DNA of 41,326 nucleotides from Clostridia bacterium (GTDB taxonomy: Bacteria > Bacillota > Clostridia > Oscillospirales > Acutalibacteraceae), in the NCBI GenBank assembly GCA_024404115.1, contig JAKSQM010000013.1, forward strand, positions 1-41,326, in the 5' to 3' direction. This document shows, piece by piece, positions 1-41,326 of this stretch. The notes beneath the pieces are model-generated. The model saw only the letters and a list, made by a program, of their open reading frames with translations, was not told the origin of the DNA and ran no database searches. The position numbers were made by a program, and so were the translations under genes. How positions within the stretch are numbered: the stretch's first letter is position 1; every line of letters starts with the position of its first letter.

Positions 1-640
1 TAACTGTCATTATCTCTGTTACTTTTTTGTCCAAAAAGTGTTGCCACTTTAAAGCATAGCAATCCACGCTTCAAGTCAGCACTAATCTTTCCCGTCGCCC
101 CTTGACAGGGGAGATGTCATCGCAGATGACAGAGGGGTAGAACTATAGAATATAGATAAAAGATAATACATAATAGATAATAGTGAAAAAATTGGCACTC
201 TGTAGGGGATGGCAACGACATCCCGTTCTGAATATCAGCACAATATAAATTTGAACGAAAATTTGTCGGCATTGTCATTGCGAGGCAATCCATACTTTAA
301 AATTCCACATATCTGCTTGATTTGCACAATAAAACGGCTCCCTTGTGTAAAGGGAGCTGGATTTTTGCTCTGCAAAAAGACTGAGGGATTGTCCGTGGAA
401 ATTCAAATATCTGTTTAATTTTAAACAAACAATCCTCCCAACTCACATCAAAACAACCTCTTTAATAAAAAGAGGGCAGATGTTGCCGCCATATTTCATC
501 AACCAAACTAAGGCAACATCTGCGCCCAGCCACGCCCAGCCACGCCCAGCCACGCCCAGCCACGCCCAGCCACGCCCACACCCACACCAACCGCCCCACG
601 GGGTTCATCCCCGTGCATACAAGGAGAATTAAATCCACGC
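1..640. repeat. Intergenic repeat island 1
   Basis: No gene is supported here. The stretch is a mosaic of short repeats that recur elsewhere in the window. 91-140 is a two-hairpin module (CCCCTTGACAGGGG, then TGTCATC-gca-GATGACA) with copies at about 14396 and 40989. 202-265 is a module containing CATCCCGTTCTGAATATCAG with copies at 14101, 14470, 24481 and 29310. 281-300 is the CATTGCGAGG module. 327-395 is a CTCCCTTGTGTAAAGGGAG hairpin module with a copy at 29527. 465-640 is a module ending in a CCCCACGGGGTTCATCCCCG hairpin, with copies at 14255 and 29640. Open frames here (for example 209-418 and 462-689) are translations of repeat DNA and have no convincing start or homology. Confidence 0.85.
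523..579. repeat. 10-bp tandem repeat, CACGCCCAGC
   Basis: About five and a half head-to-tail copies of a 10-bp GC-rich unit, nearly perfect, in an otherwise AT-rich region. It lies just before the CCCCACGGGG hairpin of the surrounding repeat module. The equivalent place in the other copies of the module carries a 13-bp array (14276-14314) or a degenerate stretch (about 29712-29750), so the array length and unit vary between copies. Confidence 0.9.
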
Positions 641-644
641 AACA

Positions 645-673
645 AAAAAGCTGCCGCAATGCGACAGCTTTTT
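645..673 (-). terminator. Rho-independent terminator of htrA
   Basis: Read on the minus strand, AAGCTGTCGC-att-GCGGCAGCTT is followed by a run of T. It lies 20 bp past the htrA stop codon, and the mirrored A/T tracts could let it work in both directions. Confidence 0.85.
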
Positions 674-692
674 GCTTATTAAATTTCAACTA

Positions 693-2297
693 TTAAAATC
701 CGCTGCCATTGTCGAAGAACTTGAAGAAATCTTCTAATGAGCCTCCGTTTGCTCCGCCGCCAAATGGCTGTTGCTGCTGCTGTGTTGTGGTGATGGCTGT
801 GCCTTTATCCTCAATAAGTGTTACAACAACATCAAACTTCTTAACATCATAAGTCTTTTCGTCAACTCTGCAAAGTGTCAGCTTCAGCTTGTCGCCAACC
901 TTGCCGTTTTCAATCTTATCAAGAAGTGTATCGGCTGTTTCCATCTCAACGCCGTCAACTGCAATAATAAGGTCGCCAGCCTGTGCGTCTGTGCCCTTGA
1001 ATGCGCTCTCTTCGCCAATCTGAGCAATAATAAGTGAGCCAGCAGGGAGATTGTTGTAATGAGCGATCATAGCGTATGACGAATACTGTGAAACAGGTGA
1101 ATATGTGATGCCGAGCTTAGGTCTGTTTGTAACGTATCCGTTTGCGATGATGTCATCAATAATTGTTTTTGCTGATGAAATGGGGATTGCAAAGCCCATG
1201 CCCTCATACTCTGTTGAAGCGATTTTTGATGAGTTGATACCGATAATCTGACCTGCTGTGTTAATGAGCATACCGCCTGAGTTACCAGGGTTAATAGCGG
1301 CATCGTGCTGGATACACTTCATATCGTAGCCGATTTCGTTGCTTACAGGTCTGTCAATTGCAGAAACCATACCCTTTGTGTATGAGCCAAAGAACTCTGT
1401 ACCGCCGGGGTTGCCGATCGCATAAACTGTTTCGCCAATCTTGAGCTTTGAAGAATCGCCGAATTTAGCGGCTGTGAAGCCTGTTTCTTTAACTGCAAGA
1501 ACGCCAAGGTCTGTCTTTGAGTCAAAGCCAACAACTTCTGCGTCAAACTGCTCGCCGTTATAATCCTGAATTACAACCTTGTAGCCCTTTGTTTTTGCAG
1601 CTTCAATAACATGAGCGCAGGTGATAACGTATGTTTTTTTCTTATCCTTGCTTTCGCCCATGATGATGCCTGAGCCTTCGCCAGCAACATTTGAAGAGCC
1701 TGAGTTGCCCTGTGAGAAGAGATTATTCACTGTGCCATAAAGAATAATGCCAACATTTGACTTTATGTTCTGAGAATAAATCTCCTGTGCAGAAAGTCCG
1801 TCGCTGTCATCAACAGGTGTCAGGTTTGATTCTGAAATAAGAAGCTCTGCATCACCTTTGTTTGATGAATGGTTTTCGCTCTTTTTGCTCTTGAAAGCGA
1901 TGAATGAACCAACAATTCCGCAGAACATAACGATTGCCGCAATTGCAAGGCAGAGAATGATTTTGCCAAGCTTTTTGCCGTTTGATTTCTTTGCCTTTTC
2001 CTCTGCTGCGGTTGTGTTCGCATAAGGGTTCTGGTTTGCAGTGTAATTATATCTCTGCTGATTTGAATAGGGACTGTAGCCAGATTCCTTTGAAGCATCA
2101 TAATAAGAAGTGCTCTGGGGTCTTGAATAAAACTCTCCGCTTGTTGAGTAGCCACTCTGCTGAGCTGTCTGCTGTGGTGCAGGCTCCTGCTGAGGCTGTG
2201 ATTCTGCTTCGGCAGCTTTTACCTCCTCTGCTTCAACAGGTTCAGTGCTTGCTTGCTCCTGATTTTCACTGACCTCGAATTTTTCCTGTTCGTCCAT
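693..2297 (-). CDS. htrA: HtrA/DegP-type membrane-anchored serine protease
   Basis: A 534-residue envelope quality-control protease that degrades misfolded exported proteins. Residues 1-105 are a Gln/Glu/Pro/Tyr-rich, presumably disordered cytoplasmic segment; about 111-135 is one membrane helix. The trypsin-like domain (about 175-385) keeps the full triad: H229 in TCAHV, D263 in KTDLGV and S340 in NPGNSGG. One PDZ domain follows (about 395-495), then a Gln/Gly-rich tail. This one-TM, one-protease, one-PDZ layout is normal for Firmicute HtrA/YycK proteins; the acidic N-terminus is longer than in Bacillus. The start has a good upstream AGGAGG-type site. It is the third gene after a response regulator and a histidine kinase, 87 bp after the kinase, so it is probably a cotranscribed target or partner. 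Family assignment is firm; the exact substrate is unknown. Confidence 0.95.
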   Translation of the reverse strand: MDEQEKFEVSENQEQASTEPVEAEEVKAAEAESQPQQEPAPQQTAQQSGYSTSGEFYSRPQSTSYYDASKESGYSPYSNQQRYNYTANQNPYANTTAAEEKAKKSNGKKLGKIILCLAIAAIVMFCGIVGSFIAFKSKKSENHSSNKGDAELLISESNLTPVDDSDGLSAQEIYSQNIKSNVGIILYGTVNNLFSQGNSGSSNVAGEGSGIIMGESKDKKKTYVITCAHVIEAAKTKGYKVVIQDYNGEQFDAEVVGFDSKTDLGVLAVKETGFTAAKFGDSSKLKIGETVYAIGNPGGTEFFGSYTKGMVSAIDRPVSNEIGYDMKCIQHDAAINPGNSGGMLINTAGQIIGINSSKIASTEYEGMGFAIPISSAKTIIDDIIANGYVTNRPKLGITYSPVSQYSSYAMIAHYNNLPAGSLIIAQIGEESAFKGTDAQAGDLIIAVDGVEMETADTLLDKIENGKVGDKLKLTLCRVDEKTYDVKKFDVVVTLIEDKGTAITTTQQQQQPFGGGANGGSLEDFFKFFDNGSGF

Positions 2298-2384
2298 ATA
2301 TATTCCTCCTGACCGCCACTGCGGTTTTTATTTTATTATAATTCTTAATTTTAAATTATTATACATTTTTTTGTAAACAATTCA

Positions 2385-3869
2385 TTAAGTTTTATATGAA
2401 AGGGGTATCCAGAAAGAAAATTCTGTGTATTCGCCCTCAACGCTGTCCGCTTTAATCTCACCTTTGTGGAGATTAACAATGCTTTTAACGATGTAAAGAC
2501 CAAGCCCTGCGCCTTTAACATCATAGCTTCTTGACCTGTCGATTTTATAAAATCTTTCAAATACCTTGTGAAGCTCATCCCTTGAAATGCCGTCGCCGCT
2601 GTTTCTGATGCTGACATAAACCTTTTCGCCGTCTGTGAAAGAGTTGATGTCAATGTATCCGTCAACAGGGGTGAATTTTATGGCATTATCCACAAGGTTG
2701 TAGATAACCTGCATTATCATATCTTCATCGGCAACAACCCTGATGGACTGCATATTTTCAAGACCCATAATGTCAAGATTTTTCTGCTCAATTTTCTTTT
2801 CAAAATTAAGCACCGTTTTGAAAATGCTGTTTGACATATCAAACTCTCTTGCATTTATGTTCATTTCGCCAGCTTCAAGCTTTGACATATTAAGCATACC
2901 TGTAACAAGTCGAGAAAGTCGCTTAACCTCATCTGAAACAATTTCAAGATATTTTTTCTCTTCGTCCTGCTCAATTGTGCCGTCAAGGATTCCGTCGATA
3001 AATCCGCCGATTGTTGTCATGGGCGTTTTTAATTCGTGGGAAACATTTGCAACAAAGCTTCGCCTTGAGCTTTCAAGTGCCGAAAGTGAAATTGCCATTT
3101 TGTTGAATGCCTTTGCCAGCTCCGCAAGCTCGTCATCACCGCTGACATTTACTTTATAGCTGAAATCGCCGTCTGCATATTGCTTTGCGGCATAAGACAT
3201 CTGCTTTAGAGGCTTGGTGATTCTGTAAACCATACCGTAAATAATTACAGATGAAACGAACAATGTAATCATTGCAGCAATCAGCATAATTTTTGCAACC
3301 TGCGAAATATACTGTGCCAATGTTGAGAACACAGGCTTAACCGCAAAAACAACGCCGAGAGTTTTGCCATAAAGCACAACAGGTGTGGCAACAACATGGT
3401 TTTTAACAGGGAGCGAGGTACCAAGGGTTGTCAGCTCGTCATATCCGTCTTTTGAAGCTTTTACAATAATATCCTCAGGTATGTTATACATCAGATGCTT
3501 CTGGCAGGTGTTTCGCCCTCTTGTTTTTGCCATTTCACGGCAGAGGATAACCTTGCCGTTGGTATCACACAAGAAAATATCGCAGTTGTTTGAAGTGCAG
3601 AGGGTGTCAATAAGACCGCTGACAATTCTTAAAGGTCCGCCGTCTGAAACAGTACTCTGACCTGTTCCGCTGAAGCCCATAATGGTGTTTTTCACATTGT
3701 CTGTTACCATCTCTGTGTTGTTGCGGAGAATTACGCTCTGCTCATCGCTCCATCTGCCAGTTTCAAGGGCAATGAAAAGTATGCTCATAAGAAACATTCC
3801 TGTAAAAATGAGCAGCAGCATATTTAACATATATTTTCTGAAAAGCTTACCGCCTTTTTGTGTTATCAT
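2385..3869 (-). CDS. Membrane sensor histidine kinase
   Basis: A 494-residue OmpR-class sensor kinase. Transmembrane helices are at about 14-36 and 191-213, framing a roughly 150-residue extracytoplasmic domain that resembles a Cache/PAS fold (strand pattern around DIFLCDTNGKVIL). HAMP follows at about 213-265, then HisKA with the phospho-accepting H278 in NVSHELKTP. The ATPase domain shows the N box (NLVDNAIKFTP), the G1 box (GDGIS) and the G2 box (GAGLGL). The sensor domain is unusually cysteine-rich: C91, C96, C101, C110 and C122 fall within 32 residues, which may mean disulfide, metal or thiol sensing (inference). It begins 2 bp after the response regulator stop, so the two are cotranscribed and probably translationally coupled. 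The signal is not known. Confidence 0.95.
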   Translation of the reverse strand: MITQKGGKLFRKYMLNMLLLIFTGMFLMSILFIALETGRWSDEQSVILRNNTEMVTDNVKNTIMGFSGTGQSTVSDGGPLRIVSGLIDTLCTSNNCDIFLCDTNGKVILCREMAKTRGRNTCQKHLMYNIPEDIIVKASKDGYDELTTLGTSLPVKNHVVATPVVLYGKTLGVVFAVKPVFSTLAQYISQVAKIMLIAAMITLFVSSVIIYGMVYRITKPLKQMSYAAKQYADGDFSYKVNVSGDDELAELAKAFNKMAISLSALESSRRSFVANVSHELKTPMTTIGGFIDGILDGTIEQDEEKKYLEIVSDEVKRLSRLVTGMLNMSKLEAGEMNINAREFDMSNSIFKTVLNFEKKIEQKNLDIMGLENMQSIRVVADEDMIMQVIYNLVDNAIKFTPVDGYIDINSFTDGEKVYVSIRNSGDGISRDELHKVFERFYKIDRSRSYDVKGAGLGLYIVKSIVNLHKGEIKADSVEGEYTEFSFWIPLSYKT

Positions 3870-3871
3870 AA

Positions 3872-4561
3872 TCAGCCCTTCAATTTGAATTTATATCCTA
3901 CACGGCAGACAGTTGCGATCTCCCATTTATCAGAAACGCCAGAGATTTTTTCACGAAGTCTTTTAATGTGAACATCAATTGTTCTGGTGTCGCCGGGGAA
4001 GTCATAGCCCCACACCTCGTCAAGAATCTGATCACGGGTAAAAACTCTGTCAGGGTTAGATGCAAGGTGATAAAGAAGCTCCAGCTCCCTTGGGGGAGTA
4101 TCGATCTTTTTGCCGTCAACAATAAGCTCATAATTTGTAAGGTTAACGCTGAGCTTATCGTATTTTACTATTTTAACATCCTTGTCAATAGTTGAAGCCA
4201 CTGAGCGGCGAAGCACAGCTTTAATTCTTGCCACAACCTCTTTTGGCTCAAAGGGTTTTGTAACATGGTCGTCTGCACCTAATTCAAGGCTCAGCACCTT
4301 ATCGAATGTTTCACTTCTTGCGGTGAGCATAATAATCGGCTTGTCAGACTGCTTTCTGATTTCACGGCATACCTGCCATCCGTCAAGACCCGGGAGCATT
4401 ATGTCAAGCAAGGTGATGTCTGGCTGAAAAGACGAAAAGCGTTCCACTGCGCTGATACCGTCATTGGCAATGGCAACTGTGTACCCCTCTTTTTTAAGGT
4501 AAATTCTGAGCAATTCGCAAATGTTTGCATCATCATCAACAACAAGAACTTTATAACTCAT
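3872..4561 (-). CDS. OmpR/PhoB-family response regulator
   Basis: A 229-residue DNA-binding response regulator, the cognate partner of the adjacent kinase. The receiver domain (1-120) has the acidic pocket D10/D11, the phosphorylation site D53 in LLDIMLPG, and the conserved T and K of the switch region (TKPF). The C-terminal winged helix (about 130-227) has the usual PhoB pattern, including GYDFPGDTRTIDVHIKRLR. The length is standard for the family. It is the first gene of the regulator-kinase-htrA cluster, an order also known for envelope-stress systems in Firmicutes. A minus-strand TATAAT lies at 4640-4645, but no convincing -35 accompanies it. Confidence 0.95.
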   Translation of the reverse strand: MSYKVLVVDDDANICELLRIYLKKEGYTVAIANDGISAVERFSSFQPDITLLDIMLPGLDGWQVCREIRKQSDKPIIMLTARSETFDKVLSLELGADDHVTKPFEPKEVVARIKAVLRRSVASTIDKDVKIVKYDKLSVNLTNYELIVDGKKIDTPPRELELLYHLASNPDRVFTRDQILDEVWGYDFPGDTRTIDVHIKRLREKISGVSDKWEIATVCRVGYKFKLKG

Positions 4562-4711
4562 AAAACCTCTCCTTTATTTATCATCTGTTTTAATGCCCTT
4601 GAAACAAAAGCTTCAAAGGCATTTTTAGTTTCCTTATATATTATAATCCTCAGATTTTAACAAAATATGAACAAGTGTGAAACATTATGTTATATTTGTG
4701 TCGGGAAGATG

Positions 4712-5743
4712 TTAACATTTAAACTCGTATCTTGTCATAGAGCGGAAAATCTCGCCAGCTCTGAAATTGCACTGTGGGAATGTTGGCTGGTTGGGTGTGT
4801 CGGGGTAGAACTGTGTTTCAAGGCAGAAGCCTGCGTGCTTGTTAAGGGGAACGCCGCCCTTGCCAATAACAGAGCCGTCAAGGAAGTTGCCTGTGTAAAG
4901 CTGAACACCAGGCATATCTGTATATACATTCATTGTGATGCCAGTTTCTTTTTCGTATGCTGTGATAACTGCGCCTGCTGTTTCGTTAAGGCAGAAGTTA
5001 TGGTCGTAGCCCTTGCACATAACAAGCTGAGGGTCGCTTTCACCAATATCCTTGCCGATAGGCTTGCTCTCTGAGAAATCAAATGCAGTGCCTTTAACGG
5101 GGCGGATTTCACCTGTGGGGATGCTGTCCTCATCTGTGGGGGTGAAGCTGTCTGCATCAATTCTCAATTCGTGAGAAAGAACATCAGTGCCAGCCTTGCC
5201 TTTAAGGTTAAAATATGTGTGATTTGTAAGGTTAACAGGTGTGTCTGCACTGCAAATTGCCGTGTAGTTAATTGCAACCTCGTTAGAGTCTGTAAGGGTG
5301 AAACGCACCTTTGTTTTCATAGCACCTGGGAATCCGCATGAGCCGTTGGGGCTTGTGTAGGACATAACAATGCTGTTGTCAGTGTCAGCAGTTGCTTCCC
5401 AGATAGCCTTTGAAAATTCGCCGCCGCCATGAAGGCAGGTTTTGCCCTTTTCGTTGGCTGTAACAGAGTATTTCTGACCGTTTATTGTGAACTGTGCGTT
5501 GTGAATACGGTTTGCATATCTGCCAACAGTAACACCCTGATAATCTGAATAATTCTCATGACCGTCAAGTGTGTCAAATCCAACGGCAACATCAAGCAGT
5601 TCGCCGTTTTTTGAGGGAACTTTTATTGCCTGAATTGTTGCGCCGTAGGTGAGCACCTCAAGCACCATACCGTTTTTATTTGTCATAGAGTATTTATATA
5701 CTTCTCTGCCGTCTTTCAGTGTTCCGAATAATGTCTTTTCCAT
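4712..5743 (-). CDS. galM: Aldose 1-epimerase (mutarotase)
   Basis: A 343-residue cytoplasmic enzyme that interconverts alpha- and beta-anomers of glucose or galactose, feeding the Leloir pathway. The family's catalytic residues are visible: H105 in CLHGG, the general acid H175 in LTNHTYFNL, D247 in GYDHNF and the general base E309 in CLETQFYPD. Length and motif order are typical. It starts 12 bp after the stop of the large dockerin protein gene and has a GGAG ribosome site, so the two are probably cotranscribed. No signal peptide is present, so it should act on imported sugars. No clear terminator was found downstream. Confidence 0.95.
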   Translation of the reverse strand: MEKTLFGTLKDGREVYKYSMTNKNGMVLEVLTYGATIQAIKVPSKNGELLDVAVGFDTLDGHENYSDYQGVTVGRYANRIHNAQFTINGQKYSVTANEKGKTCLHGGGEFSKAIWEATADTDNSIVMSYTSPNGSCGFPGAMKTKVRFTLTDSNEVAINYTAICSADTPVNLTNHTYFNLKGKAGTDVLSHELRIDADSFTPTDEDSIPTGEIRPVKGTAFDFSESKPIGKDIGESDPQLVMCKGYDHNFCLNETAGAVITAYEKETGITMNVYTDMPGVQLYTGNFLDGSVIGKGGVPLNKHAGFCLETQFYPDTPNQPTFPQCNFRAGEIFRSMTRYEFKC

Positions 5744-5755
5744 AAATTTTCTCCT

Positions 5756-8700
5756 TTATACACTTTGGTCAACTGTGTTAATTTTAAGTCCGCAGGACTG
5801 AATATACTGAGCGTCTGTTTCGTCTCCTGCTCCGCTGCCGTCAATATCTGCTGCTCTGAACTGAGCAGGTGTAAGACCGCCATTTGCAAAAAGTCCCTGT
5901 GCAATTGCGCTGATATAAACAGCGTCCATACCGTCAATGAATCCGTCGCAATCAACATCACCGATAATCACAACCGTTGCCATATCAATGATTTCTGTTT
6001 CGCTTTCGTTGTAAAGGCTGATGGTTGAGCCTGTTGTGATGTGTCCGTCATCTGCAATAACATTGCCCTCTGCATTTCTGATTTCTATTTTTTCAGTGTT
6101 GAGGAACTGAGAAGTGTAATCTGCAACTGTGAGGGATGTGTCAAAGCCCGAAATAAGATTATCTTTGCGGTCGATTTTAAGACCAGAATTATTTGTGGCA
6201 ATGAGCCTGTTGTAGCCGATTGTGCCGTCTGGCAAAACGTAATATCCGTCATCGCCAATGCCAAATTCAGTGTAGTGAATACCAACATCCTTGCCCGAAA
6301 TAACAGGCATTCCAGCATAATAGAATGATGATGTAAGAATCATCTTAGGTGCAGAAACCTTAACTGTTTCAGGTGCATCGTCTGAGCTTGAAAGAAGAAC
6401 GGTAGTTGTTACCTTATCAAGCTCAACTGTTTTGCCCGTGCTGAGGTAAACATCGTTGTTGTCTGCCACTGTTGTAAATGTATTCTTTGTAGAAACAACC
6501 TCTTCGTCCTGTGTGTATTCATAAACATTCTCTGCTCTTACAAGCGTGCCAGCGTTATAGATAGCCTTACCAAGACCGCCGTCTTTAACGGTGTTGCTGA
6601 GAATTCTGCCGCCAAGAAGTGCAACCTTGCCTGTTGAAGCTATATTGATAGCACCGCCGTTGACGCCGATATTATTCACAAATTCACCGCCGTACATAAA
6701 CATTGTTCCGCTTACATCAATGTTGCCGCCTGTTTTGGCGCAGCCGTTCTGCATCTGGAAATCGTTGTATGTGTAAAGTGTGCCGCCAGCCTTAACAGTA
6801 ATAAGTGATGTACCCTGTGCCTGATTGTAGGCATATCCGCCGTCAAGGATGTATTTGCCGCCAACAGAGTCCAGTGTGAAGAAATCTTCGCCGTCCTCTG
6901 AAACATCCTCGCCCCAAGTTTTTGCCTCTGTGAAGCCAAGGCGAAGTGTGCCGCCCGGCTGAACCTCAAAGAGTGTGCCTGTGAATGTACCGCTTCTCAT
7001 TGAGGTGTAGGTGCTGTCTGTTTCGCTGAGGATTGTAACATCACCGTAAACCTTTACTGTTTCATTTATAGTGTTGTCTGCAATAATTGTGATGATGCCC
7101 GATTCGCCAGCCTTAACCTCTTTAACCGCCTGCGCAACTGAAACATAGTCAACTGCATATGCGCCAAATTTACTTAAAGATGCAACATTCACAACTGCTG
7201 TGTTCATAAGAACGCCGATTGAGTTTACATACCACGGTGTACCGCTCTGAGGAGTAATCTGGAATTTAGTGTAGTTGACACCAACCTTTTCGCCAGAGAG
7301 AACAACTGTTGAGGTGGTATAGTTAGCAGGGGTGATAACTGCAACTGTGCCAGCTGCGTTTAATTTATCTGTAAGATTGATGGATCTGTTCTTAGCAACA
7401 AGAACATCATTTTCTGTTATAAGAGCATCACCGCTCATCTGGAATGTACCAAAATCAGCCACACCAAAGCCTGCACCAACATTATTATAAACATAGTTGT
7501 GGCAGATTGTGCCGCCTGTCATCTGGAAGATACCGTTTGAATTGATGGAAACACCACCGCCGCCGCCTGTTGTGGCAGTTGAGCCGTGCTTTTTATATGC
7601 AAAGTTTTCGCAGATTGTGCCGCCTGTCATTGTAACTGTGCCAGCGTTGATGAATATACCGCCGCCTGCATTTGCATAGTTGCCCTTAATCAGTGCGTCA
7701 TTAGAAATTGTAACCTCTGCGTCTGTGCCGATTGAATAAATCGCACCGCCATATGTTTTGCCGTAGTTTTCGCTGATTTCGCCGCCGCTGATATTTACAA
7801 TACCGCTGTTGTTATAAATTGCACCGCCCCTTGCAACAGAGGACTGGTTGCCGATAATATAACCGCCGCTGATATTTACATTGCCCATATCATTATATAC
7901 AGCGCCGCCGTCTGATGTTGTTGTGTTGTTTCTGATAATACCGCCCTTAACATTAAGTGTTGCATCTGAATCAACATAAAATGCAGAGCCCATATCAGTT
8001 GAGCTGTTGTTTACAATTGAAACGCCAGCGTTAAGGTTAACCTTGCCCCTGCCTGTTACAGAAATAAGAGCAGAGTCAGATGTGATGCCGTAGCCGTCAA
8101 GCACAAGAAGTACGTTTTCATCTGAGCCGTCTTTAATATCACCGAGGGTGAGCGTGCCTGTTACATTAAACATAGGGCCTTCAAGCTCGGCACCCTTTGT
8201 AACATATTTCTTGAAGCCTTCGCCGTGAATTGTTACTGTATTTGGAATGTTAACCGTTGAGTTTACAGTAAGATTTCTGATTGGAACAATTGTACCTGTC
8301 CTGTTTTCAAGGGAGGTTACTGCGCTTTGAATATCGCTGAAAAATGTATCGTTTGCGCCGTCAATTTTAAGCTTAACATTATATGTATCCTTAACAACTC
8401 TTACGCTTTCAAGTGAGTCATCCCTTACCTTGCTGTAGCCAGAGTAATATAACATATAAAACTGAGGATAGTAGCGGTAATAATCATCGTCATATTTATT
8501 TGACCACTTACCGCTCTGAAGTCCAAGGTTGTATGATGCACTGGAGCCTGTAAGTTCTTCTGTTTTCTTTGGATTTGCACCGTTTCCGTTATTATATGTG
8601 GTGTTTTCGATTGTGGAATCGTAATAGCAGTTTGTAATTGTGCATGTGCCGTAGTTGTAGCCGATAAAGTTGTTTGTGTTGCTGTTTGTTGAGTTAAGGC

Positions 8701-10660
8701 TGTTTACGACACCGTAGTTAAGGCTGTATTTAACTGTGCCTGTTGAGTTGTAGCCAACAACACCGCCAACATAGAATCCGCCAAGCACCTCACCGGAGTT
8801 ATAGCAGTTGTTTACACCGTCGCCAGAGTTGAAGCCTACAACACCGCCGTAATAGTTTGAGTTTGCAACACCTGTTACAAGTCCGTTATTGAAGCACTGA
8901 GAAACTGTTGCCCTTGTGTTATAGCCGACAATTCCGCCAACAGAGGCACCGCCAGAATATGTGCATTTAACAGTGCCAACATTGTAGCTTGTTTCAACTG
9001 TGCCAACGTTATATCCTGCAATACCGCCGATATATTTCTGTCCGTTTACTTCACCGTCATTGCAAGAAAGTGAAATTTTGCCTGCGTTGTAGCCTGCAAC
9101 GGCACCGACATTTTCTGTGCCTTTAATAAGTCCGTCCATCATAACAACATTCTGAACAACACCGCCTGTGCCGATATATCCAAAAAGTCCCTGATTCTTT
9201 GTGCCGTCAACATAAACGCCTGCAATGTTGTAGCCGTTACCGTTGAATGTGCCTGTGAACGGATAACTCTGTGTGCCGATTGGCTTCCATATATTTGTTA
9301 AAGTTGTATCGTCTGTGATGAAAATATTAAGAAGCAGGTTGTCCATAAGTCTTGCCTTTGCGGCAGAGTTTCTTTCAACCCCTGCAAGTGTACCGTTTAC
9401 AAGACCTGCAAACCATGCAAGGTTGTCGGGTGTTCTGATAAGATACCAGCCTGCGGAGTCCTTATCGGGCTGTTCAACACCGCCTGCCCATACTGATGTT
9501 TCAAGCATAAAAACAAGCACGGGGAAGCCGTCATTGATAACCATATAGTCATATGAAAAAGCGTTTGCATTTTCGTTAAGCTCACGGACAAATGAGAACT
9601 TTTTCATTTCTGCAAGTGTTCTTGCAACAGCTCTTGTGTCGCCAACAATTGTTGAATCCTTGCAGTAATAGCAGTTAAGGTATTCACCGCCAAGTGAATA
9701 GCCTGCAATTGCGCCAACATCATCTATTGCGTCAATTGTGGATGAAACCAAGCCGATAACATAGCATGAAATAACCTTTGAATATGAAACAAATCCAACA
9801 ATACCGCCGATAGCCTTTGGACCAGAGATTTTACCCATGAAATAACAGCCCTTTAACGAGCTTGCTGAAAGTGCGCCAACAATACCGCCAGATCTGCCGA
9901 TATTGACCGCCTGACTTTTAACAATGGCAGTTGAGTAACATTCGTTGACCTGTGTGTTTGCTTCGCCATAGCCTAAAATACCGCCTGTTCTGAGGTTGCC
10001 TGTTACACTGCCCTTTGAGAAGCACTGCATAACCCTTGAGAAGCTGATGGCATGACCTGCAACACCGCCAACGCTGTTTGATGTGGAGGTAACTGTTCCG
10101 TTGTATGAGCAGTTTTTAATAATGCCGTAGCTTATGTATCCGCACACACCGCCTGTGTTTTCAAGACCTGCAATGTTTGAATTTTTAACTTCAAGGTCGT
10201 GAATAACAGTTGGTGGAGTGGGAACAAAAATTTCTTCAGAAGTGTCATCTTCATCGTCAATAACAGGCTTTTCTGTGGCAATGTAGCCGAAAAGACCGCA
10301 GTTATCAACAGCATTTTTAATGCTGACACCGCTGATGTAATGACCGTTTCCGTCAAATTCGCCCTTAAAAGGCTTTGCCGCAGAGCCGATTGGAATCCAC
10401 TCTCTTAAATAGCTGCCAACAGAGTTAAGCATAATATCGTCTGTAAGCTTTGCTTTAATAGAGGAACTGCCGTTGTTTACCTGTGCGGCAAACCAAGCCA
10501 GCTTTTCTGCTGTGTTTATCTGATAGTAACCGCCGGAAAGCGTGGGAACGGCTGTACCGCCTGTCCATACCGAGCTTGCCGCAACGGCTGAGAAAAGAGG
10601 CTGAATAACTGTCAGCAACATAATCATTGCCAAAAGCACAGAAAACAGTTTTTTCTTCAT
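5756..10660 (-). CDS. Giant secreted GLUG/beta-helix protein with C-terminal dockerin
   Basis: A 1634-residue exported protein. A signal peptide (MKKKLFSVLLAMIMLLTVI...) ends near residues 27-30. Two modules starting SVW-x-GG (at about 30 and 390) are each followed by GLUG-type repeats (VGGVAGY, GGIVGYN, GLFGYI), which build a beta-helix. The middle (about 780-1440) has repeats of the polymorphic membrane protein type (GGAIYNNSG, NISGGEI), again a right-handed beta-helix. The C-terminus carries a small beta domain and a dockerin: first calcium loop GDVDCDGFIDGMDAV, second, more degenerate loop ADIDGSGAGDETDAQ. The protein is probably docked to a cohesin-bearing scaffold, as adhesin or polysaccharide-binding/degrading part; no catalytic residues can be assigned. 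ATG at 10660 is chosen over the in-frame TTG at 10678 because AAAGGGATG lies in front of it and a lipid-like signal follows directly. galM follows in the same operon. Confidence 0.85.
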   Translation of the reverse strand: MKKKLFSVLLAMIMLLTVIQPLFSAVAASSVWTGGTAVPTLSGGYYQINTAEKLAWFAAQVNNGSSSIKAKLTDDIMLNSVGSYLREWIPIGSAAKPFKGEFDGNGHYISGVSIKNAVDNCGLFGYIATEKPVIDDEDDTSEEIFVPTPPTVIHDLEVKNSNIAGLENTGGVCGYISYGIIKNCSYNGTVTSTSNSVGGVAGHAISFSRVMQCFSKGSVTGNLRTGGILGYGEANTQVNECYSTAIVKSQAVNIGRSGGIVGALSASSLKGCYFMGKISGPKAIGGIVGFVSYSKVISCYVIGLVSSTIDAIDDVGAIAGYSLGGEYLNCYYCKDSTIVGDTRAVARTLAEMKKFSFVRELNENANAFSYDYMVINDGFPVLVFMLETSVWAGGVEQPDKDSAGWYLIRTPDNLAWFAGLVNGTLAGVERNSAAKARLMDNLLLNIFITDDTTLTNIWKPIGTQSYPFTGTFNGNGYNIAGVYVDGTKNQGLFGYIGTGGVVQNVVMMDGLIKGTENVGAVAGYNAGKISLSCNDGEVNGQKYIGGIAGYNVGTVETSYNVGTVKCTYSGGASVGGIVGYNTRATVSQCFNNGLVTGVANSNYYGGVVGFNSGDGVNNCYNSGEVLGGFYVGGVVGYNSTGTVKYSLNYGVVNSLNSTNSNTNNFIGYNYGTCTITNCYYDSTIENTTYNNGNGANPKKTEELTGSSASYNLGLQSGKWSNKYDDDYYRYYPQFYMLYYSGYSKVRDDSLESVRVVKDTYNVKLKIDGANDTFFSDIQSAVTSLENRTGTIVPIRNLTVNSTVNIPNTVTIHGEGFKKYVTKGAELEGPMFNVTGTLTLGDIKDGSDENVLLVLDGYGITSDSALISVTGRGKVNLNAGVSIVNNSSTDMGSAFYVDSDATLNVKGGIIRNNTTTSDGGAVYNDMGNVNISGGYIIGNQSSVARGGAIYNNSGIVNISGGEISENYGKTYGGAIYSIGTDAEVTISNDALIKGNYANAGGGIFINAGTVTMTGGTICENFAYKKHGSTATTGGGGGVSINSNGIFQMTGGTICHNYVYNNVGAGFGVADFGTFQMSGDALITENDVLVAKNRSINLTDKLNAAGTVAVITPANYTTSTVVLSGEKVGVNYTKFQITPQSGTPWYVNSIGVLMNTAVVNVASLSKFGAYAVDYVSVAQAVKEVKAGESGIITIIADNTINETVKVYGDVTILSETDSTYTSMRSGTFTGTLFEVQPGGTLRLGFTEAKTWGEDVSEDGEDFFTLDSVGGKYILDGGYAYNQAQGTSLITVKAGGTLYTYNDFQMQNGCAKTGGNIDVSGTMFMYGGEFVNNIGVNGGAINIASTGKVALLGGRILSNTVKDGGLGKAIYNAGTLVRAENVYEYTQDEEVVSTKNTFTTVADNNDVYLSTGKTVELDKVTTTVLLSSSDDAPETVKVSAPKMILTSSFYYAGMPVISGKDVGIHYTEFGIGDDGYYVLPDGTIGYNRLIATNNSGLKIDRKDNLISGFDTSLTVADYTSQFLNTEKIEIRNAEGNVIADDGHITTGSTISLYNESETEIIDMATVVIIGDVDCDGFIDGMDAVYISAIAQGLFANGGLTPAQFRAADIDGSGAGDETDAQYIQSCGLKINTVDQSV

Positions 10661-10717
10661 ATTATCATCCCTTTGCAATATTTATTTTAAATATAGAATT
10701 ACACCTATACATATTAT

Positions 10718-10746
10718 ATTATAAACGATTTTTAATTTTTTGTATA
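10718..10746 (-). promoter_or_regulatory. Promoter of the dockerin protein gene
   Basis: On the minus strand, TATACA (10741-10746), a 17-bp spacer and TATAAT (10718-10723), about 60 bp before the ATG at 10660. Confidence 0.6.
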
Positions 10747-10787
10747 GTAGTATAATTGCATAATTATTTATATCCCTTTTGTTAAAA

Positions 10788-10806
10788 TTTACACTGTGAG
10801 TGTAAA
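10788..10806. promoter_or_regulatory. Perfect palindrome TTTACACT-gtg-AGTGTAAA
   Basis: An 8-bp perfect inverted repeat with a 3-bp centre, 42 bp upstream of the -35 box of the dockerin gene promoter and 80 bp past the ddh stop. It could be an operator for the dockerin gene or a short extra hairpin after ddh. The short loop and flanking A/T make both possible. Confidence 0.4.
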
Positions 10807-10841
10807 AAAGAAAATTAGAGTGCAAATTTAGTAAGTAAAAA

Positions 10842-10872
10842 CTCTGAAAAATTGCCGTTGAATTCTTCAGAG
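10842..10872 (-). terminator. Terminator of dapB-ddh
   Basis: On the minus strand CTCTGAAGAATT, a 7-nt loop and AATTTTTCAGAG form a stem followed by TTTTT. It starts about 14 bp past the ddh stop. Confidence 0.75.
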
Positions 10873-10885
10873 CTTCAATGTGAAT

Positions 10886-11860
10886 TTATAAAAATTTATG
10901 TATGATTTCTTCGCTGTCCGTTGGCATCAGCATTGCTGGCGGAACATCAAAAAGAGTTATGCAACCTCGCTTATTTTCTTTAAAAAGTCTATGTACCCCA
11001 CGGGCGCAGGCAACAAGCACGCTCCCTGTGAATTGCGGATTGCTTTCAAGTGAAAGTCGAAACTCCATTGTGTGATTAGAGCCGTCTGCCGTATTGCCGT
11101 TTCTGATAACCCATCCGCCGTGTGGCATGGCGGTGTGGTTTGCCAAAATTTCCTCTTTTGAAACAAAATTCACCGTTGTGTCATAATCCTTAAAATATTT
11201 GTGCGACTTTATTTCTTTTTCGATTTTTTCTTTGTCTGCTCCGTCTTTCAGCGCAACAAAACATTCCCTCGTGTGCTTCTCTTTGTCTGTAAGGTCGGGC
11301 ATTTCGCCGTGCTGCACCATTCCCAACGCAGAAAAAACAGGGTTTGTGTATTCCACCGCATCTGCCACACCGTCAATTTTACGCAGTGCGTTTGAATGTC
11401 CCTGACTTACACCTCTGCCCCAGAATGTGTAGTCCCTCCCCACAGGCAAAACAGCGTTCATATAAAGCCTGCTGAGTGAAAACAGACCAGGGTCCCACCC
11501 TGCGGAAATCAGCGAAAGTCTGCCGCCTTTCCGTGCCGAAAAATCAACATTTTTAAAGTGGGTCAAAATTTCTTTGTGATTGTCAAAGGAATCCACAACA
11601 TTAAAATTTTCTGAAAGAACAGGTGTGGTTTGGGGCAGGTCGTTACTGCTGCCGCCGCAGTTAATTAAAACATCAATTTCATTTTTAAAATCAGTAATTT
11701 TTTCGTAAGAAATTACATCACAATTTTCTGCTTTTATTTTCAGCTTTTCGGGGCTTCTTCTTGTGAAAATATGCGTCAGCTTCATATCTTCACATTGCGT
11801 CAAAGCCAGCTCCACCCCTCTGCCAAGATTTCCGTAACCACAAATGCCAACTCTTATCAA
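10886..11860 (-). CDS. ddh: meso-Diaminopimelate D-dehydrogenase
   Basis: A 324-residue NADPH-dependent enzyme that reductively aminates tetrahydrodipicolinate directly to meso-diaminopimelate, for peptidoglycan and lysine. The N-terminal nucleotide-binding motif GICGYGNLG (5-13) and the family stretches SAGWDPGLFSLSR, WGRGVSQGHSNALR and ARGVHRLF are present; the length matches Ddh of Clostridium and Corynebacterium. The start is TTG at 11858-11860: the ribosome site AGGGTGA overlaps the TAG stop of dapB and no ATG lies in a better place. The gap to dapB is 9 bp, so the pair is an operon running two consecutive pathway steps. This one-step route replaces the succinylase, acetylase or aminotransferase branches. 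Confidence in the function is high. Confidence 0.95.
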   Translation of the reverse strand: MIRVGICGYGNLGRGVELALTQCEDMKLTHIFTRRSPEKLKIKAENCDVISYEKITDFKNEIDVLINCGGSSNDLPQTTPVLSENFNVVDSFDNHKEILTHFKNVDFSARKGGRLSLISAGWDPGLFSLSRLYMNAVLPVGRDYTFWGRGVSQGHSNALRKIDGVADAVEYTNPVFSALGMVQHGEMPDLTDKEKHTRECFVALKDGADKEKIEKEIKSHKYFKDYDTTVNFVSKEEILANHTAMPHGGWVIRNGNTADGSNHTMEFRLSLESNPQFTGSVLVACARGVHRLFKENKRGCITLFDVPPAMLMPTDSEEIIHKFL

Positions 11861-11869
11861 AAAATCACC

Positions 11870-12598
11870 CTACTTAATTAAATTTTTCATATTATAAAGA
11901 CCTGTGCTTCTGCTCACAATGAACCGTGCCGCATTGATTGCCCCCTCAGCATAAAGCGCCCTCGAATGAACCTCGTGCTTTATAGAAATCGTCTGATACT
12001 CCGTTGAAATAATCACCTCATGTATGCCGTTCACATTGCCTCTTCTTACCGATTGCACACCGATATGATTTTTCTCACGCTTATACTGACCGTTACGGCT
12101 TGCAATTATCTGCGGATTTTTCATCGTTTCGCCTAAAGAGCGGGCAAGCATCAACGCACTTCCGCTGGGTGAATCCAGCTTGCTGTTGTGGTGCGTTTCG
12201 ATAATTTCAATATCGCTGTTTTCTAAAGAAAGTGCCGTTTTCACCGCAAGCTCTTCAAGAAGTGCAATGCCCGTTGACATATTGGAGCAATAAAAAATGC
12301 CGATTTTTTCGCTTGCCTTTCTTATGAGCGATTGCTCAAACTCCGTATGCCCCGTGGTGGCAATAACCGCAGGTATTCGGCGGCGAATGGCATATTCAAG
12401 CACTTCACGGGCGGAGCTGTGATGAGAAAAATCCACCAAAACGCTTGCCTCACCTCTGTATTCCATCAGCGAATGAAAGCAGTCTGTGCCGTATTTATCC
12501 ACACGGGCGCAGATTTCAACATCGTCATTCCTTTCCACAAAATCGCAAATTTCTCTGCCCATTTTTCCGCAAGCACCGTTAAGCACAATTTTAATCAT
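11870..12598 (-). CDS. dapB: 4-Hydroxy-tetrahydrodipicolinate reductase
   Basis: A 242-residue NAD(P)H reductase of the diaminopimelate/lysine pathway, producing the tetrahydrodipicolinate that Ddh uses next. The Rossmann motif GACGKMGR (8-15) is followed by the catalytic signature ETHHNSKLDSPSGSA (H136, H137, K140), which binds substrate and donates the proton. The DFSHH and ATTGH elements are also in place. Length is slightly short of the 250-270 residues usual for DapB, but no domain is missing. Start ATG with GGTGA upstream. It is transcribed away from rnhA, with only 94 bp between the two starts. Confidence 0.95.
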   Translation of the reverse strand: MIKIVLNGACGKMGREICDFVERNDDVEICARVDKYGTDCFHSLMEYRGEASVLVDFSHHSSAREVLEYAIRRRIPAVIATTGHTEFEQSLIRKASEKIGIFYCSNMSTGIALLEELAVKTALSLENSDIEIIETHHNSKLDSPSGSALMLARSLGETMKNPQIIASRNGQYKREKNHIGVQSVRRGNVNGIHEVIISTEYQTISIKHEVHSRALYAEGAINAARFIVSRSTGLYNMKNLIK

Positions 12599-12622
12599 AA
12601 AATCACCAACTGCAAAAATTTG

Positions 12623-12652
12623 TTGACATCTTTTTCTTGTAATATTTATAAA
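12623..12652 (+). promoter_or_regulatory. Promoter of rnhA
   Basis: TTGACA at 12623-12628, 18-bp spacer, TATAAA at 12647-12652, 41 bp before the start codon. It lies in the divergent dapB/rnhA spacer. Confidence 0.6.
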
Positions 12653-12692
12653 AAAATGTTATGATTTATTCATCAAATTAAAGAGGCGAATT

Positions 12693-13133
12693 ATGAAGCA
12701 GATAGAAATTTTTACAGACGGAGCCTGTTCGGGCAACCCCGGTCCAGGTGGATGGGCGGCAATTTTAAGATACAAGGGCAAAGAAAAAGAGCTTTCGGGC
12801 AGCGAAAAAGAAACCACCAACAACCGAATGGAGCTGACGGCGGTTATTGAGGCACTGAAAGCGTTGAAAGAGCCGTGCGAGGTTGAGCTTTTCACAGATT
12901 CAAAATATGTCTGCGATGCTATAAATCAGCGTTGGGTGTATTCGTGGCAGGCAAAGGGTTGGCGCAAGGCAGATAAAAAGCCTGCACTTAATGTGGATTT
13001 GTGGGAACAGCTTTTACCGCTTCTCAAAGCAAATAAAGTTAAATTCAACTGGCTTAAAGGTCATGCAGGGCATCCCGAAAATGAGCGTTGCGACAAGATG
13101 GCAGTTGAAGAATATTCAAAATACTTAAAATAA
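12693..13133 (+). CDS. rnhA: Ribonuclease HI
   Basis: A 146-residue enzyme that cleaves the RNA strand of RNA-DNA hybrids, removing R-loops and primers. The complete active site is visible: D9 ([13 protein letters not shown]), E47 (NNRMEL), D69 (FTDSKY), H124 ([10 protein letters not shown]) and D134. The region around residues 80-100 ([11 protein letters not shown]) is the basic handle found in E. coli-type RNase HI and missing from many Gram-positive homologues. The gene is monocistronic: its own TTGACA promoter precedes it and a long hairpin terminator follows. Confidence 0.97.
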
Positions 13134-13384
13134 TGGGACTGCCGCCTTTAGCGCAGACCGAAAAGTAAAAAATATAAAAAAGAAAAAGATGGTTTTAAAA
13201 GTAAAATTTACTGTTTAAGACCATCTTTGTTTTAATATGAAGTTTTTTCAATAATTGATTTTACTTTTCTAAGCGTTTTTTCGCTCTCGGAGTATCGCAT
13301 ACACCTTCGGGACGAAGAAAACGCTTTCTGCATCTAAATTCGGCAGCCCCACTTAAAAATTTCGGCAGCCCCCACTCATTCTTA
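13134..13384. repeat. Structured spacer between rnhA and the ECF gene
   Basis: This 250-bp gap between convergent genes holds no convincing ORF but several nested inverted repeats. The outer pair is GGGACTGCCG (about 13136) against CGGCAGCCCC (13342 and again at about 13366). A second pair, AAGCGTTTTTTCG (13276) against CGAAGAAAACGCTT (about 13315), encloses 29 nt. The rnhA terminator hairpin lies inside. It may be a small non-autonomous element or a structured RNA; no match to a known RNA family was recognised. Confidence 0.4.
13185..13232 (+). terminator. Long hairpin after rnhA
   Basis: AAAGATGGTTTTAAA and TTTAAGACCATCTTT pair around the self-complementary AGTAAAATTTACT, giving a stem of about 20 bp, followed by GTTTT. 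It sits between convergent genes and could serve both. Confidence 0.65.
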
Positions 13385-13387
13385 TTT

Positions 13388-13927
13388 TTATTTGCTTTGA
13401 TTTTTCACTATTTTTTCATATGCGATAACAAGAATCGGTATGAGAACAATCTGAATGATAATGGCAGGGATAGCGTTTGTGAATGCCCCTGCGATAAATG
13501 CAGGTATGCCGAAATCCGCCTTGCCTAAGCCGTAGAGAACAGCCCTTGCAATGCCCCAAACGGCTCTGCCAAGGAGCATGGCGGTAATAAGCGAAACATA
13601 AATATAAGGCTTTTTCTTTGGCAGACATTTATACATAAGACCAGCCACAAGTCCGTATGCGGCAAGCTCAAAAGCCATTGAAATACCGATTGGAATAATG
13701 GGCGGCATGGAAAAAATCAGAAAACGCAGAAGCGGAGCTATGAAACCGATAACAAGACCGTAAATCGGCCCGCAGATGAATCCGCACAAAAGCACAGGGA
13801 GGTGCATGGGGCAAAGTGCGTTGCCAAGCTGTTGAAGCTGACCTGTAATAAGCGGCAAAATCAGCGCAAGCGCAAGCAGCATTGCCGAAATAACTGTTTT
13901 ATTAAGATTGTTTCTTTTTGATGACAT
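13388..13927 (-). CDS. ECF transporter S component, substrate unassigned
   Basis: A 179-residue hydrophobic protein with about six membrane segments, resembling the substrate-binding subunit of energy-coupling-factor vitamin transporters (ECF S, Pfam ECF_trnsprt type). Recognisable features are an N-terminal helix rich in A/L, the loop GNALCPMHLPVLLCGFICG and the motif GLVAGLMY before a basic loop KCLPKKK. Such proteins work with a shared EcfA/A'/T module, which is not in this window. The start is ATG at 13927 (or the adjacent ATG at 13930), 7 nt behind GAGG; the in-frame start at 13984 is excluded because it would lie within the promoter -35 box. The leader is only about 20 nt, too short for a riboswitch, so the vitamin cannot be guessed that way. 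Confidence 0.8.
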   Translation of the reverse strand: MSSKRNNLNKTVISAMLLALALILPLITGQLQQLGNALCPMHLPVLLCGFICGPIYGLVIGFIAPLLRFLIFSMPPIIPIGISMAFELAAYGLVAGLMYKCLPKKKPYIYVSLITAMLLGRAVWGIARAVLYGLGKADFGIPAFIAGAFTNAIPAIIIQIVLIPILVIAYEKIVKNQSK

Positions 13928-13955
13928 CATTTCACCTCGCAATTTTGATGTGTGG

Positions 13956-13984
13956 ATTATATCACAAAAATTCCTGCTTTGCAA
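13956..13984 (-). promoter_or_regulatory. Promoter of the ECF S-component gene
   Basis: On the minus strand TTGCAA (13979-13984), exactly 17 bp, then TATAAT (13956-13961), with the extended TGA just before it. Transcription should start near 13949, about 20 nt before the start codon. Confidence 0.75.
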
Positions 13985-14039
13985 TAAATCGAATAAAATA
14001 TTATAATTATAGAAATTTGTGGGGAATCATTTCAAATGA

Positions 14040-14606
14040 ATATTTAATTAGGTGAGTAGCTTGCTATTCTCGAATTTGCACTGTGCTTTAAATTATAATT
14101 GTAGTGGATGGCGTCCTCGATATTCCGTTCTGAATATCAGCACAATATAAATTTGAACGAATAGTTGTCGGCATCGTCATTGCGAGCGAAGCCGTGGAAA
14201 TTCAAATATCTGTTTAATTTTAAACAAACAATCCTCCCGACTCACTGCGTGAGCCACCCTCCTTTACACGCCGACCGCCCACAACCACCGCCCACAACCA
14301 CCGCCCACAACCACCACCCACGCCCCACGGGGTTCATCCCCGTGTCTACAAGGTGAATTATATTCACAATGCAACTAAAAAAAGCACCGAGCTTCCCGTC
14401 GCCCCTTGACAGGGGAGATGTCATCGCAGATGACAGAGGGGTAGAACTTGAAGTAAAGAGATGTAGTGTGTAGGGGATGGCGTCCTCGACATCCCGTTCT
14501 GAATATCAGCACAAATTTAAATTTGAACGAAAAATACGGGAGATTTATTCTTAAATTCCGCACAAATCCGCTTGATTTGTAGCGTTAAAAGTATAAGCAC
14601 ACTGTA
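14040..14606. repeat. Intergenic repeat island 2
   Basis: No gene is supported. It contains a copy of the CCGTTCTGAATATCAG module at 14101-14160, the CATTGCGAG module at 14176, a CCCTCCTTTACAC half-module at 14255, a GC-rich tandem array, a CCCCACGGGGTTCATCCCCG hairpin at about 14322, the two-hairpin CCCCTTGACAGGGG module at 14396-14450, and a second CCCGTTCTGAATATCAG copy at 14470-14545. The same modules occur in the same relative order in islands 1 and 6. Confidence 0.8.
14276..14314. repeat. 13-bp tandem repeat, CGCCCACAACCAC
   Basis: Three consecutive 13-bp copies directly before the CCCCACGGGG hairpin. It occupies the same position as the 10-bp array at 523-579, so this site in the module seems prone to tandem expansion. 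Confidence 0.85.
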
Positions 14607-14764
14607 GTACCTTGTAACAGCTAAAACTTTACGATACTATGCGGCATCTGATTTCGCCATGCTTCGTTTTCCGCCTTGAGGGGCGTCAGCCCATCTGCGT
14701 CGTCAGCCTTGCCTGACAAAATCATATTTGCATCCTATGTAAACTTTTAACTGTTACAAGGTAC
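14607..14764. mobile_element. 158-bp MITE-like element with terminal inverted repeats
   Basis: The ends GTACCTTGTAACAG...(14607) and its complement ending at 14764 form terminal inverted repeats matching at 24 of 26 positions. It is flanked by TA on both sides (14605-14606 and 14765-14766), as expected for a TA target-site duplication of IS630/Tc1-mariner-type elements. It interrupts a repeat module whose intact form (CGTAGGGGCGAACTGC) appears at about 24399, 29119 and 29899, so the empty site is visible in this same window. The 158 bp contain no ORF, so it would need a transposase supplied in trans. Subterminal parts (CTGATTT/AAATCA) are also complementary, so the whole element may fold. Confidence 0.85.
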
Positions 14765-14812
14765 TAGGGGCGAACTGTGTTCGCCAGCTTTGCGTTACAA
14801 CTGCTGCTCCCG
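14765..14812. repeat. Right half of the interrupted GGGGCGAACTG module
   Basis: This stretch continues the module split by the MITE: GGGGCGAACTGTGTTCGCCAG, then CTTTGCGTTACAAC. GGCGAACTGTGTTCGCC is itself a small hairpin. Uninterrupted copies lie at 24399-24440, 29119-29195 and 29899-29970. Confidence 0.8.
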
Positions 14813-14871
14813 TATATATTTGCCCCCTCAAAAAAATTATATTTTATGTGGAATAATGGAAAAATATGTGA

Positions 14872-14877
14872 TATAAT
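14872..14877 (+). promoter_or_regulatory. Probable -10 box of the TIR-MORN gene
   Basis: TATAAT lies 37 bp before the GTG start at 14915. The -35 position (14849-14854, TGGAAT) is a poor match, so the promoter may need an activator. Its place excludes the longer in-frame start at 14777. Confidence 0.45.
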
Positions 14878-14914
14878 GCAATGTAGCGAAGAAAAACGGA
14901 CTGGAGTGAGCTTT

Positions 14915-15715
14915 GTGGGATATGCGTTCATAAGCTACAAAAGAGAAGAAGTGAAAAAGGCGGAAGCTGTCAGAGAGCTGTTTATGAAAAACGGCATAGA
15001 GTGCTGGATGGATACTGTTGATATTCCTGCTGGCAATAACTGGGATATGGAAATAAATGACGCCATTGAAAGCGATAACTGCGCCTGTTTCGTGTTGCTC
15101 CTTACAGAGTCAACACAGACTTCAAATTTCATTCTTGATGAAATCGCCACAGCGAGGGATGCCGACAAAGATATAATCCCTATCCGTTTAGAAAACTTCA
15201 GCCTTAACAGTGCCATGCGTTTTTATCTTCGCCGCCGCCATATGGAGGATGTTGAATCTATTGACGAAAATGACAGCGGAATGAAGAAAGTTGTTGATGC
15301 TGTTATTCACCATACAGGTGTTAATAAAGAGCTTGCAGAAAAGAATAAAGAATCTGAAATTATAACAGTTATTCAGGATAATGGCTTCAAATATGTTGGT
15401 CAGATGAAAGACGGCGAATATCACGGAAAAGGTACTATGTACTATCCTGATGGGTCAAAATACTATGAAGGCGATTGGGTTAATGGTGATTGGCACGGCA
15501 AAGGAACTGAGTATTATGATAACGGTTCAAAATGGTATGAAGGTGATTTTGTTAACGGCAATTGGCACGGCAAAGGAACTTGGTATTATAATAATGGCTC
15601 AAGATGCTATGAAGGTGATTGGGTAGATGATAATCGGCACGGCAAAGGAACTTCGTATAATAAAGACGGGTCAATAAACTTTTCTGGCGAGTTTGAGAAT
15701 GGCTTTCCAAAATAA
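14915..15715 (+). CDS. TIR domain-MORN repeat fusion protein
   Basis: A 266-residue soluble protein. Residues 1-130 are a TIR domain: YAFISYKR box, D33 and G40 in WMDTVDIPAG, LLLTES strand, and a Glu (E76 in FILDEIATA) at the position of the catalytic glutamate of TIR NADases. Residues about 160-266 are MORN repeats with an exact 24-residue period (H-G-K-G-T..YY..G...YEGD), four to five copies. TIR domains cleave NAD+ or make cyclic ADP-ribose-type signals; MORN repeats often bind lipid or act as scaffolds. The combination suggests a membrane- or partner-tethered effector, perhaps in phage defence (inference). GTG at 14915 is chosen: GGAG lies 8 nt ahead, and the upstream in-frame ATGs precede the TATAAT. 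The gene stands alone between a MITE-bearing repeat island and its own terminator, which fits recent acquisition. No Thoeris, CBASS or toxin partner is adjacent. Confidence 0.88.
   Translation: MGYAFISYKREEVKKAEAVRELFMKNGIECWMDTVDIPAGNNWDMEINDAIESDNCACFVLLLTESTQTSNFILDEIATARDADKDIIPIRLENFSLNSAMRFYLRRRHMEDVESIDENDSGMKKVVDAVIHHTGVNKELAEKNKESEIITVIQDNGFKYVGQMKDGEYHGKGTMYYPDGSKYYEGDWVNGDWHGKGTEYYDNGSKWYEGDFVNGNWHGKGTWYYNNGSRCYEGDWVDDNRHGKGTSYNKDGSINFSGEFENGFPK
15422..15661 (+). repeat. 72-bp coding tandem repeat (MORN units)
   Basis: Units begin with CACGG(C/A)AAAGG at 15422, 15494, 15566 and 15638, exactly 72 bp apart. High DNA identity between units (the last three share CACGGCAAAGGAACT) points to recent internal duplication or gene conversion, so the copy number may vary between strains. 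Confidence 0.9.
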
Positions 15716-15720
15716 ATTCC

Positions 15721-15751
15721 TCACGGGCAGTGCAACTGCCCGTGATTTTTT
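15721..15751 (+). terminator. Terminator of the TIR-MORN gene
   Basis: TCACGGGCAGT-gca-ACTGCCCGTGA is a perfect 11-bp stem followed by six T, 5 bp after the stop codon. Confidence 0.95.
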
Positions 15752-15775
15752 GTGCGTAAATGCACATTAACACAA

Positions 15776-15806
15776 CAAAAAAGCTGCCGCTTTTGTGCGA
15801 CAGCTT
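15776..15806 (-). terminator. Terminator of the GH4 gene
   Basis: On the minus strand AAGCTGTCGC, a short loop and GCGGCAGCTT are followed by TTTTTT. The stem is nearly the same as in the htrA terminator at 645-673. Confidence 0.85.
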
Positions 15807-15817
15807 CTTTTTATAGC

Positions 15818-17137
15818 TTAGTTATATTTGGGGAGGTAATCGCCGTGTGCTTCAATAAGGTCATCGCAAAGGTGTACGATTTCATCCATTGAAAGCTCTG
15901 AGGATGTGTGGGGGTCAAGCATTGCTGCCTGATAAATTGCATCCTTTTTCTGTGTTACGGCTGCTTCAATAGTTAAAAGATGAACATTTATCATAAGTCT
16001 GTTCATAGCTGCCAACTGTTCGGGGAGTTTACCCTGACGGCAAGGCTGAATACCATACTTATTAACAAGGCAGGCAACCTCTACGCAAGCCTCGTTGGGG
16101 AGGTTCTCAATAAGTCCGTTATTGATTACATTACCGCCGATTTTGTAAGGAATATCTGTTGTAATAGCTTCCATAATATATGAAGCATATTCATGTGTTC
16201 TTGTGTGGCTTACTTTATCGTTGAGGTAATTCTCTTTCTCGCTCTTCCAGCGGTCAATCTGGTTGATACATCTTCTTGGGTATTCATCCAGCGGAATTTT
16301 GTATCTGTCAATAAGCTCTGGATATTTTGACTTGATAAAGAAGTTGTTATACTCTGCGTTATGCTCGCTTGATTCTGTGCAGTAATGACCGAAGCGTCTG
16401 ATATATTCATATCTTACAAGGTCGGTGTTTTCTGTTGAGCTGTCTGCAAGCACCTCTGCGGCTCTCTTTCTGATCTCGGGGTAAAGGTCGTTGCCCTTTG
16501 CGTCTTCAATTTCAAGAAGCCAGCCCATATGGTTGATACCAGCAATTCTCTCACGAAGTGGCTCTTCATAAGGGATTTTAAGACCGTCAAGAACAGTCTT
16601 TGAGCATACCTGAACGCTGTGGCAAAGACCAACAGATTTGATTGGAGTGTATCTGCCAAGGTAGCCTGTGAGCTGAGCCATGGGGTTAGTGTAGTTAAGG
16701 AAATATGCGTTGGGGCAAACCTCCTGCATATCGTCTGTGAAATCTTTAAGAACAGGGATAGTTCTCAATGCTCTGAAAATGCCGCCGATACCGTTTGAAT
16801 CTGCGATTGTCTGGCGAAGTCCGTATTTCTTAGGCACTTCAAAGTCAATGATTGTGCAGGGGTCATAAAGACCAACCTGAATTGCATTAACAACGAAATC
16901 CGCATTTCTCAAAGCGTCTTTTCTGTTTTCAACGCCAAGATATTTCTGAATAACGGCTCTGTTTTCGTTGATGTTTCTGTTCAGCGCAGTTACCATTATG
17001 TAGGATTCATCAAGACGCTGAGGGTCAATATCATAAAGTGCAATTTCGCACTCTCTGAGAACGGGTGTGCACATAACATCACCCAAAACATTTTTTGCAA
17101 AAACGGTGCTGCCTGCACCCATAAATGTAATTTTCAT
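15818..17137 (-). CDS. melA: Glycoside hydrolase family 4, alpha-galactosidase-like
   Basis: A 439-residue cytoplasmic NAD+- and Mn2+-dependent glycosidase. GH4 enzymes cleave glycosides by transient oxidation at C3. The dinucleotide-binding motif is FMGAGSTVF (5-13); the sugar/metal site shows N151 in NYTNPM, C172-H173 in LCHSVQ and H203 in INHMG. The CHSVQ form is typical of MelA-type alpha-galactosidases rather than 6-phospho-glucosidases, so a non-phosphorylated alpha-galactoside such as melibiose is the likely substrate. Alpha-glucosidase or alpha-glucuronidase activity cannot be excluded. It is divergent from the esterase gene with back-to-back promoters and could be co-regulated. The symbol is by family resemblance. 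Confidence 0.88.
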   Translation of the reverse strand: MKITFMGAGSTVFAKNVLGDVMCTPVLRECEIALYDIDPQRLDESYIMVTALNRNINENRAVIQKYLGVENRKDALRNADFVVNAIQVGLYDPCTIIDFEVPKKYGLRQTIADSNGIGGIFRALRTIPVLKDFTDDMQEVCPNAYFLNYTNPMAQLTGYLGRYTPIKSVGLCHSVQVCSKTVLDGLKIPYEEPLRERIAGINHMGWLLEIEDAKGNDLYPEIRKRAAEVLADSSTENTDLVRYEYIRRFGHYCTESSEHNAEYNNFFIKSKYPELIDRYKIPLDEYPRRCINQIDRWKSEKENYLNDKVSHTRTHEYASYIMEAITTDIPYKIGGNVINNGLIENLPNEACVEVACLVNKYGIQPCRQGKLPEQLAAMNRLMINVHLLTIEAAVTQKKDAIYQAAMLDPHTSSELSMDEIVHLCDDLIEAHGDYLPKYN

Positions 17138-17168
17138 GTTACCGCTCCTTTAAATTTATGGTGATTTG

Positions 17169-17197
17169 ATTTTATCATATAAAAAATAAAAAAACAA
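17169..17197 (-). promoter_or_regulatory. Promoter of the GH4 gene
   Basis: On the minus strand TTGTTT (17192-17197), 17 bp, TAAAAT (17169-17174), 32 bp before the start codon. It is back to back with the esterase promoter. Confidence 0.7.
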
Positions 17198-17202
17198 GGT
17201 AA

Positions 17203-17231
17203 TTGAAAAAATATGGTGCGTGTGATATTAT
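17203..17231 (+). promoter_or_regulatory. Promoter of the esterase gene
   Basis: TTGAAA (17203-17208), 17 bp, TATTAT (17226-17231), 18 bp before the ATG at 17250. Its -35 box is only 5 bp from that of the divergent GH4 promoter. Confidence 0.65.
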
Positions 17232-17249
17232 CTTTTTGAGGTGAAATTT

Positions 17250-17972
17250 ATGAAAATTGAAACAATAACACTGAACGCAGAAAGAAATGTTACGCTCACA
17301 TTATACATACAGGATTTATCCCCCGAAATGAAGCATCTTGACAAAAGACCTGCTGTGCTGGTTTTCCCTGGCGGCGGATATTATATGTGCTCTGACAGAG
17401 AGGCTGAGCCAATCGCCCTCGCTTACCTTGCAGAGGGTTACAACGCTTTTGTTTTGAGATATTCGATTAAAGAGGATTCTGTTTTTCCAAATCCACTTGA
17501 TGATGCCTGCGCCGCCATGAAGCACATAAGAGATAATGCGGAGAAATATAATATTTTCCCCGAAAAAATTGCAGTTATCGGCTTTTCCGCTGGTGGACAC
17601 CTTGCGGCATACATTGCAAACACCGAGGGCTACAGACCCAACGCATCAATTCTCTGCTATCCGTCAATTCTTGATTCAATGGCAGATGTGCTTTATAACC
17701 ACGATAAAACAAATCTTAACGAGCTTGTTACAAAGGACACACCGCCAACATTTTTGTTTTCAACAAGTGATGATAATGTTGTGCCGATTATGAACACGGT
17801 GAAATATACCGAGGCTCTGGCAGAAAACGGCGTTCCCTTTGAGCTTCACATTTTCAGAACAGGACAGCACGGACTTTCACTTTCAAAGAACGCAACGGGC
17901 ATGGTCAATGATGACGTTGCGCAGTGGCTTAAACTGAGCGTAAACTGGCTGAATGCAATATTCGAGTTTTAA
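17250..17972 (+). CDS. Alpha/beta hydrolase, carbohydrate-esterase-like
   Basis: A 240-residue cytoplasmic serine hydrolase of the BD-FAE/acetylxylan-esterase-like group, which removes acyl groups from sugars or short oligosaccharides. It shows the oxyanion GGG in VFPGGGYY (39-44), the nucleophile S113 in GFSAGGH, an acid at D174 or D175 (STSDDNVVP) and H207 in GQHGLS. No signal peptide, so substrates must be imported. ATG at 17250 is used instead of the upstream in-frame GTG at 17241, which lies inside the ribosome site GAGGTGA. It diverges from the GH4 gene, which suggests a shared glycan-use role. The exact ester is not predictable. Confidence 0.88.
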   Translation: MKIETITLNAERNVTLTLYIQDLSPEMKHLDKRPAVLVFPGGGYYMCSDREAEPIALAYLAEGYNAFVLRYSIKEDSVFPNPLDDACAAMKHIRDNAEKYNIFPEKIAVIGFSAGGHLAAYIANTEGYRPNASILCYPSILDSMADVLYNHDKTNLNELVTKDTPPTFLFSTSDDNVVPIMNTVKYTEALAENGVPFELHIFRTGQHGLSLSKNATGMVNDDVAQWLKLSVNWLNAIFEF

Positions 17973-17979
17973 AAAATGC

Positions 17980-18005
17980 GGCTGTGAGTTTTCACAGCCA
18001 TTTTT
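17980..18005 (+). terminator. Terminator of the esterase gene
   Basis: GGCTGTGA-gttt-TCACAGCC followed by ATTTTT, 8 bp past the stop. Confidence 0.9.
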
Positions 18006-18028
18006 GTTGTCTTTTTACTGTTTTATAA

Positions 18029-18440
18029 TCAGGCGCCCCACTGGGGAGCTGTCAGCGAAGCTGACTGAGGGGGTTATCTAACTGTTTACAGAAAGCTCCC
18101 AAATCTGCACCGTGCTTTAAATTACATCTGTAGGGGATGGCGTCCCCGACATCCCGCTATTGTTCTCTAAATGTAATCACAAATTCATCTGATATGTAGC
18201 ATAAAATGGCACCATACACCGTAGAGGAGTAGCTTGCTCCTCCTGTTAATCAGGCGCCCCACTGGGGAGCTGAGGGGATAGATCGATAGAAAGTAGATAA
18301 CAGATGGAAATGTCAATAAATGTATTTGCCCTACGCCCTCACGGGATTTAACCCCCGTGCTTTTAATAAAGAAATTCACCTTAACATCCATTCTCCTTTT
18401 AATGAATTTTCTCAACGCACCAGCCATATTATTTTATTTT
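18029..18440. repeat. Intergenic repeat island 3
   Basis: No gene is supported. 18029-18075 and 18243-18275 are copies of the GGCGCCCCACTGGGGAGCTG module, the first with a full TCAGCGAAGCTGA hairpin and the second lacking it. 18131-18155 is a partial GTAGGGGATGGCG module, and 18330-18360 holds a diverged ACGGG...CCCGT hairpin. The apparent frame at 18185-18427 is repeat DNA. Confidence 0.75.
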
Positions 18441-18470
18441 AGAAAATACGTTGTTTGATAAGATAAAAGG

Positions 18471-18500
18471 TGCATAAAATTCACCAAACCATTTTATGCA
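18471..18500. promoter_or_regulatory. Inverted repeat upstream of the 55-codon gene
   Basis: TGCATAAAAT and ATTTTATGCA are perfect 10-bp arms around TCACCAAACC. It ends 35 bp before the -35 box. Part of it (AAATTCACCAAA, 18477-18488) is repeated exactly at 18576-18587 next to the start site, as expected for paired regulator sites. Confidence 0.5.
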
Positions 18501-18535
18501 TTTCAACAAAATGCTATTTTAGTCAATGATTTTTG

Positions 18536-18564
18536 TTGACAATGCACTAATGTTGTGGTAATAT
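18536..18564 (+). promoter_or_regulatory. Strong promoter of the 55-codon gene
   Basis: A perfect TTGACA (18536-18541), 17 bp, and TAATAT (18559-18564). Confidence 0.85.
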
Positions 18565-18568
18565 CTCA

Positions 18569-18583
18569 GTGAATTAAATTCAC
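18569..18583. promoter_or_regulatory. Operator candidate GTGAATTAAATTCAC
   Basis: A perfect 15-bp palindrome placed at the expected transcription start, 5 bp after the -10 box, where a bound repressor would block transcription. It shares AAATTCACC with the upstream inverted repeat. The regulator is unknown. Confidence 0.55.
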
Positions 18584-18606
18584 CAAAGAAATGGAGGGTA
18601 TTTTTT

Positions 18607-18774
18607 ATGGGGTTTAAAAACAAGGGGATGTGGCTAAGCAGTAAAGAGGCAGATATGATTGACCTTTACAGAAAGCAGAGTCCCAGCGTCAAAAAAGCAA
18701 CTTGTCAGCAGGTTGGTGTAGCTTATGACAGCAAAAAAGACGGCAAATCATCCAAAAACAAAAAGCGTTGGTGA
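18607..18774 (+). CDS. Small basic protein, 55 residues, function unknown
   Basis: A short gene with all signals of a real transcription unit: consensus promoter at 18536-18564, GGAGGG 9 nt before the ATG, TGA stop and a terminator about 65 bp on. The product begins MGFKNKGMWLSSKEADMIDL; about 10-32 may form an amphipathic helix, and the last 15 residues are nearly all Lys, Ser, Asn, Gly and Arg, ending KNKKRW. There is one cysteine (C33). There is no signal peptide or membrane helix. The family was not recognised. A nucleic-acid-binding, ribosome-associated or stress-induced small protein is possible, but nothing in the sequence decides. A perfect palindrome over the start site suggests tight control. 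Confidence 0.7.
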   Translation: MGFKNKGMWLSSKEADMIDLYRKQSPSVKKATCQQVGVAYDSKKDGKSSKNKKRW

Positions 18775-18837
18775 TTTGAAGCAAAATGCGGTGCAATTGC
18801 CTTATTTACGGCACACCAAAAAATGAAAGCAACCAAA

Positions 18838-18882
18838 AACAGCGTCTTGCCTGTCCGAAAAGGCAAAACGCTGTTGCTTTAT
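18838..18882. terminator. Terminator between the 55-codon gene and the PRT-like gene
   Basis: AACAGCGT..TGCC and GGCA..ACGCTGTT form an interrupted stem followed by GCTTTATTT. It lies between convergent genes and is A-rich on the left, so it may act in both directions. Confidence 0.8.
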
Positions 18883-18893
18883 TTATTCACTTT

Positions 18894-19535
18894 TTAAAGC
18901 TTTGAGCAGCCGAAGCTATTAATCAACGCATCAATGCGCATTTTCTTTTTGCACATGGGGCAGTCGATTGAACTTGTGCTCATATAGTCGGGCAGGTCAG
19001 CGGTGTCAAATGCCGATGTAACAGGCACGCCGCTGCATTCGCTTACAGCAGAGAAAACAGATGCAATGCCTGCAACTCTGCCACCGTAATAATTGATAGC
19101 TTCAATAGCAGAAAGGCAGGTGTAACCTGTAACAACAGAAGCCGCAAGAATCAGCACGCTTTTGCCCTGTATCATAGATACATTGTTATCTCTGAAAATC
19201 AGCTGATTGCCTGTTGTGTATTCGGGTGTGAGAATGTTGATTTCTCTGTTTGAATTTAAACTGCTGTAATCGCTTCTTGTGAGTATCTCACCAAGGCAGG
19301 TGCCGATAACTTCACTGCCGTCAAGGCAAAGGATTGTATCAACCAGTGTGCTCATTTTATAAGCAGGGAGCAATGCCTTTGCAACAGCCTTAGCCTGTGG
19401 CAGGTTGGATTTCTGCGTTGTTATATCAATATAATAGTTTATATGACTGTGGTTTGTTACAAAATGCCCTTTGCTACAGCTAAGGTAAAGGTTCGGGCTC
19501 TTTGTTGCCACCTTAAAAGTTTCGCTCATTGCCAT
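18894..19535 (-). CDS. Phosphoribosyltransferase-like protein with degenerate PRPP motif
   Basis: A 213-residue protein resembling orotate phosphoribosyltransferases in overall pattern (a GSEVIGT strand-loop and a VLIL..SVVTGYT region). The PRPP loop normally reads with two acidic residues, as in VDDVITTG, but here the equivalents are A131-A132 in LILAASVVTGYT. Catalysis as a normal PRTase is therefore doubtful; regulation or ligand binding is possible. The C-terminus adds a short zinc-ribbon-like CPMCKKK (192-198), plus C210, which is unusual for PyrE. It ends the minus-strand cluster with the glycosyltransferase, 22 bp downstream, using an ATG behind GGAGTGA. Functional naming is uncertain. 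Confidence 0.6.
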   Translation of the reverse strand: MAMSETFKVATKSPNLYLSCSKGHFVTNHSHINYYIDITTQKSNLPQAKAVAKALLPAYKMSTLVDTILCLDGSEVIGTCLGEILTRSDYSSLNSNREINILTPEYTTGNQLIFRDNNVSMIQGKSVLILAASVVTGYTCLSAIEAINYYGGRVAGIASVFSAVSECSGVPVTSAFDTADLPDYMSTSSIDCPMCKKKMRIDALINSFGCSKL

Positions 19536-19557
19536 AGTTGTTCACTCCAGTTTAAAA

Positions 19558-20544
19558 TTATTTTATTTTTGAAACTAATTTAAAAAATAACGGACTTATT
19601 TTAAATAATCCCAAAATAATCATTTGCTTAGTGGATATGCGTTTTTCTTTAACAGCTTCTTTATATTTTCTGTTATAAAACTTTTTAAGCTCTTTTTTAG
19701 AATCGGAATTTTTTGTTACCTCTATTTTGCTGATTATATCAAAAAGAGCAGTTACATATGTTAAGTTAACAAGTGAATTATATCCGTCTTTGCCTTTGAA
19801 ATAATTGATTCTGTCATCATACATATGTATAACAGTTTTATTTAACATAATCTGTTTTTCTTCTGTCATTTTTGATCTTGTAAGGCTGTTTTCTGCGTGA
19901 TAAAAATAATACATTCTTCTGTTAATTGATACTACTTTTTCAGCACGGCTATACAGATATGGATTGATAATCAAATCCTCAGCCATTCTTGCAGATTCAT
20001 CGAATCTCAACCCGTCAGAAAATAAATCTGCATTATACAATCTGAACATTACTGCGGTAGGATTATACCCGAAAAACTCAAATGAAGTGCCGTCATATAT
20101 TTTTTCAAGTGCTTCTTTACCTGTTAATGTTTTTATTTCATAGCTTTCGGCATCGGGTTCAGCATAATCACGGACATAAGTTCCTCTTGAAAAGCAAAGA
20201 GAAATATCAGCAGAATAATCTGCCATAAGATTAACAAGAGTTTCAACCATTTCACGGTGGATATAATCATCGGGGTCAATGAAAAGTACACTGTTCCCGC
20301 TCATTATATCAAGACCTGCGTTTCTTGCAGAGCTGACACCGCCGTTTGGCTTGTGAATAACAATGATTCTGCTGTCTTTTTTTGCATAAGTGTCGCAAAT
20401 TTCACCGCACTTATCTGGCGAACCGTCATCAACAAGAATTATTTCAAAATTTTTATATGTCTGGCATAGTATGGAGTCAATGCATTGAGCCAAGTATTTA
20501 TCAACATTATAAATCGGTAAGATTATTGAAACTTTGTTTTGCAT
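19558..20544 (-). CDS. Family 2 glycosyltransferase
   Basis: A 328-residue cytoplasmic inverting glycosyltransferase with a GT-A fold, transferring sugar from a nucleotide donor to an envelope glycan or lipid acceptor. Typical motifs are IILPIYNVDKYL at 7-18, VDDGSPDKC with the nucleotide-binding Asp pair, the GGVSSARNAGL helix and the metal-binding FIDPDDYI. The C-terminal third is basic and hydrophobic (ending LFFKLVSKIK), probably associating with the membrane. It starts 2 bp after the upstream flavoprotein stop, so they are cotranscribed. Base composition is more AT-rich than in the neighbouring genes, common for surface-glycan genes and possibly a sign of transfer. The acceptor is not predictable. 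Confidence 0.92.
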   Translation of the reverse strand: MQNKVSIILPIYNVDKYLAQCIDSILCQTYKNFEIILVDDGSPDKCGEICDTYAKKDSRIIVIHKPNGGVSSARNAGLDIMSGNSVLFIDPDDYIHREMVETLVNLMADYSADISLCFSRGTYVRDYAEPDAESYEIKTLTGKEALEKIYDGTSFEFFGYNPTAVMFRLYNADLFSDGLRFDESARMAEDLIINPYLYSRAEKVVSINRRMYYFYHAENSLTRSKMTEEKQIMLNKTVIHMYDDRINYFKGKDGYNSLVNLTYVTALFDIISKIEVTKNSDSKKELKKFYNRKYKEAVKEKRISTKQMIILGLFKISPLFFKLVSKIK

Positions 20545-20546
20545 TT

Positions 20547-21773
20547 TTATACCTCCACATTAAATCTGCAAGCATTTTCGCCTGCGCAAAATCCGCTTGA
20601 AAATGCCCATTGAAGATTAAATCCGCCGCAGCCGCCGTCAATGTTAAGTATCTCGCCTGCGCAATAAAGATTTTTCACTAACTTTGATTCCATTGAATCC
20701 TGTGAAAACTGGCTTGTGTCCGCACCGCCACGGGTAACCTGTGCGCTCTCAAAGCCTTTAGACCCTGTGAGAAAAATTCTGAAATTTTTCATAAGAGTCG
20801 CCAGTCGATCCGCTTCGTTATCACCGATAACGCTTGCAGGAGCGTCATTTTTAATATATATACATTTAATAAATCCCTGCCCGATTTTTTTGGGTACAAG
20901 ACCCGAAAGGAGATTTTCGCATTTGAGCTTTGGATTTCTCTCCGCTCTTTCAATAATTGCCGATTTTATCTCGCCCTGTGTGAGCGTTGGGAAAAAGTCA
21001 ATTACAACACTGCACTTTTCTTTTGAAAGATAATCGCAGAGAATACGCTGAGCGTCCATTGAAGCAATGCCAGAAAGTCCGTATTCAGTAAAAAGAATTT
21101 CACCGCTTGCAGTGCCAATTTGGTTTTCGCCTGCAAAAAGCTTCATATTGCCCTTTGAGCGAAGTCCCTTAAACGACTTGATAATTTTGTTGTCGCTGGT
21201 CAGCTGAACAAGTGCAGGCAGCGGCTTTATAATAGTATGCCCTAAAGAGCGTAATAATTCAAATCCGCTTCCGTCAGAGCCTTGGGACGGTGAAGCCTTG
21301 CCGCCGCAGGAGATTATCACTTTTTTTGAAAGAAATCTGCCGTTGATAACAAAAGTGCCGTCATTTTTCACTTTAACTGTGTCAATTTTTTCGTCGGTGA
21401 AAACAGTAATTCCAAGCCTGTCGCATTCAAAACGAAGCGCATCAAGAACGCTCGCCGCCGAGTTGCTCAAAGGGTAAATTCTGCCCTCTTCGTCCTCGTA
21501 TGTGAAAAGTCCCAGTGAATTAAAAAAGTCAACTGTGTATTCAACATTGTATTTTTCAAGTGCTGTCAAGGCAAAGTTTTTGTTGTAGTATTCATGCTCA
21601 AGTGCGTGCCTGTTTGAAAGGTTGCATCTGCCGTTTCCTGTTGCAAGGATTTTTTTGCCGATTCTGTTCATTGAGTCAAAGACCGCAATGCTCAGCTTTT
21701 CATTTTTATTTTTAGCGGCAATGGCGGCTGTGATGCCCGATGCCCCTGCGCCGATTACAGCAATGTCAAACAT
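20547..21773 (-). CDS. FAD-dependent flavoprotein, HI0933/YhiN family
   Basis: A 408-residue flavoprotein. The FAD motif VIGAGASGITAA (6-17) is at the N-terminus, followed by the family features GKKILATGNGRCNLSN, GGKASPSQGSDGSG, TRGGADTSQF and the C-terminal FAD contact GGCGGFNLQWAFSSG. The family is widespread in Firmicutes and Proteobacteria; members reduce unknown substrates, and one relative (BaiN) reduces bile-acid intermediates. The ATG at 21773 is preferred over the in-frame GTG at 21782, which is part of the ribosome site GAGGTGA. It is the first gene of the minus-strand cluster and is divergent from the bofA-like gene. Confidence 0.93.
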   Translation of the reverse strand: MFDIAVIGAGASGITAAIAAKNKNEKLSIAVFDSMNRIGKKILATGNGRCNLSNRHALEHEYYNKNFALTALEKYNVEYTVDFFNSLGLFTYEDEEGRIYPLSNSAASVLDALRFECDRLGITVFTDEKIDTVKVKNDGTFVINGRFLSKKVIISCGGKASPSQGSDGSGFELLRSLGHTIIKPLPALVQLTSDNKIIKSFKGLRSKGNMKLFAGENQIGTASGEILFTEYGLSGIASMDAQRILCDYLSKEKCSVVIDFFPTLTQGEIKSAIIERAERNPKLKCENLLSGLVPKKIGQGFIKCIYIKNDAPASVIGDNEADRLATLMKNFRIFLTGSKGFESAQVTRGGADTSQFSQDSMESKLVKNLYCAGEILNIDGGCGGFNLQWAFSSGFCAGENACRFNVEV

Positions 21774-21868
21774 AATTTTCACCTCGTTTTTATCATATCA
21801 TAATCACAACAAAAATAAAAGTATGATTTTAAATTTTTCTGCATAATATTCAGCATGGGGGTGAGGCT

Positions 21869-22129
21869 ATGCCTGTTACTGTAATTGTTTGCGTTGCGGC
21901 GGTTATATGCGCCTTAACTGTTTTGATTGCTATGAAAAAAAGCGGCAAATTCTTTTCAGCTCTTTTGCTTTCTGTTATAGAGGGCACAGTGGCTCTCTTT
22001 GCCGTCAATGCGGCAGGCACATTCACATCTGTCAGCCTCAGTGTCAACTGGCTCACTTTAGCGTCGGGCGCAGTTTTTGGAGTGGCTGGAATAGCCGCAA
22101 ACCTTATTGCCAATATTATTATACGGTAA
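21869..22129 (+). CDS. BofA-like small membrane protein
   Basis: An 86-residue hydrophobic protein with two or three membrane segments (about 3-22, 28-48 and 60-84) and a C-terminal pattern NWLTLASGAVFGVAGIAANL that resembles the pro-sigma-K processing inhibitor BofA family. In Bacillus, BofA holds back activation of the mother-cell sigma factor during sporulation; in this organism that role is inferred. The usual neighbour recR is not here. A strong GGGGGTGAGG ribosome site precedes the ATG. The groES promoter follows 36 bp on, with no clear terminator between. Confidence 0.65.
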   Translation: MPVTVIVCVAAVICALTVLIAMKKSGKFFSALLLSVIEGTVALFAVNAAGTFTSVSLSVNWLTLASGAVFGVAGIAANLIANIIIR

Positions 22130-22165
22130 AAAATGTTATTATTTTGTTAATTTTTCTTAAAAGGG

Positions 22166-22193
22166 TTGACTTTTCCTGAAAAATGGCTAAAAT
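22166..22193 (+). promoter_or_regulatory. groESL promoter
   Basis: TTGACT (22166-22171), 16 bp, TAAAAT (22188-22193), directly ahead of the CIRCE element. Confidence 0.85.
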
Positions 22194-22197
22194 AGAT

Positions 22198-22224
22198 TTA
22201 GCACTCAAAGATAAAGAGTGCTAA
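22198..22224 (+). promoter_or_regulatory. CIRCE element (HrcA operator)
   Basis: TTAGCACTC-N9-GAGTGCTAA, a perfect 9-bp inverted repeat with 9-bp spacing, placed at the transcription start. It is the known HrcA repressor site, so groESL should be induced by heat and unfolded protein. Confidence 0.98.
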
Positions 22225-22239
22225 TCTTACAAAACCTAA

Positions 22240-22545
<306 letters not shown>

Positions 22546-22557
22546 ACGGAGGATTGA

Positions 22558-24201
<1,644 letters not shown>

Positions 24202-24227
24202 TAAATACCGCCCAAAGTGAATAAAAT

Positions 24228-24265
24228 AATGGCTATGTTGAGCAATCATCATAGCCATTTTTATT
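24228..24265 (+). terminator. Terminator of groESL
   Basis: AATGGCTATG, a 12-nt loop and CATAGCCATT are followed by TTTATTTT, 26 bp after the stop codon. Confidence 0.92.
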
Positions 24266-24269
24266 TTGC

Positions 24270-24700
24270 AAAAATATTGTCATTGCGAGGTTGCACAGCA
24301 ACCGTGGCAATCCACGATTTGAATGAATATTGAATAATTGTGGGCGGGACACCCGATTTGAAGTAATAGGTTGTAGTGAATAGGTGTACGGCACATCGTA
24401 GGGGCGAACTGTGTTCGCCAGCTTTGCATTACAAAATTAAATTGTCATTTCCAATTTGCATTGAGCTTTGAATCACCATCTGTAGGGGATAGCGTCCTCG
24501 ACATCCCGTTCTGAATGTCAACACAAAGTCAAAAGAAAAAGCTTCCCTTGGGGGAAGTGGCAAAATCTTTGATTTTGACGATAGGGGTTTTCTTTAAATT
24601 CCGCAGAATTTTGTTGTTTTGTCATTGCGAGGCTTCAAAGAAGCCGTGGCAATCTGTAACCTCCCCGCAATTTCACAACGATTTGAATTATTCACCTCAA
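24270..24700. repeat. Intergenic repeat island 4
   Basis: No gene is supported. 24278-24315 and 24620-24655 are CATTGCGAGG...GCCGTGGCAATC modules, 24399-24440 is an intact GTAGGGGCGAACTGTG module, 24481-24530 is a GTAGGGGATAGCGTCCTCGA module and 24541-24590 is a CTTCCCTTGGGGGAAGTGGC module with a copy at 25650. A frame at 24515-24709 is repeat DNA. Confidence 0.8.
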
Positions 24701-24705
24701 AAATA

Positions 24706-24734
24706 TTGACTTTTTCTGCGGTAAAATATAGAAT
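24706..24734 (+). promoter_or_regulatory. Promoter of the SGNH hydrolase gene
   Basis: TTGACT (24706-24711), 17 bp, TAGAAT (24729-24734), 30 bp before the ATG. Confidence 0.7.
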
Positions 24735-24763
24735 TAAACTATTAAATCTATGGAGTTGATAAA

Positions 24764-25624
24764 ATGAAAAACTTAAAGAGAATTTTATCCGTTGTAATGG
24801 CTGTTGTGATGCTTCTCAGCATCTGCCTTTTCACAGCTAACGCAGAGGATAAAAAGCCCCTCTATCTTGTTCTTGGCGATTCAATTGCCGAGGGCTTCGG
24901 TCTGACAAATCCGCAGGACGGCGCATACGGCAAAATCATTGCCGACACAAACGGCTACGGCTACATTAACCGTGGTCATATGGGCTATGACAGCTCTGAT
25001 ATTCTCCGCCTTGTAAGCGATACATCGGGCAAAACAGACATTCCCAAGTTTGTTAAAGAAGCTGACATCATCAGCATTTCTGTTGGCGGCAACGATTTCC
25101 TTTTAGGTAATATGGTTGACCTGCTTTTCAAAGCAATTCTTCTTAAAGACTACTCACGCTTTGACGAGATTGCAGAGAATTATTACAACAACCTCACCGC
25201 TATTATGAAAAAAATTCACGAGCTGAACCCCAACGCTGTTGTGCTTATGCAGACACTTTATAACTCATGGAATTCAGCAGTTAAAATTGAATTCCAGAAA
25301 GCGGCAGACAGAATCAACAACGCAATTTACAGAGTTTATGAGGAAAACCCCGGCTACTTTGAAATTGTCGATGTTGGCAGTCAGTTCTCTTTCCACAAGG
25401 AATGGATGACACAGGACACTATCCACCCCAACGCAGAGGGCAATGTTGCAATTGCAAAAATCATCCTTAACAGAATGGTTGAGCTTGGACTTTGCGACAG
25501 CGCAGAACCAGTTATCCTTAAAGCAGGCAAATCAAGAGATTATATAAGAGAGTATTTCGGCGACCTTGTTGGCACAGTGCTTGTTGTTGCGGCAAATGTT
25601 GCAACAGGTAATTTCAATTTTTAA
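24764..25624 (+). CDS. Secreted SGNH/GDSL-family esterase
   Basis: A 286-residue exported hydrolase. Residues 1-27 are a signal peptide (MKNLKRILSVVMAVVMLLSI..., ending near ANA). The four SGNH blocks are present: S40 in LGDSIAEG, a Gly in the GYDSSDIL area, N110 in VGGNDFLL, and D218-H221 in DTIHPNAEG, forming the catalytic set. Family members deacylate lipids, sugars or peptidoglycan outside the cell; the substrate here is unknown. A hydrophobic C-terminus (VGTVLVVAANVATG) may bind membrane or be buried. It is monocistronic, with its own promoter and terminator, and repeat islands lie on both sides. Confidence 0.92.
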   Translation: MKNLKRILSVVMAVVMLLSICLFTANAEDKKPLYLVLGDSIAEGFGLTNPQDGAYGKIIADTNGYGYINRGHMGYDSSDILRLVSDTSGKTDIPKFVKEADIISISVGGNDFLLGNMVDLLFKAILLKDYSRFDEIAENYYNNLTAIMKKIHELNPNAVVLMQTLYNSWNSAVKIEFQKAADRINNAIYRVYEENPGYFEIVDVGSQFSFHKEWMTQDTIHPNAEGNVAIAKIILNRMVELGLCDSAEPVILKAGKSRDYIREYFGDLVGTVLVVAANVATGNFNF

Positions 25625-25647
25625 ATAAATCAGAAATTATCAATATA

Positions 25648-25745
25648 AAGCCTCCCTTGGGGGAGGTGGCAAAATCTTTGATTTTGACGGTGGGGGTAAC
25701 CCCCTCAGTCTGCTCCGCAGACAGCTCCCCAAAGGGGCGCCTTTG
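25648..25745. repeat. Intergenic repeat island 5
   Basis: Two inverted modules between the SGNH stop and its terminator hairpin. 25650-25697 is CCTCCCTTGGGGGAGGTGGC with a tail matching 24541-24590. 25698-25745 is the minus-strand form of the GGCGCCCC...GGGGAGCTG module with a CTGCTCCGCAGACAG hairpin. It therefore lies inside the SGNH transcript. Confidence 0.8.
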
Positions 25746-25776
25746 CTTCTGCAAATTCCATTTATTAAACCATTTC

Positions 25777-25814
25777 AACCCGTTGAAGAGCAAAAACTCT
25801 TCGGCGGGTTTTTG
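25777..25814 (+). terminator. Terminator after the SGNH gene
   Basis: AACCCGTTGAAGAG-caaaaa-CTCTTCGGCGGGTT followed by TTT, a 14-bp stem with one wobble or mismatch. Confidence 0.85.
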
Positions 25815-25872
25815 CTGTCAAAACATTTTCTTACACCTTGTCATTCCACCGCCAGCTTTTTTTATAAAAAAC

Positions 25873-25902
25873 TTGCAAAATACACACAATGTATGTTAAA
25901 AT
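25873..25902 (+). promoter_or_regulatory. Promoter of the dtxR-hydrolase-EEP operon
   Basis: TTGCAA (25873-25878), 18 bp, TAAAAT (25897-25902), 20 bp before the ATG at 25922. Confidence 0.6.
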
Positions 25903-25921
25903 TAAGCGAGTAGGTGATAAT

Positions 25922-26293
25922 ATGAAAATTCAGGAATCCGCAGAAAATTATCTTGAAACCATTCTTATTTTAAAAAACAGAAACGGCAAAGTCCGTTCCG
26001 TTGATATTGCCAATGAGATGCACTTTTCAAAGCCAAGCGTCAGCGTTGCTATGAAAAATCTCAGAGAAAACGGCTACATTTCAATGGATAAAGAGGGCAA
26101 TATTGAACTGCTCCCTGACGGTGAAGATATTGCGTCAAAAATTTATGAACGCCATATTCTCCTTACAAAATATCTTGTTGCCCTTGGTGTCAGCCCCGAA
26201 ACTGCGGCAGAGGATGCCTGCCGAATTGAGCATGACATAAGCATTGAAAGCTTTGAGGCAATCAAGGAACACACTATCAAAATGGCAAAATAA
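25922..26293 (+). CDS. DtxR/MntR-family metal-dependent repressor
   Basis: A 123-residue repressor without the C-terminal SH3-like domain, so of the short kind. The winged helix is at about 5-65 (IANEMHFSKPSVSVAMKNLR is its recognition region) and the dimerisation/metal domain at 70-120. Metal ligands appear as E76 and H78 in YERHIL and C100, E103, H104 in DACRIEH. A Cys at the first of these positions is typical of the iron-type DtxR/IdeR site, while MntR has Glu, so iron is the likelier co-repressor (inference). ATG at 25922 has AGGTGAT ahead of it; the upstream in-frame start at 25889 would sit in the -10 box. The hydrolase gene starts 13 bp downstream and is probably cotranscribed. Confidence 0.88.
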   Translation: MKIQESAENYLETILILKNRNGKVRSVDIANEMHFSKPSVSVAMKNLRENGYISMDKEGNIELLPDGEDIASKIYERHILLTKYLVALGVSPETAAEDACRIEHDISIESFEAIKEHTIKMAK

Positions 26294-26306
26294 TACGGAG
26301 GTCAAA

Positions 26307-28157
26307 ATGAAAATCAGCAAAAAAATTCTCAGCGTTTTAATTGCGATTGTGATGCTTGCGCTTACCTGCACAGTTGCATTCGCAAAAGAAAAATGCACCT
26401 GCGGCAACACACCCGTTATTCTGGTGTCTGGCTTCGGTGCAACCACCCTTGTGCGTGTTAATGATAACGGCAGTGAAGATGTGGTTTTTCCGCCCACACT
26501 TGATGTAATCAAATCTGCTGTTACAGATAACCTTAATAAAATTGATAAGGATGCGCCCCTCGAATTCCCTGCATCTGTTGTTACACAGATTCTCGACCCA
26601 ATCACAATGAATCCCGACGGCACATCATATTACAATATTAAACCCATTTATTCATCTGTTGAAGATACTTCACTTGAGGGATTCAGAAAAAATGACGCTC
26701 TCAAATATGTTCCCTATACAGGCTCAAAATTCCTTGATATGGAATGTATCGGTGAAAAAATCGGTGATGACCATGTTTTCAACTTCCTCTTTGACTGGCG
26801 AATCCCCAGCGACGAGGTTGCAGACCAGCTTCAGCAGTATATTATGGATGTTCTCCAATACACAGGTCATGAAAAAGCAAGCATCTATTGTTTAAGTCAG
26901 GGCAGTGTGTGCGTTGCTCAGTATCTTTATAAGTATGCTGATAAAGAGCTTCTTGAAAATGTTGTTTTCAATGACCCCATTCTTGAGGGTTCAGATTTCA
27001 TCACAGATATTGTCAGCGGCAGAACAGGCTACAAGCTCACCTATGGCGAAATCATAAAGCTTGTTGAGAATATTTTACATACAGAGATTGAAATTTCTGA
27101 TATCGCTTCAATTATCCCAGAGGGCATTGACAATATCGTTGGTATGGGTGCAACACAGATTGTTATTCCCATGGTTAAGGATTCACCTGCATACCTTGAA
27201 ATGGTAACAAAGAAAGACTACGAGGATGTTCTCAAAAATTATTACACTGCCGAGGGCAACGAAAAGCTTATTGAAAAAGTCAACAAAACAAGAAACGGCT
27301 TTATGGCAGATATTGAGGGCACCTTGCGCAATGCTCAGAAGCACAACATTGATGTTTCAATCGTTTCAAGCTCAGGCAAAGCACTTGTAACAGGCACTGG
27401 CGTTAATTCAGACTCAATCGTTAATACAGAGTATTCCTGCGGTGCTTACTGCGCACCTTGGGGCGAAACCTTCCCAGAAGATTATGTTCAGAAAAAGGAC
27501 ATCGGTCATGACTGCGTTTCACCCGACAGAACAGTTGACCTTTCCTGCGGATACCTGCCCGAAAAAACATGGATAATCAATGACCTTTTCCACGGTATGG
27601 TTGAGTGGGCGCCCAACTCACTTGCACTTGTTGAAAAGCTCCTTTATACACACGATTTAAAGGACGCTTGGAGCAGCAAGGAATTCCCCCAGTTTATGCA
27701 GAGTGATGACCCCACACAGAATGTTCAGGCAGTATTTGCAGACAGCAACAGCCTCAGCACCAAAACAGGCGGCAACGGCAAAATCCTCGTGAAGAATGTT
27801 GCATCAGAGGATATTCTTATTAACTCAATTTCAGTTGACGGCAATAAGAGCGGTCTGCCTTTCGTGCTTAAAGCAGGCGAAACCGCAGCCGTTTCAGTTG
27901 ACGCTTCAAAGGAGCATTACGGCACAATTTCTGTCAGCTACTCAAAGCTTGCAGGCGTTGGCAAAGAAACAGTTAAGGACTTTGGCTACTCTGTTAAGGA
28001 TAACTACAGCGGAATTGTTGTAAACCACGGTAAGGACGAAAACACCGCATCTGCGCTTAATAAAGTTTTCGGTATCGTCTGGAATTTCTTTAACAGGGCA
28101 ATCAGATATATTGCCGACCTTTTCGGCACACTTATTTCACAGATTAAAGGAGCATAA
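26307..28157 (+). CDS. Secreted lipase-like alpha/beta hydrolase (LCAT/PGAP1-like)
   Basis: A 616-residue exported hydrolase with a signal peptide (1-26, ending AFA). An LCAT-like opening VILVSGFGATTLV (38-50) is followed by FDWR at 162-165 and the nucleophile elbow IYCLSQGS with S197, where the usual G-H of GHSxG is replaced by C-L. A likely catalytic His is in TWIINDLFHGM. Residues about 490-590 look like an Ig-like beta domain, and the C-terminus ends in an aromatic amphipathic helix (WNFFNRAIRYIADLF). It is a divergent paralogue of the protein at 38290-39879, sharing FDWR/YDWR, the elbow, SPDR/SPDK and the TW-I-x-LxH block. The start at ATG 26307, behind CGGAGG, gives a proper signal peptide; the upstream in-frame start at 26244 overlaps dtxR. 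Acyl substrate unknown. Confidence 0.82.
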   Translation: MKISKKILSVLIAIVMLALTCTVAFAKEKCTCGNTPVILVSGFGATTLVRVNDNGSEDVVFPPTLDVIKSAVTDNLNKIDKDAPLEFPASVVTQILDPITMNPDGTSYYNIKPIYSSVEDTSLEGFRKNDALKYVPYTGSKFLDMECIGEKIGDDHVFNFLFDWRIPSDEVADQLQQYIMDVLQYTGHEKASIYCLSQGSVCVAQYLYKYADKELLENVVFNDPILEGSDFITDIVSGRTGYKLTYGEIIKLVENILHTEIEISDIASIIPEGIDNIVGMGATQIVIPMVKDSPAYLEMVTKKDYEDVLKNYYTAEGNEKLIEKVNKTRNGFMADIEGTLRNAQKHNIDVSIVSSSGKALVTGTGVNSDSIVNTEYSCGAYCAPWGETFPEDYVQKKDIGHDCVSPDRTVDLSCGYLPEKTWIINDLFHGMVEWAPNSLALVEKLLYTHDLKDAWSSKEFPQFMQSDDPTQNVQAVFADSNSLSTKTGGNGKILVKNVASEDILINSISVDGNKSGLPFVLKAGETAAVSVDASKEHYGTISVSYSKLAGVGKETVKDFGYSVKDNYSGIVVNHGKDENTASALNKVFGIVWNFFNRAIRYIADLFGTLISQIKGA

Positions 28158-28160
28158 ATT

Positions 28161-28925
28161 ATGGAAATCAAAATTATGAGCTTCAACGTTCTCTGCTACG
28201 GACCTGAAGAAATGTTCTGGCTTGACAGAAGAGGAATGGTTGCAGACATTCTCAGAAACAATAAGCCCGATTCATTCGGCTTGCAGGAATCACATTATGA
28301 GTGGATGCAGGCAGTTTGCGAAGCACTTCCCGAATACGATTATGTTGGCGTTGGACGAGATGACGGCGCACTTTGTGGCGAATTTTCACCTGTATTTTAT
28401 CTTAAAGATAAATATGATGTGCTTGACAGCGGCACATTCTGGCTTTCAGAAACACCCGATACACCCTCATACGGCTGGGATGCTGTTTGCCGCCGTGTAT
28501 GCTCATGGGCAAAGCTTCAGAATAAAGAAAACGGCTCTGTTTATGTTCATATCAACACTCACCTTGACCACAAGGGACCCAATGCCCGCACATTAGGCTT
28601 GCAGATGGTTCTTGACCACGCAGCAAAGTTTGATGTTCCTGTTGTATGCACAGGCGATTTCAACTTCAAAGAGGGCTGTGAGCTTTATAAGCAGATGGTT
28701 TCAGGCTGCCTTAAAGACTCAAAATATGCCGCTAAGGATACAATGAGCAATGTAACATTCAACGCATTCTATCCCGTTATCAAGAAAGATGAAGCACCCT
28801 GCATTATCGACTACATTAGCTTCTCAAATGATGTTGAGGTTAAGAAGTATGCCGTTCTTACAGACAGACCCGACGGCAAATTCCCCTCAGACCATAACCC
28901 CGTTCTTGCAATCGCAGAAATCTGA
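28161..28925 (+). CDS. Endonuclease/exonuclease/phosphatase-family hydrolase
   Basis: A 254-residue metal-dependent phosphodiesterase fold, predicted cytoplasmic since it lacks a signal peptide. Motifs in order are MSFNVLCYG (N9), GLQESH (the metal-binding Glu), VHINTHLDHKG, TGDFNF, CIIDYI and the terminal SDHNPV (Asp-His). In the EEP superfamily these residues hydrolyse phosphodiester bonds in nucleic acids, lipids or inositol phosphates; small stand-alone members such as this are often sugar- or phospholipid-linked, but the substrate cannot be told. It begins 3 bp after the lipase-like gene with AAAGGAG overlapping its end, so the two are translated from one message with the DtxR-type regulator. 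Confidence 0.9.
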   Translation: MEIKIMSFNVLCYGPEEMFWLDRRGMVADILRNNKPDSFGLQESHYEWMQAVCEALPEYDYVGVGRDDGALCGEFSPVFYLKDKYDVLDSGTFWLSETPDTPSYGWDAVCRRVCSWAKLQNKENGSVYVHINTHLDHKGPNARTLGLQMVLDHAAKFDVPVVCTGDFNFKEGCELYKQMVSGCLKDSKYAAKDTMSNVTFNAFYPVIKKDEAPCIIDYISFSNDVEVKKYAVLTDRPDGKFPSDHNPVLAIAEI

Positions 28926-28941
28926 TTTTAAGTAAAATAAA

Positions 28942-28982
28942 AGACGATTATGATGACCCTCATCATAGTCGTCTTTTTATTT
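28942..28982 (+). terminator. Terminator of the dtxR-hydrolase-EEP operon
   Basis: AGACGATTATGATGA-ccc-TCATCATAGTCGTCT, a 15-bp stem with one wobble, followed by TTTTATTTT, 17 bp after the stop. Confidence 0.95.
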
Positions 28983-30045
28983 TAATAGGGGAGTGGCTGC
29001 CACTTCCAAATAAAACAGGCGCCCCATTGGGGAGCTGCCGCAAAGCGGCTGAGGGGGTAGAACTTGAAGTAATAAGTTGTAGTGAATAGTGAAGAAGTGG
29101 AAAGTGGAACGGCACATCGTAGGGGCGAACTGCGTTCGCCAGCTTTGCATTGCAACAATTTAATGGTCATTTTCGTGCGTGTTGCTCTCGTTAATCAGGC
29201 GCCCCACTGGGGAGCTGTCAGCGAAGCTGACTGAGGGGTAGAACAGTAGAAAGTAGAGAATAGATAAAAGATAACACATAATAGATAATAGCGAAAAAGT
29301 GGCACATCTGTAGGCGATGGCGTCCTCGACATCCCGTTCTGAATGTCAGCACAAATATAAATTTGAACGAAAAATTGTCAGCAATCTACTCTTAAATTCC
29401 GCACAAATTCACTCAATTCATAACACAAACGGCACGATAACACCGTAGGGGAGGGGCTTGCTGCTCCCGAAAAAAATAGTGGTGCATTATTAAATATCGG
29501 ACAAATCTATTTGAAACGCACAATAAAACGGCTCCCTTGTGTAAAGGGAGCTGGATTTTTGCCGTGCAAAAAGACTGAGGGATTGTCTGTTGAAATTAAT
29601 TATCAGCCAAAATTTAACGAACAATCCTCCCGACTCACTATGTTCGCCACCCTCCTTTACACAAGGAGGGCAGATGTTTCCGCTAAATTTCACAACTCCA
29701 AGGCAACATCTGCGCCCACAACCACTGCCCACGCCGACTACCCACCACCGTCCCACGGGGTTTATCCCCGTGCCAACCGAGATGAATTATTTTCACAAAC
29801 TAACAAAAAATCACCGTGCTTTCCGTCGCCCCTTGACAGAGTGGTAGAGCTTGAAGTAATAAGTTGTAGTGAATAGTGAATAGGTGTATGGCACATCGTA
29901 GGGGCGAACTGCGTTCGCCAGCTTTGCATTGCAACAATTTAACGGTCATTTTCGTGCGTGTTGCTCCCGTTTTTTACACCATACCAACCCACCTCAAATA
30001 ACGAAACCGATGGAACCCCCACCGCATATCTCCGCCCGTACCAAA
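28983..30045. repeat. Intergenic repeat island 6 (largest)
   Basis: About 1060 bp with no supported gene. It is built from modules seen elsewhere: GGCGCCCCATTGGGGAGCTG at 29016-29065, GTAGGGGCGAACTGCG at 29119-29195, GGCGCCCCACTGGGGAGCTG with TCAGCGAAGCTGA at 29195-29245, CATCCCGTTCTGAATGTCAG at 29310-29370, CTCCCTTGTGTAAAGGGAG at 29527-29600, an inverted CCCTCCTTTACAC... half at 29640, a degenerate GC-rich stretch and CCCCGTG hairpin at 29705-29785, a CCCCTTGACAG module that has lost its second hairpin at 29825-29850, and a second GTAGGGGCGAACTGCG copy at 29899-29970. Two sub-copies (29066-29195 and 29850-29975) are nearly identical, a direct internal duplication of about 120 bp. Confidence 0.8.
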
Positions 30046-30072
30046 ATATAAATATACTGGCGGTGTTTGCGT

Positions 30073-30101
30073 TTGACAAATTTCGCGCGGTGTGATATAC
30101 T
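30073..30101 (+). promoter_or_regulatory. Promoter of mntP
   Basis: TTGACA (30073-30078), 17 bp, TATACT (30096-30101). The start site should be near 30108, so the leader is about 26 nt. This rules out a yybP-ykoY-type manganese riboswitch, often found ahead of mntP. Confidence 0.85.
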
Positions 30102-30133
30102 TTTTGCCGTTACTCTACATACGGAGGCTTATT

Positions 30134-30721
30134 ATGACTTACAATTTTATGTTCTTTTTAAACAGCGTACTTTTCGGTGTCGGTCTTGCAATGGACGCAT
30201 TCTCTGTTTCCATGGCAAACGGACTCAACGAGCCAAATATGAAAAAACGCAAGATGTTTGCCGTTGCAGGCACATTCAGCATTTTTCAGCTCCTTATGCC
30301 CCTTATCGGCTGGGTTTGTATCCATACAATCGCCACTGTTTTTGACTCTTTCCAGAAGTTCATCCCCTATATCGCCCTCGTGCTTTTAGGATATATCGGC
30401 GGCAAAATGCTCTATGAAGCAATCAAAAATAAGGATGATGAGGAAGAAAAGCCTGCTGTCGGTTTGGCTGGGCTTCTTGTGCAGGGTATTGCCACCAGTA
30501 TTGACGCTCTTTCCGTTGGCTTCACTATAGCGGATTACGATTTCAAAGCCGCTCTTATTGAGTCGCTGATTATCGGTGCAGTTACATTTTTCATCTGCCT
30601 TGGCGGTCTTGTTATCGGCAAAAAATTCGGCACAAAGCTTAAAAATAAAGCCTCAATTCTCGGCGGTGTAATTCTCATTGCAATCGGTCTTGAAATTTTT
30701 ATCACAGGAATTTTAAAATAA
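30134..30721 (+). CDS. mntP: Manganese efflux pump MntP
   Basis: A 195-residue, six-helix membrane exporter protecting the cell from excess Mn2+. The two family half-repeats each carry the key Asp motif: GLAMDAFSVSMANG with D21 in helix 1, and GIATSIDALSVGF with D124 in helix 4; both acidic residues are needed for export in studied homologues. An acidic-basic loop (NKDDEEEKP, about 99-107) separates the halves. The ATG at 30134 follows CGGAGG; the in-frame GTG at 30092 falls in the -10 box. It has a strong own promoter and is 13 bp ahead of a VOC protein. No Mn riboswitch fits in the leader; the DtxR-type regulator 4 kb upstream could still act on it (inference). Confidence 0.95.
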   Translation: MTYNFMFFLNSVLFGVGLAMDAFSVSMANGLNEPNMKKRKMFAVAGTFSIFQLLMPLIGWVCIHTIATVFDSFQKFIPYIALVLLGYIGGKMLYEAIKNKDDEEEKPAVGLAGLLVQGIATSIDALSVGFTIADYDFKAALIESLIIGAVTFFICLGGLVIGKKFGTKLKNKASILGGVILIAIGLEIFITGILK

Positions 30722-30734
30722 TTTCGGAGGGCTT

Positions 30735-31100
30735 ATGAAGCTTAAAAATATTCTGATTGTTGTTAAGGATATTGAAAAATCAAAGCAGTTTTATCACGAT
30801 GTTTTTGGCATTGATATGGTGCTTGATAATGACGGCAATATGATTCTCACCGAGGGACTTGTGCTTCAGGATGAAAAAATCTGGCAGAAGTTTATCGGCA
30901 GAAGCGTTGTGCAAAAAGCCAACTCCTGCGAGCTTTATTTTGAAGAGGAAAACCTCGAAGAATTTGTTGAAAAGCTTGAAAAGCTGTACCCCTCAACAGA
31001 GTATGTCAACCGCCTTATGACCCATAGCTGGGGGCAAAAGGTAATAAGATTTTATGACCCCGACGGCAATCTTATAGAAGTCGGCACACCAATGGAATAA
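30735..31100 (+). CDS. VOC/glyoxalase-fold protein
   Basis: A 121-residue protein made of two beta-alpha-beta-beta-beta units, as in glyoxalase I, dioxygenases and bleomycin-type resistance proteins. It starts LKNILIVVKDIEKSKQFYHDVFG and ends FYDPDGNLIEVG. The metal-binding His usual in the first strand is replaced by Ile, while the last Glu (E117) is kept, so a metal-dependent lyase activity is doubtful; ligand binding is likelier. Many such small proteins are of unknown use. It follows mntP with GGAGGG in between and shares its transcript. Confidence 0.85.
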   Translation: MKLKNILIVVKDIEKSKQFYHDVFGIDMVLDNDGNMILTEGLVLQDEKIWQKFIGRSVVQKANSCELYFEEENLEEFVEKLEKLYPSTEYVNRLMTHSWGQKVIRFYDPDGNLIEVGTPME

Positions 31101-31101
31101 C

Positions 31102-31129
31102 AGGCTGTGAGATTCTCATAGCCTTTTTC
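31102..31129 (+). terminator. Terminator of mntP-VOC
   Basis: AGGCTGTGAG-att-CTCATAGCCT followed by TTTTTC, immediately after the stop. Confidence 0.9.
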
Positions 31130-31138
31130 TTTTTTAAT

Positions 31139-31167
31139 TTGACAAAACCATACATCTATGTTACATT
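31139..31167 (+). promoter_or_regulatory. Promoter of the BNR/sialidase-like gene
   Basis: TTGACA (31139-31144), 17 bp, TACATT (31162-31167). Confidence 0.65.
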
Positions 31168-31199
31168 AACCTTAACATTGATTACAAAGGATTTTTTAT

Positions 31200-32276
31200 A
31201 TGAATATTAAAAAGACAAGCGAAACAAAAACGATTATTTCCGCACCCGAATCCCACCGCAACTATTTTGGCTGGCCTACAATTGAGCGCACAAAGGACGG
31301 CAGAATTGCCGTTGCCTGCTCTGGCTTCAGACTTGAGCACATCTGCCCCTTTGGCAAGGCGATTATCTGCTACAGCTCTGACGAGGGCAAAACTTTCACT
31401 GCCCCCGAAGCGGTTATTGACACCGTTCTTGACGACAGAGATGCAGGACTTTGCGCCTTTGGCGAAAGCGGACTTATTATCACATCATTTAATAACAGCG
31501 TTGAATTTCAGCGTAAATGCTGCTGCAGGGAGCATTTGCAGGAATGTTACGATTATCTTGACACAGTAACCCCCGAAGCAGAAAAAGAAGCCCTCGGCTC
31601 AGGCTTCAGAATGAGCTTTGATAACGGCAAAACATGGGGCAAAATTTTCCGCTCACCTGTAACCTCACCTCACGGACCCATTGAAACAAAAGACGGCAGA
31701 ATTTTGTGGATGGGCGTTGCTTTTTCATCTGAGGGCAATATAAAAAATGCCGTTCAGCTTTGGGAAATCCACAAGGACGGCACAATGGATTTTGTTGGCT
31801 CCATTGAAAATGCTATGGAAAACGGCATTTCGCTTAACTCATATGAGCCGTATATGATAGAGCTTGATGACGGCACACTTATATGCCATATCAGAATAGA
31901 ATGTGGCGAGCCTCGCTATTTCACAACCTTCCAGTCAGAATCCTTTGACGGCGGCAAAACATGGACTGCACCCCATGCACTTCTTTCAAAAAAAGGCGGC
32001 GCCCCTGCGCACATTATAAAGCATTCATCTGGTGTGCTGATTTCCGCTTGCGGATACCGTGAAGAGCCGTACGGAATAAGGCTGATGCTAAGCGCAGATA
32101 ACGGCAAAACATGGCAGACAGATATTGTGCTTTATGACGAGGGCGCAGATGACGATTTAGGCTACCCCGCAACAGTTGAGCTGAAAGACGGCAAGCTGCT
32201 GACAGTTTTTTATGCCCACAAAGATGAAAATGCCCCTGCTGTTATTATGGCGCAGGAGTGGGAAGTTGAACTTTAA
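31200..32276 (+). CDS. Intracellular BNR-repeat, sialidase-like protein
   Basis: A 358-residue beta-propeller with four clear Asp boxes (SSDEGKTF, SFDNGKTW, SFDGGKTW, SADNGKTW). This is the six-bladed fold of sialidases and related glycan-active proteins. It has no signal peptide, unlike most sialidases. The first blade starts GWPTIERTKDGRIAVACSG and an acidic-rich C-terminal blade ends the fold, but the three-Arg and Tyr/Glu set of GH33 cannot be confirmed by eye. A Cys-rich insert (C107-C109 and C116, KCCCREHLQEC) is unusual and might bind metal. Could be an exo-alpha-sialidase, a trans-sialidase-like enzyme or a non-catalytic binding protein; family GH33 is the usual database label. A single gene with its own promoter. 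Confidence 0.75.
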   Translation: MNIKKTSETKTIISAPESHRNYFGWPTIERTKDGRIAVACSGFRLEHICPFGKAIICYSSDEGKTFTAPEAVIDTVLDDRDAGLCAFGESGLIITSFNNSVEFQRKCCCREHLQECYDYLDTVTPEAEKEALGSGFRMSFDNGKTWGKIFRSPVTSPHGPIETKDGRILWMGVAFSSEGNIKNAVQLWEIHKDGTMDFVGSIENAMENGISLNSYEPYMIELDDGTLICHIRIECGEPRYFTTFQSESFDGGKTWTAPHALLSKKGGAPAHIIKHSSGVLISACGYREEPYGIRLMLSADNGKTWQTDIVLYDEGADDDLGYPATVELKDGKLLTVFYAHKDENAPAVIMAQEWEVEL

Positions 32277-32287
32277 AAAAATTTTTT

Positions 32288-32320
32288 TGGCTATGAGAAA
32301 AATAATTCTCGTAGCCTTTT
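32288..32320 (+). terminator. Terminator of the BNR gene
   Basis: GGCTATGAGAA and TTCTCGTAGCC form an 11-bp stem with one wobble, followed by TTTTGCTTTTT. Confidence 0.85.
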
Positions 32321-32354
32321 GCTTTTTATTCATCAATTTTCATACTCTCAGTTC

Positions 32355-32383
32355 TTTACATTTTAAGCATAAAATGATATAAT
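32355..32383 (+). promoter_or_regulatory. Promoter of the MATE-sfsA-yfcE-argH operon
   Basis: TTTACA (32355-32360), 17 bp, perfect TATAAT (32378-32383), 29 bp before the first start codon. Confidence 0.75.
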
Positions 32384-32412
32384 GTAATGAATTTATAAAA
32401 AGAGATGATTTT

Positions 32413-33777
32413 TTGAAAAATTCAGTGGACAGGCAGTATGAAAAAATGACGCAGACACCTGTTGGCAAGCTTATTGCAAGCCTTGCCGCCCCAACAGTTG
32501 TAAGCATGATGATTTCAATGATTTACAATGCCACAGATACATATTTCGTTTCAAAATTGGGCGTTTCTCAAAGCGGTGCAACAGGTATCGTTTTCACCCT
32601 TATGGGCATAATTCAGGCGTGCGGATTCACATTCGGTCATGGTGCAGGCAGTAACATCAGCCGTCAGCTTGGCGCAAAAGCGTTTGATTCTGCTAAAAAA
32701 TACAGCTCAACAGCATTTTTCTATGCACTTTTTACAGGAATTTTAATCGGAGCTTTCGGTCTGATTTTCTTAAAGCCGTTTATGAAAGCTATCGGCAGCA
32801 CAGATACAATTCTGCCCTACGCAATGGAATACGGCAGATTTATTCTTATTTCTTCACCTGCACTTGTAACCTCATGCGTAATGAATAACATCCTCCGCTA
32901 TGAGGGCATGGCAAGCCTCGCTATGATTGGACTTACAACAGGCGGTGTGCTTAATATGGCACTTGACCCTGTGCTGATTTTTGTCTGCAAATTGGGCGTA
33001 ACTGGTGCAGGCATTGCAACGGCAGTTTCGCAGTATATCAGCATGGCAATTCTCCTTTCAGTTTTCCTTTTAAAAAAGACGCAGAGCGTTATTTCTTTAA
33101 AATATTTCACATTCAATCCACGGGTTGTGGGCAACATTATTGCAACAGGTATTCCCTCGTTTGCAAGGCAGTCTTTGAACTCCATTTCAAATATGGTGCT
33201 TAATATTACCGCCGCACCTTATGGTGATGCCTGCATTGCCGCCATGAGCATTGTTGCAAAATGCTCTATGCTGATTTTCAGCGTCGGTGTCGGTATCGGT
33301 CAGGGCTTCCAGCCTGTTGCATCATTTAATTACGGCGCAAAGAAATATGAAAGAGTGCGTAAAAGCATTTTCTTCACCCTCCAGTTTGATACATTAGTTG
33401 TGGGCATCCTTGCGGTGATTATGTTCATTTTCGCTCCGCAGGTTATTTCAATTTTCAGAAGCGAAGAGGCGATTATTTCAATCGGCAAAATGGCATTGAG
33501 ATTTTTGTGCATTGCAATGCTCCTGCTTCCGTCTGTTATGATTGCAAATATGACATTCCAGAGCATCGGCAAATCGGGCAAAGCGTTTTTTCTTGCCTGC
33601 TGTCAGAATGGACTTTTCTACATTCCGCTGATTGTTCTGCTCAATAAATTCTTTGGACTCACTGGACTTGAGCTGGCTCAGCCTGTGGCATATGTTGTGG
33701 CGGCAATTGTGTCGTTCCCGATGCTTTTGGCTTTTGCCTCACAGCTTAAAAAGATGGCGCAAAAAGATGAAATATAA
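32413..33777 (+). CDS. MATE-family multidrug/Na+ antiporter
   Basis: A 454-residue inner membrane exporter with about twelve helices in two MATE halves, moving drugs or metabolites out using a Na+ or H+ gradient. Family patterns are TPVGKLIASLAAPTVVSMM (about 15-33), GHGAGSNISRQLGA (repeated half-motif) and QGFQPVASFNYGA near the start of the second half. The likely start is TTG at 32413 (MKNSVDRQYEKMT...), because AGAGATGAT lies just ahead; an internal ATG at 32446 would remove part of the cytoplasmic N-terminus. It leads an operon and its last 11 bases overlap sfsA in another frame. The substrate is unknown. Confidence 0.9.
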   Translation: MKNSVDRQYEKMTQTPVGKLIASLAAPTVVSMMISMIYNATDTYFVSKLGVSQSGATGIVFTLMGIIQACGFTFGHGAGSNISRQLGAKAFDSAKKYSSTAFFYALFTGILIGAFGLIFLKPFMKAIGSTDTILPYAMEYGRFILISSPALVTSCVMNNILRYEGMASLAMIGLTTGGVLNMALDPVLIFVCKLGVTGAGIATAVSQYISMAILLSVFLLKKTQSVISLKYFTFNPRVVGNIIATGIPSFARQSLNSISNMVLNITAAPYGDACIAAMSIVAKCSMLIFSVGVGIGQGFQPVASFNYGAKKYERVRKSIFFTLQFDTLVVGILAVIMFIFAPQVISIFRSEEAIISIGKMALRFLCIAMLLLPSVMIANMTFQSIGKSGKAFFLACCQNGLFYIPLIVLLNKFFGLTGLELAQPVAYVVAAIVSFPMLLAFASQLKKMAQKDEI

Positions 33778-34465
33778 CACAAAAATCAAAGAGGGCATTT
33801 TCCTCAGCCGTCCTAACAGATTCATAGCGCAGGTTATGGTTGACGGCGAAGAAAAAACTGTCCACGTTAAAAACACTGGCAGATGCAAGGAACTTCTTGT
33901 TTCGGGGTGTAAGGTATATCTTGCCGAGGGCGAAAATCCCAAAAGAAAAACCCCTTATGACCTTATTGCTACCCAAAAAGAAAGGAGCGGAAAATCGCCC
34001 CTTTTAATAAATATGGATTCACAAATCCCAAATGCCGCCGCTGAGGAGTGGCTGAAAAATGGCAACATTTTTTCAAAGAATGCCACCGTCCGCCGTGAAG
34101 TCTTTTTCGGCAATTCCCGCTTTGATATTTATGTTGAGGACGGGGAGCGTAAAGCATTCGTTGAGGTCAAGGGCGTTACACTTGAAAATGACGGTGTTGC
34201 ATCTTTCCCCGACGCTCCAACTGAGCGTGGCATAAAGCATTTAGGCGAGCTTGAGGAATGTGTCAGGGCAGGGTATGAGGCATACATCCTGTTTGTGATT
34301 CAGATGAAAGGCATAGAGCTTTTTGTGCCAAACAGAGAAACACATCCCCAGTTTGCCGAAGCACTAAAAAAGGCACAGTCAGCAGGGGTGAATGTGCTTG
34401 TAATGGATTCAGTGGTTACAAAAGATTCAGTAACAATAGATAAAAAAGTAAGATACAAAATATAA
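33767..34465 (+). CDS. sfsA: Sugar fermentation stimulation protein homologue SfsA
   Basis: A 232-residue protein of the SfsA family, which is nucleic-acid-binding and has been tied to maltose use in E. coli, though its true role is unclear; many members resemble nucleases. Conserved elements are PNRFIAQVMVDGE at the N-terminus, HVKNTGRCKELL, NAAAEEWL and the nuclease-like RFDIYVEDGERKAFVEVKGVTL with the acidic pattern of a D-E-x-K site, then FPDAPTERGIKHL. The ATG at 33767 is preferred: it fits family length, and the upstream frame lies within the MATE gene. It overlaps the MATE stop by 11 bp, a sign of translational coupling. Confidence 0.92.
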   Translation: MKYNTKIKEGIFLSRPNRFIAQVMVDGEEKTVHVKNTGRCKELLVSGCKVYLAEGENPKRKTPYDLIATQKERSGKSPLLINMDSQIPNAAAEEWLKNGNIFSKNATVRREVFFGNSRFDIYVEDGERKAFVEVKGVTLENDGVASFPDAPTERGIKHLGELEECVRAGYEAYILFVIQMKGIELFVPNRETHPQFAEALKKAQSAGVNVLVMDSVVTKDSVTIDKKVRYKI

Positions 34466-34488
34466 AAGCTTATACGGAGGTATTGTCT

Positions 34489-35028
34489 ATGAAAATAATG
34501 GTAGCATCAGATATTCACGGCTCTGCTTATTATTGCGAAAAGCTTGTGGAAGCGTATAGATACAGTGGTGCTGAAAGATTGTTGCTTTTAGGCGATATTC
34601 TTTATCACGGGCCGAGAAATGACTTGCCTGTTGATTATGACCCCAAAAAGGTTATCAAAATGCTTAACCGTATAAGCAAAGAGATTATCTGCGTCAAGGG
34701 CAATTGCGACAGCGAAGTTGACGATATGGTGCTTGACTTCAATGTTCAGGCAGATTACGCTCTTCTTTTTGAGGGTAAGCGAATGATTTTTGCCACACAC
34801 GGTCATGAGTATAACGAAAAGAAGCTCCCGCACTTAAAAGAGGGCGATATTTTCCTTTACGGTCATACCCATGTGCCTGTATGCACATCCCTTGGCAGAA
34901 TCAACATTATGAATCCTGGCTCAGTGTCTATTCCAAAAGAGGATAGCTGGCACGGATATATGCTTATAGAAAACGGATATTATACATGGTATGACCTTGA
35001 GGGCAATGTGCGTATGCGTGTTGGCTAA
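34489..35028 (+). CDS. yfcE: YfcE/MJ0936-type metallophosphodiesterase
   Basis: A 179-residue enzyme with a two-metal phosphoesterase fold. The ligands are all visible: D8 and H10 (ASDIHG), D36 (LLGDILYHG), N72 (KGNCDSE), H104 (THGHE) and H126/H128 (YGHTHVP). Such enzymes hydrolyse phosphodiesters such as cyclic nucleotide 2',3'- or bis-pNPP-type model substrates; the natural one is unknown. ATG at 34489 has CGGAGG 8 nt upstream and replaces the in-frame TTG at 34483. It is third in the MATE operon and lies 31 bp ahead of argH. Confidence 0.94.
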   Translation: MKIMVASDIHGSAYYCEKLVEAYRYSGAERLLLLGDILYHGPRNDLPVDYDPKKVIKMLNRISKEIICVKGNCDSEVDDMVLDFNVQADYALLFEGKRMIFATHGHEYNEKKLPHLKEGDIFLYGHTHVPVCTSLGRINIMNPGSVSIPKEDSWHGYMLIENGYYTWYDLEGNVRMRVG

Positions 35029-35059
35029 GGCATCCATTCAGAATAAAGGAGAAAAACAA

Positions 35060-36379
35060 ATGAAGCTTTGGGCAGGAAGATTTTCAAAAGAAGCAGACAA
35101 AAAAACAAACGATTTCAACTCATCAATCGCAACAGACAGCCGTATGTATTATGAAGACATCACTGGCAGTATTGCACACGCAACAATGCTTGGTGAGCAG
35201 GGAATAATCAGCAAAGAGGATTGCGAAATCATCACAACTGAGCTTGCAAAAATCCGTGATGAAATCACAGACGGCACAATTAAAATTGACCCCGATGCAG
35301 AGGATATTCATACATTTATTGAGCAGACACTCACCGCCCGTGTTGGCGACCCTGGCAAGCGACTTCACACAGCAAGAAGCCGTAACGATCAGGTTGCAAC
35401 CGATGTTAAGCTCTACCTTAAAAAAGAGTGCGTTTCTTTAAGAGCACAGCTTGTTGAGCTTCTTGGCGTTCTTGAAAAGAAAAAAGAAGAGTACAAAATG
35501 ATGGTTATGCCGGGCTACACACATCTTCAGCGTGCCCAGCCTGTTACACTTGGCTATCACTTCGGCGCATATATTGAGATGTTCAAGCGTGATATTACCC
35601 GCCTTGATGATGCTGTTAAGAGAATGGATGTTTCACCTCTCGGCAGCGGCGCACTTGCAGGCACAACATATCCTATTGACAGAGCCCTTTCTGCAAAGCT
35701 TTTAGGCTTTGAGGGCGGCTACACACTCAATACACTTGACGGTGTTGCAGACAGAGATTTCTGTGCAGAGATTGCCTGTGCAATGTCCCTCGTTATGGTT
35801 CACCTTTCAAGATTCAGCGAAGAGATTGTTCTCTGGAGCTCATGGGAGTTCAAATTCATCGAGCTTGATGATGCATTCTCAACAGGCTCAAGCATTATGC
35901 CGCAGAAAAAGAATCCCGACCTTGCAGAGCTTATCCGTGGTAAGTCGGGTCGAGTTTTTGGCGACCTCAACGCACTTCTCACAATGATGAAAGGATTGCC
36001 CCTTGCATACAATAAAGATATGCAGGAGGATAAGGATCTTACCTTTGAAGCTATCGACACAGTAAGAATGTGCCTTACCGCTTTCATTCCTATGATAGAC
36101 ACAATGACAGCCCTTCCCGAAAATATGCGTAAGGCTGCCGCTGGCGGATTCATCAACGCAACAGACTGCGCAGACTTCCTTGTAAGCCGTGGACTTCCTT
36201 TCCGTGATGCTTATAAGGCAACAGGCGAAACAGTTGCATTCTGCATTAAGAATGGCTACACCCTTGAAACACTTCCTCTTGAAGAGTATAAGAACATCTG
36301 CGACCTCTTTGATGACGGTGTTTATGAAGCAATCAACCTTGAAACCTGCGTAAGAAAGCGTGGACTTTTCGACATCTAA
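35060..36379 (+). CDS. argH: Argininosuccinate lyase
   Basis: A 439-residue enzyme of the last step of arginine synthesis, splitting argininosuccinate to arginine and fumarate in the cytoplasm as a tetramer. It starts with KLWAGRFSKEADK; TARSRNDQVATD (104-115) and PGYTHLQRAQP with H155 form the substrate site, and the flexible signature loop GSSIMPQKKNPD carries the catalytic S278. Length is slightly under the usual 455-465. The start is ATG 35060, with AAAGGAG 8 nt ahead; the upstream frame in yfcE is spurious. No other arginine genes are nearby. A terminator follows, closing the operon. Confidence 0.98.
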   Translation: MKLWAGRFSKEADKKTNDFNSSIATDSRMYYEDITGSIAHATMLGEQGIISKEDCEIITTELAKIRDEITDGTIKIDPDAEDIHTFIEQTLTARVGDPGKRLHTARSRNDQVATDVKLYLKKECVSLRAQLVELLGVLEKKKEEYKMMVMPGYTHLQRAQPVTLGYHFGAYIEMFKRDITRLDDAVKRMDVSPLGSGALAGTTYPIDRALSAKLLGFEGGYTLNTLDGVADRDFCAEIACAMSLVMVHLSRFSEEIVLWSSWEFKFIELDDAFSTGSSIMPQKKNPDLAELIRGKSGRVFGDLNALLTMMKGLPLAYNKDMQEDKDLTFEAIDTVRMCLTAFIPMIDTMTALPENMRKAAAGGFINATDCADFLVSRGLPFRDAYKATGETVAFCIKNGYTLETLPLEEYKNICDLFDDGVYEAINLETCVRKRGLFDI

Positions 36380-36384
36380 AACTT

Positions 36385-36419
36385 AAAGCACTGTGCCTTA
36401 ACTGGTGCAGTGCTTTTTT
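36385..36419 (+). terminator. Terminator after argH
   Basis: AAAGCACTG and CAGTGCTTT form the stem, with an inner GCC/GGT region, followed by TTT. It begins 6 bp after the stop. Confidence 0.88.
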
Positions 36420-36487
36420 ATAATGTAAAAAACAAACAATAAACAATAATTTGTATAAAATTCGGCGTATATATTCTGTCAGAGTGA

Positions 36488-36516
36488 TTGACATTTTCAT
36501 ACATAAATGATATGAT
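36488..36516 (+). promoter_or_regulatory. Promoter of the GH3-hydrolase-lipoprotein operon
   Basis: TTGACA (36488-36493), 17 bp, TATGAT (36511-36516), 30 bp before the ATG. No other promoter is seen before the two downstream genes. Confidence 0.8.
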
Positions 36517-36546
36517 AATGTAGAATAAAATTAAGGATGTGAGCAT

Positions 36547-38286
36547 ATGCATTTTTCTGATATTGGTGTATTGCTTGGTGATGTTTCACGAGCAGAAATA
36601 AAACACTATACTAAAGACCCACTTAAAGCACAGAAAAAGGTGCTTAAAAAGATTATCCGCCGCAACAAAAACTGTGAGCTTGGCAAAAAGCTTAACTTAA
36701 AGGATGTTAAATCTATAGAAGATTATCAGCGTATCGTTCCTCTTTCAACATATGCAGACTATGAGCCTTATGTTGACAGAATGATAAATAACGGTGAAGA
36801 CAGAATTATGTTCTCTGGCAAAAATCTTCATTATGCTTCATCCTCAGGTTCAGTTGGCAAGCCAAAAATCCTCCCCAAGGGACTTAATGACCTTTGGAAG
36901 ATGCAGTGCCTCGGCTTCTCTGCAACAATTGCCACCGCGTATCATCATATGAAAGAGCGTGGAATCAGAATGAGCAATCAGGTAGGCCCTCTTGCGCTTA
37001 ACCTTTCTGGTCATAAGCTTAAAGACGGCAAGCAGTGCAACGGTGCAGGTCAGATTCCTCTTCGTTTCTTGAGAACTCTTATGCCTTTCTTCTGCACTTC
37101 TCCCATGTCGCTTCTTTATCCCAATCTTGAGGACAAGCTTGACACTTCATATCTCCACCTTCGTTTCTGCCTTGAAAATAAAAAGGTAAGCTACTTAGGC
37201 TCAATCGTTGTTACTCTTCTTACAACAATGTTTGATTATCTTGAAGAGAACTGGGAAATGATGTGTGATGACATCGAAAAAGGTATCATCAACCCCAATA
37301 TTGATATTCCCGATAATCTTCGTGCAAAATATGCAAAGAAATTCAAACCCAACCCCGAAAGAGCAAATGAGCTTCGTGCCATCTTTAAAGAGGGATTTGA
37401 CGAGCCTGTTGCTCCCAAAATCTGGCCTGGTCTCCAGTGGGCATACGGTATGATGGGTTCAAACCTTTCAGTTTATGTTGAAAAGCTCCGCAAGGTTATC
37501 GGCCCCAATGTTCCGATTCATAACATGGGTTATGCCGCAGCAGAGGGCTTCTTTGCCGCTCCCACAGAGCTTGATGTAAACGACTATGTTCTTCTTCCAT
37601 GGTGCCTTTTCTTCGAGTTCCTTCCAATTGAGGACCTTGAGGATTCAGCAGACGATACAGTTAAACCTCTTCTTATTAACGAGCTTGAGGTTGGCAAAAA
37701 CTATGAGATGATCGTTTCAAACTTCTCTGGTCTTTACAGATACAAAATTGAGGACGTTGTTCATGTTACAAGAATGTATAACAACACTCCCGAAATCGAG
37801 CTTCTTTTCAGACAGAATCTTTCAATGAATGTTGCCAATGAAAAGACAACAACTGATATGATTGATGCTGCTATTCAGAATGCCGTTAAAGAAATGGGTG
37901 TTGAATACCGTGGCTTCAGCTTCTATCCCGATTTCTCAACAAAGCCACCCCGCTACACTCTTCTTATTGAGCTTAAAGGCGGCGCACTTGACGAAGAGGG
38001 CAGACAGAAATTCATCGAAACAATCGACCATCAGTTTGATGAAATCAACGAAAAATACTATAAATATCGCCGTTGGGGTATGCTTAACAGACCCGAGGTT
38101 CTCTTCCTTGAAGAAAAAACCTATGTTGGCTATAATGATATGCTTGCCGCAAAAGGCGTCGTTCTTAATCAGATTAAACCCGTAACCGTTATTAACAGCG
38201 CAGAGAGAAAAGACTACTTCCTTTCACATGTTATTAACAAAGACTCTTCCGCTGTAACAGAATGGTTGGAGAGTAAGGAGAGTTAA
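36547..38286 (+). CDS. GH3 auxin-responsive-family acyl-adenylating enzyme
   Basis: A 579-residue cytoplasmic protein of the GH3 family, named after plant enzymes that adenylate acids such as indole-3-acetate or jasmonate and join them to amino acids. The ATP motif YASSSGSVGKPKIL is at 96-109; MGYAAAEGFF matches the second nucleotide region and YRYKIEDVVHV with IELLFRQNLSMN the third, and the C-terminal domain (about 430-570) is complete. Length is normal. The acyl and acceptor substrates in gut bacteria are unknown. The ATG has AAGGATGTGA upstream. It is the first of three tightly packed genes, only 3 bp before a secreted Cys hydrolase, so it may charge an acyl group that the partner transfers or removes outside (inference). 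Confidence 0.87.
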   Translation: MHFSDIGVLLGDVSRAEIKHYTKDPLKAQKKVLKKIIRRNKNCELGKKLNLKDVKSIEDYQRIVPLSTYADYEPYVDRMINNGEDRIMFSGKNLHYASSSGSVGKPKILPKGLNDLWKMQCLGFSATIATAYHHMKERGIRMSNQVGPLALNLSGHKLKDGKQCNGAGQIPLRFLRTLMPFFCTSPMSLLYPNLEDKLDTSYLHLRFCLENKKVSYLGSIVVTLLTTMFDYLEENWEMMCDDIEKGIINPNIDIPDNLRAKYAKKFKPNPERANELRAIFKEGFDEPVAPKIWPGLQWAYGMMGSNLSVYVEKLRKVIGPNVPIHNMGYAAAEGFFAAPTELDVNDYVLLPWCLFFEFLPIEDLEDSADDTVKPLLINELEVGKNYEMIVSNFSGLYRYKIEDVVHVTRMYNNTPEIELLFRQNLSMNVANEKTTTDMIDAAIQNAVKEMGVEYRGFSFYPDFSTKPPRYTLLIELKGGALDEEGRQKFIETIDHQFDEINEKYYKYRRWGMLNRPEVLFLEEKTYVGYNDMLAAKGVVLNQIKPVTVINSAERKDYFLSHVINKDSSAVTEWLESKES

Positions 38287-38289
38287 GCT

Positions 38290-39879
38290 GTGCGTAAAGT
38301 TGTAACAAAAATTGTTTCAGTTTTATTAAGTATAATTATTGCATTATCAGTTTTACCCGTTTGCTTTGCTCAGCAAAAAGAAAATATTCCGCTGATTTAT
38401 GTTTGCGGTCAGGGCGCAGAGCTTCGTGTTAAAGAAGAGGACGGCAGCGAAAGAAAAATTTATCCCTTAACTTTACCCGACGGATTTATTGAAGCAACTG
38501 TAAAGGAGAATCTTGGCATTTTTGCCAAGGCAGTTGTTACACAGCAGTGGGATGAATTTTGTGATGTTATTTATAATGTTGCTTCAGACCTTTACAGCGA
38601 AGTGAAGCTTGACGAAAACGGAAGACCTACAGATAATTCCAGACCTTGGTGGAACTGGAGAACTCAGGGCATCAGATCCCGTATAATCAAAGGCGCTCAC
38701 AGAGTAACTGCTTATGATTATTATTATGACTGGCGACTTGACCCATACGAAATCGCAGAGGATATGCACGATTATATCGAAGCCATCCTTGCCAAAACAG
38801 GCAAAACACAGGTTTCGCTTTGCGGCAGATGCTTAGGTGCGTGCATTATCACCGCTTATATGGAAAAATATGACGGCGAGTATGTCAGAGATCTTGTTTA
38901 TTACGCCAGCGCACTTGACGGCGCAACGCAGGTTACAAAGGCATTCTGCGGTGAGCTTTACATTGATGCAGACAGCGTTGAGAGATTCCTTTATGATTAT
39001 GATGTTTCAGCCGACCAGAATATCAATCAGCTTTTAAGAGCATTCGTTACTCTTTATAACGATACATACGGTCTTGATATTGCCTGCTGGAGCATAAATA
39101 ATGTGTATCCCAAAATTTATCTCAACATAGTCCCAAGGCTTATGGTGGATACGCTGGGTACATTCCCTGGCTACTGGAGCATGGTAAGCGATAATGATTA
39201 TGAAAAAGCCAAAGAAACTGTTTTCTATGGCGCAGATATGGAAAAGTATGAGCATTTCATCGAAATAATTGATAATTATCATTACAATGTTCAGTGCAAG
39301 GCTCACGACCTCTTAAAAGAATATGAAGCAAGAGGGATTACCGTTTCCAATATCGTTAAGTATGGCTATCAGACTTATCCTATAACTGCCGATGGCGATA
39401 TTCTTTCAGATGACATCTGCGATGTTTACAGTGCGTCAATGGGCGCAACAACCGCACCTGTTGCAGGTGAGTTTAACAAGAAATATCTTGCGGAAGCAGC
39501 CGAAAACGGAACAGATATTTTTATCTCACCCGATAAGCAGATAGACGCTTCAACCTGCCTTTTCCCTGAAAGAACATGGTTTATCAAAAACCTTGAGCAT
39601 AAGAATTTCCCCAATATTGTTGATAATCTTATTGACGAAATTCTCAGTAATGAGGATTACACAATTTTCTCAGATGAAAAATATCCGCAGTATCTTGTGT
39701 TTAATAACACAGAAGAGGGATTCTCACTTGTGCCAATGATTGATGAAAACAAGGGTACGGACGAAAAATATAAAGTGTCTTTCTTCAAGGCAATCGGCAA
39801 CTTCTTCAAATCACTTTATAATGTTATCAAAAATCTCATTCAGGCTAAAATAGACGAAAAGAAAGGAACTGTTCAGTAA
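38290..39879 (+). CDS. Exported alpha/beta hydrolase with Cys nucleophile
   Basis: A 529-residue protein with a signal peptide (1-27, cleavage near CFA). The fold matches the hydrolase at 26307-28157: an opening PLIYVCGQGAELRV, YYDWRLDP at 145-152, the nucleophile elbow LCGRCLGAC at 177-185, an SPDK region and a candidate His in TWFIKNLEH. The nucleophile position holds C181 in G-R-C-L-G, in place of serine. A G-x-C-x-G elbow is known from PHA synthases, which transfer acyl groups; that chemistry is an inference here. The end (FFKSLYNVIKNLI) is an amphipathic helix like that of its paralogue. GTG start at 38290 with AAGGAG 9 nt upstream, 3 bp after the GH3 stop. Its TAA overlaps the next ATG. 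Confidence 0.82.
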   Translation: MRKVVTKIVSVLLSIIIALSVLPVCFAQQKENIPLIYVCGQGAELRVKEEDGSERKIYPLTLPDGFIEATVKENLGIFAKAVVTQQWDEFCDVIYNVASDLYSEVKLDENGRPTDNSRPWWNWRTQGIRSRIIKGAHRVTAYDYYYDWRLDPYEIAEDMHDYIEAILAKTGKTQVSLCGRCLGACIITAYMEKYDGEYVRDLVYYASALDGATQVTKAFCGELYIDADSVERFLYDYDVSADQNINQLLRAFVTLYNDTYGLDIACWSINNVYPKIYLNIVPRLMVDTLGTFPGYWSMVSDNDYEKAKETVFYGADMEKYEHFIEIIDNYHYNVQCKAHDLLKEYEARGITVSNIVKYGYQTYPITADGDILSDDICDVYSASMGATTAPVAGEFNKKYLAEAAENGTDIFISPDKQIDASTCLFPERTWFIKNLEHKNFPNIVDNLIDEILSNEDYTIFSDEKYPQYLVFNNTEEGFSLVPMIDENKGTDEKYKVSFFKAIGNFFKSLYNVIKNLIQAKIDEKKGTVQ

Positions 39880-40868
39880 TGACAAACGGAAAAGTAAAGG
39901 CAACAATTCTTAAAAGCGTTTCCGCTTTGCTTTGCACTGCAATCCTTGCTTGCTCAGGCATAGCCAACACAAACAAAATCTGCGAAACAAAGCTTAAAAT
40001 AAACGGCGGTGCAAACAGCACTGTTAGCGAAAAAACTTCATCAGACGAAGTTAATGAGCAGTTTTTTGACGAAATAGCAGATGTTGAGGATAATAGCGAA
40101 GCTCCTGTTGACGAAGAAACAGAGTCAGCAGAGGAATACACTATTGATGACAGCAACGATTCCGCCCCTGCGCAGCAGGCAGGCGACAGCTCGTCATCCA
40201 CTTCCACCTCAAAGCCTGCTAAAGAAGAAAAGAAAAAAATCTCCCTTATCGGCGGACTTTCCAGCAATAATAAGGAAGAAGTTCTTGAATACTATAAGCT
40301 TGTTTCAAAGAAAAATGCAAATCTTCTTTTCACCAAAACACTCACATTTATTGATATGCGTGGCGGCAAAAATATGCCCCAGCGAATGATTGATATTTTC
40401 CTGCCCATCGCTCAGAAAGCACTGGATAAAAACACAGTAAATGATGAGCCGTACCCGGGCAAGCCCGATAAGATTCTGCCCTCTGACTGGCAGGCGGCAA
40501 AGGCTGTTAATGACGGAACATACACAACAATTTATGTTAAGGTTCAGCCGCAGACAGACGGCTATAACGGCAAAAAGTACGAAGGCTCATGCGGCAGGTC
40601 AATGTGTGTGCTTGACGGTATTGATCAGGCTCTTGCAGAGATGAACGCAGTTTCAGTTGATTTCAGCCAGACCAAAATGGTTGTCAATTATGTGAATCCC
40701 ATAATCAAGCTCAAGGTTAAGAACTCAACAGGCGAGCTTGTTAAGGGCGGATGTGAATGGAGCTACCGTACAAATCCTGAAATTGATTATATGGAAGCAA
40801 AGTTCTTAACATTCAAAATCCATATCGAAGCCGCAGGCGGAAATGTAGATTATTCAGTTAAATATTAA
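39879..40868 (+). CDS. Putative lipoprotein with acidic linker, function unknown
   Basis: A 329-residue exported protein. The N-terminus is basic and then hydrophobic, with a lipobox-like A-I-L-A-C around C25, so a lipid-anchored surface protein is likely; ordinary signal peptidase cleavage is the alternative. Residues about 40-120 are rich in Glu, Asp, Ser and Gln, a disordered spacer. The rest (about 125-329) is a compact domain with two central cysteines (SCGRSMC), a third further on (GGCEW), and a beta-rich end. No known family was recognised. It starts inside the stop of the hydrolase gene (TAATG), so it is translationally coupled, and GAAAGGA precedes. It may be a cell-wall partner or acceptor of the upstream acyl enzyme (inference). 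Confidence 0.75.
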   Translation: MTNGKVKATILKSVSALLCTAILACSGIANTNKICETKLKINGGANSTVSEKTSSDEVNEQFFDEIADVEDNSEAPVDEETESAEEYTIDDSNDSAPAQQAGDSSSSTSTSKPAKEEKKKISLIGGLSSNNKEEVLEYYKLVSKKNANLLFTKTLTFIDMRGGKNMPQRMIDIFLPIAQKALDKNTVNDEPYPGKPDKILPSDWQAAKAVNDGTYTTIYVKVQPQTDGYNGKKYEGSCGRSMCVLDGIDQALAEMNAVSVDFSQTKMVVNYVNPIIKLKVKNSTGELVKGGCEWSYRTNPEIDYMEAKFLTFKIHIEAAGGNVDYSVKY

Positions 40869-40872
40869 AATG

Positions 40873-40899
40873 AAAGCTGCCCTTTTCGGCAGCTTTTTT
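40873..40899 (+). terminator. Terminator of the GH3 operon
   Basis: AAAGCTGCC-cttttc-GGCAGCTTT followed by TTT, 4 bp after the stop. Confidence 0.93.
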
Positions 40900-40902
40900 G
40901 TT

Positions 40903-41326
40903 GCCTGCAAAAAGACTGAGGGATTGTCCTTGTAATGTCATTGCGAGGCGAAACTGTAGCTATCTATTATTATTGCACGCACCGAGTTTTCCGTCGCCCC
41001 TTGACAGGGGAGATGTCATCGTAGATGACAGAGGGGTAGAACCTAAAGTAATAAGTTGTAGTGAATAGTGAAAAAGTGGACGGCACACCGTAGGAGAAGG
41101 GACTTGCTTCTCCCGAACTGAATCAAAAAATATCGCACAAATCCACCTGAATCGCACAATAAAACGGCTCCCTCGTCAGAGGTAGCCATGAAAGCAAATT
41201 ACTAAAAGTCGGCAAGTTACTCAAATAATGGCACCAATCTTTCCCGTCGCCCCTTGACAGGGGCTTGCTCTTCCCGAACTGAATCAAAAAATATCGCACA
41301 AATCCACCTGAATCGCACAATAAAAC
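40903..41326. repeat. Intergenic repeat island 7 (runs off the window)
   Basis: No gene is supported. 40905-40935 matches the end of the CTCCCTTGTGTAAAGGGAG module (AAAAAGACTGAGGGATTGTC); 40936 is CATTGCGAGG; 40989-41045 is a complete CCCCTTGACAGGGG two-hairpin module; 41112-41165 and 41273-41326 are identical 54-bp segments. The second copy of CCCCTTGACAGGGG at about 41250 has lost its second hairpin and joins straight to the 54-bp segment. Confidence 0.8.
41112..41326. repeat. Perfect 54-bp direct repeat
   Basis: 41112-41165 and 41273-41326 read the same throughout (starting CCCGAACTGAATC, ending GCACAATAAAAC). The second copy reaches the window edge, so it may be longer. Perfect identity means a very recent duplication or ongoing conversion. 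Confidence 0.9.

Follow-up and report, generated by a model that had tools for sequence, protein, structure and literature searches.

A gene for a GH3-family acyl-adenylating amide ligase (GH3) and a gene for an exported alpha/beta-hydrolase-fold protein with a cysteine at its nucleophile elbow (HYD) form a real and recurrent pair, and we read the two, tentatively, as enzymes of one lipid pathway, in which cytoplasmic N-acylation would be followed by an external, Cys181-dependent O-acylation. The window, by which we mean the whole stretch of DNA analysed, is the entire contig C5 (41326 bases) of a source genome of 2,429,029 bases in 44 contigs, 83.8% complete, and it carries the pair on its + strand together with a third gene, encoding a membrane-anchored extracytoplasmic protein (LIP). 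GH3 (579 aa) occupies 36547..38286, HYD (529 aa, with a GTG start) 38290..39879 and LIP (329 aa) 39879..40868; GH3 and HYD are separated by 3 bp, and HYD and LIP overlap in the sequence TAATG. A single strong promoter-like site of the sigma-70 type lies at 36488..36516 (+ strand); it reads TTGACA-17-TATGAT, has TG ahead of the second hexamer and matches the consensus at 11 of 12 positions, and it is the best of 18 in the stretch, where shuffles give 10.5 expected. This layout bears out the initial annotation, which had described the three genes as one coupled operon. On its upstream side the operon borders on argininosuccinate lyase, behind which a terminator-like hairpin lies at 36385-36416, and beyond LIP a terminator-like hairpin with a T run was identified by eye at 40873..40900 (+ strand), the scan reporting a hairpin on the minus strand only. 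No exporter gene adjoins the operon in the window, which counts against a lipid pathway. The contig ends about 460 bp 3' of LIP, and its terminal part (40987-41326) holds a 68-nt and a 24-nt repeat, each in two copies that are 96% identical; since the second copy of the 68-nt repeat ends on the contig's last base, a dispersed repeat may be what broke the assembly here.

The GH3 protein matches the Pfam families PF03321, PF23571 and PF23572, with the domains in order, at 235.1, 85.5 and 72.3 bits (cut-off 23.6 each), and residues 17-513 align with the plant enzyme JAR1 (E 3.3e-48), in keeping with its first description as a full-length adenylating enzyme of the GH3 family. It shares with the plant acyl acid amido synthetases (JAR1, 5ech) the same three domains, the ATP-binding loop and the Y-R-x-x-D motif, and its K433 aligns with the lysine of JAR1 D-K-N-T-E, although at 168 bits the relationship is distant. 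Within the ATP-binding loop S99-K105 (36841..36861, + strand), S99-S102, G104 and K105 are invariant in 21 homologues, as are E333, Y397, R398, D403 and K433 elsewhere in the chain. That GH3 is catalytically active as an adenylating amide ligase is very likely. The OlsH model NF052613 matches all 21 GH3 rows at E <= 0.001 (best 4.6e-27); the window's GH3 reaches 81.8 bits, where the curated equivalog cut-off is 620, and by that NCBI cut-off it is not OlsH.

HYD begins with a hydrophobic signal peptide (residues 1-27, 38290..38370, + strand), which by eye would be cleaved after C-F-A and which has a helix at residues 2-25 in the structure model. Its elbow reads G179-R-C181-L-G183, and in the predicted structure the proposed nucleophile C181 (codon 38830..38832, + strand) sits at the turn between strand 175-180 and helix 182-194, as befits the exported hydrolase with a Cys elbow that had been proposed. 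Cysteine holds this position in 42 of 42 aligned rows, and the His of TWFIKNLEH, earlier suggested for the triad, is H437 (39598..39600, + strand), found in triad order and equally invariant in all 42; the proposed acid D374 (39409..39411, + strand) follows strand 351-358 and is Asp in 37 rows and Glu in five. By structure comparison the predicted fold is LCAT/LPLA2-like. Foldseek TM-scores against LPLA2 and LCAT are low (0.30-0.39 by query length), and a HYD sequence profile searched against the PDB finds bacterial lipases (best 1.2e-4) and not LCAT, both of which weigh against the lipid-pathway reading. The LCAT family PF02450 is matched at E <= 0.01 by seven of the 42 HYD rows, the window's HYD not being one of them, and one Ser paralogue in the source genome reaches it (25 vs 21 bits). 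A hydrophobic and basic C-terminal helix (residues 498-527, 39781..39870, + strand), seen in the structure model and in the tails of 12 rows, could possibly contact the membrane.

Recurrence was assessed in the GH3 loci of the best 80 of 192 relatives, which by their record titles are metagenome-derived Clostridia, many from rumen or hindgut. HYD adjoins GH3 in 42 of these loci, downstream in 38 and upstream only in four, and the co-conservation supposed at the outset is real. C2, a membrane-anchored protein described below, replaces HYD in seven loci, and neither HYD nor C2 stands beside GH3 in 31, five of which have less than 1.2 kb of contig downstream; both counts speak against the lipid-pathway reading. 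The pair loci fall into 17 groups without a common flanking ORF family, six of which hold at least two loci, 17 being an upper count since some single-locus groups are short contigs. A GH3 tree from a quick method requires 14 changes of the pair label, vs 33.9 in shuffles; judged by this tree, the pair is clustered, with repeated gain or loss. A second genome set gave the pair in 16 of 20 fetched loci and in 17 of 20 GH3-positive genomes, the source genome included, and these counts cannot be added to those of the locus set because several genomes are common to both. Among 60 genomes, again including our own, a HYD match below E 1e-140 occurs in 20/20 GH3-positive genomes and 0/40 others, with a cut that was picked after the numbers were known and a profile trained on GH3-linked HYDs. 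The GH3-positive genomes without adjacency are G016, G032 and G035. Only the best HYD of G032 groups with GH3-linked rows, and those of G016 and G035 share another Cys branch with a HYD of the GH3-negative G013, so that the E-value cut overstates the co-occurrence.

At order level, HYD was found in 12 of 297 genomes and is strong only in the window's family (at most four candidates were scored per genome); a GH3 scoring more than 1000 bits and a HYD with an E-value under 1e-140 coincide only in G000 and G035, both of which belong to the 60-genome set, and nine other genomes carry more distant GH3 relatives and no strong HYD. At class level, 30 of 392 genomes, our own included, have a GH3 match, and HYD is present in none of the 20 GH3 loci fetched, which come from 15 of those 30 genomes. 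The initial annotation had asked for the trio in unrelated Clostridia, and there it did not hold: no pair turned up beyond a single family, and the search among unrelated Clostridia, which covered these 20 loci, gave none.

The source genome is rich in HYD relatives: in its 2.4 Mb a single-sequence search finds 17 HYD-like places and a profile search 22 matches. A Pfam scan of ten of these paralogues left eight without a family above cut-off. The window itself holds a Ser-type paralogue outside the operon (637 aa, 26244..28157, + strand; 27% identity over 500 columns, E 9e-28), which, with L214-L227, exemplifies an LCAT/LPLA2-like hydrolase family that is large in this genome and strong in one bacterial family only. 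The elbows of 87 distinct HYD-family proteins, a non-random set made up of the HYDs of GH3 loci, own-genome paralogues and 20 regions chosen across the score range, comprise 68 with Cys and 19 with Ser. In a tree of 86 rows, from which the Cys-type L085, cut at a contig end, was dropped for length, a branch with support 99 separates the 19 Ser rows from the 67 Cys rows, so that at the level of aligned sequences a Ser/Cys split exists within the family. GH3-adjacent rows are Cys-type in 43 of 44 cases, and the sole Ser exception (L128, 4231-5757, A-H-S-E-G) lies 244 bp 5' of a GH3 gene that has a Cys-type HYD on its 3' side. A further 24 Cys-type rows stand away from GH3, which counts against the lipid-pathway reading; five of them are second copies beside a GH3-adjacent HYD (L064, L081, L091, L145 and L150).

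A published system supplies our working model. A 2025 report (PMC12493201) describes in Singulisphaera acidiphila an operon of a GH3-like ATP-dependent amide ligase, OlsH, which makes N-acyl ornithine from free fatty acids and requires neither CoA nor ACP, and an alpha/beta-hydrolase-superfamily protein, OlsI, which O-acylates N-acyl ornithine; the report also calls bacterial GH3 enzymes widespread, and its authors suggest that OlsH/OlsI homologues beyond planctomycetes may take other amino acids. We take this two-step N- then O-acylation as the model for GH3-HYD, from which it differs in several respects. The OlsI model NF052614 (272 positions, cut-off 385 bits) does not match the window's HYD at E <= 1, is absent among the families matched by the 42 HYD rows at E <= 0.1 and finds in the source genome just two places, both weak and neither of them HYD, whereas HYD has 529 aa, an export signal and an LCAT-like predicted fold. 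Moreover, OlsG, which lies between olsH and olsI in Singulisphaera acidiphila, is absent from the window operon, and OlsH/OlsI belongs to planctomycetes while GH3-HYD belongs to Bacillota. Among the matches listed in our literature searches of open-licence papers, none describes the GH3-HYD pair, and OlsH is the only bacterial GH3 with an assigned function. The initial claim of a pathway without description stands for the pair among those matches, but not for the general scheme, since PMC12493201 already presents an operon of GH3 and an alpha/beta-hydrolase. GH3-HYD is a variant of this GH3 plus alpha/beta-hydrolase lipid pathway, new in its other hydrolase family and its Cys nucleophile.

LPLA2 (PLA2G15) and LCAT (PF02450) share with HYD the predicted fold, the nucleophile-acid-His order and a non-cytoplasmic place, but identity is 13-15%, the nucleophile there is Ser rather than the Cys of HYD, and HYD has the extra C-terminal helix outside the range aligned to them. 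LPLA2 moves acyl groups from phospholipids onto N-acylated alcohols, according to PMC6027918, and together the OlsH/OlsI and LPLA2 chemistries suggest an equivalent two steps for GH3-HYD. GH3 would adenylate a free acid, probably fatty or hydroxy-fatty, in the cytoplasm and couple it with an amino acid or an amine; the resulting N-acyl amino compound would then reach the outer face of the membrane. There the exported HYD, probably seated on the membrane, would draw an acyl group out of a membrane lipid, hold it on Cys181 and transfer it to a hydroxyl group on the GH3 product, yielding an O-acylated N-acyl amino lipid, or, less likely, to another envelope molecule; it would act as lysosomal phospholipase A2 or LCAT do, with Cys replacing Ser, and LIP would serve as an optional membrane-anchored partner. 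We place the second step outside, fed by membrane lipid, because acyl-CoA and acyl-ACP should not be available to an exported enzyme. The broader proposal of the initial annotation, that an acid would be activated inside and an acyl group transferred or released at the envelope, is the best reading and gains weight from the LCAT/LPLA2-like predicted fold of HYD. A common fold with LCAT/LPLA2 is by itself not evidence of transfer by HYD, and purely hydrolytic Cys-type alpha/beta hydrolases exist, dienelactone hydrolase being an example; both points count against the lipid-pathway reading. That HYD transfers acyl groups rather than hydrolyses, and what the substrates of the two enzymes would be, we infer.

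The strongest rival to this lipid pathway, unlikely in our judgement but a serious contender, is acid salvage, in which HYD would be an exported Cys-type phospholipase or lipase that releases fatty acids from lipids of host, feed or microbial origin; these would enter the cell, where GH3 would attach them to amino acids to store them, detoxify them or build lipids. The use of free fatty acids by OlsH without CoA or ACP (PMC12493201) would suit such a role, as would the behaviour of LPLA2 as a phospholipase when water is the sole acceptor (PMC6027918) and the lipases found by the HYD profile in the PDB. Against it, the GH3-linked HYDs are Cys-type, though Ser paralogues were available for hydrolysis. 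A Cys nucleophile is usually unhelpful for plain hydrolysis. GH3 might also make a released N-acyl amide signal or surfactant that HYD, as an extracellular amidase or esterase, degrades or trims, a possibility we hold to be improbable. According to PMC12493201, gut Clostridia are a reported source of N-acyl amino acids, and a maker and a breaker enzyme would likewise be co-conserved. The aminopeptidase-type matches that would favour a breaker, to PF12146 and TIGR01250 in two of 42 rows each, are weak (best E 0.00063 and 0.032), and the predicted LCAT/LPLA2-like fold is one of ester-lipid enzymes.

The G-x-C-x-G elbow of HYD is also that of the PHA synthase PhaC, which raises the possibility, to our mind quite improbable, that HYD attaches or polymerises acyl groups on an envelope polymer or protein, in PHA-synthase-like fashion or as wall acylation, LIP being the acceptor or a helper. 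LIP does adjoin HYD in some loci (7/80), but most GH3-HYD pairs lack it; the PHA synthase models TIGR01838 and TIGR01839 give best E-values of 0.0087 (11/42 rows, the class II model) and 0.015 (3/42 rows), no clear match, and leave the window's HYD, which carries an export signal, unmatched at E <= 1, while the PhaZ7 depolymerase model does better on the same rows (30/42, best 5.3e-7). Finally, the number of HYD paralogues in the source genome would make a chance meeting of GH3 and HYD conceivable, yet this is very improbable indeed, being strongly disfavoured by the presence of the pair in 42 of the 80 loci and in several different gene surroundings, and by the nearly uniform Cys type of GH3-adjacent HYDs.

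A wider proposal, which we regard as rather doubtful, is that Oscillospirales-type rumen and hindgut bacteria independently built a GH3 amino-lipid pathway with its second acylation outside the cytoplasm, where a Cys LCAT/LPLA2-type transacylase, made by a nucleophile switch in an expanded exported-lipase family, would use membrane phospholipid to form undescribed O-acylated N-acyl amino lipids. A fixed partner enzyme of GH3 offers a handle on the product of the Bacillota branch. Should HYD truly be such a transacylase, it would open a new amino-lipid route in bacteria of ruminants and the hindgut, exemplify a natural nucleophile switch between Ser and Cys inside a lipase family and perhaps supply host-active N-acyl amides.

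LIP follows HYD directly in only seven of the 80 loci besides the window, and probably also in G017, where contigs C72 and C73 break inside HYD and were left unjoined. The trio, first taken as one unit, does not recur as such, and GH3-HYD-LIP as a conserved system was rejected on this count. Among 53 LIP-like proteins in the loci examined, 12 have a HYD-like gene within 1.5 kb, and in two of these loci (L057 and L226) GH3 was not found in the short stretch examined; for a near homologue in the source genome (L053), and likewise for several in relatives, the short flanks examined show no HYD. The lipobox ascribed to LIP is weak in the window's own I-L-A-C, but the seven orthologues beside HYD carry, by eye, a lipobox-like C-G site. 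Its acidic spacer is present and is predicted to be a disordered linker (pLDDT <50 in most of residues 9-115) before a folded C-terminal domain (residues 120-329, 40236..40865, + strand; pLDDT 65-97 per 10-residue block from 121). LIP, whose domain was previously called unrecognised, is matched above cut-off by neither a Pfam nor an NCBIfam family and reaches at best E 0.94 against PDB sequences, and a LIP relative of known function was not found in these three collections. One LIP orthologue (L139, 3651-4578) turns to unrelated sequence near residue 235 at a contig end, through a frameshift, a fusion or an assembly fault. Two loci (L131, 9281-11882; L136, 9281-11932) have a divergent second GH3 after LIP, in the order GH3-HYD-LIP-GH3, and tandem GH3 genes occur also in L153, L154, L156, L194, L195, L197, L198 and L199.

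C2 belongs to a second lineage, where it lies 5' of GH3 in its seven HYD-lacking loci (L153, L154, L156, L157, L158, L160 and L161), in tandem in three. Compared with the LIP domain it gives 78% vs 0.1-0.4% for shuffles, and on this comparison the two domains may be related; with a common domain, an anchored partner would be a companion of GH3 that recurs without being obligatory. Another HYD-less locus (L109, 7593-8795) has a DUF4474-domain protein with a hydrophobic N-terminus 8 bp 3' of GH3. Pairs of ABC half-transporters adjoin GH3 in two distant Clostridia lineages, in L093 (1910-7282) of the window's clade, where they lie 18 bp 5' of GH3, and in the class-level L194 (2995-8180, Pfam-checked), which L195 resembles; other class-level neighbours are an adenylation-condensation protein (L197) and a MatE protein (L211). 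The transporter neighbours, uncounted cases chosen by eye, would fit exported products of GH3.
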